Translations under genes and position numbers: made by a program | NCBI RefSeq assembly: GCF_001597725.1 | Contig: NZ_LUTR01000011.1 | Coordinates: 1-64,000 of the forward strand | Direction: 5' to 3' | Source of the DNA: Neptuniibacter marinus | GTDB taxonomy: Bacteria > Pseudomonadota > Gammaproteobacteria > Pseudomonadales > Balneatricaceae | Length of the DNA: 64,000 nt | Notes under the pieces: generated by a model | Told to the model about the DNA's origin: nothing | Database searches by the model: none | What the model saw: the letters and a program-made list of their open reading frames with translations, nothing else | Part shown: positions 1 through 64,000 of the stretch, one piece after another | Position numbering within the stretch: the stretch's first letter is position 1 | How the letters are laid out: each line of letters begins with the position of its first letter

Positions 1-311
<311 letters not shown>

Positions 312-315
<4 letters not shown>

Positions 316-1103
316 AGAACCTCCTGCTTTTGACGCTCAAGCAACGAACGCAATAATCGTGCATATGAATGAACCCCTCGGCTGCTTGAATCCATAACAG
401 AGGGAACAAGTCCTCGGATACTGGCATTACGGAACTTGGTATCTACTGGTATGACTGCGTTGGATATTTCATTCGGGTATTTATTATGTAATTCACGCAA
501 ACTACTAACAGAGGCTTGGGTACGGCGATCATAAAAAGTTGGAATAATCGTAAATGATAGTTTCTTATTTTTACTGCGGGCCCTATTAATCATACTAATA
601 GTACGCACCATACGTTCTAAGCCTTTTAACGCTAAAAATTCTGTCTGCACGGGAACTAATAAATGCTGACAGGCAGCCAAAGCATTAACCATCAATACAC
701 CTAAAACAGGTGGGCTATCAATCAGTACATAATCATAACTATCACGAACTTGAGCCAACGCTTTTGCCACCTGCAGCCCCATACCTTGCTCGCCTATTGC
801 TTTCCTTTCTAAAGTCGCCATAGCAGTGGACGCAGGAATCAGATCAATACGCTCATGGCTACTTTTCAACAATAAACGCTTAACCCCTTCACGATTAATT
901 TTATTCTTGGTCGCAAACAGATCATAAACACTATGCTCCAACTCATCTGGGTCATAGCCGAAATAACTTGTTAAAGAACCATGGGGGTCTAGATCAACTA
1001 ATAAAACGCGATAACCGACCTCGGCCAGTAGCCCAGCTACTGTCACAACCGTCGTCGTTTTACCGACCCCACCTTTTTGATTGGCTACAGACCATACATG
1101 CAT
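312..1103 (-). CDS. parC: ParC: ParA-family ATPase for polar placement of the chemotaxis array
   Basis: A 263-residue ParA/Soj-type ATPase. The deviant Walker A is at about residues 9-17 (QKGGVGKTT), Walker A' near residue 37 (VDLDPHGS), and the Walker B-like segment is VLIDSPP near residue 129. It starts directly after the motD stop and overlaps parP by 4 nt. In Pseudomonas (PA1462) and Vibrio (ParC) this orphan ParA, with no parS or ParB, recruits chemotaxis arrays to the old pole through ParP. The position between motD and a CheW-type gene supports this over chromosome partitioning. Confidence 0.85.
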
Positions 1104-2039
1104 TTATCTTTCTTCCTGCTGTGAAGAATCAGGCTCTGCTCGTCGGAACAAGACCTCGCCATCACCGGTTTCAATTTGCTCGATAACTGGGAGCTCTTTT
1201 TTATCTGGATTAGCGAAAACAGTTGATACAGCATCAGCACTTACTTGCTGACTACCAAATGAAGAGACTGTTCTCCGCACTTTTTCATCTCGAGATACAA
1301 CAATCAGCACTCGGCGATTTAATCTTTGCCCTTCCGCTGTTCTGTTGCTGTAAGCCGGCTGAAATTCACCATAACCTACAGCGGCCATACGTTCAGGTTC
1401 TACACCAAAATACGCAAGCAACCGGACGACAGCGGCTGCACGTGCAGCAGAGAGTTCCCAATTTGACGGAAATGCGTCTGTAGATATTTTTTGGTTATCC
1501 GTAAATCCTTCCACATGGATAGGATTTTCCCTGCCCTTTAGTATTTTCGCTATCTTATCTAGTAATTCATCTGCTGCAGCATTAGGTAATGCGCCACCAG
1601 AGGGAAATAAGTAATTTGACCTCAATTCAATTGAAAGCCAAAGATCATTACCTGTAATTTTAATCTGTCCATCGTCGACCAATGAGGAGAAATCGACTTC
1701 CATCTCCTCTTGTAAAGCCTTTAAAGCATTCGTTTCTTTTTGATCCGGTACTGAAATCGTTACCTCAGGCGCATCCACATCTGTTTTTCCACCCGTAAAA
1801 ACACCAAATCCACTATTACTACTCCCTTCGGGCGTGGTTTTATTGGCCTCTTCACCCTGATTCAGACCAACAAACACACCAGAAAGCGCTTCTGTTAAGT
1901 GTTTATACTTTTCTTCATTGACTGAAGAGATAGCGTACATAACAACAAAAAAAGCAAACAGCAGGGTAATAAAGTCCGCATAAGAAATAACCCATCGGTC
2001 ATTTCTTGGGCCGCTGTCTATTTTTTGTCGACGAGGCAT
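1104..2039 (-). CDS. motD: MotB/MotD-type flagellar stator protein (peptidoglycan-anchored)
   Basis: The 311-residue protein has one N-terminal membrane segment (about residues 17-38) containing the proton-path Asp (SYADFITLLFAFF, D22). An OmpA-like peptidoglycan-binding domain follows at about residues 155-260 (HVEGFTDN, NWELSAARAAAVVRLL, NRRVLIVV). It pairs with the upstream MotA-type gene to form a stator unit. Gene order (cheB-motC-motD-parC) equals PA1459-PA1462, so the MotCD assignment is by synteny. A second stator set, if there is one, lies elsewhere. Confidence 0.9.
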   Translation of the reverse strand: MPRRQKIDSGPRNDRWVISYADFITLLFAFFVVMYAISSVNEEKYKHLTEALSGVFVGLNQGEEANKTTPEGSSNSGFGVFTGGKTDVDAPEVTISVPDQKETNALKALQEEMEVDFSSLVDDGQIKITGNDLWLSIELRSNYLFPSGGALPNAAADELLDKIAKILKGRENPIHVEGFTDNQKISTDAFPSNWELSAARAAAVVRLLAYFGVEPERMAAVGYGEFQPAYSNRTAEGQRLNRRVLIVVSRDEKVRRTVSSFGSQQVSADAVSTVFANPDKKELPVIEQIETGDGEVLFRRAEPDSSQQEER

Positions 2040-2780
2040 CTAACCTAAATACCCTTGTAAACGCTGTTGAATTGCCTTTGGGTTCTGCCCTTCTGCTATA
2101 GACATCAACCCATCCAAAATCATCTCTTGATGCTGGTAACGCATTAACACCAAACTTTTAATTTTATTGGCAACAGGGATCAAAAATAAGTTCGCAATAC
2201 CAATACCGTATATTGTAGCAACAAACGCAGTAGCTATACCGGCGCCTAACGCAGCTGGATCTGAGAGGTTACTCATCACATGAATCAACCCCAACACAGC
2301 GCCAATAATACCTAATGTCGGTGCATACCCGCCCATGCTTTCAATCACTTTTACCCCCTGAAGATCTCGTTGTTCTAAAGTGACAAGTTCAACCTCTAAG
2401 GTACTACGGAGAATGTCGGGGCCTTTACCATCAGCAAGCAAAAGCAAACCTACTTTTATAAAAGAATCTTTTTCTTTATCGGCTTCAGTCTCTAAAGCTA
2501 ACAAACCTTTTCGTCTAGCAATAACACACCAGTTAACAATTTTATCAACATTCTGACTTAGATCTTGTTTGTTACGCCCAAACGCCCAACCGACAAGCCT
2601 GAATGCTCTGGCAACATCTTGACTAGGTGACTGGATAATGGCTGCAGCTAACGTACCCCCGACAACAATCACTGCCGCTGGCACGTTCAATAATTCCTGT
2701 AACTGCCCTCCCTCAAGAAGATTACCCCCAAGTACCGCAGCTAGAGCGATTAAAACACCAAGTATTGCAGTTAAGTCCAT
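2040..2780 (-). CDS. motC: MotA/MotC-type flagellar stator protein
   Basis: 246 residues with four hydrophobic segments: two near the N-terminus (about 5-25 and 30-50) and two around 150-170 and 180-205. A cytoplasmic loop between them would contact FliG. The segments GGYAPTLGIIGAVLGLIHVM and AFVATIYGIGIANLFLIPVANKIK are typical of the MotA/ExbB family. The stop codon abuts the motD start, and the gene begins 3 nt after cheB. It is co-transcribed with cheB and motD and forms the ion-conducting ring around MotD. Confidence 0.93.
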   Translation of the reverse strand: MDLTAILGVLIALAAVLGGNLLEGGQLQELLNVPAAVIVVGGTLAAAIIQSPSQDVARAFRLVGWAFGRNKQDLSQNVDKIVNWCVIARRKGLLALETEADKEKDSFIKVGLLLLADGKGPDILRSTLEVELVTLEQRDLQGVKVIESMGGYAPTLGIIGAVLGLIHVMSNLSDPAALGAGIATAFVATIYGIGIANLFLIPVANKIKSLVLMRYQHQEMILDGLMSIAEGQNPKAIQQRLQGYLG

Positions 2781-2783
2781 AGA

Positions 2784-3959
2784 TTAAGACCTTTTACTAC
2801 TGAGAATAGAAACTAGTTCGGTTAGATCAAGAACAGCATCTGCCAGTCCCGCATTAACAACCGCCTGAGGCATTCCATAGATAGTGCAACTCTCTTTGTT
2901 TTGAGCCCAAATTGTTGCCCCCTGTTGCTTTAACATTCTTGCGCCATCACAACCATCTGCCCCCATGCCTGTTAATATGATTGCTAACACTTTTTTACCA
3001 AAGCTCTTTGCTACAGACGCATAAGTAACATCCACACTTGGCTTATAGGTCAGTCTATCATCACCAAGCATGATCTTAATTTTATCAGTACCGCGCGGAT
3101 CAATAATCATTTGACACCCGCCTGGTGCAAGCAGCGCTCTACCCGGCTTCAGCAAATCACCATCTTCCGCTTCTTTTACTGCAATAGCACACTGTTGATC
3201 TAAGCGCGTAGCAAACACTGATGTAAACGCTTTCGGCATATGCTGAACCAGTAAAATAGGATGGGGAAAGTTAGCCGGAATCTGTGTCAAAATTTGCTGT
3301 AGCGCAGCGGGTCCTCCAGTAGATGAGCCTATAACAACGACTCTACAATCAGGCACGACCTTTTTACCATGAGAGCTTTGAGATAGACGAGAGGCTGTCT
3401 TCGCGGGCTCTTTTGTCAGTCCAGATTGAGCACTATTAGATGAAAAGCGATTACTGGAGGTTGGTGATCTAGGTGACTTGGATGCTAATAGCGGCTCGGA
3501 CTTAAACACTCTAGATGAGCTAGCACTTGGATCAGAAAAACGGCTCCGCAAGCCTGCATGCCGAGAGCGCCCTAGCTCTACAACCTTGTCTCGTAGTTGC
3601 TTTTCTAAAGAATCGGAATGCGCCATCCATGCACGCATATCCTTAGAAAGGTAATCAAGTGCTCCAGCTTCAAGCGCTTGTATAGTTACTCGAGCCCCCT
3701 CAGATGTTAATGATGATAGCATCAATATATTTGTAGGGCATTCACGCATTATGATTCGAACGGCTTCAATACCATTCATTTGCGGCATTTCAACATCCAT
3801 AGTAATAAGGTTAGGGCGCAAGCTCTTAGCTTGCTCTATAGCCTCTTTACCATTTTTTGCGGTGCCTACAACCTCTATCCGGCTATCCCCAGAAAGCAGA
3901 TCGCTGATACGATGTCTAAAAAAGCCCGAATCATCAACAATCAGCACCTTAACTGGCAT
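2784..3959 (-). CDS. cheB: CheB: chemoreceptor glutamate methylesterase/deamidase
   Basis: 391 residues. An N-terminal receiver domain (about 1-125; acidic pair D9/D10, phospho-acceptor D55 in ITMDVEMP) is joined by a long Ser-rich linker (about 130-205) to the C-terminal methylesterase domain. The catalytic triad motifs are visible: GSSTGGPAAL (Ser), VQHMPKAF (His) and LTGMGADGCDGA (Asp). CheB removes methyl groups from receptor glutamates and is activated by CheA phosphorylation. It lies 23 nt downstream of cheA. No cheR is in this window. Confidence 0.96.
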   Translation of the reverse strand: MPVKVLIVDDSGFFRHRISDLLSGDSRIEVVGTAKNGKEAIEQAKSLRPNLITMDVEMPQMNGIEAVRIIMRECPTNILMLSSLTSEGARVTIQALEAGALDYLSKDMRAWMAHSDSLEKQLRDKVVELGRSRHAGLRSRFSDPSASSSRVFKSEPLLASKSPRSPTSSNRFSSNSAQSGLTKEPAKTASRLSQSSHGKKVVPDCRVVVIGSSTGGPAALQQILTQIPANFPHPILLVQHMPKAFTSVFATRLDQQCAIAVKEAEDGDLLKPGRALLAPGGCQMIIDPRGTDKIKIMLGDDRLTYKPSVDVTYASVAKSFGKKVLAIILTGMGADGCDGARMLKQQGATIWAQNKESCTIYGMPQAVVNAGLADAVLDLTELVSILSSKRS

Positions 3960-3982
3960 AAATCACGCTCCTATCGAAATTA

Positions 3983-6076
3983 TTAAGAAGCGTAATGTTT
4001 AAGCAAGTTGGGAATATCAATAATCAGTGCAATCCGCCCATCGCCAGTAATTGTCGCACCAGAAAGTCCAGGAGTGCCATGTAGAATAGTACCTAATGGT
4101 TTTATCACTACCTCTTCTTGACCAACCAGCTGATCGACAATAAAACCCACTCGTTGCGTACCTACAGTTACAATAACCACATGTCCTTGCTCAGGAAGCT
4201 CTGCACTGTGCAGACCATCGATCAACCAACGTTTTAGATGGAAAAGCGGTAACGCTTGATCACGCACGATAATTACTTGCTGTCCATCAACTACGTTTGT
4301 TTTTGTTAAATCTAGATTGAATATTTCATTTACATTTACAAGAGGCAGAGCAAAGGCTTGCTCCTCCAAAATAACCATTAAGGTTGGCATAATAGCTAAT
4401 GTTAAAGGAACCTGAATCGCTATACGTGAACCTTGACCGATCACTGAATCAATACTCAATGTACCATTCAGCTGGGTAATCTTAGTTTTAACTACATCCA
4501 TGCCGACACCACGGCCAGACACATCAGAAATCTCTTTCTTAGTTGAGAAGCCTGCCGCAAAAATCAAGTTAAAACATTCTTGCTCAGTCAGTCTGCGAGC
4601 AGCTTCAGCATCCATCATACCGCGCTCAATAGCGAGCTCTCGTAGCTTTTCTGCATCCATTCCGGCACCATCATCCTGTATTGTTAGCAGAATGTGATCG
4701 CCTTCCTGCTCTGCAGACAAAAGTACATGACCTTCACGCTCTTTACCCGCAGCCTCCCTAATATCAGGCGTTTCGATACCATGGTCAACCGCATTACGTA
4801 CTAAGTGAATAAGCGGATCTGCCAAAGCTTCAACCAAATTTTTATCTAAATCTGTCTCTTCACCCCGTAGTTCAAGGCGAATCTCTTTCTTTAAATTTCG
4901 AGATAAATCTCGAATTAAACGCGGAAAACGGCCAAATACTTTTTTCACCGGCTGCATTCGCGTTTTCATCACCGACATTTGTAGATCAGCGGTTACCATA
5001 TCTAAAGTGCCGAGAGCTTTTGCCATCTCTTCATCTTCGCGGGTAACACCTAAACGGACCAACCGATTCCTAACTAGTACTAGCTCACCCACCATATTCA
5101 TAATTTTATCAAGTAAGCGCGTATCTACACGTACATTACTTTCTGGCTGTGGCTTGGCTTGTGGATGATCCGCTTTAACAACGGCGGAAACGGCGTTATC
5201 TTTCTTCTCAGCCACTGGCGTTGGAGTAGGCGCTACAGCAGCAACAGGGGCGGGTGTTACAACAGCGGCTGGCGCTGGAGCAGGGACGGGTTCATGTACT
5301 GTTTCAACAATAGGCGCTTCCACAAAAGCGCCTTTACCTTGTGCTTGTAGCTCATCTAATAAAGCTTCAAATTCATCGTCTGTAATTAGCTCTGGATCGG
5401 CAGAATCATCAACAGCTGGCGGCTCTTTAGTAGCTACCGCTGCATCAGGTCCTTTACCTGGACCATGCAATTCATCCAACAAGGCATCAAATTCATCATC
5501 GGTAATAAGGCTATCATCTACAGGCGCTTCATTAACTTCCGCAGCGACCTCGGGCAAGTCACCAAGATCATCCAGCAGCATATCAAATTCATCAATTGTA
5601 GGATCCTGTGTATTAGGCGCACTAGATGTCTGTGCAGGAACAGGGTCTGGAGTTGGGACAGTTTTAGCGGCAGCAGGTTTAGGAGCTTCACCCTTAGTAA
5701 AGGCGACCAACGCTTGGATCAGTTGTGGATTGGCTGGTTCGAGCTCCTCTCCATTGCGCACAGCTTCAAACATAACATTGACACTATCTAAAGCTTGGAG
5801 CACTACATCCATGAGTTCCGAGGTAACTTTAATATCGCCATTACGCAGCATATCAAACAGATTTTCAGCATTGTGGCAGCAATCAACCATAGGCTCTAAT
5901 TGCAAAAAACCAGCACCGCCTTTAACTGTATGAAAACCTCGGAAAATAGCATTGAGCAGATCACTATCGTCAGGACGTTGTTCCAGATCGACTAACTGTT
6001 CGGATAATTGCTCAAGGATCTCTCCTGCCTCAACAAGAAAATCTTCAAGAATTTCCTGATCCACTTCCAAACTCAT
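3983..6076 (-). CDS. cheA: CheA: chemotaxis histidine kinase
   Basis: 697 residues. The Hpt (P1) domain is at about 1-110, with the phosphorylated His at residue 49 (FHTVKGGAGF). A disordered Pro/Ala/Asp-rich linker at about 130-312 replaces a recognisable P2 domain. Then come the dimerisation helices (about 315-380), the HATPase domain (NAVDHGIETP, DDGAGMD, GRGVGMDVV) and a CheW-like P5 domain to the C-terminus. The linker carries three copies of an acidic DEF-x-x-LLD-x-L motif at residues 161-171, 191-203 and 231-243. It receives signals from receptors through CheW and phosphorylates CheY and CheB. It starts 12 nt after cheZ. Confidence 0.96.
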   Translation of the reverse strand: MSLEVDQEILEDFLVEAGEILEQLSEQLVDLEQRPDDSDLLNAIFRGFHTVKGGAGFLQLEPMVDCCHNAENLFDMLRNGDIKVTSELMDVVLQALDSVNVMFEAVRNGEELEPANPQLIQALVAFTKGEAPKPAAAKTVPTPDPVPAQTSSAPNTQDPTIDEFDMLLDDLGDLPEVAAEVNEAPVDDSLITDDEFDALLDELHGPGKGPDAAVATKEPPAVDDSADPELITDDEFEALLDELQAQGKGAFVEAPIVETVHEPVPAPAPAAVVTPAPVAAVAPTPTPVAEKKDNAVSAVVKADHPQAKPQPESNVRVDTRLLDKIMNMVGELVLVRNRLVRLGVTREDEEMAKALGTLDMVTADLQMSVMKTRMQPVKKVFGRFPRLIRDLSRNLKKEIRLELRGEETDLDKNLVEALADPLIHLVRNAVDHGIETPDIREAAGKEREGHVLLSAEQEGDHILLTIQDDGAGMDAEKLRELAIERGMMDAEAARRLTEQECFNLIFAAGFSTKKEISDVSGRGVGMDVVKTKITQLNGTLSIDSVIGQGSRIAIQVPLTLAIMPTLMVILEEQAFALPLVNVNEIFNLDLTKTNVVDGQQVIIVRDQALPLFHLKRWLIDGLHSAELPEQGHVVIVTVGTQRVGFIVDQLVGQEEVVIKPLGTILHGTPGLSGATITGDGRIALIIDIPNLLKHYAS
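5348..5596 (-). repeat. Three repeats of a DEF-LLD-L peptide in the CheA linker
   Basis: CheA residues 161-171, 191-203 and 231-243 read IDEFDMLLDDL, ITDDEFDALLDEL and ITDDEFEALLDEL, the last two exactly 40 residues apart and both followed by GKG. They resemble the FliM N-terminal peptide in this window (QDEIDALL) and the CheZ C-terminal peptide (QDEVDDLLSSLGF), both known CheY-binding peptides in their families. Confidence 0.8.
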
Positions 6077-6088
6077 ATGGCGCTCCTC

Positions 6089-6880
6089 TTAAAAACCCAG
6101 ACTGGATAACAAATCATCAACTTCATCTTGATCACTGACTACATCAGCGCTATCTTTCTTGATTTGTGGTCCTTCAGCCTGAATAGGATTCTTATTATTA
6201 GTCTGTTCATTTTCAGACTCTGTGGACATGTCGACGCCCGATATTTTTTCCACCTGTGCCGCCATTCCCATCAATGCAACAAGATGGCTTTCAACATTAG
6301 TGACGAGATTGATCACACGTCTAATCAACTGGCCAGTAATATCTTGGTAACTCTGAGAGACAACAATATCCGTTAATTCTTCACGTAATGTGCTGATTGT
6401 TTGTTCTGATTCTTCTTTGACTGCACAGGTTCTATCGTAAACGCCATTAAGCGATTTATGCTCTTTTTCCAACTGCCCAACTAATAACAATAAGTCTTTA
6501 AACCGCTCGCTTTGCTTATCTAATTTATCAACCAGAACAAGCGCTTTATCAACTCGGTCCATGGTCTCGTGGGCATTTTTTTCAGTCACTTCGATAACAT
6601 AGTTCAAGTGATCAGCTGCATCAGTATCAGGCTGAGCAGTGCCATCAATTTCTAGGCTACGCCCAAGTTCACTTGAAAACGATTTAATTGCTTCATGAAG
6701 TCCACGTGTCAAATGCCCTACTTCACTAAAAAACGTTTGGTGACGAAACTCATGAAGTTCGCGAATAATCTCCATCGCATCAGGTAATTTACCTTCGTTG
6801 AGAACAGAAACAAGTTCCTGCGCCTTCAACTGCAATTCCATTTCAAAGTGACTTAAGCCATTGCCTGTTTCTGAAATCAT
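6089..6880 (-). CDS. cheZ: CheZ: CheY-phosphate phosphatase
   Basis: 263 residues, mostly helical, forming a long helical hairpin in the family. The catalytic region QSYQDITGQLIRRV (about residue 175) carries the conserved Asp and Gln that dephosphorylate CheY-P. The C-terminal DQDEVDDLLSSLGF is the CheY-tethering peptide of the family. It sits between cheY (21 nt upstream) and cheA (12 nt downstream). A CheZ-based phosphatase is typical of gammaproteobacteria. Confidence 0.94.
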   Translation of the reverse strand: MISETGNGLSHFEMELQLKAQELVSVLNEGKLPDAMEIIRELHEFRHQTFFSEVGHLTRGLHEAIKSFSSELGRSLEIDGTAQPDTDAADHLNYVIEVTEKNAHETMDRVDKALVLVDKLDKQSERFKDLLLLVGQLEKEHKSLNGVYDRTCAVKEESEQTISTLREELTDIVVSQSYQDITGQLIRRVINLVTNVESHLVALMGMAAQVEKISGVDMSTESENEQTNNKNPIQAEGPQIKKDSADVVSDQDEVDDLLSSLGF

Positions 6881-6901
6881 TTAAAACTGACCTTTTATTA
6901 T

Positions 6902-7285
6902 TTAACTCAGGCGCTCAAAGATTTTATCAATCTTTGCTTTAAGTACCGCAGCAGTAAACGGTTTAACAACATAACCATTCACCCCAGCCTGAGCGGCAGC
7001 AATGATTTGCTCTTTTTTAGCTTCAGCAGTAACCATTAATACTGGCATTGCGGCCAAGTTAGGATCAGAACGAACCTCTTTCAAGAGATCGATCCCTGTC
7101 ATTCCTGGCATATTCCAGTCAGTCACTAAGAAATCAATACCGCCTTGTTTCAGAATTGGCAAAGCAGTCTGCCCATCATCCGCTTCAAGAACATTTGTCA
7201 TGCCCAAGTCACGTAGTAAATTTTTTATAATTCGTCTCATTGTGGAGAAATCATCCACTACAAGAATCTTCATGTCTTTATTCAA
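6902..7285 (-). CDS. cheY: CheY: chemotaxis response regulator
   Basis: A single receiver domain with the acidic pair ([10 protein letters not shown]), phospho-acceptor Asp in [11 protein letters not shown], Thr in MVTAEAK and Lys in VVKPFTA. It binds the flagellar switch protein FliM when phosphorylated. I place the start at a TTG (7285) because a perfect GGAGG lies 6 nt upstream, giving an N-terminus M-N-K-D-MKIL like that of related CheYs. The first ATG (MKIL, 7273) is 18 nt from GGAGG, and the longer upstream reading has no ribosome site. It follows fliA by about 80 bp. Confidence 0.93.
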
Positions 7286-7364
7286 GACCAGCCTCCAATT
7301 AACTCTGCACAACCCAGTGAGTCTACACTAAATTACCGCAATTACGTTGAGCCTTAGCAACTTA

Positions 7365-8075
7365 TTATTGCCATTCACTTAATCGCGATCGCAATCTTAA
7401 TGCTGCCTGACTATGAATCTGGCTTACCCTAGATTCACTAACCCCTAAAACCTGACCAATCTCTTTTAAATTAAGCTCTTCATCATAATAGAGCGCTAAT
7501 ACTAATTTTTCCCGTTCCGGCAAATTACTTATAGCGCCACTTAGTGCTTTTAAAAACGATTCTCGCTCAAAATGCTGATTTGGCCCGGGATCATCATTAG
7601 CAAATGTCTCTCCTGGCCCTTCGTGCTGAGGATTAATCATCTCTTCAAAGCTAAACAAACGACTATCAAGAGTATCTTTTAACAAATTGTGGTATTCATC
7701 CACAGAGATCCCCAACTCTTTTGCTACTGAAGCATCACTAGCATCTCGGCCTGTCCGCGATTCTATCTGCTGAATTGCCTCAGTCACTCGCCGACTATTT
7801 CGGTGTACTGACCGCGGAGTCCAATCTCCTCGGCGCACCTCATCAATAATAGAGCCACGAATGCGGATCCCTGCATAAGTTTCAAAGCTAGCACCTTTTG
7901 CAGCATCGTATCGCTTAGCCGCTTCAAGCAGGCCAATCATACCCGCTTGAATTAAGTCATCGAGCAACACTGTGGCTGGCAATCGAGCCAGTAAGTGATG
8001 GGCGATACGTTTAACTAGCGGCGCATACTGCTGAATTAACTCATCACTCGATTGTAATTGCAGCTGGTTGTACAT
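7365..8075 (-). CDS. fliA: FliA: flagellar sigma-28 factor
   Basis: 236 residues, the normal size for FliA. Region 2 motifs (DDLIQAGMIGLLEAAKRYD, FETYAGIRIRGSIIDEVRRGDW), region 3 (RNSRRVTEAIQQIESRTGR) and region 4 helix-turn-helix (LNLKEIGQVLGVSESRVSQIHSQA) are in order. It recognises TAAA-N15-GCCGATAA promoters, one of which precedes flagellin in this window. It lies 12 nt after fleN in the flhA-flhF-fleN-fliA series. Its anti-sigma FlgM is not in the window. Confidence 0.96.
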   Translation of the reverse strand: MYNQLQLQSSDELIQQYAPLVKRIAHHLLARLPATVLLDDLIQAGMIGLLEAAKRYDAAKGASFETYAGIRIRGSIIDEVRRGDWTPRSVHRNSRRVTEAIQQIESRTGRDASDASVAKELGISVDEYHNLLKDTLDSRLFSFEEMINPQHEGPGETFANDDPGPNQHFERESFLKALSGAISNLPEREKLVLALYYDEELNLKEIGQVLGVSESRVSQIHSQAALRLRSRLSEWQ

Positions 8076-8087
8076 ACTGCCTCTTTA

Positions 8088-8918
8088 TCAATCCGATGGG
8101 CGAGCTCCTTGTACAAGCCGCTCAACAAAAAACTCTAAATGACCTCGGGGCACAGCTTGAACTGGCCACCCATTTACTTTATTCGCTAATTGACGATATG
8201 CCAAGGATACTTTGCTCTTTGGAAAAGCTTTTAAAACAGCGACTTGGCGTTGCACCGCTTTACGAACATTTTCATCATAAGGGATTGAACCCACATATTG
8301 AAGCGTGACGTCAAGAAACCGATCAGTAACCGTTAATAACTTACCAAACATATTTCTACCTTCATTGTCCGTTCTTACCATATTGGCAAGGACACGAAAG
8401 CGCGTCATTTTATAATCCCGATTTAACAGTTTAATTAAAGCGTAAGCATCTGTAATCGACGTAGGCTCATCACATACAACAACTAGCACTTCCTGAGCAG
8501 CTTTCACAAAACTAACCACAGAATCCGAAATACCTGCCGCGGTGTCAATGATTAACGCATCAATATCATCAGAAACCTCATTAAAAGCATGGATTAGCTC
8601 CGCATGCTCATGAGGGGAAAGCGCTGTCATCTCCTGCGTACCGGAGCAAGCGGGTACAATTTTTAAATTTTCACAGACATCCAGCATGACCTCTTTTAGC
8701 CCACACTCACCACTTAAAACATCTGCAATATTTTTTTTCGGGCGCAAACCAAGCAACACATCAACATTAGCCAAGCCCAAGTCGGCATCCATTAGCACTG
8801 TACGATGTCCCATGTCGCTTAACGCCATAGCTAAGTTCACAGAGACATTTGTTTTACCAACCCCGCCTTTCCCACCTGTCACAGCAATTACTTTAACGGG
8901 CTTATGTTGATCAATCAT
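8088..8918 (-). CDS. fleN: FleN/FlhG: MinD-like ATPase limiting flagellar number
   Basis: 276 residues, MinD/ParA superfamily. Deviant Walker A TGGKGGVGKTN at about residues 14-24, Walker A' MDADLGLANVD near residue 42, and IDTAAGIS near residue 125. FleN restrains FleQ and cooperates with FlhF to keep a single polar flagellum in Pseudomonas and Vibrio. It lies between flhF (10 nt) and fliA (12 nt). ParC in this window is a second, distinct ParA-type ATPase, which is the normal situation in polar flagellates. Confidence 0.95.
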   Translation of the reverse strand: MIDQHKPVKVIAVTGGKGGVGKTNVSVNLAMALSDMGHRTVLMDADLGLANVDVLLGLRPKKNIADVLSGECGLKEVMLDVCENLKIVPACSGTQEMTALSPHEHAELIHAFNEVSDDIDALIIDTAAGISDSVVSFVKAAQEVLVVVCDEPTSITDAYALIKLLNRDYKMTRFRVLANMVRTDNEGRNMFGKLLTVTDRFLDVTLQYVGSIPYDENVRKAVQRQVAVLKAFPKSKVSLAYRQLANKVNGWPVQAVPRGHLEFFVERLVQGARPSD

Positions 8919-8928
8919 TATTTCACCA

Positions 8929-10353
8929 CTAACCCATTTTATACGCTGAGTCTAACGCGACCGCATTTTTTTCAGCTTCAATTGCTCTTTGCGCCGTAAT
9001 CACAGCCCTACTTACAAGCTCATGTTTTTGAGCAATATCGATATCATCAGGTATTCGCTGCCCATCAGTGACATAAGTCACGGGTAAGCGTTTTTCCACA
9101 ATTAGCGAGATCGCCTCGCCCAAACTACCTGACTCATCCATTTTGCTTAAGACACAACCATTCAACCCAAGGTTTTTATAAACATTAAAAGCTTGTTCAA
9201 CGACTCGGCGCTGACTACTACAAGAAACGACTAATAGTTTTTTTAATCGCAAAGTGACACTTTCAAGCATTTCCAGCTGCGCCTCGCTATGCGGCTCTTG
9301 CGCATTCAATCCCGCCGTATCAATCAGCACGAGGCGTTTATTCTTAAGAGAGTGTAGAACATCATCTAAGCTATTTGCTGCATCAACGACCCTGACGGGG
9401 ACATCCAAGATACGCCCAAATGTACGCAACTGTTCATGGGCTGCTATACGGAAGGTATCAGTTGTCACTAAGGCTAAGCTAGAACTGCCATATTTCAATA
9501 CATAGCGCGCCGCTAGCTTACCTATAGTGGTTGTTTTACCTACACCTGTAGGCCCTACAAATGCAACCATACCACCACGTTCAATAAAATCCTCGCCTAG
9601 TACAGGAATAGAATCCGATAAGCGAGACAACGCATTTTTCCATGCTTTATTAGGCGGCAGCCCCACCTCCATTGAACCTAAAAGATGGGCTGATAATTTT
9701 TCACTAACACCTAACATTTCCAACTTTCGCTGTAATGGGGGTTTTGAAAAACCAGAATTAACATTTGATCCTGATAAAGCCTGCTGACTTAATAGATTTT
9801 TGAGCTGCTCAATTTCATTCTGCATTGATCTAATTAAGCTACCTCCCCTCTCCTCTTCAGGCTGAGGGATTGATAGTTCTTCACGCAGATCAAGACCAAG
9901 ATCAGCATCATCAAGCACCGAACCTGTCATGAAGTTTCGGTGAGCGGCATCCGCTTTCTTCTTCTGCCTCTCTTTAAGTGAGGCTAAGATTGCGCGCAGC
10001 TCATCATCATCATTATCAAGCTGCCGGTTAACTTTGCCAGATGTGTCATAATTTTGACCACTCCCCATCTCAGCTTCAGCGATCTGCATTCGGGCCTTTT
10101 GCAATTCACTTGCCAGATCCCCTTTTTGACCATGAGTTAAGACGTCAATTTGGCTTTGCCGTTTTTGCTCTACTTTCTTCTTACGAGAAAACTCGTGTTG
10201 TGCCGCCTCATAATCATTTTCATGGGCAGCAACAACCTCAACACCACCCGCAACGCGATGGTTCGATACAATGACGGCATCAGGACCTATTTCATCCCGG
10301 ACCCTACGCATGGCCTGGCGCATATCTGGTGCGAAGTAACGTTTTACTTTCAT
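8929..10353 (-). CDS. flhF: FlhF: SRP-type GTPase setting the flagellar pole
   Basis: 474 residues. The N-terminal B domain (about 1-150) is charged and variable, then a helical N domain, then the NG GTPase domain with G1 VGPTGVGKTTT (about residue 268), DTFRIAAHEQL, G3 IDTAGL and G4 SKMDES. FlhF marks the pole for flagellar assembly. It follows flhA by 42 nt and precedes fleN by 10 nt, the standard order. Confidence 0.95.
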   Translation of the reverse strand: MKVKRYFAPDMRQAMRRVRDEIGPDAVIVSNHRVAGGVEVVAAHENDYEAAQHEFSRKKKVEQKRQSQIDVLTHGQKGDLASELQKARMQIAEAEMGSGQNYDTSGKVNRQLDNDDDELRAILASLKERQKKKADAAHRNFMTGSVLDDADLGLDLREELSIPQPEEERGGSLIRSMQNEIEQLKNLLSQQALSGSNVNSGFSKPPLQRKLEMLGVSEKLSAHLLGSMEVGLPPNKAWKNALSRLSDSIPVLGEDFIERGGMVAFVGPTGVGKTTTIGKLAARYVLKYGSSSLALVTTDTFRIAAHEQLRTFGRILDVPVRVVDAANSLDDVLHSLKNKRLVLIDTAGLNAQEPHSEAQLEMLESVTLRLKKLLVVSCSSQRRVVEQAFNVYKNLGLNGCVLSKMDESGSLGEAISLIVEKRLPVTYVTDGQRIPDDIDIAQKHELVSRAVITAQRAIEAEKNAVALDSAYKMG

Positions 10354-10395
10354 ATCAATTCCTTATCGGCCAAATAAGGCTCAGCTAAAATATAC

Positions 10396-12504
10396 TTAAC
10401 CATTAACTTCACCTCCCACCGTTGCAACGATAGTGACCTTTTTATTTTCAGGAATTTCCTGATAGGAGAGCACATGGATCTGATGCTCGCCATAACGAAC
10501 AAACTTGGACATTAACGGTCGAACAGGCGCTGCGACCAATAGCACTGAAGGACGCCCCATCATCTCTTGCTGTGTAGCTGTTTCAGACAAAGACGTTTGT
10601 AATCGCTCCGCCATACCCGGCTCCAAAACTAAACCGTTATCTTGCCCCTGCTGCACAGAATTCAACAATAGTTGCTCCAGCTGTGGAGCCAAAGTAATAA
10701 CAGGCAGCTCAGGTTCTGAACCATTAATATTCTGAACAATTAAACGAGCTAAGGAGATTCGGACTGCCGCTGTTAATCCGAGGGGATCTTGAGTACGGCT
10801 CACGGCATCAGCAAGAGATTCCGCAATCGTTCGAAAATCTTTTAAAGGGACCTGTTCCATTAGCAAGTTCTGCAATACCTTCAGCAACACACTGAAAGAG
10901 AGCTTTCCTGGGACCAATTCTTCCACTAACTTAGGTGAGGTTTTGGTCAACATATCCAGCAGCTGTTGCACCTCTTCATGCCCCAACAACTCATGCGCAT
11001 GCACTTGAAGCAATTGATTTAAATGTGTAGCTACGACCGTGGATGCATCAACTACCGTGTAACCTAGAGATTGCGCCTGCTCTTTTTGTGACTGTTCAAT
11101 CCAGATCGCGTCGAGACCAAAAGCAGGATCTTTTACTTCAACCCCCTGCAACTTACCAAAGACCTGACCGGGGTTTATCGCAAGTTCTCTATCTGGATAA
11201 ACTTCAGATTCCCCCACTACAACACCCATTAAGGTAATGCGATACGCACCGGGCAAAAGATCAAGATTATCTCGAATATGGACCGACGGGACTAAAAAAC
11301 CAAGATCTTGCGATAGCTTTTTACGAACACCCTTGATTCGGCTTAATAACTGACCTCCCTGCATCTTATCGACCATAGGAATTAAACGGTATCCCACCTC
11401 AAGGCCGATCATATCCACAGGCATCACATCATCCCAATCAAGGTCTTTCTTCTCTGCCTCATCCTCTTGCGGTAACTCTGCTTGTTCTTTTACCTGCTGC
11501 GCTTCCGCTAAAGCTTTCTTTTTCTCTTGCTGTATAACCCACCATGCTCCCCCGCCTGAAGCTGCAGCCAGTGACAAAAACGCCACATGGGGCATACCGG
11601 GGATTATCCCCATAATGGTCATAATCCCCGCAGAAACTGCAAGTGCCTTAGGCGAAGCAAACATCTGCGAGATAACCTGTTTACCCATATCATGGGAAAC
11701 ATTTTGTCGAGTTACCATGATCGCTGCCGCAGTAGACAATAACAGTGACGGGATCTGTGCAACCAAGCCATCACCAATGGTCAGCAGTGAATAGAAACGC
11801 ATAGCCGTTTCAAAATCAAGGTCATGCTGAAGCATCCCTATACCCAAACCGCCCAGCAAGTTGATCACTAGAATCAAAATACCCGCAACAGCATCGCCTC
11901 GAACAAACTTTGAGGCACCATCCATTGATCCGTAAAAATCTGCTTCTTGGGTCACATCTTGACGACGTGCGCGCGCTTCCTCTTGACCTATAAGACCTGC
12001 ATTCAAATCAGCATCGATCGCCATCTGCTTGCCGGGCATCGCATCCAATGTAAATCTCGCACTTACTTCTGATATACGCCCCGCACCTTTAGTCACTACA
12101 ACAAAGTTAATAATAATCAGAATAAGGAAGACAACAAAACCAACCACATAGTTACCGCCAACAACTACCTCACCAAAGGCTTCGATGACCTTACCGGCAG
12201 CATCACCACCCTCATGGCCAGCCAAGAGAACCACACGGGTTGACGCGACATTCAAAGAGAGGCGCATCAATGTTGCAATCAGAATAATGGTCGGAAAAAT
12301 AGCAAAATCGAGGGGGCGATCGGAGTAGACACAAACCAGCAGAACAACAATAGAAAGAGCAATATTAAACGTAAACAATACATCTAACAAAAAAGGCGGA
12401 ACGGGCAGTGTCACCATCGCCAAGATAACAAGCAGCAGCAAAGGCACACCTATATTGCCTTTACTTAATCCGCGAACATTATCGAGAATTACCGCTTTAT
12501 CCAC
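10396..12504 (-). CDS. flhA: FlhA: flagellar type III export gate protein
   Basis: 702 residues. Eight predicted membrane segments fill the first 330 residues, including the FHIPEP-type loop (SARFTLDAMPGKQMAIDADLN region). The C-terminal cytoplasmic domain (about 360-702) docks chaperone-substrate complexes such as FliS-FliC. The start is a GTG whose product begins MDKAVILDNVRG, matching family N-termini. A strong sigma-54 promoter lies about 130 bp upstream, next to the flhB stop, so flhA heads its own transcription unit (flhA-flhF-fleN-fliA onward). Confidence 0.96.
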   Translation of the reverse strand: MDKAVILDNVRGLSKGNIGVPLLLLVILAMVTLPVPPFLLDVLFTFNIALSIVVLLVCVYSDRPLDFAIFPTIILIATLMRLSLNVASTRVVLLAGHEGGDAAGKVIEAFGEVVVGGNYVVGFVVFLILIIINFVVVTKGAGRISEVSARFTLDAMPGKQMAIDADLNAGLIGQEEARARRQDVTQEADFYGSMDGASKFVRGDAVAGILILVINLLGGLGIGMLQHDLDFETAMRFYSLLTIGDGLVAQIPSLLLSTAAAIMVTRQNVSHDMGKQVISQMFASPKALAVSAGIMTIMGIIPGMPHVAFLSLAAASGGGAWWVIQQEKKKALAEAQQVKEQAELPQEDEAEKKDLDWDDVMPVDMIGLEVGYRLIPMVDKMQGGQLLSRIKGVRKKLSQDLGFLVPSVHIRDNLDLLPGAYRITLMGVVVGESEVYPDRELAINPGQVFGKLQGVEVKDPAFGLDAIWIEQSQKEQAQSLGYTVVDASTVVATHLNQLLQVHAHELLGHEEVQQLLDMLTKTSPKLVEELVPGKLSFSVLLKVLQNLLMEQVPLKDFRTIAESLADAVSRTQDPLGLTAAVRISLARLIVQNINGSEPELPVITLAPQLEQLLLNSVQQGQDNGLVLEPGMAERLQTSLSETATQQEMMGRPSVLLVAAPVRPLMSKFVRYGEHQIHVLSYQEIPENKKVTIVATVGGEVNG

Positions 12505-12517
12505 CCAAACCCCAAAC

Positions 12518-12605
12518 CGTCAAAAAAACATCATTTAAAAGTATCATTCGACCAACACAGCACATACTTACACAGACAAACAAAAAATACGCTGTTTTTT
12601 TGACG
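12518..12605. repeat. 12-bp perfect inverted repeat in the flhA leader
   Basis: CGTCAAAAAAAC (12518-12529) and its exact reverse complement (12594-12605), 64 bp apart, lie between the flhA sigma-54 promoter and the GTG start. Each arm holds a GTCA half-site like that in FleQ operators. The same arms could pair in the RNA leader. Confidence 0.75.
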
Positions 12606-12629
12606 AACAATCACACAATGGCAAGAAAA

Positions 12630-12645
12630 TGCAATTTTCGAGCCA
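12630..12645 (-). promoter_or_regulatory. Sigma-54 promoter of flhA
   Basis: Read on the minus strand: TGGCTCGAAAATTGCA, one mismatch to TGGCACG-N4-TTGCW, with GG and GC exactly 10 nt apart. It begins 1-2 nt after the flhB stop and leaves a leader of about 110 nt. In Pseudomonas, flhA is FleQ/sigma-54 dependent. Confidence 0.85.
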
Positions 12646-12646
12646 T

Positions 12647-13786
12647 TTATAGGTCATCTTTAAACTCATCAGGAATAGGCAACTCATCTACCTTAACCTC
12701 TGTAGGTCGCTCAGCTTGTCGACTTTTAAAACGCTTAAGCTGAAACACATAAGCCAGCACTTGAGCCACAGCCATATATAGCCCAGAAGGGATCTCATCA
12801 TTAATTTCAGTAGAGTTATAAATAGCACGCGCCAAGGGCGGAGCAGAGAGTATAGGTACATCATTGGCTTCAGCTATCTCCCTGATTTTGAGAGCAACAA
12901 AATCTACGCCTTTAGCCACCATAATCGGCGCATTACGATCATCGCCTTCATATTTAAGAGCGACGGCATAGTGGGTCGGGTTGGTAATGACAACATCAGC
13001 CTCAGGCACAGCACTCATCATCTGCCTTTGCGCTATTTCACGCTGCAACTGCCGAATACGCCCTTTAACTTCAGGCTTACCTTCCGTATTTTTTAACTCA
13101 TCTTTAACTTCTTGAAGGGTCATTTTCATTTTTTCTGTGTATTCATAGAGCTGATAAGGCACATCAACCATAGCCACCAAGATCAACACCGCGCTCAATG
13201 CCATAAAGACCCAGATAATGATCTCTAAGGCAGAGTCTATTGCCGGCCTAGGCTCGAACGTAGCCAAAGCCAAAAGATCTCCCCTTATATTCCACAGAAT
13301 AAGAATGGCAAACCCACCCACCAAAGAGAATTTCGCTATAGCTTTGAACAACTCGACTAAAGACTTCAGGGAAAACATGCGCTTAATACCCGCCAACGGG
13401 TCAATGCGACTACCTTTTGGCGCAATAGAATCAGCACTAAAGTTCCACCCGCCTAAAGCGATAGGGCCAACAATAGAGGCGATAAGAAGAGAGAAGAAGA
13501 CACCGGCTAAACCCAGCAATGCATCCCATACCGACAGATCAAAGTGGGCGAGCATTTTATTCGGATCAAAAACAGCCTGTCTATCAAGCACAAAATTACT
13601 CTCCATCATACCAAGCATATGCTCAGCAAGTTGAGAGCCAAAAATAATGACTGAGAAAACAGCGGCCATCAAAACCAAGGTTGTCGCAAGTTCCTTAGAT
13701 CGCGGAACATCGCCTTTTTCTCGGGCTTCACGTATTCGCTTGGGGGTGGGGTCTTCGGTTTTCTCTTGACCAGAATCTTCTGCCAT
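12647..13786 (-). CDS. flhB: FlhB: export switch protein of the flagellar secretion system
   Basis: 379 residues. Four membrane segments lie in the first 215 residues, then a cytoplasmic domain with the self-cleavage site NPTH (VVITNPTHYAVAL, about residue 268). Cleavage there switches export from hook to filament proteins under FliK control. The N-terminus (AEDSGQEKTEDPTPKR) is typical. It follows fliR by 9 nt and ends the fliL-fliR-flhB gene run. Confidence 0.96.
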   Translation of the reverse strand: MAEDSGQEKTEDPTPKRIREAREKGDVPRSKELATTLVLMAAVFSVIIFGSQLAEHMLGMMESNFVLDRQAVFDPNKMLAHFDLSVWDALLGLAGVFFSLLIASIVGPIALGGWNFSADSIAPKGSRIDPLAGIKRMFSLKSLVELFKAIAKFSLVGGFAILILWNIRGDLLALATFEPRPAIDSALEIIIWVFMALSAVLILVAMVDVPYQLYEYTEKMKMTLQEVKDELKNTEGKPEVKGRIRQLQREIAQRQMMSAVPEADVVITNPTHYAVALKYEGDDRNAPIMVAKGVDFVALKIREIAEANDVPILSAPPLARAIYNSTEINDEIPSGLYMAVAQVLAYVFQLKRFKSRQAERPTEVKVDELPIPDEFKDDL

Positions 13787-13795
13787 TAAACACCC

Positions 13796-14569
13796 TTAAA
13801 TAAACAGTTGCTCAATATAATCTAATACAAAACTAGAGATTCTCATATATTGATCAAGAAACCCTCCCAAATTCACCCAGTTAATAAATAACCCCAACAC
13901 CATAGTAAAAGGGAAGCCAACCGCCAAGATATTCAACTGAGGAGCAGCCCTAGACATGATACCAAACGCCATATTAACTACTAATAATGCAGTTACTGCA
14001 GGGAGCGCCATAAGCATTGCAGCAGAAAACATCCAGCTACCCGCCATAGCGACCCTCCAATAAGCATCACGATCTAAAGCTGAAAGGCTAACCGGTACAA
14101 CATCAAAGCTTCGCACAATAATCTCAATCATCACCAAATGACCATTGAGCGATATAAATATCATCATAATCAACGTTAGGTAAAATTGCCCCAACATAAC
14201 CACAGATATACCGTTAGAGGGATCCGTCATAGATGCGAAACCTAAACCCATCTGCATAGCGATAATCTGCCCGCCCAGCACAAAAACCTGGTAAAAAACC
14301 TGAAACAGAAATCCCAGCATTGCACCAACTAAAATCTGCTGACCGATAACAAGGTAGGTGTTAACACTCAAGCTATCAAGTGGAGGCATATCCGGCAACA
14401 AAGGCGCAACAACAATAGAGACAGCCAGAGCAAGCATTAACCGAACGCGGGCATTAATTAACTGACTACCCAGCAAAGGCACAGCCATAAAAAATGATGC
14501 GATACGAAAAAAGGGCATAAGGAAAGCAGAGATCCACTGTTCAACCTGTAGAACACTAAGTTCGAACAA
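13796..14569 (-). CDS. fliR: FliR: flagellar export gate protein
   Basis: 257 residues with about six hydrophobic segments and the family motif around LPFFRIA (here MPFFRIASFF, about residue 18). The start is a TTG 4 nt after the fliQ stop. It gives an N-terminus that aligns with other FliRs, and the next Met is inside the first membrane segment. With FliP and FliQ it forms the export pore. Confidence 0.94.
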   Translation of the reverse strand: MFELSVLQVEQWISAFLMPFFRIASFFMAVPLLGSQLINARVRLMLALAVSIVVAPLLPDMPPLDSLSVNTYLVIGQQILVGAMLGFLFQVFYQVFVLGGQIIAMQMGLGFASMTDPSNGISVVMLGQFYLTLIMMIFISLNGHLVMIEIIVRSFDVVPVSLSALDRDAYWRVAMAGSWMFSAAMLMALPAVTALLVVNMAFGIMSRAAPQLNILAVGFPFTMVLGLFINWVNLGGFLDQYMRISSFVLDYIEQLFI

Positions 14570-14573
14570 AGGG

Positions 14574-14843
14574 CTAACCTATAAGATATGGAATATTTTT
14601 GATCAATCCTGAAAAATGCTCCATCAAGGTATTCAGGATCCAAGGCCCCGCCCACATAATGACAAGAATCGTCATCAATAAGCGAGGAAGAAAACTCAAG
14701 GTCTGCTCGTTAATTTGTGTAGCAGCCTGAAAAGTGGAAACAATTAAACCAACAATCAAACTCGGCACAATAATCACCGAGACTAAAAGAACAATTAGCC
14801 AAAAAGCCTCACCAAATATACTAAGTACAACCTCTGGAGTCAT
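14574..14843 (-). CDS. fliQ: FliQ: flagellar export gate protein
   Basis: 89 residues, the usual length, with two membrane segments (about 15-35 and 50-75). The family signature runs from MTPEVV through VGLIVSTFQAATQINEQTL to FLPR. It lies between fliP (24 nt) and fliR (4 nt). Four FliQ copies surround the FliP5-FliR pore in the family. Confidence 0.95.
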   Translation of the reverse strand: MTPEVVLSIFGEAFWLIVLLVSVIIVPSLIVGLIVSTFQAATQINEQTLSFLPRLLMTILVIMWAGPWILNTLMEHFSGLIKNIPYLIG

Positions 14844-14867
14844 AGACGACGTCCCGATTCTACACTT

Positions 14868-15617
14868 TTAAATTCCAAAACTCGCCGCCAAAGTACCAAT
14901 GACCAGCGCCCAACCATCTATAAGAACAAATAACATTATCTTGAAAGGAAGGGAAATAATGACTGGCGACAACATCATCATACCCATCGCCATTAAGACA
15001 CTCGCCACTACAAGATCTATAACCAGAAAAGGAATAAACAACATGAACCCTATCTGAAAAGCCGTTTTCAACTCACTCGTAACAAACGCAGGCACCAGAA
15101 CAGTAAATGGAATCTCGTCCGCACTAGCAACCTCAGGGGTTGCTGATATCTTCATAAAAAGACCCAGATCACTCTCTCGTGTTTGCAGCATCATAAAGTC
15201 ACGAAAAGGAACACTCGCTTTCTGAAACGCTTCTAACATTGGCAGCTCCTCATTTGCATAAGGCTGCACAGCCTCAACATACACTTTATCCAGAACAGGC
15301 GTCATAATGAAAAGCGTAAGAAACATCGCCATACCTACCATAATTTGGTTCGATGGCGTTTGCTGTAACCCTAACGCTTGACGCAAGATGGAAAACACAA
15401 TAATGATTCGCGCAAATGAAGTCATCATGATGAACATAGCTGGCAAGAACGTCAGCATAGTCATCAACGCAAGCACTTGTAGTGTTACGCTATAGTTTGT
15501 TTCGCCGCCTTCACCTGTCGTCAATGTGAGTGCAGGTATACCAACATCTGCAGCTTCTACTGCAAATGCAGTCGATCCCAAAGCAACAAAGAGAAGTACT
15601 GAAAACAGTTTATTCAT
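14868..15617 (-). CDS. fliP: FliP: flagellar export gate protein
   Basis: 249 residues from the ATG at 15617, which has GGAGG 5 nt upstream and overlaps the fliO stop by 8 nt. A cleavable signal peptide (about 1-24) is followed by four membrane segments and the FliP signatures [29 protein letters not shown] and a C-terminal [20 protein letters not shown] region. It forms the pentameric core of the export pore. Confidence 0.95.
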
Positions 15618-16086
15618 CTCCACCTCCGCTCTTCTCTTCAGAAACTCCGCGCTGCTTCACAACCTCAGCTAAACGATTGGAAAAACTATCTGTTTTCTTA
15701 CTACTCGCGTTCTCGATCTCACCTTGATCAAATGCATGCAGACGGGACACTCGCCCAGGCGCAACACCTAACAATAAATGTTGCTGACCTACCTTAACTA
15801 AAACTGCTTTTTCACGTGCACTCAATGGCAAAACACCGACGACACGCATATCTTTTGTCATAGAAGATATGCCAGAGAAACGCTTTAATACCCAAGACAA
15901 GATAAATATGATTGCAACGACAACACACAAGCCTACCACAAGCTGAATCAAAGCCTCTCCAGAAAAAGGCTCCTTAAACACAGGAGGTATAGAACTGGGC
16001 ATAGAAGTATTTGCTGAGGATGCAGCATCCCCTGCAAAAACAGAGCTTGGCAGCATCAGGAGCGCTAAGAAAAGTATTGGCCGCAT
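15610..16086 (-). CDS. fliO: FliO: flagellar export apparatus assembly protein
   Basis: 158 residues: signal-like N-terminus, one membrane segment at about 48-66 ([22 protein letters not shown]), and a small cytoplasmic domain ([19 protein letters not shown]) typical of FliO. FliO helps FliP assemble. It lies 6 nt after fliN and overlaps fliP. Confidence 0.92.
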
Positions 16087-16092
16087 ATCCCG

Positions 16093-16533
16093 TTATTTCA
16101 GCCGTTTAATACGTTCTTGCGGACTAATAACATCTGTAAGCCTGATACCATAGCGATCATTCACTACGACAACCTCACCATGTGCAATTAGAGTCCCGTT
16201 AACCATCACATCTAATGGCTCACCAGCAACCCGATCAAGCTCGATAACAGAGCCCTGATTTAACTGCAATAAATTACTAATAGGTATATCTGTCTGACCT
16301 ACTTCCATTGATAAAGTCACAGGTATATCAAGGATGACATCTAATTTAGGATCAGATACGGGTGTCCCTTCATCCTGTAACTCATCAAGCTCAACCGATG
16401 TTCCAACAGCACCCGTTGCAGCTAACAACTCATCAGGATCAACCGCGCCGTCACCCTCATCAGTGACCTGTTCTTCCATTGCTGCCGCCCATTCATCAGC
16501 CAGTGCTTGCTGATCTTCAGTTTCATCACTCAT
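16093..16533 (-). CDS. fliN: FliN: flagellar switch (C-ring) protein
   Basis: 146 residues. An acidic N-terminal extension (about 1-60) includes ALADEWAAAMEEQ, the family's conserved N-terminal helix. The SpoA domain follows (LDVILDIPVTLSMEVGQT, LNQGSVIELDRVAGEPLDVMVNG, DRYGIRLTDV). It builds the base of the C-ring with FliM and binds FliH. It lies 32 nt after fliM. Confidence 0.95.
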   Translation of the reverse strand: MSDETEDQQALADEWAAAMEEQVTDEGDGAVDPDELLAATGAVGTSVELDELQDEGTPVSDPKLDVILDIPVTLSMEVGQTDIPISNLLQLNQGSVIELDRVAGEPLDVMVNGTLIAHGEVVVVNDRYGIRLTDVISPQERIKRLK

Positions 16534-16565
16534 CTATTTTGCTCTCTAATAATCTTATCTGCCGT

Positions 16566-17543
16566 TTATTTAGGGCGTACTATCTGATCAACAATTTTTA
16601 CAGCCAAGTTACCCCGAGCAACCCCCATAGTACAACGATATACAGGCACTTTGTTAGCCTTTAACTCAAACGAAGATGGCAACTCTATAGGTATTACATC
16701 ACCCGCCTCTAACTCCAGCACATCACGCAATGTCATATCCTGCTGCGCCACCACCATATCGAGCGGAAGCTGCGCCATCAAAATATCTCTCTGTAACGCG
16801 ATTTGCCAACGTTCATCTTTTTCATCTTCGTTATTCTGGAATCCAGATACGAGCAGATCTCTAATCGGCTCAAGCATAGAGTAAGGCATTGCCACATGAA
16901 ACTCACCGGCCCCACCTTCAAGATCGACCTGAAAAGTACTTACAACCACCACCTCAGTAGGATTGATAACATTAGCCATTGCAGGGTTCATCTCATGGCC
17001 TAAATGCTCAAAACTTAGCTCTTTAACGGGATGCCATGCCTCTTCCAGATCCAAAAAGAACTGCTCCAATGCTTTATGAATAAGGCGGGTTTCTGTGGGC
17101 GTAAACTCTCGCCCTTCTATTTTTGCGTGACGCCCATCTCCACCAAAAAAGTTATCTACCAGCTTAAAAACTAGCTTAGCATCCATAATAAAGAGGGCGG
17201 TACCACGAAGAGGGGAAACCCGTACAAGGTTCATACTGGTAGGAACATATAGCGTGTGAATATAATCGCCATATTTCATAACCTGTACACCACCAACAGT
17301 CACATCAGCAGAACGGCGCAGCAGGTTAAAAAGACTTAGTCGAGTATAACGCGCAAAACGCTCGTTAACCATTTCAAGCGTCGGCATTCTGCCGCGAACA
17401 ATACGTTCATGACTGGCTAGATCATAAGGACGGACTTCTCCGTCCTCAACTTCTATCTCTTCAGAAGTTTCAACATCACCATCGTCCACTCCATGTAAAA
17501 GAGCATCGATTTCATCTTGGGAAAGCAGGTCTTTGACTGACAT
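16566..17543 (-). CDS. fliM: FliM: flagellar switch protein that binds CheY-P
   Basis: 325 residues. The N-terminal CheY-P-binding peptide LLSQDEIDALLHG is at residues 6-18. The FliM middle domain follows (GRMPTLEMVNERFARYTRLS, GGDGRH, REFTPTETRLIHKAL), then a C-terminal SpoA domain. It lies 32 nt downstream of fliL and is co-transcribed with it. Confidence 0.96.
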   Translation of the reverse strand: MSVKDLLSQDEIDALLHGVDDGDVETSEEIEVEDGEVRPYDLASHERIVRGRMPTLEMVNERFARYTRLSLFNLLRRSADVTVGGVQVMKYGDYIHTLYVPTSMNLVRVSPLRGTALFIMDAKLVFKLVDNFFGGDGRHAKIEGREFTPTETRLIHKALEQFFLDLEEAWHPVKELSFEHLGHEMNPAMANVINPTEVVVVSTFQVDLEGGAGEFHVAMPYSMLEPIRDLLVSGFQNNEDEKDERWQIALQRDILMAQLPLDMVVAQQDMTLRDVLELEAGDVIPIELPSSFELKANKVPVYRCTMGVARGNLAVKIVDQIVRPK

Positions 17544-17575
17544 CTAGCAAGATTCCTCAACTAAATACAATCGCA

Positions 17576-18094
17576 TTACTGCATAACCATATTAGTAAAG
17601 AGAATAGTTTCAACACCGGGATTACCTATTTTTTCTTGCATAATCTCACGCACTAATTCAGTGGCATCATTTTGTAAAGATCGCTTACCTTCCAATGACT
17701 GTAAAACTCGGAAATTCTGTGCACTAAATAAGTTATTTAGCCTAGAAACAATCAAGGGCATATGAAGGGTTAACGCATCAGCAACTTTTTGATCACGAGT
17801 TTTCGCCTCTACATAAAGCTGCATATAATGCGAACGCTGATCGTCTGACTGGAGAGTAACTACAAACATCGGTTTACCCCCCATCGTTCTCACTTTAGTA
17901 TAAATCGCTTCAGCCTTAACCGGCTCCGCTGGCGCAGTCTCTTCTGCGGAATCATCTCCACCAATAAAAAGGAATGCCGCAGTAGCTCCACCACCACCGA
18001 TAATGAGGGCAAGTACAACGATAATAATTAATTTTAACTTAGACGATTTTTTTGGATCGTTTTCTTCTGTACTCGGTCCCTGTTCTTCAGCCAT
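17576..18094 (-). CDS. fliL: FliL: stator-associated basal body protein
   Basis: 172 residues. A short cytoplasmic N-terminus with charged residues, one membrane segment at about 22-45 (KLIIIVVLALIIGGGGATAAFLF), an acidic linker, and a periplasmic stomatin-like FliL domain (RSHYMQLYVEAKTRDQKV). It rings and supports the MotA/MotB-type stators. It heads fliLMNOPQR, but no convincing promoter is visible in the 304-bp gap upstream. Confidence 0.93.
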   Translation of the reverse strand: MAEEQGPSTEENDPKKSSKLKLIIIVVLALIIGGGGATAAFLFIGGDDSAEETAPAEPVKAEAIYTKVRTMGGKPMFVVTLQSDDQRSHYMQLYVEAKTRDQKVADALTLHMPLIVSRLNNLFSAQNFRVLQSLEGKRSLQNDATELVREIMQEKIGNPGVETILFTNMVMQ

Positions 18095-18398
18095 GTATAG
18101 ATCCTCAGCAACATCACGGCAAGTGCTTTAGATAGCCGCATTGTAAAAATAGAATTAAGCCTAATATAACACACTGATTTTAAGGCTGAAGATCAAGAAC
18201 CACAAAAACTACTGTTTTTATAGTAAACGTCGAACAAGAAGCCGAAGTGCCATTACAAGAAAAACGAAAATAAGCAGGTATATCAATCACCCAAAACCGA
18301 TCAGATGATAAACAACAAGCTAGTAGCCTAGTTTCAAAAAGCATTCTACGATAATTTACAGGTCGCCTAGCTATTCAATAATCATCAACGAAAGCGAT
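18095..18398. other. 304-bp gap between fliK and fliL: no gene seen
   Basis: No credible gene or clear terminator. A minus-strand TGGCAC has a perfect -24 look, but the -12 GC is missing at the required spacing. A weak AAAAAC-AGTA-GTTTTT inverted repeat is present. The gap may be a leader for fliL or a transcribed spacer after fliK. Confidence 0.5.
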
Positions 18399-20111
18399 CT
18401 AAGCATAGTAATCAACCAACGACATCGGCTTAGACTCCACTTGAGCAAGCGGCTCTTCACTACCCGCTTCTCCTGATTCCATATATGAGCTTCCTGAATT
18501 ACCTGTTTCACCCTGCTCAGCAAACTGCTCTCTATGTTGCTGATCCGCAGACTGATCGGCCACAGATGAATCTTGCAAAGACAAACCTTGCTCAGCAAAC
18601 ATCTCGCGGAGCCTTGGCAAGCTCTGTTCAACAGCATCACGAACATGCGCATGAGGCGAGGTAAAATTAAGACTGACTTGCTGATCTTGATTCATGTGCA
18701 CTCTGACACTTAAAGAGCCTAGCTCTGGAGGATCTAGCTGAATATTAGCTACATTTAGATTCTGCGTCGAAACCATAATAGCGCGTTCACCCAATGCGTT
18801 TTTCCATGCGGGTGTATTGATCTGAACTTGCTGCGGCATCATAAGGTTTTGACCATCAGACACCACCTTTTGAGCCTGTGTCGGCTGAATAACACCGGCT
18901 GTCGGCTGGGTCTGCGCCTGTACTAATGTTTCCATCCGTTGACTAAAGTTATTATCAACAGCCTTTTCATTCGCTGTCACCTTCTGCAATAACTGTTTTG
19001 ACAACTCTAAAGCTGATTCAAATTTTTCAGGCAATACTCCTCCCGACACAGTTTTTGTCGACAACTCAGGCTTGACAGCCAATTCCGCAGCTACCTCTTT
19101 TTGCGCGTTTAAGCTCATTAAATCAACTTTATCTGAACTGCGCCCTACGATAGAATTATCCCTTTTCACACCAGAATGCAACATCGTATCAAGCCCATCA
19201 TCGATCGACAAAGAAGCCTCAGCGCTAGGTACTCTTTCATTGGTTGATTTTGAGGGGAACGGCGAGGCGATTATAGCAGGGTTAACTTTAGCAGCGCCCT
19301 CAGTTACACGTATCTGTGCGGATAAGCCTACCTCAGGCGAACTCATCCTCGCATTTTGCGCTTCCAATACTGCTGTTTTTTCATCCCTAGTTAAACTTGC
19401 GAGCATAGCTACAGTTAGAGCATCTATAGCTTTCGCCTCTTCCGCATTGGACCCACGCTCTAATGCTAGAACATCCTCTGCATTACCCATTAACTTGGTA
19501 AGCACACCATTTTGCAGCACTGTCACATCAACGTCATCGGATAAAGCAACTTTATCGCTAGCCACCATAACCTTATCAAAGACAGCTTTAAGGGATTCAG
19601 AAAGCGCACCATTACGAATGCTTTCTTCAAGATCAGATAAAAGTATTGGGGGACCGACAACGGTCGCGGTAGCTAAGCCCTCATCCACATCGATCGGCGC
19701 GATATCAGAATCTGTGGTTGTAGCTTTCTCATCTATCTTTGAACGCTGCTCAGCAAACTGTTTCAATGCACTGGCAAGCTCTTCAGCAACTTCAGTCGGA
19801 AGCTCAGTCGGAAGTTCAGCACCTTCACCGTATTGTTGCTCTAACATCTGAGCAATGTAGAGCATCTTCTGCTCCAGTGAAATTTCAGGAAGCAAACCAT
19901 TATCACTAACTTGCGGCAAGCTACCACCCGATTGCGGCAAGAAAGCGCCGCTAGCAAGTCCAGCTTCTTGCCCTGGCAATTGACTCAACACTGAACCAAA
20001 ACCACTAAACAAAGCACCACCAGGAGCTAGCGAAGAGCCACTTTGTGACGATACTGATAGATTTAAAGTTAATAGCCCACTACCTGTGGACATTGATATT
20101 TGCTCGCTCAT
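18399..20111 (-). CDS. fliK: FliK: hook-length control protein
   Basis: 570 residues, low-complexity and Ser/Ala/Leu-rich for the first 430, as expected for a molecular ruler. The C-terminal Flg_hook domain is at about 435-520 (WKNALGERAIMVS, IQLDPPELGSLSVRVHMNQDQQVSLNFTS split as ruler end and hook domain). It measures hook length and triggers the FlhB switch. Its start has AGGAG 6 nt upstream, and a strong sigma-54 promoter lies 35-50 bp upstream, so it may head a fliK-fliL... unit. Confidence 0.92.
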   Translation of the reverse strand: MSEQISMSTGSGLLTLNLSVSSQSGSSLAPGGALFSGFGSVLSQLPGQEAGLASGAFLPQSGGSLPQVSDNGLLPEISLEQKMLYIAQMLEQQYGEGAELPTELPTEVAEELASALKQFAEQRSKIDEKATTTDSDIAPIDVDEGLATATVVGPPILLSDLEESIRNGALSESLKAVFDKVMVASDKVALSDDVDVTVLQNGVLTKLMGNAEDVLALERGSNAEEAKAIDALTVAMLASLTRDEKTAVLEAQNARMSSPEVGLSAQIRVTEGAAKVNPAIIASPFPSKSTNERVPSAEASLSIDDGLDTMLHSGVKRDNSIVGRSSDKVDLMSLNAQKEVAAELAVKPELSTKTVSGGVLPEKFESALELSKQLLQKVTANEKAVDNNFSQRMETLVQAQTQPTAGVIQPTQAQKVVSDGQNLMMPQQVQINTPAWKNALGERAIMVSTQNLNVANIQLDPPELGSLSVRVHMNQDQQVSLNFTSPHAHVRDAVEQSLPRLREMFAEQGLSLQDSSVADQSADQQHREQFAEQGETGNSGSSYMESGEAGSEEPLAQVESKPMSLVDYYA

Positions 20112-20145
20112 TCTAGGCTCCTATGAATTTGCCTAGTACAACAAA

Positions 20146-20161
20146 AGCAAAAAAGGGGCCA
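20146..20161 (-). promoter_or_regulatory. Sigma-54 promoter of fliK
   Basis: Minus-strand TGGCCCCTTTTTTGCT: invariant GG and GC are 10 nt apart and the -12 half is TTGCT, as in the consensus. It sits 3 nt beyond the fliJ stop and places the transcript start about 20-25 nt before the fliK ATG. Confidence 0.8.
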
Positions 20162-20164
20162 AGA

Positions 20165-20608
20165 TTATAGGAAGGAGCTTTTCATTACTTGAGCACGCTC
20201 ATCTATCTGCTTTTGCAAAGCTTTTTCCTCTGCTTGCATTTCAGCCTTGAGCGCTTTATCCGTCAGTTTTTGCATGCCCTTCATACGTGCATATGAAGTT
20301 TTCCAATGTTGCTCAACCGCCTCAAGCTCTTTTAGATTCTGAGCCATGGCATTGGTCTGAGCATCTTTGGCATCTTGTATCTTCTGCATAAAAGCTTGCT
20401 GTGCATGCAATTGTGCACCGGTACAGCCTTCCGCATTGACCCCTAGATAATTTTGATGGTATTCAGCTAAATATTGATCCAACTGCCCCATAGTTTTCTT
20501 ATCTTGTTCAACTCGCTGACGACTAGCCGCAAGAAACTGATCCGCCTGTTTCTTTTTTCTCTCGGCAAGATCAAGAACTAACTGCAACCGCTTTGAACGT
20601 TTACTCAT
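20165..20608 (-). CDS. fliJ: FliJ: flagellar export ATPase stalk protein
   Basis: 147 residues, nearly all charged alpha-helix with coiled-coil character ([26 protein letters not shown]). The length is that of FliJ. The start overlaps the fliI stop by 4 nt (ATGA). In the family it inserts in the FliI ring and links it to FlhA. Confidence 0.92.
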
Positions 20609-21990
20609 TTCTGCAAGCCATTATTTGCTGGACGACGTATTTGCTGGTTTAACTCCGCTTGTGGTGGTGTAGAGATAACCATAATCATCTGCTGCATAGA
20701 TTCTTTTAGCGCAAAGGACTCATCCATACTCTGACACAGATAAGCGCTAATTGAAGGTAAATTTTCTATAACAAAATCAGTATCAGGATCACTTCCCTTA
20801 ACATAAGCCCCTACATTAATAAGATCCTCGTTTTGATGATACTTAGAGTATAGCTGTTTAAATCGCATTGCCATTTTCAGATGATCCACCTCAACAATCT
20901 GTGGCATCGCACGACTAATTGAGGCCTCAATATCAATTGCAGGATAATGCCCCTGCTCAGCCAAACGACGCGATAGAACAATATGCCCATCCAAAATCGC
21001 ACGTGCCGAATCAGCTACAGGGTCTTGCTGATCATCCCCTTCAGTCAATACCGTATAAAACGCGGTAATAGAACCACTACCCTCTTCACCATTACCCGCT
21101 CGTTCAACCAATTTAGGGATCTTAGCAAATACAGATGGTGGATAACCTTTAGTTGCAGGTGGTTCACCAACAGCCAGGGCTATTTCACGTTGAGCTTGAG
21201 CATAACGGGTTAGAGAATCCATCAGCAAAAGTACATTTTTCCCTTGATCGCGAAAATACTCAGCTATACGTGTCGATAATTGCGAAGCCCGAAGCCTCAT
21301 AAGAGGTGAATCATCAGCAGGCGAAGCCACCACAACCGAGCGTTTCAGGCCTTCTTCACCTAAGCTATGCTCAATAAACTCTTTAACTTCCCTTCCTCGC
21401 TCACCGATCAGACCTACAACAATAATGTCTGCCTCAGTAAAACGCGTCATCATCCCTAGCAATACGGATTTACCGACACCACTACCAGCAAACAGACCCA
21501 TTCGCTGGCCACGTCCGACCGTCAACAAGCCATTAATTGTTCGGATACCTACATCAAGAGGTTGCTTTATTGGCTCTCGCAAAAGGGGATTAATAATCTC
21601 GCCAGCTAAATCCGTTTCAGCTTCTGGCTGCAAAGGCCCTTTACCATCGATGGGCTTACCCACACCGTTTAATATTCGACCAAGAAGGTTCATCCCAACA
21701 GGGACTTTTCCAGATTCAGAAGACGCTATAACCCGTGTTCCAGACTGTAATCCATCGATTGGATATAAAGGCATCAAATAAATGCGGTCTCCAGAAAACC
21801 CCACCACCTCAGCCTCAACTTTATTTGTTTTGGATAACTCAATAAAACAGCATGCCCCCACAGCACACTTAATACCGACAGCCTCAATCGTCAAGCCGAT
21901 CATACGCGTAATGCGCCCCTCTACACGGGCGCAAGGAGGATCTATTCGGTATTGAGAATAACGGGATAGTTTTTCTAGAAGCTTACTCAT
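20605..21990 (-). CDS. fliI: FliI: flagellum-specific export ATPase
   Basis: 461 residues from the ATG at 21990 ([14 protein letters not shown]), which overlaps the fliH stop by 8 nt; an in-frame start 18 nt further upstream is possible. Walker [16 protein letters not shown] at about residue 170, Walker [18 protein letters not shown] at about 250, and the F1-ATPase-like [20 protein letters not shown] segment. It powers unfolding of export substrates, in complex with FliH and FliJ. Confidence 0.96.
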
Positions 21991-22753
21991 GATCGCCAGC
22001 AGCATCATGTTTTAGATTGTTATAGAATTGCCCTACAACTTTGGCAAAACGTGTTTCAACTTCATCTTGAATCAAAGTATTTTCAGTTTCAAGGTGAAAC
22101 CCACCAACCGCTATATCAGAGGAAGCCTCTACAACAATAGAGCCACCCGGCAGAAGCAGTGATTGCTCAATAAACTCAGAATCGTCTGGATTCACTTTTA
22201 GAAGCACTGTCGTTATGGGTTCAGGCAGCTGCTGTAAGCCTTCTCGGATAGAAGATAAAAGCAGATCCTTTCTTGATAGCAGTTCAGCACCTACTGTTTT
22301 TTCAGCTAATAAAACAACAAGTTTCACTAGCTCTTCTTCGATAGCTGCGGTCGATTCATCCAGTGGAGTTTGTAATTCAGACAACAGACCTTTTAGCAGT
22401 GCTTGAAGCCTTTCAACTTCTGACTCTCCCTGCTGAAAACCCTCTTTGTAACCAATTTCTCGTCCCGCAACTAAACCTGCTGTATGTCCTTCCTCTTGAC
22501 CTTGACTACGCCCCTCTTCTAAACCCGCCGCGAGACCTTCAATACGCGCAGTTTCCCGGATAGCTTCAAGCTCAGCAACAGTAATTTTTTCTGCAGCAAT
22601 AACTTCATCAACAACGGTAACTTCGGCAATTGTTTTATGCTGAAGCGCAGTAGCGGCCGCAGAAGACTTTCCCATTTGAGGTAAAGTCCAGCTTTGAGCA
22701 TCACGCACATCTTCAGCCCTAATACGTTTATACGCCTTAGTTTCGTTAGACAT
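21983..22753 (-). CDS. fliH: FliH: regulator of the export ATPase
   Basis: 256 residues. Variable N-terminus, then the glycine-repeat helix typical of FliH ([20 protein letters not shown], with GxxxG spacing, about residues 76-105), and a C-terminal ATP-synthase-delta-like region. It binds FliI and FliN. It lies between fliG (7 nt) and fliI (overlap). Confidence 0.93.
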
Positions 22754-22760
22754 ATATCAA

Positions 22761-23771
22761 TTACACCATCGCCTCGCCACCACCGCCAAGGATAATTTCA
22801 CCATCATCGGCAAGTCTGCGTGCAATGGTAAGCACCTCTTTCTGTGCGCCTTCGACCTCACTAACCCGTACAGGACCTTTCGCCTCAAGATCATCTTTAA
22901 GCAATTCAGCAGCACGCTTAGACATATTTCTGAAAATTTTATCCTGTAAGGCCACATCGGCACCTTTCAACGCAATAACTAGCACATCCGTCGACACTTC
23001 ACGCAAGATAGCTTGAATACCCATATCTTCAACATCAAGCAGATTATCGAAAACAAACATGAGGTCAGAGATACTAGACGCCAGATATTCATCCGATTCT
23101 TTAATACTCTCCATCAACTCAACTTCTATATTAGAGTCAATAAAGTTCATGATATTCGCGGCTGATTTTACACCGCCCAAGGTAGCAGTGCTCGCACCGC
23201 CTGCGCCAGCAAATTGACGCTCCAATATGTCATTCAATTCCTGTAACGCTTGCGGCTGAATACGATCCAAAGCAGCAACGCGCATAAGAATATCAAGGCG
23301 TTGCTTTTCATCGAAACACCCTAAAACACCCGCCGCCACATCAGCTTCAAGATAAGCTACAACCACCGCCTGAATCTGTGGATGCTCATAACGAATAATT
23401 TCTGCGATTTGTCGAGGCTCCATCCAGCGCAACGTATCAAGGCCAGACGTATTGGTGCTCATAAGAATACGATCAAGGAGAGTTTTAGCTTTTTCTTCAC
23501 CTAACGCCTGATTAAGCATAGAGCGAATATAGATATCGTTATTAATGCCTATACCGGTTTGGTCGCTAACCAATCCCATAAAGTCACCTACAACCGATTC
23601 TACTTTTGTCTGAGGAACATTATTTAACTGTGCCATCGCCTCTCCAATCATTTGAACCTCTTTAGGGCCCATATGTTTGAGAATTTCTGCAGCGTCAGTT
23701 TCACCCAAGCTAATCAGCAGGATGGCGGCCTTATCAATTTCACGCCCCCCCTGATCCGCTCCGTCACTCAT
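22761..23771 (-). CDS. fliG: FliG: rotor/switch protein
   Basis: 336 residues from the ATG at 23771 (MSDGADQGG), overlapping the fliF stop; an in-frame GTG 6 nt upstream is less likely. N-terminal FliF-binding domain (KAAILLISLGE), middle domain with EHPQ (IRYEHPQIQAVV) and C-terminal torque domain carrying charged residues (MFVFDNLLDVEDMGIQAILREV). It transmits torque from stators and carries FliM. Confidence 0.96.
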   Translation of the reverse strand: MSDGADQGGREIDKAAILLISLGETDAAEILKHMGPKEVQMIGEAMAQLNNVPQTKVESVVGDFMGLVSDQTGIGINNDIYIRSMLNQALGEEKAKTLLDRILMSTNTSGLDTLRWMEPRQIAEIIRYEHPQIQAVVVAYLEADVAAGVLGCFDEKQRLDILMRVAALDRIQPQALQELNDILERQFAGAGGASTATLGGVKSAANIMNFIDSNIEVELMESIKESDEYLASSISDLMFVFDNLLDVEDMGIQAILREVSTDVLVIALKGADVALQDKIFRNMSKRAAELLKDDLEAKGPVRVSEVEGAQKEVLTIARRLADDGEIILGGGGEAMV

Positions 23772-25437
23772 TATCACCTACCCATTGTTTAACTGCCTGC
23801 GCTACTCTCGCAGGATCTTCGGCCACCATACTACGAATAGCATTTAACTGATAATCAAAACTTTCATTGGGGGTAGGTAGTAATTCATCATCACTGCCAA
23901 AGGTCACAGAATCAGACGAAAAGTCAGCGCCATCTAACCCAGCCAACTCAGCACTCACATCACCCGCAGCACCCAAACCAGCAACATTGCCAGCGGTACC
24001 TGCTGTCGCCAAGTTACGCAAAATTGGCCTTAAAATACCAAAAACCAAAACCAGAACAAAAATAACAGCCATTGCTTGCTTAGCGATATCCCAGATCCAA
24101 TCTTCTTTCCAGATCGGAATATCTTCTGTCACTATAGGTTCTTCAGCGACAAAGGGAGTATTCACAACATTAACACTATCGCCACGCAAGGCAGAAAAAC
24201 CTACAGCATCTTGGACAAGTATACGTAAGCGCTCCAATTCATTCTGATCCCAAGGCGCCCTGATCGCATCACCGCTTGCAGGGTCCACGCTAGACAAATC
24301 ATCTACCACAACCGCTACAGTTAAACGTCTAACACGTCCTTGTTGATGCTTGGTATAACTGATCGTTCTATCCAACTCATAGTTTCGAGTCGCCTGCTTA
24401 CGAGCGGAACCTGGAGATCCACCTCCCGCCGCAGCACTGTCACCCGACCCTACTTGTTCAGGAACACTACTTGGCCCTGGCGGCTGATTAGATAATGCAC
24501 CAGGCACCCCAACAGGTGCACTTCCGCTAACACGAGATTCATCCATCGTTTGCTCACTACGCAACGCTGGCAGATCCGGATTATAAAGTTCATCCGTTTG
24601 CTCAACCGCTGTAAAGTCCACATCAGCAGATACTTCAGCACGGAAACGCCCCGCCCCCACAACGGGCTGCAGAATACTATTAACCCTATTGAGCAAAGTT
24701 CCTTCTAGGCTTCGTGTATATTCAAGCTGCTTCGCTGCTAAAACGACATTAACGTCTTTGTCGCGCATATTCAGCAAACGGCCCTGCTGATCAACCACTG
24801 TTACATCTTTAACATTAAGAGCAGGAATACTTGAAGCAACTAAATTAGCAATTGATGCAACTTGATCCCGTTCGAGAGCTCGACCAGAAAAAAGCTCTAA
24901 GAAAACTGAGGCCGTAGGCTTACGAGTGTCGCGAATAAACACCGTATCTTTAGGTATAGCTAAATGCACCCGAGCATTTCGAACGGCCGTCATACTAGCG
25001 ATTGTGCGCGCCAGCTCACCCTCTAAGCCTCGTCTATACCTTGTCGTTTCCATAAACTGACTGGTACCGAGGCTTTGCTCTTTATCCATTATTTCGAAGC
25101 CTACAGTTTTATCCGCAGTAAAACCTTCAGCCGCTAGTTTTAAACGTGCTTGATGAACATATTCATCAGGCACCAGTATAGCCCGACCATCCGCATCAAA
25201 ATTATAGGGGACATTGTATAAACGAAGTTGTTCGATAATCTGATTCGCATCAGAAAAAGAGAGGTTACTAAAGAGAACTCGCTGCTCAGGCTTTTGAGAC
25301 CATAGAACAACAGCAAAGCCTATAGCGACACTGGCAGCCAACCCAACCATCAAACCGAGTTGACGTACAATACCTAGCTTATTAAAACCTTGCATTGGGT
25401 TTCCACTTAACGTTTCAGAACCACCAGCCACAGCCAC
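23764..25437 (-). CDS. fliF: FliF: MS-ring protein
   Basis: 557 residues with two membrane segments (about 27-47 and 448-468) flanking a large periplasmic region. Secretin-like ring-building motifs sit at 50-230 (EQRVLFSNLSFSDANQIIEQL, ARVHLAIPKDTVF), a Gly/Ser-rich loop at 310-345, and a C-terminal FliG-binding tail (NAIRSMVAEDPARVAQAVKQW). It is the first ring assembled and houses the export gate. Confidence 0.96.
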   Translation of the reverse strand: MAVAGGSETLSGNPMQGFNKLGIVRQLGLMVGLAASVAIGFAVVLWSQKPEQRVLFSNLSFSDANQIIEQLRLYNVPYNFDADGRAILVPDEYVHQARLKLAAEGFTADKTVGFEIMDKEQSLGTSQFMETTRYRRGLEGELARTIASMTAVRNARVHLAIPKDTVFIRDTRKPTASVFLELFSGRALERDQVASIANLVASSIPALNVKDVTVVDQQGRLLNMRDKDVNVVLAAKQLEYTRSLEGTLLNRVNSILQPVVGAGRFRAEVSADVDFTAVEQTDELYNPDLPALRSEQTMDESRVSGSAPVGVPGALSNQPPGPSSVPEQVGSGDSAAAGGGSPGSARKQATRNYELDRTISYTKHQQGRVRRLTVAVVVDDLSSVDPASGDAIRAPWDQNELERLRILVQDAVGFSALRGDSVNVVNTPFVAEEPIVTEDIPIWKEDWIWDIAKQAMAVIFVLVLVFGILRPILRNLATAGTAGNVAGLGAAGDVSAELAGLDGADFSSDSVTFGSDDELLPTPNESFDYQLNAIRSMVAEDPARVAQAVKQWVGDNE

Positions 25438-25460
25438 TCACCTTGAATTTCTATTTTTTA

Positions 25461-25814
25461 TTAGATCGGCATTTTCATAATATCTTCATAAGCTGACACC
25501 AAGCGATTACGTACCTGGGTCATAGCTTGAAAAGATACAGACGCCTTCTCAGCCGCAATCATTACTTGCGGTAAATCGATACTCGAATCACCTTGCTCGT
25601 ACGCAACCGCCAACTTTTTGGCATTTACCTGAGTATCATGCACACCATCAACGGCATTTTTTAAGATATCTCCAAACGACGTCCGCCCTACAACACCATT
25701 TTCCTTCAAACCTTCCGGCGCAATATCCGCCATATCGGAAGAAGGGGCTTGGACCTGCGCTTTAATCGTCCGCATCTGCATAAGAACGCTATTTATATCT
25801 GCTCTTTCTACCAT
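25461..25814 (-). CDS. fliE: FliE: hook-basal body adaptor
   Basis: 117 residues from the ATG at 25814 (MVERADINSVL). An in-frame TTG at 25832 would put the start inside the FleQ-like site and lacks a ribosome site. The C-terminal half carries the FliE signature (KKLAVAYEQGDSSIDLPQVMIAAEKASVSFQAMTQVRNRLVSAYEDIMKMPI, seen in pieces). FliE joins the MS ring to the rod and is the first gene of the fliEFGHIJ operon. Confidence 0.95.
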   Translation of the reverse strand: MVERADINSVLMQMRTIKAQVQAPSSDMADIAPEGLKENGVVGRTSFGDILKNAVDGVHDTQVNAKKLAVAYEQGDSSIDLPQVMIAAEKASVSFQAMTQVRNRLVSAYEDIMKMPI

Positions 25815-25827
25815 ACCAACACCAAGC

Positions 25828-25841
25828 GGCAATTTATTGAC
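25828..25841 (-). promoter_or_regulatory. FleQ-like operator in the fliE leader
   Basis: Minus-strand GTCAATAAATTGCC differs at one base from the published FleQ consensus GTCA-N-TAAATTGAC. It lies about 90 nt downstream of the predicted sigma-54 start. Downstream enhancer positions are known for fliE, flhA and fliL in P. aeruginosa. Confidence 0.6.
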
Positions 25842-25879
25842 ATTATAATCACACTTAGCACTTCATCAATAGAGGATAA

Positions 25880-25900
25880 CAAAATAATGTCATTATTTTG
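25880..25900. repeat. 21-bp perfect palindrome in the fliE leader
   Basis: CAAAATAATG-T-CATTATTTTG: 10-bp arms around one base, between the fliE sigma-54 promoter and the FleQ-like site. It could be a regulator operator or an RNA hairpin; nothing in the sequence decides between these. Confidence 0.8.
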
Positions 25901-25939
25901 TCTATTCAGACTATAAATGAGTGCACACGGTAGAGATAA

Positions 25940-25955
25940 AGCAAAAAACGGGCCA
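25940..25955 (-). promoter_or_regulatory. Sigma-54 promoter of fliE, embedded in a terminator
   Basis: Minus-strand TGGCCCGTTTTTTGCT: one mismatch to TGGCACG-N4-TTGCW, with correct GG-N10-GC spacing. The -24 half is the 3' arm of the upstream terminator stem and the spacer/-12 half is its T-tract. It drives fliEFGHIJ, with a leader of about 115 nt. Confidence 0.85.
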
Positions 25956-25964
25956 TGAGCCCGC
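25943..25964 (-). terminator. Rho-independent terminator after the exonuclease gene
   Basis: Minus-strand CGGGC-TCATG-GCCCG followed by TTTTTT, about 23 nt after the exonuclease stop. It ends the acetate-module transcript before fliE. Confidence 0.8.
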
Positions 25965-25986
25965 TAATCTTTTGACGTATTATCTA

Positions 25987-26616
25987 TTAATAATGCGTTT
26001 CTGGTGGATCGCCGTATTTCAGACGCACATACATCAATGCTACGGTCAAAGCATCACCTATAGCAGTATGTCGCTCCAACATGGGGATATCTAACTTTTT
26101 CGATATAGTATCAAACCGCAAATCAACATTACCTCCAACAGACTTCCACTTGATAATATCGTGATAGACGTGCGAAAGCTCAACCGCCTTGTTCGGTAAA
26201 CCAAAGCCATATAGAGGCCTGATAAACTTATCCAACATGCGAATATCATAATTCACGTAATAGCCCAAAATAGGACGATTTCCCACAAACTCAAGCACCT
26301 GCTGCAAAGCATCTTCAATCTCGATACCTTCCGCTAAATCGCTCTCACGAATTTTATGAATTTTAATGGAATCGCCGCTCAGAGATTTGGGTGGCTTTAA
26401 TTTAATATCTAGCCGCTCACTCGAAAGTACTTTGCGACCTCTAATCTTAACTGCTCCTATAGATACAATTTCACCTTGCTTCACATCCAAGCTTGTAGTT
26501 TCACAATCCAGCGATACAATTTCATCACCATTATAGGACTCAAAAAGATGGGCGAACGGACCCGCTTTGTGATCATATTTCTCTTTTATTCTTCTAACCG
26601 CTCTGGGTATTATCAT
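25987..26616 (-). CDS. DnaQ-like DEDDh 3'-5' exonuclease
   Basis: 209 residues from the ATG at 26616 (MIIPRAVRR); a TTG one codon earlier abuts the upstream stop. Exo motifs of the DEDDh family are complete: SLDCETTSLD (Exo I), YVNYDIRMLDKF (Exo II) and HTAIGDALTVA (Exo III with His and Asp). It could act as a proofreading-type or RNA exonuclease; the substrate is not evident. It is coupled to the cNMP/CBS/DUF294 gene, a pairing often seen beside VC_2705-type symporters. Confidence 0.85.
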   Translation of the reverse strand: MIIPRAVRRIKEKYDHKAGPFAHLFESYNGDEIVSLDCETTSLDVKQGEIVSIGAVKIRGRKVLSSERLDIKLKPPKSLSGDSIKIHKIRESDLAEGIEIEDALQQVLEFVGNRPILGYYVNYDIRMLDKFIRPLYGFGLPNKAVELSHVYHDIIKWKSVGGNVDLRFDTISKKLDIPMLERHTAIGDALTVALMYVRLKYGDPPETHY

Positions 26617-26619
26617 CAA

Positions 26620-28449
26620 CTAACCCCCGAGGTGATATCTCAGCTCAAGATGCTTCTTAAATCCTTTTACAATATGCAAAGCATCCCGTAACAGATCACG
26701 CTCCATTTTATCTAACGACTGTAATTCAATTAAGTTAGGTGTTTGGTCGTGACCAGTTTCACTACACTCTATACGTTTAATTTGCTGCCTTAACCTTAAA
26801 CTAATAAATAAACTTAGCGCCTCCGCTAGCTCGCTACCATGTTTTTTCTGCAACTGTTCCTGCTCAACCAACGCTTCAATTCGCTCAAATGTATTTGTCA
26901 CCTTGATACGATACTCAAGAGCAATAGTCCGAATACCATGAACTATAGGAAATATCCCACCCTTCTTAATATCTAAGTGCCCTTTATCTTTTAAATTACC
27001 AAAGAAGGTTAGCGGCGTATCGAACTCTAAAGACGCCTTTGCAAAATGGGAGAAAAAAACATCATTATTACGTAAGTGACGCATAAACCAATTACGGCTC
27101 GCTTTAAATATAGCAGGGTTACCAGCCACAGGCTTAGCATCTATCGCGATAGCCAAATTCATCTGCGACTCACTGTCGCACTTTTCAGCCCACTCCCTCA
27201 ACATCTGAGTCCATTCACCCAATGAACGAACCCAAGCAGGGTTTGAAACCATAATATTACCTGGGCACGGAGGAAAACCAAATCCGATCAAAGTCTCACT
27301 AAAGCGGTTTAAGGTCGCCTGCATCTCCGGCCAGACTAATCCATCTCGATAAATAACAGCATTATCTTGATCAGTTTTCATAATCTGTTCACCACGTCCT
27401 TCCGAACCCATCACCAAAAGGCAAACATGCGGCTGCATATCAGAAGGCATGATAATATTGAATAATTTGGCGATTATTCGACCATTCATGGCGGCTAAAA
27501 GATCCATAGCAAAACGCGTTTTAACGCCATGTGAAACCAAAGCCTTAATTAAATCATCTAAACCCTGCGCAGCCTCTTTTAGATCTTCAACCGTTTGCGC
27601 TCTCTCAATCCTCAAACCAATAACATGAGAATGACTCGAGAAATAGCTTAATACATCTGTGAGCTCTACAATCCCACTCATCTCAGATCCCTGCATAACC
27701 ACAACACGTTCAATACGCTGCTGGGTCATAATAATTAACGCATTGAATAGATAATCGTCAGGTTCTACTGTAATTAAGCGGTAACTTGCTATCTCCGCAA
27801 GATCTGTATCCATCGGCATCTCATTCACGATGACCGCATCAAGCAAGTCAGTTCCCGTTACCATCCCATATCGGCTTCCTCGCCTAACCAACAAGCAATC
27901 CGATTTATGCTCTCGCATAATCAAGGTTGCTTCACGTATAGAGGTCCCCTCCACTATGACCAACGGTTCCCTAATCAACCCATCAGATACTTTAGCCAAC
28001 ATAAATTCAGCCATATCTTGGTCTTTGCCATGCTGCTGAACAATTTCAGCTTTAGCCGACAGATTTTGCTGGAAGTAATCAGCAAATAGGCTGTTAGTAG
28101 ACATTAAGTCCAATAAAGTTTTTGTTGGTAAAACGTGACAAATAGTTTCCTCTTCAGCAATGAAGTTATGAATCGCTTTGCCACGAATTGATGACCAGCC
28201 ACCGAAATAATCTTCATTTGTGTAATAAACAAAAATTTGCTCTCGGCTCGTTTCCCCCTCCTTAATAACTTCACTTTCTCCAACCCTTCCTTTCAAAATA
28301 ATAAACACACCTTCAGGCTCCTCACCAGCAGCCATAATAACCTCACCTTTCTGGTAATAGCCTATATCTAGGCTAGAGCGCAGTGTGTTTTGCTCTTTTT
28401 CATCCAACAAACTAAACGGTAGATTTGTCATTTTGAAAGAATCAGGCAT
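26620..28449 (-). CDS. cNMP-binding / CBS / DUF294 nucleotidyltransferase-like protein
   Basis: 609 residues. Domains in order: cyclic-nucleotide-binding fold (about 10-130), paired CBS domains (about 150-275), a DUF294 nucleotidyltransferase-like domain with MGSEGRGEQIMKTDQDNA (about residue 347, GlnD-type G-S and D-x-D), and an alpha-helical DUF294_C domain. The architecture suggests a signal-transducing nucleotidyltransferase that senses nucleotides. The substrate is unknown. Start ATG has AAGGA 9 nt upstream. It lies downstream of the symporter terminator and is coupled to the exonuclease gene. Confidence 0.85.
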   Translation of the reverse strand: MPDSFKMTNLPFSLLDEKEQNTLRSSLDIGYYQKGEVIMAAGEEPEGVFIILKGRVGESEVIKEGETSREQIFVYYTNEDYFGGWSSIRGKAIHNFIAEEETICHVLPTKTLLDLMSTNSLFADYFQQNLSAKAEIVQQHGKDQDMAEFMLAKVSDGLIREPLVIVEGTSIREATLIMREHKSDCLLVRRGSRYGMVTGTDLLDAVIVNEMPMDTDLAEIASYRLITVEPDDYLFNALIIMTQQRIERVVVMQGSEMSGIVELTDVLSYFSSHSHVIGLRIERAQTVEDLKEAAQGLDDLIKALVSHGVKTRFAMDLLAAMNGRIIAKLFNIIMPSDMQPHVCLLVMGSEGRGEQIMKTDQDNAVIYRDGLVWPEMQATLNRFSETLIGFGFPPCPGNIMVSNPAWVRSLGEWTQMLREWAEKCDSESQMNLAIAIDAKPVAGNPAIFKASRNWFMRHLRNNDVFFSHFAKASLEFDTPLTFFGNLKDKGHLDIKKGGIFPIVHGIRTIALEYRIKVTNTFERIEALVEQEQLQKKHGSELAEALSLFISLRLRQQIKRIECSETGHDQTPNLIELQSLDKMERDLLRDALHIVKGFKKHLELRYHLGG

Positions 28450-28475
28450 ATCTAAAATCCTTATACAATATTCAC

Positions 28476-28510
28476 AAAAAAAGGCGCTCCAACTCTACGC
28501 TGGGCGCCTC
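28476..28510 (-). terminator. Terminator after the symporter large subunit
   Basis: Minus strand: AGGCGC-CCA stem, about 9-nt loop, TGG-A-GCGCCT, then TTTTTTT. It lies 23 nt after the symporter stop and would reduce read-through into the DUF294 gene. Confidence 0.85.
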
Positions 28511-28532
28511 TTTAATAGGTGATTACTCGATC

Positions 28533-30350
28533 TTAATGATCATGAGCCTCAGCAGCGCCACGCGGAATACGCAGATCAGCTACAATCTCCTGAATTTCTT
28601 TTGGTGGTGCCGCAGTCATACTAGATACTACGAAACCAACAATAATATGCAGAACCGCACCAACAGTACCGAAGCCACCTGGAGAGATGCCTAAGAAATA
28701 CTGATCAGGTGTACCACTACCAAATGCGAAGTAGTACATGTAGCACATTGTAGATACTAGACCTACCAACATACCGGCAATCGCACCTTGTGAGTTATGA
28801 CGAGTCCAGAAGATACCCATAATGATTGCTGGGAATACTGAAGCACACGCCAAACCAAACGCCAAGGCTACAACTTGAGCAACAAAGCCTGGCGGGTTAA
28901 TACCGAAGTAACCGGCAATACAAATCGCAACAATCGCAGCTAGACGAGCATAAAGAAGCTCCTGCTTATCGCTGATATTCGGATTGATAGTTTTCTTCAT
29001 CAAGTCATGGGAGATCGCTGTTGAAATTACCAACAACAAGCCCGCTGCAGTAGATAGTGCCGCTGCAACCGCACCCGCTGCTACTAACGCAATTACCCAG
29101 TTAGGAAGCTGCGCAATATCAGGGTTAGCCAACACCATAATGTCTCGGTCGACATATACTTCGTTAGCAAATGGCTGTTTATTTGCATCAAAATCAGCAC
29201 CAGTAAGAGGGTTAGTGGCTACACGCTGCCCATACTCACCCCGCTCTTCTGTGAAGGCCGGCTTGCCTTTCTTAGCGTCAAATGCAGGACCTGCAGCATA
29301 CTGAACTTTGCCGTCACCATTACGGTCATTCCAACCGATAAGACCTGTATTTTCCCACTGCTGGAACCACTTAGCTTCGGTTTTTAGAGCTTCATAAGAA
29401 GCACCAGAACCATCAGCGCCATTCAGTGTTTGGATCAGGTTTACACGACCAAAACCAGCCACACCAGGAATCGCAGTATAAAGAAGCGCAATGAAGATCA
29501 ATGCATAACCTGCAGAGATACGTGCATCTTTAACACGAGGTACAGTGAAGAAACGTACGATTACATGAGGAAGACCTGCAGTACCGCACATTAGAGCAAC
29601 GGTTAAGCAGAAGATATCAATCGTAGATTTCGTACCACTAGTATACTGACTAAAGCCCAAATCAACTGAAAGCTGATCCAAGGTCGCTAGTACAGACATA
29701 CCACTATCTAATGTTGCACCTAAACCGATCTGAGGAAGGATATGACCCGTAACCTGAGCAGATAGGAACAATGCAGGTACAGTAAACGCAAGAATAAGTA
29801 CGCAGTACTGTGCAACCTGTGTATAAGTAATACCTTTCATACCACCGAGTACAGCGTAGAAGAATACGATCGCCATACCGATAATTACACCTGTGTTGAT
29901 ATCAACGTGTAGGTAACGAGAGAACACGATACCAACACCACGCATCTGACCAGCAACGTAGGTGAAAGAAATTACGATTGTACAAGCTACTGCTATTACA
30001 CGCGCAGTTTGCGAGTAATAACGGTCACCGATAAAGTCAGGTACTGTGAATTTACCGAACTTACGTAGATAAGGTGCCAACAAAAGCGCTAGTAGTACAT
30101 AACCACCAGTCCAACCCATTAGATAAGCTGAACCATCACGACCGATAAAGGAAACCAAACCGGCCAGAGAGATAAACGAAGCTGCAGACATCCAGTCAGC
30201 TGCTGTCGCCATACCGTTTGCAATTGGTGGTACACCACCGCCTGCCACGTAGAATTCTTTGGTTGATCCTGCACGCGCCCATATCGCAATACCGATATAT
30301 AGCGCGAAGGAGCCACCTACAAATAGAAAAGTTAAAACGTCGAGACTCAT
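28533..30350 (-). CDS. Sodium:solute symporter large subunit, VC_2705 subfamily (acetate/short-chain acid uptake)
   Basis: 605 residues, about 13 membrane segments, SSF family (ANGMATAADWMSAASFISLAG; YVAGQMRGVG; GTAGLPHVIVRF; STAAGLLLVISTAISHDL). A roughly 100-residue loop at about 300-405 is peculiar to this subfamily and contains a DxNxDG calcium-loop-like motif. With the DUF4212 gene upstream it forms a two-subunit transporter. Its location beside acs and CrbSR points to acetate or a similar acid, which is inference. It ends in a strong terminator. Confidence 0.88.
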   Translation of the reverse strand: MSLDVLTFLFVGGSFALYIGIAIWARAGSTKEFYVAGGGVPPIANGMATAADWMSAASFISLAGLVSFIGRDGSAYLMGWTGGYVLLALLLAPYLRKFGKFTVPDFIGDRYYSQTARVIAVACTIVISFTYVAGQMRGVGIVFSRYLHVDINTGVIIGMAIVFFYAVLGGMKGITYTQVAQYCVLILAFTVPALFLSAQVTGHILPQIGLGATLDSGMSVLATLDQLSVDLGFSQYTSGTKSTIDIFCLTVALMCGTAGLPHVIVRFFTVPRVKDARISAGYALIFIALLYTAIPGVAGFGRVNLIQTLNGADGSGASYEALKTEAKWFQQWENTGLIGWNDRNGDGKVQYAAGPAFDAKKGKPAFTEERGEYGQRVATNPLTGADFDANKQPFANEVYVDRDIMVLANPDIAQLPNWVIALVAAGAVAAALSTAAGLLLVISTAISHDLMKKTINPNISDKQELLYARLAAIVAICIAGYFGINPPGFVAQVVALAFGLACASVFPAIIMGIFWTRHNSQGAIAGMLVGLVSTMCYMYYFAFGSGTPDQYFLGISPGGFGTVGAVLHIIVGFVVSSMTAAPPKEIQEIVADLRIPRGAAEAHDH

Positions 30351-30381
30351 AGCAATGCCGTCCTAATTGAAATTATTATTG

Positions 30382-30642
30382 TTATTCGTGAACGTCATAC
30401 TTCTCGTCAAGCTTGTTCATACTGAACACATAAGTCCAGATCAAGATGACGAATACGAAGATTGACCCCTGCTGGCCGAACCAAAAACCTAGTGGAAAAC
30501 CGAAAAACGGAATTTCATTAAGCTGTTCAACGAACAGGATTGCACAGCCGTAGGAAACTACGAACCAGATTGCAAGGTGAGTCATAATGATGCGCAAATT
30601 TTCGCGCCAGTAGGCTTGCGCCTGCTCATTACTAATTGACAT
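30382..30642 (-). CDS. DUF4212 symporter small subunit
   Basis: 86 residues from the ATG at 30642 (MSISNEQAQAYWRENLRI), which has AAGGA 7 nt upstream. Two membrane segments (about 21-40 and 55-75) match the DUF4212 'sodium/substrate symporter small subunit' family, always found beside VC_2705-type large subunits, here 31 nt downstream. Function is analogous to YjcH beside ActP. Confidence 0.9.
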   Translation of the reverse strand: MSISNEQAQAYWRENLRIIMTHLAIWFVVSYGCAILFVEQLNEIPFFGFPLGFWFGQQGSIFVFVILIWTYVFSMNKLDEKYDVHE

Positions 30643-30960
30643 AACACCATCCTTATTTTTGTTATTGAAAAATTGGTGAAAATTTAAGACCAATAGAGAC
30701 TATCAGACAGTGACGCCAAACAAAGCTAAACTTTAGTCGACTCGTTATATGCTAATTCTGAGCAATATCGCCTTGATTAACCATTTCCCGCAGACTCTAG
30801 GGCATAACCAAAAAACCTATTAACAACAAACACCTATACAAAAGTATTAGTCATTTAGATACATATCTATTAGTTATTCTGCAAAAATCAGGTAAACATT
30901 GGGTTCCTGCTAAAAACAAGTAAACTAACTACCTGACAATCTCACCGAGGAATTGTGTTT
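30643..30960. other. 318-bp divergent regulatory region between symporter operon and crbS
   Basis: No gene. It contains a palindromic CTAAACTTTAG at 30726-30736 resembling sites upstream of acs, and a direct repeat TATTAGT(C/T)ATT at 30845-30855 and 30868-30878 in front of crbS. No sigma-54 signature was found on either strand. Confidence 0.6.
30726..30736. promoter_or_regulatory. Candidate CrbR operator upstream of the symporter operon
   Basis: On the minus strand the site reads GACTAAAGTTTAG, an 11-bp palindrome CTAAA-G-TTTAG, 84 bp before the DUF4212 start. It resembles ACTAAGGTCTTAGT upstream of acs. Assignment to CrbR is inferred from the shared motif. Confidence 0.4.
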
Positions 30961-33900
30961 ATGCTTTCAGGTTGGTCGATAATTCTTATATCGCTTGCCT
31001 ACCTAGGCTTGCTTTTTGCCATCGCCTACTACGGTGACAAAAATGCTCAAAAAAATCCTCGAGCAGCCAGTAGACCTATCATCTACTCACTCTCCCTTGC
31101 CGTCTACTGTTCTTCTTGGACCTTTTATGGTGCAGTAGGCAGAGCAAGCACTAACGGCTGGGAGTTTTTAGCCACTTATCTCGGACCGGTCATCGTATTT
31201 ATTTTCGGCTGGCAATTAATTGAGAAAATGGTACTGATCAGCAAACAACAAAATATAACAACCATCTCTGATTTCATCTCATCTCGCTATGGTAAAAGCC
31301 AAGCCCTAGCTGTATTAGTAACCATTATTGCCGTTATCGGCACTATGCCCTATATAGCCATGCAACTTAAAGCGGTGGCGATTAGCTACAACGCCCTAAC
31401 ACCTGGAACAGAAGAGGTCATCAGCAAAGGGAGCGATACCGCTCTCTTCGTTGCCATTGTCATGGCCATATTTGCCATTCTTTTTGGTACGAGACAGATA
31501 GATGCGACCGAACATCATGAAGGTTTAGTACTCGCCGTAGCTTTCGAATCCATCGTGAAACTCGCAGCATTTATAGCCGTTGGTATTTTCGTAACCTTTG
31601 AAGTTTTTGATGGTTTTGGCAACCTTGCTTACAATATCGCTCTACAATTAAACAACAATAACAACTACACTACCTCACTCCTTGAGGGCAGTTTTTTAAC
31701 AGAGACACTTCTCGCCTGTGCGGCCGTCATCTGCTTACCGCGTCAATTTCATGTCACCATAGTAGAAAATACACATGCAGGACATTTAAAACTGGCACGC
31801 TGGTTATTTCCTGTCTATTTGATTTTACTATCTGCTTTCGTTCTACCCATCTCTACAGCAGGTGTGCTCTACTTTGAAGGCACAAACGTTGATGCAGATA
31901 CTTTTGTGCTCATGCTCCCCTTAGCGGCAGATTACAAACAACTTGCAACCTTCGCGTTTATTGGTGGATTATCCGCAGCCACCAGCATGGTTATCGTAGC
32001 GAGCATTACCTTAGCCACAATGGTATGTAACGACATAATAATGCCGCTTTTATTTCGAATTTCATGGCTCAGACTCTCTGATAACAAAGATATCGGCTCC
32101 CTTTTACTTCGTGTCCGACGCATAACCATTTTATGCTTAATGATCTTGGCCTATTTTTACTATCGAATTCTAGGCGATCAATCCCCGCTTGCTTCTTTAG
32201 GCTTACTTGCATTTGTGGCAGCAGCGCAATTTCTACCAGCGATTATTGGCGGAATCTACTGGAAATCTGGATCCCGAAATGGGGTGATTGCTGGTCTAAT
32301 TGGCGGATTTATAATATGGCTTTATACCCTTGTACTCCCCTCATTGAGTGAAGCGGGACTACTAGGTCCTGAATATCTCAACAACGGGATATTTAATATC
32401 ACTTGGCTTTCCCCAACCCACCTATTCAACCTCGATAGCCTAGATGCTTTATCACATGGGGTGTTCTGGTCTTTATTCGTTAATACCAGCCTTTATATTC
32501 TGATTTCTCGCTACCCAACACCACGACTTGTGGACCGCATACAAGCAAGCGCATTTGTCGACGTATACAACAAGGATCTAACCGAAAGTTCAAGACAGTA
32601 CGGACAAGTCACTGTTGGTGATTTACAAATGCTAACTGAACGCTTTCTAGGGATCAGCCGCACTCAACATGCTTTTACAGGCTTTGCTTTACAACGGGAT
32701 GAAGACCCGCCCTTATCTGATGATAAAGCGACACCTGAACTAATCCAATTTACCGAACGCTTACTTGCGGGCGTGATTGGTGCTTCATCTTCACGCATAG
32801 TTTTAGCTTCTACCTTACGTGGGCAAGATATGCACATTGGCGATGTTGTAACTATCGTTGATGAAGCCTCGCAAGCACTCCGATTTAACCGTTCACTACT
32901 GCAATCAACTATTGAAAATATCAGCTTAGGCATTAGCGTTGTCGATCAGCAAATGAGACTTGTTGCATGGAATCGAGTTTATGTAGAGATGTTCGATTAT
33001 CCGGAAGGCCTTATCTGCGTTGGGCGCCCAATTGAAGAAGTATTTCGTTTTAACGCAACCAAAGGAGAGTACGGCCCCGGTAATAATGAGCAGCAAGTCA
33101 AAAAACGTTTATCACTACTCAAATCAAGCCAGCGTCATAGTTATGAACGTTTTCGTCCTAATGGCACCGTACTCGAAGTCCGCGGCAACCCTATGCCTAA
33201 CGGTGGCTACGTTAACACCTACATGGACATTACAACCTACAAACACGTCGAAGAAGCGTTAAGGGAAAGTGAACAGAACATTCGCATCTATACAGACAAT
33301 GTACCTGTACTGATTGCATACCTTGACCCAGAAAGACGCTATCTCTTTGTCAATAAGGCTTATGCAGAAACCTTCCACTTGGATCGAAAATCAATCTCTG
33401 GAAAACCCTGCTATAAAATCATGTCTGAAGCAGAATACGAGCTCAGAAGCCCTTACATTACTGAAGCATTAAAAGGTAAACAGCAGCGTTTTGAAACGAC
33501 CTTACCAACCTCTGACGGAAGCAAGCGATACGCAGAAGTAAAATACATTCCACATATAGGTGATTACGGCGATGTACTAGGTTACTTCTCTTTATACCAA
33601 GATATTACAGAACGACGTAAAGCAGAAATAGCCCTTAAAGAGACCAATGAAACTTTAGAGCAAAGGGTCAGAGAACGAACCCATGCTCTTTCTGTAGTCA
33701 ACAAAGAGCTACGTAAAGAAAATACAATCCGCTCACTAATGGAAGATGAACTACGTCAGGCAAAATCGGACGCTGATGATGCTAATATAGGCAAAACACG
33801 TTTCTTAGCTTCAGCAAGTCATGACCTATTGCAGCCTTTAAATGCGGCACGCCTATTTACTTCCGCACTGGCCCAACAGAGCCATAGCGAGGAAACAAGT

Positions 33901-34893
33901 CAGCTTGTAGACAACCTCAATGGTTCTTTAACCGCGGCAGAAGAGCTAATTACCGCGTTACTTGATATATCTAAATTAGATGCCGGTGCATTAATTCCTT
34001 CAATTAGCGACTTCTGCCTAAGTGATATGTTTAACGCGCTGAATACAGAATTTACAGCCGTTACAAAGAAAAAAGGGCTAAGATTTCGTTTCGTCCCATG
34101 TAATAAGGTTGTTCGTTCCGACCAACAACTTTTGCGCCGCGTAATTCAAAACTTCCTCTCCAACGCTATCCGTTACACACAAGAGGGAAAAATTCTACTG
34201 GGTTGCCGCAGAGACAATAACATGCTGAGAGTTGAAGTATGGGATACCGGCGTCGGCATAGCTGAAGACAAACTCAACGAGGTATTTGAAGAGTTCAAGC
34301 GAATAGACAACCCAAGACACTCTCAAGTACAAGGCCTAGGGTTAGGGCTAGCCATCACCGAACGTATTGCCAATATGCTAGGACACAGCCTGAATGTTCG
34401 CTCATGGCCAACCAAAGGCACCGTATTTAGTATTGAAATACCTTTAGGTGATCCAGCACAAGCCATCAAACCTAAACCTGAAAAACGCGGCTGGATTCAC
34501 AGTAAAGGGCTTAAAGGAACTAAGGCATTAGTGATCGATAATGAACCTAAAATTCTTGAAGGGATGTCAGCTTTACTTAATGGTTGGGAATGCGAAGTTA
34601 ATACAGCACTATCAACAGCGGATGCGATAGAACAGATTAACGCGGGCTTCCAACCCGAAATAATTCTGGCAGATTATCATCTTTCAGAAACACTAACCGG
34701 TATTATGGCGCTGGAAGATATTCAACCACTGCTCAACAAAAAAGTACCGGCCATTATCATTACCGCAGACCGCACCGAAGCAGTAAAAGAGGAGATAGCC
34801 GCTAATGGCGCTCAACTACTCACAAAACCGATTAAGCCTGCTGCACTAAGGGCCATCATTAACAAAACCATCGCAACCGCACGGGCCAGTTAA
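30961..34893 (+). CDS. crbS: CrbS/MxtR-type hybrid sensor kinase with symporter-like sensor domain
   Basis: 1310 residues from the ATG at 30961 (GAGGA 9 nt upstream; a GTG two codons earlier is possible). The N-terminal 500 residues are an SSF-type membrane domain with about 13 segments. PAS domains follow at about 650-755 and 770-895 (PAS/PAC ending YQDITERRKAE), then a coiled coil, HisKA with the phospho-His near residue 954 (ASHDLLQPLNAARL), HATPase (NAIRYT, DTGVGIAEDK, GLGLGLAIT) and a C-terminal receiver (ILADYHL). CrbS in Vibrio and MxtR in Pseudomonas control acs and acetate use with CrbR/ErdR, which lies next door here. Confidence 0.88.
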   Translation: MLSGWSIILISLAYLGLLFAIAYYGDKNAQKNPRAASRPIIYSLSLAVYCSSWTFYGAVGRASTNGWEFLATYLGPVIVFIFGWQLIEKMVLISKQQNITTISDFISSRYGKSQALAVLVTIIAVIGTMPYIAMQLKAVAISYNALTPGTEEVISKGSDTALFVAIVMAIFAILFGTRQIDATEHHEGLVLAVAFESIVKLAAFIAVGIFVTFEVFDGFGNLAYNIALQLNNNNNYTTSLLEGSFLTETLLACAAVICLPRQFHVTIVENTHAGHLKLARWLFPVYLILLSAFVLPISTAGVLYFEGTNVDADTFVLMLPLAADYKQLATFAFIGGLSAATSMVIVASITLATMVCNDIIMPLLFRISWLRLSDNKDIGSLLLRVRRITILCLMILAYFYYRILGDQSPLASLGLLAFVAAAQFLPAIIGGIYWKSGSRNGVIAGLIGGFIIWLYTLVLPSLSEAGLLGPEYLNNGIFNITWLSPTHLFNLDSLDALSHGVFWSLFVNTSLYILISRYPTPRLVDRIQASAFVDVYNKDLTESSRQYGQVTVGDLQMLTERFLGISRTQHAFTGFALQRDEDPPLSDDKATPELIQFTERLLAGVIGASSSRIVLASTLRGQDMHIGDVVTIVDEASQALRFNRSLLQSTIENISLGISVVDQQMRLVAWNRVYVEMFDYPEGLICVGRPIEEVFRFNATKGEYGPGNNEQQVKKRLSLLKSSQRHSYERFRPNGTVLEVRGNPMPNGGYVNTYMDITTYKHVEEALRESEQNIRIYTDNVPVLIAYLDPERRYLFVNKAYAETFHLDRKSISGKPCYKIMSEAEYELRSPYITEALKGKQQRFETTLPTSDGSKRYAEVKYIPHIGDYGDVLGYFSLYQDITERRKAEIALKETNETLEQRVRERTHALSVVNKELRKENTIRSLMEDELRQAKSDADDANIGKTRFLASASHDLLQPLNAARLFTSALAQQSHSEETSQLVDNLNGSLTAAEELITALLDISKLDAGALIPSISDFCLSDMFNALNTEFTAVTKKKGLRFRFVPCNKVVRSDQQLLRRVIQNFLSNAIRYTQEGKILLGCRRDNNMLRVEVWDTGVGIAEDKLNEVFEEFKRIDNPRHSQVQGLGLGLAITERIANMLGHSLNVRSWPTKGTVFSIEIPLGDPAQAIKPKPEKRGWIHSKGLKGTKALVIDNEPKILEGMSALLNGWECEVNTALSTADAIEQINAGFQPEIILADYHLSETLTGIMALEDIQPLLNKKVPAIIITADRTEAVKEEIAANGAQLLTKPIKPAALRAIINKTIATARAS

Positions 34894-34921
34894 AGCAAAT
34901 ACCCCCTGTGCCACAGACATG

Positions 34922-34950
34922 AAAAAAGGCGCATTAAGCGCCTTATTAAA
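34922..34950 (-). terminator. Shared terminator between convergent crbS and crbR
   Basis: Stem AAGGCGC/GCGCCTT (34926-34944) with TTTTTT on the minus strand after crbR, and a weaker TTATTAAA on the plus strand after crbS. It probably works best for crbR. Confidence 0.8.
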
Positions 34951-34966
34951 ATCAACGAGCTACACG

Positions 34967-35632
34967 TTACTCTAAATCAGTTTTAGGCGGCTCTACACCC
35001 AAACGCTGTGCTGCGATTACCGCCTGTGTACGACTATGAACGCCCAATTTACGTAAGATAGCAGTTACATGCGCCTTGATGGTTGCTTCTGAAACATTTA
35101 ATTCATAAGCAATCTGCTTGTTTAGCAGCCCCTCAGTCAACATAGTCAAGACGCGAAATTGCTGCGGCGTTAAGGCCGCTAAAGCGACTGCAAACTTCTG
35201 ATCATCTTCACTTACATCAGGAAGATTATCTGCAACCTCCTGTGGCAACCATTCCTCCCCTTTTAGTACCGCAACAATCGCATCCGCTATTGTTTCTAAA
35301 GAAGAAGATTTTGGAATAAAACCAGAAGCACCATAATCAATTGCACGCTTCATAATATGAGGCTGCTCGCTTCCGGAAACTACAACCACAGGTATACCTG
35401 GATTTTGACCACGAAGAAAAACCAAACCTGAGAATCCATTAGTGCCTGGCATGTGAATATCAAGCAAAACAAGATCAGCATCAGAATGCTGGTCAACAGC
35501 CTCCTGAACAGCCGGTAGAGAATCTGCTTCTATCGTCTCGACGCCGGGCAGTGCCTGAGCAACCGCCTGCTTCAAAGCCGCGCGAAATAGTGGATGATCA
35601 TCTGCAATAATAATTTTTTGAGCTAACTGCAT
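34967..35632 (-). CDS. crbR: CrbR/ErdR-type LuxR-family response regulator
   Basis: 221 residues. Receiver domain with DDHPLFR, phospho-acceptor in VLLDIHMPGTNG and Lys in FIPKSSS; LuxR-type helix-turn-helix at about 150-210 (LTPQQFRVLTMLTEGLLNKQIAYELNVSEATIKAHVTAIL, seen in pieces). It is the expected partner of CrbS and would activate acs. It lies convergent to crbS and downstream of acs, separated by the acs terminator. Confidence 0.87.
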   Translation of the reverse strand: MQLAQKIIIADDHPLFRAALKQAVAQALPGVETIEADSLPAVQEAVDQHSDADLVLLDIHMPGTNGFSGLVFLRGQNPGIPVVVVSGSEQPHIMKRAIDYGASGFIPKSSSLETIADAIVAVLKGEEWLPQEVADNLPDVSEDDQKFAVALAALTPQQFRVLTMLTEGLLNKQIAYELNVSEATIKAHVTAILRKLGVHSRTQAVIAAQRLGVEPPKTDLE

Positions 35633-35719
35633 GCGTTCAATTCCCCCTTAAGAAACTGTTACTCGAACGCCGACCGTAAATGGAACGGTTTTCCAGTGAT
35701 TTAACTACTACTATAGAAC

Positions 35720-35768
35720 AAAAAACTCCCGTAAGTCTCGGATATTCCGAGTCCTACGAGAGTTTTTA
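35720..35768 (-). terminator. Strong terminator after acs
   Basis: Minus strand: AAAAACTC...CTCGG-AATAT-CCGAG...GAGTTTTTT, a long interrupted stem of about 20 bp with T-run, about 20 nt after the acs stop. Confidence 0.9.
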
Positions 35769-35787
35769 GACTAAATATTAAAAAATA

Positions 35788-37740
35788 TTACTTAGCACGG
35801 TTCATTCGGTTATTGATGAGATCATCTACAACCGACGGATCAGCCAGTGTTGAGGTATCACCTAATGCATCAAAATCATCTTCAGCAATCTTACGTAAGA
35901 TACGGCGCATGATTTTACCAGAACGAGTTTTCGGCATGCCTGGTGCAAATTGAATCAAGTCAGGCGAAGCAATTGGACCAATCTCAGAGCGAACATGCAT
36001 ACGCAGTTCTTTCAGTAGCTCATCTGATTGCTCGTAGCCGGACTGTAGCGTCACGTATACGTAGATACCCTGACCCTTAACTTCATGCGGGTAACCTACT
36101 ACAGCGGCTTCAGCTACAGCAGGATGCGCAACAAGTGCTGACTCAACCTCAGCGGTACCCATACGGTGACCAGAAACGTTAATTACGTCATCTACACGAC
36201 CTGTGATCCAGTAATATCCATCTTCATCACGACGCGCACCATCACCTGTAGTGTAATAGCCTTTATACGTAGAGAAGTAAGTCTGAATAAAGCGCTCATG
36301 ATCACCCCAAATAGAACGACTCTGACCAGGCCATGAGTCTTTAATAACGAGGTTACCATCGGTAGCACCTTCCAGCTCATTACCATCCGCATCAAGCAAT
36401 GCTGGCTGAACACCAAAGAATGGACGTGAAGCAGCGCCTGGTTTAGCAGCAGTAGCACCAGGTAGAGGCAAGATCATCATGCCACCTGTTTCTGTCTGCC
36501 ACCACGTATCAACAATTGGGCAACGGCTCTGACCAATAACACGGTAATACCATTCCCACGCCTCAGGGTTAATCGGTTCACCTACTGAACCTAAGATACG
36601 TAGTGAAGATAGGTCGGAATCACCTAGAACATCTTCACCTTGCTGCATCAAGGCACGAATCGCGGTTGGCGCCGTGTAGAACTGGTTAACTTTATGCTTT
36701 TCAATAACGCGACCGAAACGGCTGTTATCTGGGTAGCTTGGAACACCTTCAAACATCAATGAGGTGCCGCCATTGGCAAGTGGTCCATAGACAATATAAC
36801 TATGACCTGTAACCCAACCCACATCGGCAGTACACCAGTAGATATCACCTTCTTTATAATCGAAGGCATATTCATGAGTCATAGAAGCGTAAACCATGTA
36901 GCCGCCGGTTGTATGCTCAAGACCTTTTGGCGCACCCGTTGAACCGGATGTGTAAAGGATAAACATTGGCGCTTCAGCTTCCATCTCTTCAGGAGCACAT
37001 TCTGCAGAAGCATCAGCTACTAGGTCTTCATACCAAACATCAACGCTGTCATTCCACTCAACATCTTGATCAACACGCTTAACAACGATAACGCTCTCGA
37101 TGCATGCTTTCGCTGCTTCATGCTCAAGCGCTTTGTCAACATTAGCTTTCAGCGGTACAGACTTACCTGCACGTAGGGAGTAGTTTGAAGTAACAACGAC
37201 TTTAGAGTTCGCGCCTTCGATACGTGCTGCAAGCGCTTCTGGTGAGAAACCACCAAATACGATTGAATGCACTGCACCAATACGTGTACATGCCAGCATT
37301 GCAACAGCAGCTTCAGGGATCATTGGCATGTAAAGAGTTACAACATCGCCTTTTTTAACGCCACGCGCTTTAAGCGCATTTGAGAACTTACAAACACGCT
37401 CATGTAGTTGACGGTAAGTAATATTTTCAGACTCACTTGGGTCATCTCCTTCCCAAATGATAGCAACCTGATCACCGCGAGTTTCTAAATGACGATCAAG
37501 ACAGTTATATGACGCATTTAACGTACCATCTTCGAACCAACGGATATCAACATTATGTGGATCAAAAGATGTATTTTTAACTTTTGTATATGGTTTGAAC
37601 CAATCTAGGCGTTTACCTGCTTCACCCCAGAATGAGTCTGGATCATTCACAGACTGATCGTACATTGCTAGATATTTATCATTATCAATGTGCGCCTGTG
37701 CCGCGATCTCCGGACTAACTGGATATATTTTTTCACTCAT
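35788..37740 (-). CDS. acs: Acs: acetyl-CoA synthetase
   Basis: 650 residues from the ATG at 37740 ([17 protein letters not shown] 7 nt upstream); longer readings run into the promoter. It has the N-terminal ACS domain, adenylate-forming core [10 protein letters not shown] at about 265, [17 protein letters not shown], and C-terminal [13 protein letters not shown] with the Lys regulated by acetylation in the family. It converts acetate, ATP and CoA to acetyl-CoA. Neighbouring CrbSR and a symporter make this an acetate uptake-and-activation unit. Confidence 0.97.
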
Positions 37741-37880
37741 CGTGATGCCCTTAGCTTGATTGTTGTAATTATAAAATACCCTCAGATCGTCTATGTTTTT
37801 GGTATTTTTTATTATCAGACGCAAATGAGGTTAAATATCTGTCCTAGGTTTATACAGAAGGGAGAGCAATACCCTGAATT

Positions 37881-37913
37881 AGACCTTGGTATATCCGAAC
37901 TAAGACCTTAGTC
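37881..37913. promoter_or_regulatory. Candidate CrbR operators upstream of acs
   Basis: AGACCTTGGT and AGACCTTAGT are 22 bp apart (two helical turns). The second lies in a palindrome ACTAAG-AC-CTTAGT (37899-37912). They are 140-170 bp upstream of the acs ATG. A similar palindrome precedes the symporter operon. Confidence 0.45.
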
Positions 37914-37969
37914 CCAGAAAACCCACAACAAGCTGATTTATAAGTGATTTTTTATTATCCAACAATTCA

Positions 37970-39340
37970 TCAACGACCGAGCAATTTATCCAAATCTAAG
38001 CCTAACTCACGCATTTTTGCTAATTTATAGCGCAAGGTTCGGGGACTTATCCCTAAATTTTCAGCAGCATTCTTACGACTTCCATGAGTTGCTTTCAACG
38101 CATCGATAATTAATTGGAATTCATGTTGGCGCATACCTTCGCCCAACTGACCCACCAAATCTTCATCATCTAATTCGGTCTCTACTTCCGATATTTCCGC
38201 CTGGGAAATGTCAGCAGGATTAAGCATAAGATCAGCCATTCGAATCTCAGCCCCCCCTTGCAAAATCAAAGCACGCTGAACCACATTATCCAATTCTCTA
38301 ACATTCCCCGGCCAACTATGCTCAACTAGTGCATTAACAACTTCAGAGGACAAACCAACAGGGGAACGCTGCATCTTTTGGCAATACTTGCTAAATAAAA
38401 GCTCAGCTAAAGGCACTATATCCGCTGGCCGCTCTCTCAAGGGTCGCCATTGAAGAGGAAACACATTTAAACGGTAATAAAGATCTTCTCGAAACTTACC
38501 CTCAGAAACATAAGTTTCAAGCTTGCGGTTAGTCGTAGCAATCACACGGACATTGAGCGATATCACTTTACGCCCACCTATACGCTCAACCTCTTGCTCC
38601 TGCAAAACGCGTAACAGTTTTGCCTGTAAACCTAAATCCATTTCCGACACTTCATCTAAAAGCAAAGTCCCTCCATCAGCTTGTTCAAACTTACCGGGAG
38701 AGCTGGTATATGCTCCAGTAAACGCCCCTTTTTCATGCCCAAATAGCGTAGCTTCCAACATATTTTCAGGGATAGCTGCGCAATTGATGGCAATAAACGG
38801 GTTATCAGCTCGTGAAGAGTGGTTATGAATATATTGGGCTAAAACCTCTTTACCCGTGCCTGATTCACCAGAGATAAGCACTGTTGAATCTGAAGCAGCC
38901 ACTCTTTTAGCCAATTGAAGTAATTGCTTACTACTACTCTCTTCCGCAATGGGCTGTTGTGCTTCGGGCGCTACAACAGCACCCGAGGCAAAACGACGTA
39001 CAGCAGAAATAAGGGCTTCAGAATCAAAAGGTTTCATTAAATAATCAACAGCACCTGCCTTAATCGCCTCAACTGCTTTACTCACTTGGCCAAATGCAGT
39101 GATCAACATAACAGGAAGCCCTGGATGTAATTTCCGAATTTCATCTAAAAGCTGATGACCATCCATGCCTGGCATATTCACATCAGTAACAACCATATCG
39201 ACCTGCTGTTTGGCGAGTAACGCTAAGGCCTCTTCAGCATCAGGCGCCTCAATATAGGAGAACCCCGCTAGCTCTAGCGTATCGCAAAGCGCTTCTCGTA
39301 ACTCATTGTCATCTTCAACAATCATTATCTTATTAGGCAT
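37970..39340 (-). CDS. fleR: FleR: sigma-54-dependent flagellar response regulator
   Basis: 456 residues. Receiver domain (VEDDNELREA, phospho-Asp in MVVTDVNMPGMDG), AAA+ domain with GESGTGKE (Walker A), GAFTGA (sigma-54 contact), GGTLLLDEVSEM (Walker B) and C-terminal Fis-type helix-turn-helix (GSRKNAAENLGISPRTLRYKL). With FleS it turns on class III genes for hook and basal body in Pseudomonas. It lies 24 nt after fleS and is followed by the acs promoter region. Confidence 0.94.
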   Translation of the reverse strand: MPNKIMIVEDDNELREALCDTLELAGFSYIEAPDAEEALALLAKQQVDMVVTDVNMPGMDGHQLLDEIRKLHPGLPVMLITAFGQVSKAVEAIKAGAVDYLMKPFDSEALISAVRRFASGAVVAPEAQQPIAEESSSKQLLQLAKRVAASDSTVLISGESGTGKEVLAQYIHNHSSRADNPFIAINCAAIPENMLEATLFGHEKGAFTGAYTSSPGKFEQADGGTLLLDEVSEMDLGLQAKLLRVLQEQEVERIGGRKVISLNVRVIATTNRKLETYVSEGKFREDLYYRLNVFPLQWRPLRERPADIVPLAELLFSKYCQKMQRSPVGLSSEVVNALVEHSWPGNVRELDNVVQRALILQGGAEIRMADLMLNPADISQAEISEVETELDDEDLVGQLGEGMRQHEFQLIIDALKATHGSRKNAAENLGISPRTLRYKLAKMRELGLDLDKLLGR

Positions 39341-39364
39341 GTTGTATATCGCTCAAGCTTAGAG

Positions 39365-40465
39365 TTATTTGGTTAATAGGCATGGCAGTACTATAGTTGC
39401 AACAGTACCCTCCCCCAGAGTGGAGCGTATGAAAAATTCACCATGATGCGCATGAGCAACCACCTGAGCTACAGCTAACCCCAACCCTGTACCATGAGAC
39501 TTAGTTGTATAAAAAGGTTCTAGCGCACGTTTTAATTGCTCCGGCGTCATACCTTGCCCTTGGTCAATAATCTGCAGGGCTATGCGGCCCGCGTCATCCG
39601 TAAAACGTATAGTTAATTCGCACCCTTTACCACTTGCCTGGAGCGCGTTTTCAACTAGGTTGATACATACACCTAACAGTGCGTCCTTATTACACTGAAA
39701 CTCGTAATTAGGGACATCATTGATACAATCACAATCTGCATCATAGCTGACGAGAGGAAGATCAAGCATATCCTCTAACTCCCGCATAAATGCGGAAGAA
39801 GAGATCTGATCATCCAACCGCATTTCTCCCCGCGCAAAAATCAGCATATCTCGGACTTGCTGCTCAAGGTTTGTTAAACGAGATTTAGCTTTACGTGCAA
39901 ACTTCTGCCGCTGCTCAACTAAAAGATCTGGGCGCATTAAGTGATCAACATAGAGCAACGCTGCGGATAAAGGCGTCCTAATCTGATGCGCCAATGAGGC
40001 CATCATACGACCCATCTCAGACAACCGCTGATAATGGGAAACACGCCCTTGTAGCAACCGCGTTTCGGTTTGGTCTATCAGTAACACTAACTGGCCCGGC
40101 TCACTATCCATCGCGCGGGTCATCAAACTGACACGACGACCATCTTTTAAAGAAACCTCATGCCCATCATCTCCACGAGGTGCAAAACTGCGGTTAATAA
40201 TGTCAAACCAAAACTGCCCGATTAAAGGGGTACCCAAAAAGCTTTCCGCTGCAGGGTTGGCCTCAGCCACCTTGCCTGCGCCATTAATTAGGACAACACC
40301 TGCCGGTAAAATCGATAATAGGTTTTGAAAACGGTCACTAAGCCCAACATTTTTATCTTCATTTTTTTGACGTTGAAGAGACTCGCTTATTAGGGATTCT
40401 TGCGCCTGACTTAAGGCCGTTTCTAATTCCGTAATACGGGTTTTATAGCGTTCGATATCATTCAT
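39365..40465 (-). CDS. fleS: FleS: flagellar sensor histidine kinase
   Basis: 366 residues from the ATG at 40465, one nucleotide after the fleQ stop; an ATG 7 codons earlier would overlap fleQ. Soluble, no membrane segment. PAS domain (VLINGAGKVAEANPAAESFLG, about 55-120), HisKA with LAHQIRTPLSAAL, HATPase (NLVENALQAS, DQGQGMTPEQ, GTGLGLAVAQ). It phosphorylates FleR. It is co-transcribed with fleQ and fleR. Confidence 0.92.
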   Translation of the reverse strand: MNDIERYKTRITELETALSQAQESLISESLQRQKNEDKNVGLSDRFQNLLSILPAGVVLINGAGKVAEANPAAESFLGTPLIGQFWFDIINRSFAPRGDDGHEVSLKDGRRVSLMTRAMDSEPGQLVLLIDQTETRLLQGRVSHYQRLSEMGRMMASLAHQIRTPLSAALLYVDHLMRPDLLVEQRQKFARKAKSRLTNLEQQVRDMLIFARGEMRLDDQISSSAFMRELEDMLDLPLVSYDADCDCINDVPNYEFQCNKDALLGVCINLVENALQASGKGCELTIRFTDDAGRIALQIIDQGQGMTPEQLKRALEPFYTTKSHGTGLGLAVAQVVAHAHHGEFFIRSTLGEGTVATIVLPCLLTK

Positions 40466-40466
40466 A

Positions 40467-41915
40467 TTACTTACGTTGCATCCCATATTTACGCATTTTT
40501 TCTACTAAGGTCGTTCGCCTAATTTTTAATAACTCAGCAGCTCTGGCAACAACACCCTCATGTACTGCCAATGATTGCTCAATTAAGCTCCGCTCAATAG
40601 CTTCTAAATGAGCCTTAAGATCCAGCCCTTCTTCAGGCAGATGATCTAAATGAGTGGCAGAAGCTATAGCGCCAGTAACAGAGGATGATTCCAACAACTC
40701 TTCCGTATTCGCATAACGCGCAGGATCAGGTTCTTCAACATGCTGAAAACGGGCCGGCAACTCAGAAACACCAACAACGCCATTAGGAAAAAGAATCGCT
40801 AGTCGTTCAGCAAGGTTGGACAGCTCTCTCACATTACCAGGCCAAGGATGAGCCTTTAAGGACTCTAGAGCGCTCATTTGAAATCTGACAGAGTCAAAAC
40901 CTTGTTTTTTTAATCGGCCTAATAACTCATCCAGTAATAGAGGAATATCTTCGGTTCGCTCTCGTAATGGCGGCATCTCAATTGGGAAAACATTTAGGCG
41001 ATAATAAAGATCCTCTCTAAAGCTCCCTTCTTCAATCATCTCTTCAAGGTTTTTATGCGTTGCGGCGATAACACGTATATCCGCTTCAAGTGTTTTAGTG
41101 CCACCGATACGCTCAAACTTTCGCTCTTGAAGCACACGTAATAGCTTTACCTGCATAGATAAAGGCATATCACCTACTTCATCAAGAAAAAGCGTCCCCC
41201 CTTGAGCCAGCTCAAAACGGCCTGAACGACTAGAAACCGCACCCGTAAAAGCTCCCCGTTCGTGACCAAACAACTCACTTTCAAGCAAATCTGCAGGAAT
41301 AGCTCCACAGTTAATCGGCACGAATGGGCCATTTTTACGTACAGAATAATCATGTAGATTCCGAGCAACCACCTCTTTACCAGTACCCGACTCCCCTGTA
41401 ATTAAGACATTAACATCACGTCCCGTGACTTGAGACATAGCCTGCCGCACCAGCCTCATAGACCGACTACTACCGACTAAACTTGAAAAAAGCTCTGAAG
41501 AAGGATTATTCGCATCCCTTGCCCCCAGGGACGGCCGAGAATAAAGTTGAGCTTTATGTAATTGATCGAGTAACTCTTGATAACTAAAGGGCACATTTAA
41601 CTGCCCTGTCACACCACTTTTCAGATCATCAGGCAGCTCAGCGACTTCAGACCATTCATCTAAAGTAACAACAGCAGCATCAGGTGTTTTTTGCTGTAAA
41701 TTGCGTAGCAGCTTTTCAAGGGATATAGGTAATTCACTTTGTCCAAGCAACACTAAAGAGACTTTATCACCTTTGAGTGATTGGTCATCTGACTGCAACC
41801 AATCAACAAATCCATAGAATTCAAACGGGCGACCTAAAAAAGAAAGTGCAGCACGAATTAACTCTCTGCGACTTAGATCATCATCAATAATTAATAGTTT
41901 TGGCTGCGCAGTCAT
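40467..41915 (-). CDS. fleQ: FleQ: flagellar master regulator
   Basis: 482 residues. Degenerate receiver-like FleQ domain (about 1-120, LLIIDDDLSRRELIRAAL but no standard phospho-Asp context), AAA+ domain (GESGTGKEVVARN, GAFTGAV, GGTLFLDEVGDM) and Fis-type DNA-binding end (VVARAAELLKIRRTTLVEKMRKYGM). In Pseudomonas it activates sigma-54 flagellar promoters, binds c-di-GMP and is restrained by FleN. It heads fleQ-fleS-fleR. A FleQ-like site overlaps its own -35. Confidence 0.94.
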   Translation of the reverse strand: MTAQPKLLIIDDDLSRRELIRAALSFLGRPFEFYGFVDWLQSDDQSLKGDKVSLVLLGQSELPISLEKLLRNLQQKTPDAAVVTLDEWSEVAELPDDLKSGVTGQLNVPFSYQELLDQLHKAQLYSRPSLGARDANNPSSELFSSLVGSSRSMRLVRQAMSQVTGRDVNVLITGESGTGKEVVARNLHDYSVRKNGPFVPINCGAIPADLLESELFGHERGAFTGAVSSRSGRFELAQGGTLFLDEVGDMPLSMQVKLLRVLQERKFERIGGTKTLEADIRVIAATHKNLEEMIEEGSFREDLYYRLNVFPIEMPPLRERTEDIPLLLDELLGRLKKQGFDSVRFQMSALESLKAHPWPGNVRELSNLAERLAILFPNGVVGVSELPARFQHVEEPDPARYANTEELLESSSVTGAIASATHLDHLPEEGLDLKAHLEAIERSLIEQSLAVHEGVVARAAELLKIRRTTLVEKMRKYGMQRK

Positions 41916-41949
41916 TCCTGCTTATCTCTACCTGATTTGAGTAGAACCA

Positions 41950-41978
41950 ATAGTGGCAACCACAGCACGAAATGTCAA
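41950..41978 (-). promoter_or_regulatory. Candidate sigma-70 promoter of fleQ
   Basis: Minus-strand TTGACA, 17-nt spacer, CACTAT (3 of 6 at -10), then about 28 nt of leader to the fleQ ATG. The -35 lies inside a FleQ-like palindrome. Confidence 0.45.
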
Positions 41979-41987
41979 TTATCTGAC
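41974..41987. promoter_or_regulatory. FleQ-like palindrome between fleQ and the sugar island
   Basis: Minus-strand GTCAGATAATTGAC: half-sites GTCA/TGAC six bases apart, two core mismatches to the FleQ consensus. It could serve fleQ autoregulation and the divergent glycan genes. Confidence 0.5.
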
Positions 41988-42062
41988 AGAACTTAAAAAT
42001 AGAAAAATTAACGCCTATATTTTGACGCACATGAGAATATCCCTTTCAACAAAACCCTGATT

Positions 42063-42068
42063 TATAAT
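42063..42068 (+). promoter_or_regulatory. Possible -10 box for the sugar island
   Basis: A perfect TATAAT about 94 bp before the rmlB ATG, with no good -35 at 16-18 nt. Weak support. Confidence 0.3.
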
Positions 42069-42161
42069 AGTCGGTGAATCCAAAAAAAAATTAACGTTTC
42101 TACTATAACTTCAATAAGATAAAGTAATTCCCTATAAGCTCATACAGAAAGCAGGAATAAG

Positions 42162-43208
42162 ATGAGATTCATAATTACAGGAGGAGCAGGATTTATAGGC
42201 TCTGCAGTTATCCGCCGCCTACTAAAACACACTAACGATACTGTTATAAATATAGACAAGCTAACCTATGCTGCCAATATAACTGCACATAACTCATTTT
42301 TACAAAACGAACGCTATCACTTTGAACAACAAGATATATGTGATGCTACTGCTATCAGTCATATATTCACCAAATACCAACCTGACGCAGTAATGCATCT
42401 AGCCGCAGAATCCCATGTAGATAGATCAATATCCGGACCAAACGCTTTCATTCAAACCAATATAGTCGGAACTTACACACTGCTAGAAACATGCCGTCAC
42501 TATTGGGCAACACTTAATGCTGAACGTAAATCAATTTTCAGATTCCATCATGTATCAACAGATGAAGTCTTTGGTGATTTATTACCCACCGATACCCCCT
42601 TTACAGAAGAGAGCAACTACAATCCTAGCTCTCCATATTCAGCATCAAAAGCAAGCTCTGACCACTTAGTTAAAGCATGGCAGCGCACTTACGGATTACC
42701 GACTATTATATCCCATTGCTCTAATAATTATGGGCCTTTTCAGTTCCCTGAAAAACTAATTCCTTTAACCATCCTTAACGCTCTACAAGGCAAGAAAATA
42801 CCTATATATGGAACAGGTGATCAAATCCGTGACTGGATCTATGTAGATGATCACGCAAAAGCCTTACTCCAAGTAATCAAACGAAGTGATATTGGAGAAA
42901 CCTATAACATCGGTGGCCAAGAAGAAAAAAAGAACATAGAGGTGGTAAATACAGTCTGCGATCTACTCGAAGAGCTCTGCCCAACCAATATACCCTATCA
43001 CTCCCTTATAACTTATGTCACAGATAGAGCTGGGCACGATAAAAGATACGCTATAAATTCAGATAAAGCCTATTCACAGCTAAACTGGAAACCTGACCAT
43101 TCTTTTAGTGACGGTCTAAGAGAAACTGTACACTGGTACTTAAACAACAGCGATTGGTACAATAACAACAAAGCATCCACCATAAATAACAAAAATAATA
43201 ATGACTAA
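42162..43208 (+). CDS. rfbB: dTDP-glucose 4,6-dehydratase
   Basis: 348 residues, extended SDR family. NAD-binding GGAGFIG at residues 7-13, [21 protein letters not shown] with the catalytic Thr-Asp-Glu, and [11 protein letters not shown] (Tyr-x3-Lys). It makes dTDP-4-keto-6-deoxyglucose. Start has AGGA 7 nt upstream. First gene of the island; rfbA follows after 12 nt. rfbC and rfbD are absent, so the product probably goes to the aminotransferase rather than to rhamnose. The run is visibly A+T-rich. Confidence 0.93.
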
Positions 43209-43220
43209 GAGAGCCAAATT

Positions 43221-44099
43221 ATGAAAGGTATCATTCTTGCTGGCGGCTCAGGAACTCGCTTATATCCCATCACCCGAGCCATCACCAAACAACTCCTACC
43301 CATATATGACAAGCCGATGATCTATTACCCGCTATCAGTACTCATGCTCAGCGGGATACAAGATATTTTAATCATTACGACCCCCGAAGACAACGATAGC
43401 TTTAAACGACTACTAGGGGATGGAAAAGACTTCGGCATAAGACTCAGTTACGCAATTCAGCCTAAACCTGAAGGCTTAGCACAAGCTTTTATTATTGGCG
43501 AAAACTTCATTGGTAAAGACAGCGTATGCCTAGCCCTTGGAGATAACTTTTTTTATGGTTACGGTTTCTCTCCTAAACTACGAAGCGCAGCAGCCAGAAC
43601 ATCAGGAGCAACAATCTTTGGCTATCAAGTCAAAGACCCAAAACCCTTTGGGGTTGTGGAGCTTGATAAAAACCGCAATGCAATCTCCATTGAAGAAAAA
43701 CCCAAAAAGCCTAAATCTAACTTTATCGTCACAGGGCTCTATTTCTATGACAATGATGTTATAAATATTGCAAAAGAAGTAAAACCTTCAGAGCGAGGTG
43801 AGCTTGAGATAACATCTATTAATCAGGCCTATCTCGATAGAGGGGCATTAAAAGTTGAATTACTCGGACGAGGATTTGCTTGGCTGGACACCGGCACTCA
43901 TGGCAGTTTACTAGAAGCCGCGCAATTTGTAGAAACAATAGAAAAAAGGCAAGGCTATAAAATAGCCTGCCTAGAAGAAATTGCCTATAGAAACGGTTGG
44001 TTAAACGAAGAGGACATTCGAAGAATTAGCAAGCCCCTTTGTAAAAGCCATTACGGTGAATATTTATTGAGTATGTTAGATGTCGATACCTTCAACTAG
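43221..44099 (+). CDS. rfbA: Glucose-1-phosphate thymidylyltransferase
   Basis: 292 residues, the normal RmlA length. GGSGTRLYP at residues 8-16, [24 protein letters not shown] and [16 protein letters not shown] are family signatures. It makes dTDP-glucose for RfbB. Its end overlaps the aminotransferase start by 20 nt. Confidence 0.94.
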
Positions 44100-45207
44100 A
44101 CCTTATCTTCCAAACAGACAAATATTAGATAAATATATAAATCGTATCTATGACTCCGGCTGGTTAACCAATAATGGTCCGCTTGTTAACGAGCTAACCC
44201 AACGTCTAGAAGAACTCTTTGAATCGGACCATATCCTGCTGGTTGCTAACGGTACTTTAGCACTGCAGATAGCCTATCAAACGCTCATAAATTCGGTAGA
44301 TGATCAAACGAGTCCCATTGAGGCGATCACTACACCGTTCACCTTTATCGCCACAAGTAACGCATTAAAGTGGGAAGGGATCACACCGATATTTACCGAT
44401 ATAAACCCCACCGACTGGTGTTTATCTGCCAATTCGATTGCAGAAAAAATAAATAAGAACACCCAATTTATTGTCCCTGTTCACGTTTTTGGAAATGCTT
44501 GTCCAATAGAAGAAATTAACGAAATAGCAGAGAAATACGCGTTAAAAACAATCTACGATGCATCCCATGCGTTTGGAATTAAGTACAAAGGTAGAAATAT
44601 AGTTCAGTACGGCGATGCCAGCATTATAAGCTTCCACGCAACCAAGCTGTTTCATACCGTCGAAGGGGCCATGATACGCTTCAAACATAAATCTGACTTA
44701 GCCAAAGCAAAAGAGATCATAAATTTCGGATTTAACGATAATAAAGAACCTTGCAGGCTCGGTATCAATGCAAAAATGAACGAGTTCGAAGCCGCCGTAG
44801 GCCTCTCCATTTTAAATGATATTTCAGACATCATAAAAGAGAGAAATAACATAACTGCGGTTTATCAAGACGAGTTCAAAAACACCCCTTCGGTGATCAA
44901 ATTAAATATAACCAATAACAGTGCATACATGCCTATTCTGCTTGATTCGGAAGCGACACTTTTATCGACTTTAAAAGCCCTAAAGTCACATAACATAGAA
45001 GCCAAACGCTACTTTCACCCCAGTTTAGATACAGTAGAACATCTCAACCCATCAAACAGATGCCCCATATCTCAAGACATCTCGACTAGAATACTGTGCC
45101 TTCCCATTTATAATGGGCTAACGACAAAAGAGATTAAACATATCTGTGAAATCATTAACCACACAATTAATACTCACTCAATAGATAACCTAGATAATAA
45201 CCACTAA
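44080..45207 (+). CDS. VioA-like sugar 4-aminotransferase (DegT/DnrJ/EryC1/StrS family)
   Basis: 375 residues. The PLP-binding Lys is in [16 protein letters not shown] (about residue 190); other motifs are [34 protein letters not shown] and YDASHAFG. The '[13 protein letters not shown]' form is typical of VioA-type enzymes that convert dTDP-4-keto-6-deoxyglucose to dTDP-4-amino-4,6-dideoxyglucose (viosamine). A Fdt- or QdtB-type 3-aminotransferase or another regiochemistry cannot be excluded. It is translationally coupled to rfbA. Confidence 0.82.
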
Positions 45208-45222
45208 CGAAACAGGCGAAAA

Positions 45223-45939
45223 ATGAAGAAGCACGGCCATGTCGCCATAATGCAGCCATATATTTTTCCTTATCTAGGCTACTTTCACTTAATCGAAGCT
45301 AGTGAGCTATTCATTTTTTATGATGATGTGAGTTACATAAAAAAAGGCTGGATTAACAGAAATAGGATTCTGCTCCAGCAAGAACCTAGCCTGTTCACTC
45401 TACCCATTCAACAAGCCAGCCAGAATGTTTTAATTAAGGATACTCTGACTTGCATAGATACACGTTGGAAAAAGAAGTTTTACGCAAAATTAACTCACTC
45501 CTACCAAAAAGCCCCACACTTCACTCAAGTTATGGAGCTCATTGACGCCTCACTCAAACACACTCAAAACGAATCAATAGCCTCCGTTGCAATCAATGCA
45601 ATTCAATTAATTTACCAATACCTAAATCACGATATTACATATAAAAGATCCTCAGACATCTCGCCTCATACACAAGGCATGGACAAAGCAGAACGCCTAA
45701 TCAAAATAACAAAAGACCTAGGCTACACATCTTATCTAAACGCCCCTAGTGGAAAAGAGTTATACAGCAAGGGGGATTTTAAAAACCAAGGTATTGATCT
45801 TCATTTTATACGCAGTCTAGCGTGTCACTATTCTCAGTTTCATCATGATTTCATCCCTTCTCTTTCGATCATTGATGTTTTAATGTTCAATACGATAGAT
45901 GAGACAAAAACACTGTTTCAGTATTTCACGGTAGAATAA
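45223..45939 (+). CDS. WbqC-family protein
   Basis: 238 residues with the WbqC-family start (AIMQPYIFPYLGYFHLI) and YDDVSYIKKGWINRN. The family is common beside DegT aminotransferases in polysaccharide and flagellin-glycan loci. Its biochemical role is not established to my knowledge; modification of the amino group of an amino sugar is the obvious guess. It begins 15 nt after the aminotransferase and ends 10 nt before the sulfotransferase. Confidence 0.8.
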   Translation: MKKHGHVAIMQPYIFPYLGYFHLIEASELFIFYDDVSYIKKGWINRNRILLQQEPSLFTLPIQQASQNVLIKDTLTCIDTRWKKKFYAKLTHSYQKAPHFTQVMELIDASLKHTQNESIASVAINAIQLIYQYLNHDITYKRSSDISPHTQGMDKAERLIKITKDLGYTSYLNAPSGKELYSKGDFKNQGIDLHFIRSLACHYSQFHHDFIPSLSIIDVLMFNTIDETKTLFQYFTVE

Positions 45940-45949
45940 GGATGACACT

Positions 45950-46777
45950 TTGAGCAACAATACAGATACGTTGATTACTGTTGCGATACATGGGGCTCCG
46001 AGGTCTGGCACCACGTGGATTGGGGAAATAATCAACAGCTCACCTAGCACCCTATACCGCTATCAACCGCTATTTTCATACGCTCACAAAGACTTCTTAA
46101 CACCTGCATCAACTCAGGGAGATATTGACAGCTTTTTCACGAGATTAAAGTCTTGCAACGATAACTTCACCGGCCAGCTAGAACAAAGACATAAGGGGAT
46201 ATTGCCAGTATTCCAAAAGGAGCAGATAACACATATCGCTTATAAGGAGGTTCGGTATCACAACATACTAGCCAACCTTATGGCAAAAAAGCATGATCTG
46301 AAGCTCGTCACCATCATCAGAAACCCATTATCAGTGATAAATTCATGGTTGAAGGCACCAAAAGAATTCAGGGCCGATCTTAACTGGAATATGCTTAATG
46401 AATGGCAATATGCTACGAAGAAAAATCAAAATAAGCCGGAAGAATACAATGGATTTGAAAAATGGAAAGAAGCCAGCACCTTATTCCTCGACTTAAAAAA
46501 AGCGTACCCAGACAGGGTCCATTTGATTACATATTCAGCTTATTTAGCCAACCCAACCCAAGAAACAAAATTACTATTTAACTTTCTAGACTTAAGCTAC
46601 ACAGATCAAACTATAAGATTTCTAAACGAAAGCACAGGCCAATACAATGTAGACCCCTACTCAGTCTACAAAGCACAACAATCTGATGATGCATGGAAGC
46701 AAGAGCTCCCCAAAGAAATATCTGAGAAAATCCAAAGTAACCTTAAAGACACACGATTAGAAAGATTTTTAACATAG
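45950..46777 (+). CDS. Sulfotransferase family protein 1
   Basis: 275 residues starting at a TTG (AAGGA 7 nt upstream); no earlier ATG fits. The 5'-phosphosulfate-binding loop HGAPRSGTTWIGEI is at about 14-27, and the 3'-phosphate motif VTIIRNPLSVINSWL at about 118-132. These are the PAPS-binding signatures. The acceptor is unknown; the context suggests a flagellar glycan. An alternative is decoration of another surface sugar. No membrane segment is seen, so it should act in the cytoplasm. Confidence 0.78.
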   Translation: MSNNTDTLITVAIHGAPRSGTTWIGEIINSSPSTLYRYQPLFSYAHKDFLTPASTQGDIDSFFTRLKSCNDNFTGQLEQRHKGILPVFQKEQITHIAYKEVRYHNILANLMAKKHDLKLVTIIRNPLSVINSWLKAPKEFRADLNWNMLNEWQYATKKNQNKPEEYNGFEKWKEASTLFLDLKKAYPDRVHLITYSAYLANPTQETKLLFNFLDLSYTDQTIRFLNESTGQYNVDPYSVYKAQQSDDAWKQELPKEISEKIQSNLKDTRLERFLT

Positions 46778-46859
46778 CATTCAAACCAACTAAATATAGT
46801 TTATTGAAGACGCTCCATAATACAATCAAAGCAACCCCGTTATCCGTACAGGTAAGCAT

Positions 46860-47846
46860 ATGTCTTTCACATTTTTAATGTGCTCCGAACGCTCAGGTAG
46901 CAATTTAATTACCAAACTACTGAATGCTCACTCAGAGATCTGCGGCCCTTCAACTAAGCACCTAATCAACCCCGTTGCTCGGAACTTATTTAGATATGGC
47001 GATTTATCAAATCAACGCAACTGGTATGCCCTAATAGACGACATTCATATACTGCTATCTGCGGGCTTCTCGATTTGGAAAAAGGAGTTCAAAAAGTCAG
47101 AACTGAAAGGGCTAGCACCCTGTGGGGACATTGTTTCTTTACTCAAAAATATTTTCATTGAGGAAGCATCTGAAGACGGAAAAGACAACATTTTCATTAA
47201 AGAGAACCATCTATACGAATTTCTGCCTTTTCTGCTAATAAACTTCCCAGAGGCTAAATTCATTTACCAAACCAGAGACCCAAGAGACATGGCATTATCG
47301 TGGAAAAAAAATAAAAGCCATCCTGGGGGCATTATTGCTGGCGCCAAACAATGGTCCTATGACCAACAACGATTTCTAAGTAACTACCATATACTACGTA
47401 AAGTAAATAAAGCATTTCTTATCAAATATGAAAATTTAATAGACAACCCCGAAGAAGCTTTATCTGCAACCTTGTCATTTTTAGGGCACCAATTCCAACC
47501 ATCTATGCTCAAATTCAATAATGACGAAACAACCCGTCTCAATGCACAAATACAGGAAAGCTGGTCCAACCTGTCGCGCCCCATAATAACGAATAACAGT
47601 GCGAAGTATACAGACGAACTCACGTCAGATGAGATCTCACTTGTGGAGAAAATATGCTATTTCGAGATGAAAGAACTTAACTATACACCGATGAACAGCC
47701 TAGAATATTTAGACACGATTTCATCGCAAAGGATTAATATGCTTGAGCAACAAGAAAGACAAGATATTCCTGCTCAGCGCTCGGCAGGCACGTTAAAAAG
47801 CATGGATGCTAAACGAAATTTCTATCGGCATGAACATGAAAATTAA
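46860..47846 (+). CDS. Sulfotransferase family protein 2
   Basis: 328 residues. PAPS-loop LMCSERSGSNLITKLLNAH at about 6-24, and 3'-phosphate motif FIYQTRDPRDMALSWKKNK at about 137-155. This is not a duplicate of the gene before it: the loop is of the S-E-R-S-G-S-N type and the acidic/His region differs. It is the last gene of the island, 82 nt after sulfotransferase 1, and convergent with the OGT-like glycosyltransferase. Confidence 0.78.
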   Translation: MSFTFLMCSERSGSNLITKLLNAHSEICGPSTKHLINPVARNLFRYGDLSNQRNWYALIDDIHILLSAGFSIWKKEFKKSELKGLAPCGDIVSLLKNIFIEEASEDGKDNIFIKENHLYEFLPFLLINFPEAKFIYQTRDPRDMALSWKKNKSHPGGIIAGAKQWSYDQQRFLSNYHILRKVNKAFLIKYENLIDNPEEALSATLSFLGHQFQPSMLKFNNDETTRLNAQIQESWSNLSRPIITNNSAKYTDELTSDEISLVEKICYFEMKELNYTPMNSLEYLDTISSQRINMLEQQERQDIPAQRSAGTLKSMDAKRNFYRHEHEN

Positions 47847-47892
47847 TGTGGTGATGGCGACACACTACATGCGATGATCCCTCAGAGGCGAG

Positions 47893-49671
47893 TCATACTT
47901 TTTCAATATAACGTAACCACATATCACTAAAAGCACTTTCTAAATCTTTTGCCATTAAGGAACCATTGTATAACCGTGATTCACTAACCTGCTCCCTTAA
48001 CCCTTTACGCACCTCTGATAAGGCATGAATATCTGCACAAACTTTATTGGCAATCTCAATATATTCACCTTCGTTCTCTGCAACAAACTGATCCAAGCCT
48101 GCCTTATATAAAACTGCTGCCCCCCGTCGAGAGATACGATCACTACCCTGTAAAGAGATATAAGGCACACCCATCCACAGCGATTCTAAATTAACCGTTC
48201 CCCCATTAAATGGGAAAGGGTCCAAACCTATATCAATACGCTTGTACGTATCAAAGTATAGCTCCCTTGCTTCTCCTATTTCGCAGTCAATCCTCTCCGG
48301 ATCAACCCCAAGTAAAGCAAACCGATCTTTAATACTTCTCGTAGTCGCTGCATCACAAAAAGCAGTATCTTTAATCAATAACCTTGCAGAGACATTCTCC
48401 TTAAGAATTGTCGACCAGAGCGCAACAACGTCATCGTTCAGCTTGGTAACCTTATGTAAGCAGCCAAACGTTATATACCCATTTTTAAGCGCGGGCAGGT
48501 CCCCTACAGACACATCAGTATCTGGCGGAAAGAAGCAACCTGATATATTTAAGTGCCAAGGCGCCTCAACATAAAAGGGTTTAATAGAATCAGGGAAATT
48601 CCATTGATCACCAATGAAATAATCGATCTCAGCGACCCCTGTGCTTGCAAAAAAACCCATCCACGAGATTTGAATAGGTGCAGCCTTCCAAGCAAACAAA
48701 GGTAATCGGTTATGCGCAGTATGCCCTGACAAGTCAATTAGTATATTGACCCGATCATCATAAATCGTCTGTGCGATATCGCTATCTGATCGGTGAGCAA
48801 TTTTACTCCACTTAGTAAAACAGGGCTTTAGCTCTTCAGTGACTTCATCTTCGTCGGAATAGTTACTATAGGCAAGTAACTCGACTTTACTGTTATCAAG
48901 TTTATCGATCCAACTCTTCAAAAAATAAGCGACCGAATGTTTCCTTAAGTCACCAGAAACAAGCCCTACTCGAATTTTCGGCTTATCTATCTTTTCTAAT
49001 AACGGCCACTCTGTATAAGGTTCTGCTTTTGCGCGCGCAGCTTCACCATAAACTTGGGCTTTAATAAGGTATTCTTCTGAAGACACAGAGGGGTCGGACG
49101 CCATACACATTAATATATTACTAAAAATATCTAGGCGGGAAGGATCTAGGTCATAGGCAGCTTGATAACAGGGAATAGCTTTTAAAAGTTCTGAGCGTTT
49201 ACGATAGACACTCCCCAAATTATTATGGGCCTTAATGAGTTTTTTATCGTATTTTAACGCTGTTTTGTAAGCCTTAGTCGCTTCTTCATATCGCCCCATA
49301 CTCGACACAACATCCGCATAACCTAGATGCGCTACTGCTAAGGATGGTTCGAGTTTGACCGCTTCCGAAAAACAGTGGCTCGCTTTATTTGCATCACCTA
49401 GGCCTTTAAATGCCAAACCTAAGTGGTGATTAACCTCAGCATCCTTTGGCTTTAAACCTAGAGCCTTTGCTAATAAAAGCTGCGCTATTTTGTAATTCTG
49501 CTCTTGAAGAAGAATAATACCGAGAAAATGCAATGCATAGAAATTACTATCATCGAGCTGAAGTACTCTTTGAAATAAAGCTTTAGCCTGTGGAAAATTA
49601 GAGTTCTGATAACTTGAAATCCCAAGAGCGAGAGCCTTTTTTACAAGATCATTTTTCTGATTCACAGGCAA
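47893..49671 (-). CDS. TPR-OGT (SPINDLY-type) protein O-glycosyltransferase
   Basis: 592 residues. About five TPR repeats in the first 200 residues, then a glycosyltransferase family 41 domain: GLVSGDLRKHSVAYFL (His base, about residue 240), DLSGHTAHNRLPLFAWKAAPIQISWMGF (read in pieces), TFGCLHKVTKLND and DPFPFNGGTVNLESLWMGVP. It transfers a sugar to Ser/Thr of a cytoplasmic protein. Its place 29 nt after fliS in the flagellin operon makes flagellin the likely target. Start is TTG 49671 or GTG 49665, neither with a clear ribosome site. Confidence 0.88.
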   Translation of the reverse strand: MPVNQKNDLVKKALALGISSYQNSNFPQAKALFQRVLQLDDSNFYALHFLGIILLQEQNYKIAQLLLAKALGLKPKDAEVNHHLGLAFKGLGDANKASHCFSEAVKLEPSLAVAHLGYADVVSSMGRYEEATKAYKTALKYDKKLIKAHNNLGSVYRKRSELLKAIPCYQAAYDLDPSRLDIFSNILMCMASDPSVSSEEYLIKAQVYGEAARAKAEPYTEWPLLEKIDKPKIRVGLVSGDLRKHSVAYFLKSWIDKLDNSKVELLAYSNYSDEDEVTEELKPCFTKWSKIAHRSDSDIAQTIYDDRVNILIDLSGHTAHNRLPLFAWKAAPIQISWMGFFASTGVAEIDYFIGDQWNFPDSIKPFYVEAPWHLNISGCFFPPDTDVSVGDLPALKNGYITFGCLHKVTKLNDDVVALWSTILKENVSARLLIKDTAFCDAATTRSIKDRFALLGVDPERIDCEIGEARELYFDTYKRIDIGLDPFPFNGGTVNLESLWMGVPYISLQGSDRISRRGAAVLYKAGLDQFVAENEGEYIEIANKVCADIHALSEVRKGLREQVSESRLYNGSLMAKDLESAFSDMWLRYIEKV

Positions 49672-49700
49672 CTACTACACATAATTTAACAAACTAAAAA

Positions 49701-50099
49701 CTAATCGTTCTGAAGCTCAACCGGCATACCGGACCAACCCTGTCTAATCTCTAGCATGAGTCCCATTACATCTTGAATTTTGTCGGCGCTATTCTCGCGA
49801 TTAGCCAGAATTAATTGACGTATCATGTAGTTATAAAGTTCATCAAGGTTAGCAGCTACTTCACCGCCCTTTTCCAAGTCCAAAGCACCCTTCAAGCCAA
49901 CAATAATATCTGAGGCTTTATTCAAATGTTCAGTTCTTTCTTCAATCTGTTTACGTTCGATGGAACCTTTAGCTTTGGCCAAAGAGGTCAACGCCCCTTC
50001 TAATAACATCGAAATAAGCTTATGTGGACTCGCTGTTTCTACAGTCGCCCTTAAATCTACACTTTTATACTCTTTAAGGGCATTTAAATTAACACTCAT
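49701..50099 (-). CDS. fliS: FliS: flagellin export chaperone
   Basis: 132 residues, helical bundle, with YKSVDLRATVETASPHKLI at the N-terminus and LYNYMIRQLI. It binds the flagellin C-terminus in the cytoplasm, prevents polymerisation and docks it on FlhA. It lies 55 nt after fliD. Confidence 0.93.
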   Translation of the reverse strand: MSVNLNALKEYKSVDLRATVETASPHKLISMLLEGALTSLAKAKGSIERKQIEERTEHLNKASDIIVGLKGALDLEKGGEVAANLDELYNYMIRQLILANRENSADKIQDVMGLMLEIRQGWSGMPVELQND

Positions 50100-50154
50100 A
50101 ACACATACCTACCTAATTAAATTCTAATATCCACACCTAACAATAAACACGTCG

Positions 50155-52272
50155 TTAGCTGCTGCTAGCGGTAAATGGTAACTGTTCCAACAAACCGTCC
50201 AACTGACTACCCGTACTTTGGAAACTACTCACTATTTGTTCCATGGCTAAAAACTGCGCGGACAAACGCGTTTCTAACTTTTCCATCTTACGGTCTAATT
50301 CAATTCGATCATCGGCAACATCCTCTAACGCTTTGTTAATATTATCTTCGCGAAGCTGAATACTACCGGAAGAAGACAGAAAGCTCGCGATTAACTTATC
50401 AAGCTCACCAGCAAAACCGCGTGAGAAATCTACTGAAACAGTACCAGCAGCAACCGCATTTTCGCCGATAGTGAAATTCAAACCATAAGGATCAGAGTCA
50501 ATTTCAGGCAGAAGAACATTACCAGAGCCAAATCCAGCAACACCATCAATAGTGCCCACTACATCAACACCATTATCAGATTGTGTAACAAATCCTAGCT
50601 CTGCTATATCTGCACCAAAATCAGTGGCATCAAACGCGACATTTGAAGCGGCACCATAACTTCTAGATATAAAAGAGAACTGATCGGTCGCCTCATCATA
50701 AGCCACATCAACAGCAACGTTCGCAGCGCTGATATTACTATCGCCATTAATCAAAGATTGTAAATCTGCACGAATTTCGTCTGCAGTTGTATAGCTACCC
50801 GTCAAGGTAATTGTATCTGACTCAATACCATCGACCGTTACTTTAAAAGAAAGATCTAATAAGCTAGCATCAGCAATCGTAACTGTATCTGCAGCACTAT
50901 CAAAACCAATATTACCACCATCAACCATTGCATCCGCATCCACCGATGCTTTTTCTGGGTCCGTAGTAATAACAACATCGTAATTCCCAGGAACTGTGCC
51001 AGAAGAATAACTCCCTACAGAGACAGACACCTCATCACTTGATGACGCGGTGTTAGTTGCAAACAGGGTTTCAACTAGAGCAAAATTCTCTTCCATTGCT
51101 CGACTAAAATCTTCTTCATCAATCGACAGCGTCCCATCGAGCTCTGTACGTATGCCTACATTTGTTAACGCAGTAAAACCTTCATCGATACCCGGTACTA
51201 TGGAGCCTATTGTTGATCGAATCTGATTAAGCAAAGCTTTAGCTGTACCATCGGTGGACAAATCACCCTTTACGGTCTGGTTATCTTCATCCGTACTATA
51301 TCCAGTTAGATTTTGTGCTGTTTCATAAAACAGATTATAAGCTTCAACAAAATCTCTTATAGCTTGCTCTGCTGTAGAAGTATCTTCACTTACCGTAAAA
51401 GTAAAACTACTACCCGGCTCCGCCTTATTTAAGGAAAAGTTAAACCCTTGAATAACATCACTAATGTCATTTGTTTCTCGAAATACAGTGAGGCCATTAA
51501 CTTTTAATTCAGCATCTTGTGCTTGTTGAGTTTCTGTAACCTGTGATGATTCCGTTTCATTAAACTCAAAAACACTTAAACCGGTTGCATCGCCTTTCGT
51601 TGCATCATCACTGCTCACCCTAAGCGCATTATCCGCACCCGATGGAGCAGTTAATAACAACTGATACTGCCCATCAACCAATAAAACCGATGCTTGAACA
51701 TCTGCATCTTCCTCATTAATTTTATCAGCAATATCCTGTAACGAATCAGATGCATCAACGGTAATATTTAATGCAGCACGCTCATCATTAGTCGCAAACG
51801 AGTACGGATCTTGATCCGCATCAGCATCAGCACCCGGATCAATATCTTCGTCGTAGGTCCAAGTACCAAAACTAATAGTCAGCGTACCTGCTTCATTCAA
51901 GGCTTGATCTTTATCAGAGTATGCCCCCGTCGCTAAAGACTGGGCTTGAGCAACCTCAACAACCTCTATTTGATAAGTACCAGTTTGAGCACCCGGATCG
52001 ACTGAGTTAGGCGTGATAACATCGGTATCAGGAAATGAAACACTACGCGCATTAAAGGTGTCATTATCAGAAAGGGGATCAAGCACGGCAGCTAACTCAG
52101 ACAAACTACTCTGTAAGGTTCCGTATGCTGATATCTGCGCTTCCAGTTTCTCCTCTGTAGCATCTAAGCGCTCCTCTCTAGGAGCCTTTTCTATTTCTAC
52201 AAGCTGGGAAACAAGGCTGGAGGTATTGATACCAGAACCGGCTCCCAGTGAGCTAATAATACTATCACTCAT
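50155..52272 (-). CDS. fliD: FliD: filament cap protein, enlarged
   Basis: 705 residues, well above the usual 450-500. The N-terminal domain (SSLGAGSGINTSSLVSQLVEIE) and C-terminal coiled coil (LREDNINKALEDVADDRIELDRKMEKLETRLSAQF, in pieces) are normal. The centre carries FliD_N/flagellin-hook IN repeats (TITLTGSYTTADEIRADLQS; ALNITVDASDSLQDIADKINE) that account for the growth. It caps the filament and folds flagellin. It lies 48 nt after flaG, with a small hairpin between. Confidence 0.93.
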   Translation of the reverse strand: MSDSIISSLGAGSGINTSSLVSQLVEIEKAPREERLDATEEKLEAQISAYGTLQSSLSELAAVLDPLSDNDTFNARSVSFPDTDVITPNSVDPGAQTGTYQIEVVEVAQAQSLATGAYSDKDQALNEAGTLTISFGTWTYDEDIDPGADADADQDPYSFATNDERAALNITVDASDSLQDIADKINEEDADVQASVLLVDGQYQLLLTAPSGADNALRVSSDDATKGDATGLSVFEFNETESSQVTETQQAQDAELKVNGLTVFRETNDISDVIQGFNFSLNKAEPGSSFTFTVSEDTSTAEQAIRDFVEAYNLFYETAQNLTGYSTDEDNQTVKGDLSTDGTAKALLNQIRSTIGSIVPGIDEGFTALTNVGIRTELDGTLSIDEEDFSRAMEENFALVETLFATNTASSSDEVSVSVGSYSSGTVPGNYDVVITTDPEKASVDADAMVDGGNIGFDSAADTVTIADASLLDLSFKVTVDGIESDTITLTGSYTTADEIRADLQSLINGDSNISAANVAVDVAYDEATDQFSFISRSYGAASNVAFDATDFGADIAELGFVTQSDNGVDVVGTIDGVAGFGSGNVLLPEIDSDPYGLNFTIGENAVAAGTVSVDFSRGFAGELDKLIASFLSSSGSIQLREDNINKALEDVADDRIELDRKMEKLETRLSAQFLAMEQIVSSFQSTGSQLDGLLEQLPFTASSS

Positions 52273-52305
52273 GGCCTTTGCCTCTGGTTTTTAGGTGTGT
52301 GGAAT

Positions 52306-52329
52306 AAAGCCTATGGAATATCAGGCTTT
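52306..52329 (-). terminator. Small hairpin at the flaG stop
   Basis: AAAGCCT...AGGCTTT (7-bp arms, 10-nt loop) overlapping the flaG stop, without a T-run. It may attenuate rather than end transcription into fliD. Confidence 0.3.
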
Positions 52330-52683
52330 CTTATCAAAAAGGAATCCTATCATCCGATCCAATGATTCAGCAAACGCTAATGCTTCTTCATTTGGAATCT
52401 GACGTATTACTTTATCAGTTGTCAAATCGCGTACTTCAACAACAACTTGCTCTGACGCTTTATCAACAGAAAAACTTAAAGAGCGCTGACTACTCTCCAT
52501 CATTTCATTAAGGCGATCAATAGCAGCGTCTAGCTTCTCTGCTGAAACCTCTTGGGTCTGTTGAAACTGCTCGTTTTTCTGCGGCTGTTCAACAGGCTGA
52601 GGCTTAACCTGATTTACGGTTTGTTGAGTCTGCTGTGACGGCTGAATAACATTAGCAGCAGCCCCCATCGATTCAATAGCCAT
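52321..52683 (-). CDS. flaG: FlaG: filament-length-affecting protein
   Basis: 120 residues. Gln-rich N-terminus (about 15-50), then the FlaG domain (SLSFSVDKASEQVVVEVRDLTTDKVIRQIPNEEAL, in pieces) ending in LDRMIGFLFDKKA. Gene order fliC-flaG-fliD-fliS is that of Pseudomonas and Vibrio. FlaG influences filament length. Confidence 0.92.
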   Translation of the reverse strand: MAIESMGAAANVIQPSQQTQQTVNQVKPQPVEQPQKNEQFQQTQEVSAEKLDAAIDRLNEMMESSQRSLSFSVDKASEQVVVEVRDLTTDKVIRQIPNEEALAFAESLDRMIGFLFDKKA

Positions 52684-52699
52684 AACCCAATCCTCTTCT

Positions 52700-52750
52700 T
52701 AACCGTTCGAGAATACCCCCATCGCCGTTACAGGCTCTGGGGGTGAATAC
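52700..52750 (-). terminator. Possible hairpin between fliC and flaG
   Basis: ACCCCC and GGGGGT arms about 18 nt apart, flanked by partly matching GAAT/ATTC segments. There is no T-run, so this would be a pause or mRNA-stabilising stem that lets flagellin exceed flaG. Confidence 0.35.
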
Positions 52751-52788
52751 TCTACTAAGTGCTTTATCTATATAGTATAGCTGCTATC

Positions 52789-54540
52789 TTACTGAAGTAG
52801 AGATAGAACTTGCTGTGGTGCAGCGTTAGCCTGAGCCAACATCGCTGTACCGGCTTGCTGTAGAACCTGCGCTCTTGATAGTGCAGCGGATTCTGAAGCA
52901 AAATCAGCATCTTCAATACGTGAACGGGCAGCCGAAACGTTTTCAGATACGTTTGACAAGTTATTCACTGTAAAGTCTAGACGGTTACTAACCGCACCCA
53001 AATCACCTCGAGTGGAGTTAATCTGCTCAAGTGCAGAATCGATGATATCTATAGCTTCCTGTGCACCATTAGCAGTTGAGATATCGATACTTGATACGCT
53101 GCCACCAGCACCTGCTGCTGCATTGGTTTCATTAAGACCAAAGATAGTCTCCATCGCAGCTTCATCACCATCCTTGTATGAGATAGAGATATCACCACCA
53201 TCAACGGAGGTCAGTTTTAAAGCATCAGTTATGCCATTAGCACCATCTAGAGACGCTGTCACACCTGTTTCATCTGTGTAAGAGTTCAACCAAGCAACCA
53301 AGTCACTTTCTTCACCAGCAGTGCTGTTACCGTCATAATCAACACTTGAATCGTACTCACCAAGCGTCACACCATTTATAGTAACCTGGCCTGCATCAAC
53401 ATCAGCCTGCGCTTGTGCTTGATAGCCTGTTACAGTACCCGCTTCTAAGCGCGTATCTAAACCAACAACATCAGCATGAGCAGCATCATTATATTCAATG
53501 GTTACAGCATCGCCAGAATCTGCAGAGATGGTAAGCGCAGCTTCGAACGTTGCATTTGTAAATGTACCAATTGCATCATTTAACGTAGCACCAGTTGCAC
53601 TAAGCGCAACATTATCAGCACCTTCCACAGATACAGTTAGGTAGCCATCATCATTGATCTCAGCCTGTATAAGGCCGTTAGATACTTCGTTAGCTTTATC
53701 CGCTAACTCTTGAAGGGAGCCCGTCTCAGATACCTGGAACGTCTGCACATCGCCGTTCGCCATTGTCACTGCAAACTGAATGTTTTCACCTGAACTCACA
53801 ATACCATCGCCCGATGTTGTCGCTGTAGCTTCAGCCAATGTACCAACAGTTATACCTGCAACGTTTGAGTTAACTGTATCAATCGCATCCTGAAGCACTG
53901 TTTCACCGGACAAATCACCGATATCAATACCGTTGATAGACATTGTCTCTGTGCCGTCAAATGTCTGCAACTGAGTCAATAGGTCATTGCCCGAATCTGT
54001 TGCACCAATAATAGATGCACCCGTACCATTACCTAAAGATTGAGTATCTGTCGCACCAATGTTTAGCGCGATAGTTTCATTGGCATCAGCACCCGCTTGC
54101 AGATCAACTTGACCTAAGGTTCCATCAAGAATATTAAGGCCGTTGAATTTAGTTGTTTCAGAGATACGATCAATCTCAGCAATCAACTGCTGAACCTCGG
54201 CATCTAGGGTTGCACGGTTACCATCATCGTAAGTACCGTTGGCAGACTGGATAGACAGCTCACGCATACGCTGTAGGATGTTAGTTGTTTCGTCCAACGC
54301 ACCCTCAGCCGTTTGAATTAGAGAGATGCCATCGTTTGCATTTCGTACCGCTTGATCCAAACCACGAACCTGAGAGGTCATGCGGTTAGAGATTGCCAAG
54401 CCCGCTGCATCATCTGCTGCAGAGTTAATACGCTTACCACTAGATAAACGCTCCATTGCTTGGTTCTGATCGTTCTGTGAAAGCGTTAAGTTACGCTGAG
54501 CATTCAGCGACATAATGTTTGAATTAATTACCATTGACAT
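52789..54540 (-). CDS. fliC: Flagellin
   Basis: 583 residues, the only flagellin in the window. Conserved N-terminal D0/D1 (INSNIMSLNAQRNL, ERLSSGKRINSAADDAAGLAI) and C-terminal D1/D0 (SRIEDADFASESAALSRAQVLQQAG, VLSLLQ). The central 200-440 region is Thr/Asp-rich and variable, with many Ser/Thr as possible O-glycosylation sites. It lies downstream of a good sigma-28 promoter, with GAGGAG 9 nt before the ATG. It is probably the substrate of the OGT-like enzyme. Confidence 0.97.
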   Translation of the reverse strand: MSMVINSNIMSLNAQRNLTLSQNDQNQAMERLSSGKRINSAADDAAGLAISNRMTSQVRGLDQAVRNANDGISLIQTAEGALDETTNILQRMRELSIQSANGTYDDGNRATLDAEVQQLIAEIDRISETTKFNGLNILDGTLGQVDLQAGADANETIALNIGATDTQSLGNGTGASIIGATDSGNDLLTQLQTFDGTETMSINGIDIGDLSGETVLQDAIDTVNSNVAGITVGTLAEATATTSGDGIVSSGENIQFAVTMANGDVQTFQVSETGSLQELADKANEVSNGLIQAEINDDGYLTVSVEGADNVALSATGATLNDAIGTFTNATFEAALTISADSGDAVTIEYNDAAHADVVGLDTRLEAGTVTGYQAQAQADVDAGQVTINGVTLGEYDSSVDYDGNSTAGEESDLVAWLNSYTDETGVTASLDGANGITDALKLTSVDGGDISISYKDGDEAAMETIFGLNETNAAAGAGGSVSSIDISTANGAQEAIDIIDSALEQINSTRGDLGAVSNRLDFTVNNLSNVSENVSAARSRIEDADFASESAALSRAQVLQQAGTAMLAQANAAPQQVLSLLQ

Positions 54541-54644
54541 GAGTTTGTTCTCCTCATACTCAGCCGAATTTGACCGACCGTAATAAAAATATTTTCTATT
54601 TGAATTTCCAGCTCGCTAAAGAGGGAAATCCAAGCTTGATTAGG

Positions 54645-54671
54645 TTATCGACCGCTTCAAAAAACCCTTTA
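54645..54671 (-). promoter_or_regulatory. Sigma-28 (FliA) promoter of flagellin
   Basis: Minus-strand TAAA, exactly 15 nt, then GTCGATAA: one mismatch to the FliA consensus TAAA-N15-GCCGATAA. It gives a leader of about 100 nt to the flagellin ATG. Confidence 0.88.
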
Positions 54672-54697
54672 GGAAAAACATTCAGTTTTTTTCCTAA
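54669..54697. repeat. Inverted repeat overlapping the flagellin -35 region
   Basis: TTAGGAAAAA (54669-54678) and TTTTTCCTAA (54688-54697), 10-bp perfect arms with a 9-bp loop, between the divergent flagellin and FliT-like genes. It could be a regulator site or a barrier between the divergent units. Confidence 0.7.
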
Positions 54698-54734
54698 GCA
54701 TCCTTAAGCTGTTTCAATGCCTCGTTGATTTTTG

Positions 54735-54761
54735 TTATCGGCACCTTCACACTGATCATTA
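54735..54761 (-). promoter_or_regulatory. Second possible sigma-28 promoter toward flagellin
   Basis: Minus-strand TAAT, 15 nt, perfect GCCGATAA. It would start about 190 nt before the flagellin gene and transcribe through the inverted repeat. Confidence 0.5.
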
Positions 54762-54780
54762 ATATTTTTTGGAGAAAAGC

Positions 54781-55092
54781 ATGAACCCTTTAATAAAGCT
54801 CGCAGAAGAAGCGCTTGAACAATCCACCAGCATGGAGTTATTAGCGCAAGAAGGAAAATGGGACGAGTTAACCGACCTACAAAAAACACACTCAGTCACG
54901 GTAGAAAAAATAATGACCGCAGAAGCCGATGATGCCATTAAATCCCAACTACGCGCTTTATTATTAGAGATCAAAACAACCAACAACCGCACAATGGGTC
55001 TAGCTGACAACTATAAATTGAAACTCGTTAATGAGAAGAAAACCTTAGGGCAAGGTGCAAAAATGCAAAAAATGCTGGACGCACTAAAGTAG
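54781..55092 (+). CDS. FliT-like flagellar chaperone
   Basis: 103 residues, helical, from the ATG at 54781 with GGAG 6 nt upstream. It resembles FliT-family proteins in size and helical pattern (LAEEALEQSTSMELLAQEGKWDELTDLQK, in pieces; a Trp in the first hairpin). FliT binds the cap protein FliD and, in enterobacteria, controls class II genes. It is divergent from flagellin here. A rod-type FlgN-like chaperone is an alternative. The assignment rests on weak sequence cues plus context. Confidence 0.6.
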   Translation: MNPLIKLAEEALEQSTSMELLAQEGKWDELTDLQKTHSVTVEKIMTAEADDAIKSQLRALLLEIKTTNNRTMGLADNYKLKLVNEKKTLGQGAKMQKMLDALK

Positions 55093-55171
55093 ATAAAAGT
55101 CATAACTACCACTCTCACCTACTTTAATACTGCGACAAACCAACAGGCCTACCTAAGCGCCAGCACTCTAT

Positions 55172-57517
55172 TCATTGAGTTTTTGGATGTAACAAGCGTG
55201 CAATAGCGGGTAACAATATCAACGCACCCAACATATTCCAGATAAACATAAAGGTAAGTAGAACCCCCATATCCGCTTGAAACTTAATAGGCGAGAAAGT
55301 CCAAAGCACAACCCCTATTGCCAGCGTCAATCCAGTAAATGCGACAGACTTACCCGTACTTTGTAAAGTTTCAAGATAGGCCTCAGCCAAGCTATGACCT
55401 TTCTGCAGATAGGTCTGCATTTTTGAATAAATATAGATACCATAATCCACACCTATACCAACACCTAAAGCGATCACCGGTAATGTAGCGACTTTTACGC
55501 CAATACCTAATTTAGCCATCAACGCCTGACATAGGATTGAGGTTAATATCAAGGGCGCAATGATGCAGACTACCGTACGAAGCGATCTAAAGGTCAATAA
55601 GCACAGGAAGCTCACCACAGAATAAACCCAGATCAGCATCTCATACTGGGCCATTTCAATCACTTCGTTTGTTGCGGCCTCAAAGCCTGCTTTGCCTGCC
55701 GCCATATTAAACTTGATTGTATCTGTCTCGTATTGAGCAACAAAATCATCGACAGCAAATGTCACCGCTTTTAATGTTTCTGCTTTATGATCATCAAGGA
55801 AAATAATAACCGGTAATAAAGAGCAGCTACTGTTCATCAGTCCCGCTGGAACATAAGAGAGAGAGGCATTAATCACATACTGATTACGTATTACCGAACG
55901 CCATTTCAGACTCCCCTCATTCAAACCTGCCGTTACACGTTCCGATACATCCACCAGCGAAATACTGGATTGCACCCCAGAAACATTCCGTAAGTAAAAT
56001 TGGAAACGATCGACTAAAGCCAACGTTTCATAGCGACTACAATGTTCTTTTGGCGTAGAAACCATCACAACAAACACGTCACTCGAAGTAGAGTAATTAG
56101 CGGTAATAAAACTATTATCTAAGTTATAGCGAGAGTCCCCTCGCAACTCTGGGGCACCCACATCCAAATCGCCAATCTGTAACCCTTTACTCCCATAGAT
56201 ACCTAAAACCGCGAGACAGATAGCAATCACAACAGCGACTATAGCTCCTTTTTGAGTAGCGAAGACACTTAACAAGTGCCAATGGGAATCCTTTTTCTCT
56301 ATTCCTTTTTTGGCTTTAGTTATAGCGTTACGACCCACCCCAAAATAACTCATTAACAAAGGGAGCAGCATTAAATTGGTTAAAATAATAACGGCAACAC
56401 CAATAGATGCAGCTACAGCCAGGTCTTGAATAACTTGGATCTCGATTACCATCAACGTAATAAAGCCAATACCATCTGAAATCAGCGCCGTTAACCCAGG
56501 AATATAGATTGTTTTAAAGGCATGCTTTGCCGCTTGAAGCTTATCAGCCCCATTCGTAGCAGACTCTAGTGTGATTGTATTTACAATTTGAACGCCATGG
56601 CTGACCGCAATAGCAAACACCAAAAATGGCACTAACATCGAATAAGGGTCTATTCCATAACCAAGGAGATTCAATACACCTAACTGCCATATGACCGCTG
56701 CAAGAGAACAGATTAAAGGAATAATCGTACCCATTACACTGCCGGAATAGAGATAGAGCAGCACCATAGTGACCACAAAAGCGATCGCAAAAAATAGAGC
56801 CACCTCAACCGCACCATCAATCAGGTCACCAACAATTTTCGCAAATCCGGTGATATGAATACTGATATTTTCAGAACTATATTTATCTCTAACCAGCTTT
56901 TCTAACAGAGCGGAAAACTCTTTATAATCAAGTTTCTCCCCTGTCTCTGGATCTTTATCAAAAAGAGGCACCTGCACCATAGCTGAGCGAAAATCATTAC
57001 CTACTAATATTCCCACCTGACCTGAGCGAAGAATATTGGTGCGTACGAGTTCTAAACTTTCTTTTGAACCATCATATTTAGCAGGTATAACTGGACCACC
57101 AACAAAACCATCTTCAGTCACTTCAGTCCAGCGTACATTAGGTGTCCAAATAGACTTTAATGCGGAACGGTCAACCCCAGGAATAAAAAACAGCTCATCA
57201 GTCACACTTTTGAGAGTTGACTGAAATTCAGCACTAAATATATCGCCATTTTTTGCTGCAACAACAACACGAATACTATTACCCAAACCCGCTAAATCAT
57301 CTTTATAGCGCATATAGTTTTCAACAAACGGATGTTGAGCAGGGATCATTTTCACAAAACTAGCATCAGGACGAATCTGAGAGGCCTGCCAAGTAAAGAA
57401 TAAAGTGGCAATCAAAAAACCGACTAAAAGCAATTTCCGATAACTAAAAAGTACGCGCTCAGCTAATTTTTCACTGGTATTAATCGGCCAAAGCAGTATT
57501 GAGGACAACCTTTTCAT
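55172..57517 (-). CDS. RND-superfamily (MMPL-type) exporter
   Basis: 781 residues, two repeats of a 6-segment core: one segment near the N-terminus and five at about 220-390, and the same again at 410 and 610-770, each pair separated by a large periplasmic loop. The motif GVGIGVDYGIYIYSK is the RND proton-relay type. There is no membrane-fusion partner nearby. The gene starts on the stop of the YCF48-like gene, a common pairing in gammaproteobacteria, so the two probably act together, perhaps on lipids or hydrophobic compounds; the substrate is unknown. Confidence 0.85.
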   Translation of the reverse strand: MKRLSSILLWPINTSEKLAERVLFSYRKLLLVGFLIATLFFTWQASQIRPDASFVKMIPAQHPFVENYMRYKDDLAGLGNSIRVVVAAKNGDIFSAEFQSTLKSVTDELFFIPGVDRSALKSIWTPNVRWTEVTEDGFVGGPVIPAKYDGSKESLELVRTNILRSGQVGILVGNDFRSAMVQVPLFDKDPETGEKLDYKEFSALLEKLVRDKYSSENISIHITGFAKIVGDLIDGAVEVALFFAIAFVVTMVLLYLYSGSVMGTIIPLICSLAAVIWQLGVLNLLGYGIDPYSMLVPFLVFAIAVSHGVQIVNTITLESATNGADKLQAAKHAFKTIYIPGLTALISDGIGFITLMVIEIQVIQDLAVAASIGVAVIILTNLMLLPLLMSYFGVGRNAITKAKKGIEKKDSHWHLLSVFATQKGAIVAVVIAICLAVLGIYGSKGLQIGDLDVGAPELRGDSRYNLDNSFITANYSTSSDVFVVMVSTPKEHCSRYETLALVDRFQFYLRNVSGVQSSISLVDVSERVTAGLNEGSLKWRSVIRNQYVINASLSYVPAGLMNSSCSLLPVIIFLDDHKAETLKAVTFAVDDFVAQYETDTIKFNMAAGKAGFEAATNEVIEMAQYEMLIWVYSVVSFLCLLTFRSLRTVVCIIAPLILTSILCQALMAKLGIGVKVATLPVIALGVGIGVDYGIYIYSKMQTYLQKGHSLAEAYLETLQSTGKSVAFTGLTLAIGVVLWTFSPIKFQADMGVLLTFMFIWNMLGALILLPAIARLLHPKTQ

Positions 57518-58608
57518 TAGTCAGCCCCTCCGTTCAAATCAATTCGAGAAACACCACCTTCACCGACTACAATAAGATACTGCCCTACAGACTCGACAGC
57601 ACTATAACTCCTAAGACCACGTTTTAGGAAAGGCACAAAAGCCTCACCCTGCTTTTGCAATAAAGCCCCCCCTTGCCCAACAAGATAGGCAATATCATCA
57701 ACCACTACTGCGTCATTAATTGTCGCAGTTGAGCCTATATCAATTTTATTCCAAACAGTGCTGCCCAATTCATCTCGAGTACGCTTAAGCACAGTACCTC
57801 TCAACCCCATTAGATAAAGACTATCTGCCTCAACTGCTGAGAAAAGGGAACCTTGGTAAGGCAACTCAACTTTATACCAGCTTCCCCCATTATCAAGGCT
57901 CTCAATCAACAGCCCAGCCTCACCTAAGATCAACAAATGCCCCGCTTGCGTTTGGATCACTCTATTCAAATGCAAACTGTCTGGATTAGGTAATTTATGC
58001 CCTTCGTAAACCCAACTTAAACCACCATCATCCGTTCTAAGAAAAAGTCCATACGCACCTACCGCATAACCCGTTAGCGAATCTAAAAAGATAATATCAA
58101 GCAATGGAGAACTAGGTCCCTCTTCAACAGCTATTTTTGCATCATCCAGCTGGTAACCAAGATTTTCTAATAAATCAGCATCAACAGCGCCCAAACTGTT
58201 TTGATAATTAAATTCAGTCTCAAGCGCACCCACTCTTAACTGATTAATCGCTGCACCATCAACTCTCTTTTGCCAAGAAAGTCCACCATCTTTAGTACCT
58301 AAAATGACACCATCATGACCTACAGCCCAGCCTGTTTTTTTATCAAAAAAGTTCAAGCTTGTAATTAAAGTGCTGGTAGGAACTTCCGCTTGCTTCCAAG
58401 TTAATGCACCATCCCCCGAATAGATAATAACCCCTTGCTCACCCCCAGCAACCAAGCGCTCCCCAGCACGTGAAATAGCAAGCAAAAGAGATTTTTCAGG
58501 AGCTACCTGCTGTATAGCAGGCTGAACAAGACGATCAGCTGATACACATTGAGATAATGCTAAAAAGCAACCAAAGACCACACTGTAAAAAAACGTTATT
58601 TTGCTCAT
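57517..58608 (-). CDS. YCF48/BNR-repeat beta-propeller protein, exported
   Basis: 363 residues. Signal peptide at about 1-24 (FFYSVVFGCFLALSQCVSA), then repeated blades ending in S-x-D-G/G-G-x-x-W motifs (SGDGALTWKQ, TKDGGLSWQK, TDDGGLSWVYEG, SLDNGGSWYKV). It resembles the photosystem II assembly factor YCF48/Hcf136 fold. It is coupled to the RND exporter (TAATG), which suggests a periplasmic partner. No function beyond that can be read. Confidence 0.85.
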   Translation of the reverse strand: MSKITFFYSVVFGCFLALSQCVSADRLVQPAIQQVAPEKSLLLAISRAGERLVAGGEQGVIIYSGDGALTWKQAEVPTSTLITSLNFFDKKTGWAVGHDGVILGTKDGGLSWQKRVDGAAINQLRVGALETEFNYQNSLGAVDADLLENLGYQLDDAKIAVEEGPSSPLLDIIFLDSLTGYAVGAYGLFLRTDDGGLSWVYEGHKLPNPDSLHLNRVIQTQAGHLLILGEAGLLIESLDNGGSWYKVELPYQGSLFSAVEADSLYLMGLRGTVLKRTRDELGSTVWNKIDIGSTATINDAVVVDDIAYLVGQGGALLQKQGEAFVPFLKRGLRSYSAVESVGQYLIVVGEGGVSRIDLNGGAD

Positions 58609-58982
58609 CTAAAGCCCAGTTATTATTTTTTTGTCGGGAGTTTTAATAGCTAAAAATCATCTACCTTTAACGCAAATACAGCAATAACATTCTTTCCCAT
58701 TATCACTAACAATATAGGTCACTATAGCAATTTCATCCACACATCTATCATCACCATAATGCAATGGAAGGCTTATATTAACTAGCGTCATTCAAAACTA
58801 ATTTATCAGCTACACCTATCAAGCGAAGCACAAAAAAGGCCCTAAAAACACGTCGCTCTGCGTCCGCTCTACTTTTTCACTCCTAAACTCAGACTCTAAG
58901 GCCGACCCAGCTATTTCACGGCCATGCAATATTTTCATCTATACTTAGGCATATTCGGCAATTATTGTTTCACATAGAGTTT
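58609..58982. other. 374-bp region between YCF48-like gene and the Fur box
   Basis: No gene found on either strand. It should hold the minus-strand promoter of the YCF48-RND operon. A weak TAAA-N15-GCTATTAA (5 of 8 at -10) could be sigma-28 but is not convincing. The plus-strand promoter of the small protein would lie near 58966-58995. Confidence 0.5.
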
Positions 58983-59001
58983 GAGATTGATTATCATTAA
59001 C
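58983..59001 (-). promoter_or_regulatory. Fur box upstream of the ferritin cluster
   Basis: Minus-strand GTTAATGATAATCAATCTC matches 16 of 19 bases of the Fur consensus GATAATGATAATCATTATC. On the plus strand it overlaps a likely -10 (GATTAT, 18 nt from TTGTTT), 22 bp before the small protein's ATG. Confidence 0.75.
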
Positions 59002-59022
59002 AAAAAACTTGCCGAGTTCTCT

Positions 59023-59181
59023 ATGTCAAAACCAAAAACCTTATGTAAATTAAAAAAGGCCGATATAGAAGAGCAGTTCAAGACACTTGCAAGCTATACT
59101 CGCTCCAGCTGCTATCTATGCAAAAAGTGCGCACGCTCTGCTAACGCCAAAAAGTGGCTATGTAAACCTGAAATGATTTAA
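59023..59181 (+). CDS. Small cysteine-rich protein
   Basis: 52 residues from MSKPKTLCKLKK. Cys at 8, 30, 33, 36 and 47: C-x2-C-x2-C-x10-C is ferredoxin-like or zinc-binding. Highly basic. It directly follows a Fur box and lies 37 nt before ferritin, so an iron-linked role is likely. I do not recognise a named family. A longer reading from 58981 would start at TTG inside the Fur box and is unlikely. Confidence 0.6.
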   Translation: MSKPKTLCKLKKADIEEQFKTLASYTRSSCYLCKKCARSANAKKWLCKPEMI

Positions 59182-59218
59182 AATCCGCTAAAGATTATTT
59201 TAAAAGGATCCAATTATT

Positions 59219-59755
59219 ATGCTAAGCCCTGCAATGCTTGAAAAACTTAACGAGCAGATAAACTTAGAGTTTTTCTCTTCAAACCTCTACCTACAGATGG
59301 GGGCATGGGCTGAATCTAAAGGCTTTGAGGGTTGTTCCGCATTTTTATACAAACATGCTGACGAAGAGATGTCACACATGAAACGTTTATTCACTTATGT
59401 GAATGAAACCGGCGCAACAGCAATGATAGGTGCTATAGATGCACCCGATGCGGAATACAATTCAATTAAAGATCTCTTTGAAAAAGTATATGAGCATGAG
59501 TGCTTCATTACTGGAAAGATCAATGAATTAGCCCACACCGCTTTTACTCACCACGATTACTCAACCTTCAGTTTCCTTCAATGGTATGTCGCAGAACAGC
59601 ATGAAGAAGAGAAGCTTTTTAATGGCATTTTGGATAAAATCAAGATTATCGGCGAAGATGGCAAGGGCTTGTTCTTTATCGATAAAGAGATTGGCGAATT
59701 AGCCAAAAATGGTTCAAGTGGCAGCATTATGGATGGCGCATCAGATAAAATATAA
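59219..59755 (+). CDS. ftnA: Non-haem ferritin
   Basis: 178 residues, FtnA-like four-helix bundle. The di-iron ligands are seen as E17 (INLEFFSSNLYLQM), E50/H53 (ADEEMSHMKRL), E94 (FEKVYEHE) and the Q/E pair in WYVAEQHEEEKLF. It oxidises and stores Fe2+ as ferric core. AAGGAT lies about 10 nt before the ATG. Placed after a Fur box and a Cys-rich small protein, it is probably in the same transcript. Confidence 0.95.
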   Translation: MLSPAMLEKLNEQINLEFFSSNLYLQMGAWAESKGFEGCSAFLYKHADEEMSHMKRLFTYVNETGATAMIGAIDAPDAEYNSIKDLFEKVYEHECFITGKINELAHTAFTHHDYSTFSFLQWYVAEQHEEEKLFNGILDKIKIIGEDGKGLFFIDKEIGELAKNGSSGSIMDGASDKI

Positions 59756-59921
59756 AAACCATATTTATCAATTAATTACAAAACAAACTCCACAAACAGC
59801 ACCAAGTTTTATCAAAAACTTTCTGTTTTTTATAGATTTTATTCTAAAGGTTTTGATAGGCTGTCCGATAAATACTTTCAAAGCAGCCTCTCATGCCTAA
59901 TACAGGGAAGGAGAATAAAGC

Positions 59922-60131
59922 GTGAATACTGATTGTGTACTTTGTTTTGAGCTAGTAAAAACAGGGAAAGAACACCCTTCATTAAAAACCATCAGTGACC
60001 TTGGTCACTCACAGATCTGTAAATGCGGCGAATGCGGCTCTCTACTAATGAGCACAGCAGGCGAATGGGAGACTGTACTTAAAGGCTCTATTTCTCGCCG
60101 CCAAAAGCAGAATAAGAAAAACGCTGCATAA
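59922..60131 (+). CDS. Small zinc-ribbon-like protein
   Basis: 69 residues from a GTG with AAGGAG 8 nt upstream. Cys at 5, 8, 33, 35 and 38: CVLC near the start and CKCGEC in the middle make a zinc-ribbon- or rubredoxin-like pair of knuckles. The C-terminus is strongly basic (SRRQKQNKKN). I do not recognise the family. It lies between ferritin and the sigma-54 activator, with a gap of about 165 nt before it. Confidence 0.55.
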   Translation: MNTDCVLCFELVKTGKEHPSLKTISDLGHSQICKCGECGSLLMSTAGEWETVLKGSISRRQKQNKKNAA

Positions 60132-60178
60132 TAGCTATTTTTTTACTAAATAACTTGGCAGCGAGCGCCTCTACGCGT

Positions 60179-60210
60179 AGTTTTATCCTAACTAGTAACA
60201 GGATAAAACT
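60179..60210. repeat. 11-bp perfect inverted repeat before the sigma-54 activator
   Basis: AGTTTTATCCT (60179-60189) and AGGATAAAACT (60200-60210), 10-nt loop, ending 9 nt before the ATG. It can be an operator or an RNA hairpin that covers the ribosome site. Confidence 0.8.
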
Positions 60211-60219
60211 GCGGTACTT

Positions 60220-61596
60220 ATGGATTCTCTGCGCGAACTGATAGATCAAGACAATAATCACAATCTATTAGATCTACTATCGAGCTTATGCCAAGGCTCC
60301 ATTGCAGTAGATGAAAATTGCAACATCCTATGGATGAGCAATGCATATAAAGAGCTTATAGATATAGCACCCGACGTTGACCCAACCGGCTGCCATGTAG
60401 AACAGCTCCTCCCTACCACCCAACTTCCTCGCGTTATAAAAAGCGGCAAACCTAGCTTTGTAGACCTGATGCAAATAAAGCATCGCTGGTGCGTTGTCAC
60501 CCGTTTACCCATTAAAAACGAAAATCAACAAACTATAGGTGCGATTGGTTTTGTTTTTTATGATGACTTAGAAAGCTTACAACCTCTGTTTGATAAATTT
60601 GCCCGCTTACGCCGCAAATTTGAAGATGAAAAGATCCTAAGACCTAGTCGATACGCATTAGACGACATGCTTGGCCGCTCGCAACCGACAGCATTATTAC
60701 GACGCCAAGCGCTTCGAGCCGCACAATTAGACACAACCCTCCTTCTTCTTGGCGAAACCGGTACTGGTAAGGAATTATTAGCCCAAGGCATCCATCACTC
60801 ATCAACCAGAAGAAGCGCCCCTTTCGTGGGTATTAATATGGGAGCGTTACCTGAAGCCCTAGCCGAAGCGGAACTATTTGGCAGTGCTGCCGGTGCGTAC
60901 ACTGGCGCCAATAGCAAAGGACGTGTAGGTAAAGTTCAACTGGCTGATGGCGGCACACTTTTTCTAGATGAAATAGCCGAAATGCCATTAGCTATGCAAG
61001 CAAAACTACTCCGAGTCCTACAAGAAAGAGAAGTTGAGGCTTTAGGCTCCAACCGTTTAGAAAAAGTAGACGTCCGAATCATTGCAGCCACAGCAAAAGA
61101 CCTTCGAGAACTAGTAGAAAAAGGCCAGTTCCGAGAAGACCTATACTACCGACTCAATGTACTCCCCATAAAGTTGCCACCTTTAAGGGAACGACGAGAA
61201 GATATCCCTGAACTCTCTCAACATATGCTGCAGCAGATTCAACACCAATCACAATTACCAGAACTATCCCTTTCACCAGCAGCCCATGAGTGGCTTAAAA
61301 GCTATCACTGGCCTGGAAATATTCGAGAACTAAGAAACAGAATTGAACGCGGCTGCGTGATGGCCGAAGGAGAATTTATAGAAGCCAACGACCTAGGCGC
61401 ATTAGACGATTTACCCCACACTACATCAAACCAACCAAAAGCAACCGATTTAAAAAGTAAAAGATCACAAACAGAAATAGACGCCATACAACAAGCCATT
61501 CAAAACTGTAACGGAAACAAAACCGCCGCAGCGAAAATACTTGGCATATCAAGGGCAAGTTTGTACTTACATTTAAATAAAATGTCCAATAAATAA
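60220..61596 (+). CDS. Sigma-54-dependent transcriptional activator with PAS domain
   Basis: 458 residues. PAS-like N-terminus (about 25-125, GSIAVDENCNILWMSNAYKELI), AAA+ domain with GETGTGKELLA (about 185), GAYTGA (Tyr in place of the Phe of GAFTGA), GGTLFLDEIAEMP and RLNVLPIKLPPLRERREDIP, and C-terminal Fis-type helix-turn-helix (GNKTAAAKILGISRASLYLHL). It probably controls the CoA-transferase downstream, which has a -24/-12 promoter. The signal is unknown. Its own start has only a weak ribosome site. Confidence 0.88.
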   Translation: MDSLRELIDQDNNHNLLDLLSSLCQGSIAVDENCNILWMSNAYKELIDIAPDVDPTGCHVEQLLPTTQLPRVIKSGKPSFVDLMQIKHRWCVVTRLPIKNENQQTIGAIGFVFYDDLESLQPLFDKFARLRRKFEDEKILRPSRYALDDMLGRSQPTALLRRQALRAAQLDTTLLLLGETGTGKELLAQGIHHSSTRRSAPFVGINMGALPEALAEAELFGSAAGAYTGANSKGRVGKVQLADGGTLFLDEIAEMPLAMQAKLLRVLQEREVEALGSNRLEKVDVRIIAATAKDLRELVEKGQFREDLYYRLNVLPIKLPPLRERREDIPELSQHMLQQIQHQSQLPELSLSPAAHEWLKSYHWPGNIRELRNRIERGCVMAEGEFIEANDLGALDDLPHTTSNQPKATDLKSKRSQTEIDAIQQAIQNCNGNKTAAAKILGISRASLYLHLNKMSNK

Positions 61597-61610
61597 AACA
61601 CTAAAAAAAC

Positions 61611-61684
61611 AAATGTCTACAAATTAAGACACATTTGGTTTCTTTTCACTCTACAAAAAACAGTAACCCCTTGTTTAAAAACAC
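61611..61684. repeat. AAATGTC/GACACATTT half-sites upstream of the CoA-transferase promoter
   Basis: AAATGTC at 61611, GACACATTT at 61628-61636, and AACACATTT near 61679. They lie upstream of or at the edge of the sigma-54 promoter and are good candidates for activator binding sites. A further AAATGTCC copy lies at the end of the activator gene (near 61580). Confidence 0.4.
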
Positions 61685-61695
61685 ATTTAAAACAT

Positions 61696-61711
61696 TGGCC
61701 GCCCCTTTGCT
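61696..61711 (+). promoter_or_regulatory. Sigma-54 promoter of the CoA-transferase gene
   Basis: TGGCCGCCCCTTTGCT: GG and GC exactly 10 nt apart, -12 half TTTGCT. It lies 44 nt before the ATG and directly after the gene for a sigma-54 activator. Confidence 0.8.
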
Positions 61712-61754
61712 TTACCTGTAATACTAAAAATAATAATAGACAATTAGGCCCACC

Positions 61755-63413
61755 ATGAGTCAACGTCCAAGCAAGCTCATTACCGCATCACGAGCGGCAG
61801 AACTAATTCAATCCAATGACATGATTGTTACCGGCGGATTTATAGGCATTGGATTCGCAGAAACCTTAGCTAGCGCCATTGAAAAGCGCTTCCTAGAAGA
61901 GGGCGAACCTAATAATCTCAACTTATTCTATGCAGCAGGGCAAGGCGACACTAAACATCGTGGATTAAACCATTTTGGCCATCAAGGCATGGTAAAACGC
62001 GTTATAGGCGGACACTGGGGACTAGCTCCAACACTGGGAAAACTCGCCATAGATAATCAAATTGAAGCCTACAATTTGCCTCAAGGCGTTATCTGCCATA
62101 TGTTTCGAGATATAGCTGCAGGCAAGCCTGGAACCCTCACTACAGTTGGCTTACACACTTTTGTGGACCCAAGAATTGAAGGCGGAAAAATAAATTCACG
62201 CTCCACAGAGGATCTTGTTCAACTACTCGATATAAACGACCAAGAATGCTTACTTTATAAACACTTCCCCCTAAACATTGCACTACTTCGCGGAACAACC
62301 GCAGATAGAAATGGCAATATATCAATGGAACGGGAAGCGCTCCCCCTCGATTCACTAGCCATCGCTCAAGCAGTAAAAAATTGCGGCGGAATCGTCTTAG
62401 TGCAAATAGAACAAATCACAGACGAACATCTACTCACTCCAGACCGCATCCGTATCCCTGGAGTTTTAGTAGACCACATTATTCTTTCTACACCCAAAGA
62501 CCATCCGCAAACATTCGCTGAACCCTTTAACCCAGCGTATTCAGGGCAAGTACGAAGCACAGCCCAACAATCAGGAAAAACCGCTCTCGATGCCCGCAAA
62601 ATCATAGCACGCCGTGCCTTAATGGAATTAAAAAAGAATTCGATTGTAAACCTAGGTATAGGCATGCCTGAGATGATCGCCACTGTTGCCGCTGAAGAAA
62701 ATAAGGGTGATGATTTCACTTTAACAGTAGAGCCTGGCGGCATTGGTGGCCAACCCGCAAGTGGATTAAGCTTTGGTGCGGTCAGCAACGCCCAAGCCAT
62801 TATTGATCAGCCGGCTCAATTTGATTTTTACGATGGCGGCGGATTGGATCAGGCTTTCTTAGGCCTCGCTGAGACCTGCCCAGAAGGACATGTAAACGTC
62901 AGCCGCTTTGGCACAAAACTAGCGGGCGCTGGCGGGTTTATAAACATAACGCAAAATACACAGGATGTTTATTTTTTAGGTACATTCACCTCAGGCAAGC
63001 AACAACTAGAAGTGATCAATGGCACGTTAAAAATTATTACTAACGGCACCCTAAAAAAATTCAAGAAGAACGTACAGCAGATCACATTCAATGGTAACTA
63101 CGCTATAGAATGCCAACAACAAGTAACATTCATCACAGAGAGAGCAGTATTCAAACTCACAAAAAACGGCCTACTATTGACCGAAATAGCACCAGGGGCC
63201 GATCTCCAAACTGATATTTTAGATCAAATGGAATTTATCCCGCTTATCGATGACAACCTAAGCTTAATGGATGCTAGGCTTTTTCAAGACAAACCAATGC
63301 ATCTTGAACACCCCGGTAGTCGCTCGATGACACAGATGCGCTCTTTAATGAAAAATGTTTTAAGCCGATCAGAATATCCACAACCTGAACAGGCAACAAA
63401 AACCACAAGTTGA
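61755..63413 (+). CDS. Fused acyl-CoA:acetate/3-ketoacid CoA-transferase (YdiF type)
   Basis: 552 residues, alpha and beta subunits in one chain. The alpha-like half (1-about 260) has GGFIGIGFAETL and AAGQGDTKHRG; the beta-like half has the catalytic Glu near residue 326 (TVEPGGIGGQPASG). It moves CoA between acetate and short-chain or branched acids. It would use acetyl-CoA made by Acs in principle. The promoter is sigma-54, with an activator just upstream. Confidence 0.9.
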   Translation: MSQRPSKLITASRAAELIQSNDMIVTGGFIGIGFAETLASAIEKRFLEEGEPNNLNLFYAAGQGDTKHRGLNHFGHQGMVKRVIGGHWGLAPTLGKLAIDNQIEAYNLPQGVICHMFRDIAAGKPGTLTTVGLHTFVDPRIEGGKINSRSTEDLVQLLDINDQECLLYKHFPLNIALLRGTTADRNGNISMEREALPLDSLAIAQAVKNCGGIVLVQIEQITDEHLLTPDRIRIPGVLVDHIILSTPKDHPQTFAEPFNPAYSGQVRSTAQQSGKTALDARKIIARRALMELKKNSIVNLGIGMPEMIATVAAEENKGDDFTLTVEPGGIGGQPASGLSFGAVSNAQAIIDQPAQFDFYDGGGLDQAFLGLAETCPEGHVNVSRFGTKLAGAGGFINITQNTQDVYFLGTFTSGKQQLEVINGTLKIITNGTLKKFKKNVQQITFNGNYAIECQQQVTFITERAVFKLTKNGLLLTEIAPGADLQTDILDQMEFIPLIDDNLSLMDARLFQDKPMHLEHPGSRSMTQMRSLMKNVLSRSEYPQPEQATKTTS

Positions 63414-63752
63414 GCGCGATCTACAGTCCATCCACTTAGGTGTGAATGGTTAAGTTTATCTATATAACGCGTGTGCAGCGCTATTGTGCAGAAGGTAAAC
63501 AAGCCATACACACCTACAACCTGAAAACAGGGGATGATAAAGCATTGTGACAAACCTAATAGAACCTAGACAAATACATACGCTATGTTCTACCTTTAGA
63601 CGAGCAAACGCTATATCCCCCTGTTTTTAGGATGGTACTAACACAACTCTTATTGCACTAGACCGCAAAATAAATATTTGATGGCTCGCATTTACACAAA
63701 TATCAATTAATCTTTATACAGCCAATTCCTATTTAATCGTTGGGTACCTCAA
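63414..63752. other. 339-bp gap before the SixA-like gene: possible micro-ORF and nested inverted repeats
   Basis: A 34-codon reading frame at 63446-63550 starts with ATG and has AGGTG 4 nt upstream, but no family is recognised, so it is only a possibility. Two sets of inverted repeats are nested at 63520-63631: CCTGAAAACAGGGGAT with its near-complement, and TAGAAC/GTTCTA inside. No clear terminator for the CoA-transferase is seen. Confidence 0.5.
63520..63631. repeat. Nested inverted repeats
   Basis: Outer arms 63520-63535 and 63615-63631 (16-17 bp, one base inserted and one changed), inner arms TAGAAC 63560-63565 and GTTCTA 63587-63592. A folded RNA or a small element could explain them. 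Confidence 0.6.
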
Positions 63753-64000
63753 ATGAAAAAGCTCACGTTGGTGCGCCATGCAAAATCCAGCTGGAAGCAT
63801 CCTGAATTAACTGATTTTGAGCGTCCACTTAATAAAAGAGGAAAGCGAGACCTCCCTGCAATGGTTGAACGCTTAGCCGATTACCAATTAACACCGGATA
63901 CGCTTCTTAGTAGCGGCGCTACACGAACCCTCTCAACGGCAAAAGCGATCTGCAGCCGACTCGCTATACCACAAAACCAAATACTTGAGATTCCAGAGCT
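63753..64000 (+). CDS. SixA-like histidine phosphatase, 5' part (cut by window edge)
   Basis: 82 codons visible from the ATG at 63753. The N-terminus LTLVRHAKSSWKHPELTDFERPLNKRG carries the phosphatase RHG-type motif (here RHAKSSW) of the SixA subfamily, with GKRDLPAM. SixA dephosphorylates histidine-containing phosphotransfer domains. The rest, including the second catalytic His, is outside the window. Confidence 0.85.
   Translation, partial: MKKLTLVRHAKSSWKHPELTDFERPLNKRGKRDLPAMVERLADYQLTPDTLLSSGATRTLSTAKAICSRLAIPQNQILEIPE

Follow-up and report, generated by a model that had tools for sequence, protein, structure and literature searches.

Two predicted sulfotransferases in a putative flagellin-glycosylation island of Neptuniibacter marinus, with relatives at flagellar and surface-polysaccharide loci

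The closest reported systems to a flagellin carrying a sulfated sugar are the taurine-capped flagellin of Clostridium difficile and the sulfated archaellins. Type B flagellin of C. difficile bears a sulfur acid on a glycan with an aminodeoxy sugar, described as a sulfonated peptidylamido-glycan (PMC5207245). It differs from the case considered here in its taurine cap, which has a C-S bond, and the authors of a further paper state that no gene studied corresponds to a glycosulfotransferase (PMC5207246). In Halobacterium salinarum, two sulfotransferases, Agl30 and Agl31, modify one glycan at two positions, and this glycan is also present on the archaellum, but the system is archaeal and N-linked, contains uronic acids, and includes one membrane-bound enzyme (PMC11980604). 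On the side of the sugar, Pseudomonas syringae and P. aeruginosa PAK use an aminotransferase to make dTDP-viosamine, which is N-acylated and found on flagellin glycans, with the genes in an island; acylation involves VioB, VioR, VioS, and an acyl carrier protein, methylation VioM, and transfer VioT, and the string “sulf” is absent from that paper (PMC3927599). FlmG of Caulobacter resembles the glycosyltransferase encoded here in being a cytoplasmic flagellin O-glycosyltransferase with TPR and GT-B parts, but it acts with pseudaminic acid, and “sulf” has 0 occurrences in that paper (PMC7591256). Flagellin glycosylation is also cytoplasmic in Aeromonas (PMC4065374), where a +80 Da signal on the flagellin glycan was assigned to phosphate (PMC7874193).

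Among the listed titles and abstract openings of open-licence papers, we found no report of a bacterial flagellin whose glycan bears a sulfate ester. A 2014 review of flagella glycosylation in Gram-negative bacteria does not contain the string “sulf” (PMC3958885), and a sulfotransferase and a glycosylation island stand unconnected in another paper (PMC3639832). A sulfated flagellin sugar would be a new variety of flagellin glycosylation and not a new kind of system.

The window, which is the whole stretch of 64,000 nucleotides that was analysed, lies on contig 12 of the N. marinus genome (G000; 3.45 Mb, 117 contigs, 99.87% complete) and contains six tightly packed plus-strand genes at 42162-47846 (Table 1). 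The gene order is fleQ, the island, a TPR/GT41 gene, fliS, fliD, flaG, and fliC, with minus-strand genes, fleQ and the TPR/GT41 gene, bordering the island on either side; fliD and flaG are presumed identities taken from position and recall, and fleR and fleS are likewise presumed from recall. No gap within the island exceeds 82 bases, and ST1 starts 10 bases past the wbqC stop. Promoter-like sites number 10 against 18.5 expected, terminator-like sites 8 against 5.1 expected, and the arrangement of the six genes appears operon-like. GC content is 37.7-41.6% in the island genes and 43.7-45.9% in fleR, fleS, fleQ, and fliC, and it is also low in the GT41 gene (40.9%) and fliS (40.6%). The sugar genes thus adjoin genes for flagellin, its chaperone, and a glycosyltransferase, the setting of a flagellin-glycosylation island. 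The preliminary description had placed these genes between fleQ and a fliS-linked OGT gene and had named RfbB, RfbA, an aminotransferase, and a WbqC-family protein. Profile matches to fleQ, FliS, the TPR/GT41 protein, and flagellin agree with that location, the equivalog cut-offs of TIGR01181 and TIGR01207 are both exceeded, and the other two families pass Pfam.

Table 1. Features of the island and its flagellar surroundings, with positions in the window.
Feature	Position	Strand	Evidence
fleQ, flagellar master regulator	40467..41915	-	PF06490 FleQ 52.2 bits, cut-off 22
rmlB/rfbB, dTDP-glucose 4,6-dehydratase	42162..43208	+	TIGR01181 481.9 bits, cut-off 365.1
rmlA/rfbA, glucose-1-phosphate thymidylyltransferase	43221..44099	+	TIGR01207 495.8 bits, cut-off 360.65
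DegT/DnrJ/EryC1/StrS sugar aminotransferase	44080..45207	+	PF01041 272.6 bits
WbqC-family protein, predicted BshC-like fold	45223..45939	+	Pfam
ST1, predicted PAPS-dependent sulfotransferase	45950..46777	+	PF00685, PF13469, both PAPS motifs
ST2, second distinct predicted PAPS-dependent sulfotransferase	46860..47846	+	PF13469, CurM match, clade apart from ST1
TPR + GT41 (OGT-like), predicted flagellin O-glycosyltransferase	47893..49671	-	PF13844 116.2 bits, TPR models
fliS, flagellin export chaperone	49701..50099	-	TIGR00208 100.3 bits, cut-off 53.75
fliD	50155..52272	-	Position; adjoins fliS and fliC orthologues in relatives
fliC, flagellin, likely acceptor	52789..54540	-	PF00669 164.8 bits, PF00700 100.9 bits

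We lean towards the reading, which we hold to be rather probable, that the island makes and decorates a polar flagellin sugar that ST1 and ST2 would sulfate. The main alternative, unlikely though well above negligible, is that another surface glycan, O-antigen or exopolysaccharide, is modified by the island or by its sulfotransferases, and that the cassette merely landed beside the flagellar genes. Neither the ORFs nor Pfam matches include an initiating transferase, flippase, or polymerase in the island, which abuts the fliS-linked GT41 gene, and both points argue for flagellin. For the alternative it can be said that, of 4 TIGR01207 matches in the genome, only the island rmlA exceeds the cut-off, so that the genome's only RfbA-type gene at that level is in the island.

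The aminotransferase earlier labelled “VioA-like” is a sugar aminotransferase by Pfam, and its best NCBIfam model is DesI at 233.8 bits, below the cut-off of 650. The best solved structure is 2po3 (E 1.6e-48), which we take to be DesI, and the enzyme is predicted to make dTDP-4-amino-4,6-dideoxyhexose. The predicted fold of the WbqC-family protein is BshC-like over nearly the whole model. BshC, the bacillithiol synthase, joins cysteine to an amino sugar, and this reaction together with the predicted fold suggests that WbqC may acylate the amine made by the DegT enzyme. The likeness is one of predicted fold: identity is 11%, BshC with its 540 aa exceeds WbqC more than twofold in length, and BshC is unlisted for WbqC both in a profile search of solved-structure sequences and in a Pfam scan at E <= 10. 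We propose that WbqC N-acylates or amino-acylates the 4-amino sugar and, because of its predicted BshC-like fold, read the sugar as probably N-acylated, perhaps amino-acylated. None of the six island ORFs is a VioB, VioR, VioS, or acyl carrier protein acylation gene, and VioM and VioT are likewise absent from the island; WbqC and the two sulfotransferases stand where Pseudomonas has its Vio genes.

The WbqC family was called functionally uncharacterized in a 2017 paper (PMC5532660). Relatives of the island protein, up to 43% identical, also occur on 76 viral contigs (L352-L427). A tie between WbqC and DegT on these contigs was considered and rejected, since a DegT gene lies within 2 kb at 7 of the 76 loci (directly adjacent at 5). 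For the other enzymes, viral contigs yielded no GT41 or ST1 relatives and one ST2 relative.

The coordinates given earlier for two sulfotransferase ORFs are exact, and both ORFs are above Pfam cut-offs. ST1 (275 aa, TTG start) matches PF00685 at 48.7 bits (cut-off 22) and PF13469 at 40.1 (cut-off 27); ST2 (328 aa, ATG start) matches PF13469 at 64.6 bits (cut-off 27) and PF00685 at 33.4 (cut-off 22). The two motifs claimed for each are also present: in ST1, RSGTT begins at residue 18 and RNPLSVINS at residue 124, and in ST2, RSGSN begins at residue 11 and RDPRDMALS at residue 139, stretches that we take to be the 5'-phosphosulfate loop and the 3'-phosphate motif (R-x7-S). Of 227 control ORFs (240-350 aa) drawn from 80 sampled flagellin loci, none has both motifs. 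Against solved structures, ST2 matches the CurM sulfotransferase (4gbm, E 1.1e-5). The maximum hydrophobicity over 19-residue windows is 0.71 in ST1 and 1.16 in ST2, neither having a strongly hydrophobic stretch of that length, and both are predicted to be soluble, cytosolic enzymes that transfer sulfuryl groups from PAPS. The cytoplasmic site of flagellin glycosylation in Aeromonas and Caulobacter fits soluble PAPS-using enzymes.

Two less probable readings concern the enzymes themselves. It is improbable that flagellin or its sugar goes unsulfated because the two sulfotransferase-fold proteins lack activity or catalyse something else. No solved-structure sequence is a significant relative of ST1 (best E 0.72), and its single-sequence structure model is poor (pLDDT 34.3), which leaves room for that reading; against it, the PAPS motif residues are invariant in alignments of relatives (A2 with 4 sequences, A3 with 13), three genomes (G086, G606, and G712) have an APS kinase gene no farther than about 11 kb from relatives, and the per-site selection described below is purifying. 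Still more remote is sulfation by one of the enzymes of the flagellin protein, for example on tyrosine, and not of the glycan. ST2 does match protein-tyrosine sulfotransferases weakly (E 0.004 and weaker), but CurM is its better match, and ST1 and several ST2 relatives accompany sugar genes.

A simple codon count between G000 and a sister species, G003, with rmlB left out, gives 9 synonymous and 1 non-synonymous differences in ST1 (per-site ratio 0.03) and 6 and 4 in ST2 (0.17), which are by this count under purifying selection. The corresponding values are 12 and 6 for degT (0.14), 4 and 4 for wbqC (0.26), and 6 and 0 for rmlA. Synonymous divergence per site is 0.027-0.053 in the island against 0.27 in fleS and 0.53 in fliS, suggesting that the island was recently exchanged or transferred and has been constrained since. 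This low divergence relative to fleS and fliS, seen between the window and L081, indicates that it was probably swapped between the two sister species by recombination.

Of the 11 genomes of the genus, 6 have a fliS-linked GT41 gene. In the three congeners in which the slot from fleQ to this gene was read through, it holds different sugar cassettes in which no sulfotransferase was detected: rmlB-rmlA-DegT in G004, joined by an oxidoreductase and a GT2/radical-SAM protein, and CDP-sugar-like and NeuB-like genes in G002 and G001, several of them named by eye from sequence starts. Our own sulfotransferase profile found ST1 and ST2 in the flagellar stretch of G003 and no sulfotransferase in those of the nine other congeners, one of which (G007) is short at a contig end. 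Since the slot is a variable sugar-cassette slot in congeners, a flagellin glycan would be the natural product of the island, and the filling of the slot by other sugar cassettes speaks against a mere landing site.

The genome of G003 also provides a point for the O-antigen or exopolysaccharide reading. On its contig 12 (L088:9919-12582), a NeuB-type polysaccharide cluster (NeuB by eye) has in succession an ST2 relative, another sulfotransferase, and WbqC. The cluster mirrors the flagellar island with different sugars.

PAPS is likely to be available to the island enzymes, although it is not made by the island, as sulfate-activation genes lie on contig 43. The single APS kinase match in the genome is part of a CysN-APS kinase fusion there, preceded by an ORF with a PAPS_reduct-type domain that is presumably CysD-like. 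The same contig encodes an inositol-monophosphatase-family protein, presumably CysQ-like, and a transporter with a sodium:sulfate-symporter match whose best match is the citrate-transporter family. The ORF before the CysN-APS kinase gene (L112:239-1957, 573 aa) combines an N-terminal helix-turn-helix stretch with its PAPS_reduct-type domain, which may be a real fusion or come from an over-long start. Contig 43 also carries an exopolysaccharide-type locus, recognised by eye (L091, L111, and L112); of its three sulfotransferase-like genes one falls short of the Pfam cut-off, and this locus may make a sulfated exopolysaccharide and have a PAPS supply of its own. That the lone APS kinase lies outside the island, on the contig of this locus, counts against the flagellin reading.

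Close relatives of the two enzymes are uncommon. In the relatives set, own genome included, ST1 has matches at E <= 0.001 in 8 of 144 genomes, the strong ones being confined to the own genome, G003 (99%), and G086 (29%), and ST2 has matches in 21 of 144; class-wide, again including the own genome, the counts are 31 and 89 of 369, mostly weak matches. A PF13469 gene is found somewhere in 199 of 293 genomes of the order. No sulfotransferase was detected within about 10 kb of flagellin at 80 loci, one in each of 80 further genomes of the order, these being the first 80 in the list with the own genome excluded; several loci end at contig ends (shortest 3,040 bases), and the span would miss sulfotransferases farther out, as in G086. 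The profile used, which drew on 12 sequences, detected 31 of the 32 loci that served as positive controls; about six of those 32 had supplied profile sequences.

Outside the genus, sulfotransferases nonetheless stand at several flagellin loci, where by gene content they are rare but recurrent. In G086, from another genus of the same family (L350), a FlgL-like gene (by eye), flaG, fliD, fliS, and fliC are present, and fliC is followed by two MptE/Maf-like proteins, NeuB, an APS kinase (PF01583 216.9 bits), the ST1 relative about 20 kb from fliC, DegT, and WbqC; this island runs to a PseB-like gene beside fleQ, with about 30 kb between fliC and fleQ. In G430, from another family (L333:9514-18043), a FlgL-like gene, an ST2 relative (36%), another sulfotransferase, a 1465-aa protein with GT2 and methyltransferase parts, and fliC follow one another, and the interval from the FlgL-like gene to fliC is likely to be a flagellin glycosylation locus. 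A genome of the same genus, G666, has FlgK, FlgL, and an ST2 relative before the contig ends. Halomonas sp. CUBES01 has a GT41 ORF 74 bases past fliC that includes a Sulfotransfer_4 domain (30.6 bits, cut-off 22.8). The fusion (L182:9893-13867, 1324 aa) comprises TPR, GT41, a middle region, the sulfotransferase domain, and a C-terminal region. G188 and G279 have relatives that match the middle and C-terminal regions in one frame, without a match to the sulfotransferase part. Among the matches listed in 293 genomes of the order, those to the sulfotransferase region fall in frames of 190-353 aa, and none is joined to its glycosyltransferase part. A weaker GT41-sulfotransferase fusion, with a domain found by our own profile (E 9.1e-7) and without a Pfam match, occurs together with a separate sulfotransferase gene less than 10 kb from fliC in a gammaproteobacterial MAG (L168).

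As for the neighbourhood search proposed in the preliminary description, for sulfotransferases beside fliS-linked OGT genes, sulfotransferases do stand by flagellin loci in G086, G430, G666, and Halomonas sp. CUBES01, and there is no excess at FliC-linked GT41 genes. GT41 as a marker of sulfated flagella was rejected, as among at least 79 GT41 loci a sulfotransferase is present at 2 of 12 with a FliC hit versus 7 of 67 others (Fisher p 0.62), and among the matches listed sulfotransferases are equally common near and away from flagellin.

A tree of 34 sequences places ST1 and ST2 in separate clades, as expected for the two different sulfotransferases claimed earlier. ST1 groups with the enzymes of G086 and G466 (99/97) and ST2 with those of G692, G430, G666, and G632 (97/84), and a third group (100/99) consists of the second enzymes of G430, G577, and G003 contig 12, but is unsure because long branches meet there (a program warning). 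In the wider ST2 clade (100/98), 5 of the seven loci have a second sulfotransferase in the stretch that was read (G000, G003 contig 12, G430, G577, and G632); G692 is without one in 13.9 kb, and G666 ends at a contig end. ST1 relatives are accompanied by DegT and WbqC at all 3 loci of full-length relatives with 29-36% identity (G086, G466, and G402, one of them broken) and at none of the 6 loci where the match is weaker.

Outside the genus, ST1 has its nearest relative (36%) in G466, and this enzyme belongs to an O-antigen-type cluster of rmlBACD, DegT, WbqC, a methyltransferase, and the sulfotransferase beside a putative flippase (by eye, no Pfam match), an arrangement that favours modification of a glycan other than that of flagellin. 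A further ST1 relative is found in an O-antigen-type cluster in G402, where the locus is broken, and ST2 relatives lie away from flagella in G692, G632, G577, and on contig 12 of G003. The enzymes are thus not flagellum-specific, and, by gene content, the cassette is a rare one that is common to flagella and surface polysaccharides. Sulfotransferases elsewhere without flagellar genes, which had been named as counting against a flagellar role, are accordingly half in evidence, with some relatives in O-antigen-type loci and others at flagellin loci. For the sulfated flagellin sugar proposed earlier, the non-flagellar relatives weaken the case, but the sulfotransferases at flagellin loci of unrelated genomes support it and argue against an O-antigen or exopolysaccharide product.

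Our preferred reading remains that flagellin is the product. It draws on gene content, family membership, motifs, selection, and recurrence at other flagellin loci, all observed in sequence, and from these we infer what each enzyme does, in which order, on which acceptor, and that flagellin is what results. RmlA and RmlB would form dTDP-4-keto-6-deoxyglucose, the DegT enzyme would place an amine on C4, and WbqC would join an acyl group or amino acid to this amine. The TPR/GT41 protein would attach the sugar to Ser/Thr of FliC while this is still in the cytoplasm, ahead of its export. With PAPS supplied by CysD/CysN-APS kinase-type genes outside the island, ST1 and ST2 would each sulfate a different position of the sugar or acyl group, their substrate being either the nucleotide sugar or the glycosylated flagellin. 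On the best reading, flagellin would carry a sulfated, N-acylated 4-amino-4,6-dideoxyhexose.

More tentatively, and with doubt about the whole, some marine Gammaproteobacteria may have sulfated flagellin glycans, often made with two enzymes, that derive from mobile DegT-WbqC-sulfotransferase cassettes moving between flagellar and O-antigen loci, with WbqC as a BshC-like amino-acid ligase giving a sulfated aminoacyl-amino sugar. The prediction for WbqC offers a testable function for a family whose relatives extend to viral contigs. If flagellin is sulfated as proposed, +80 Da flagellin signals read as phosphate merit re-measurement, and sulfate esters would be added to the chemical repertoire of bacterial flagellin glycans. 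The filament surface of these marine bacteria would then be strongly negative, like that of haloarchaeal archaella, with possible effects on filament bundling, phage adsorption, and recognition.
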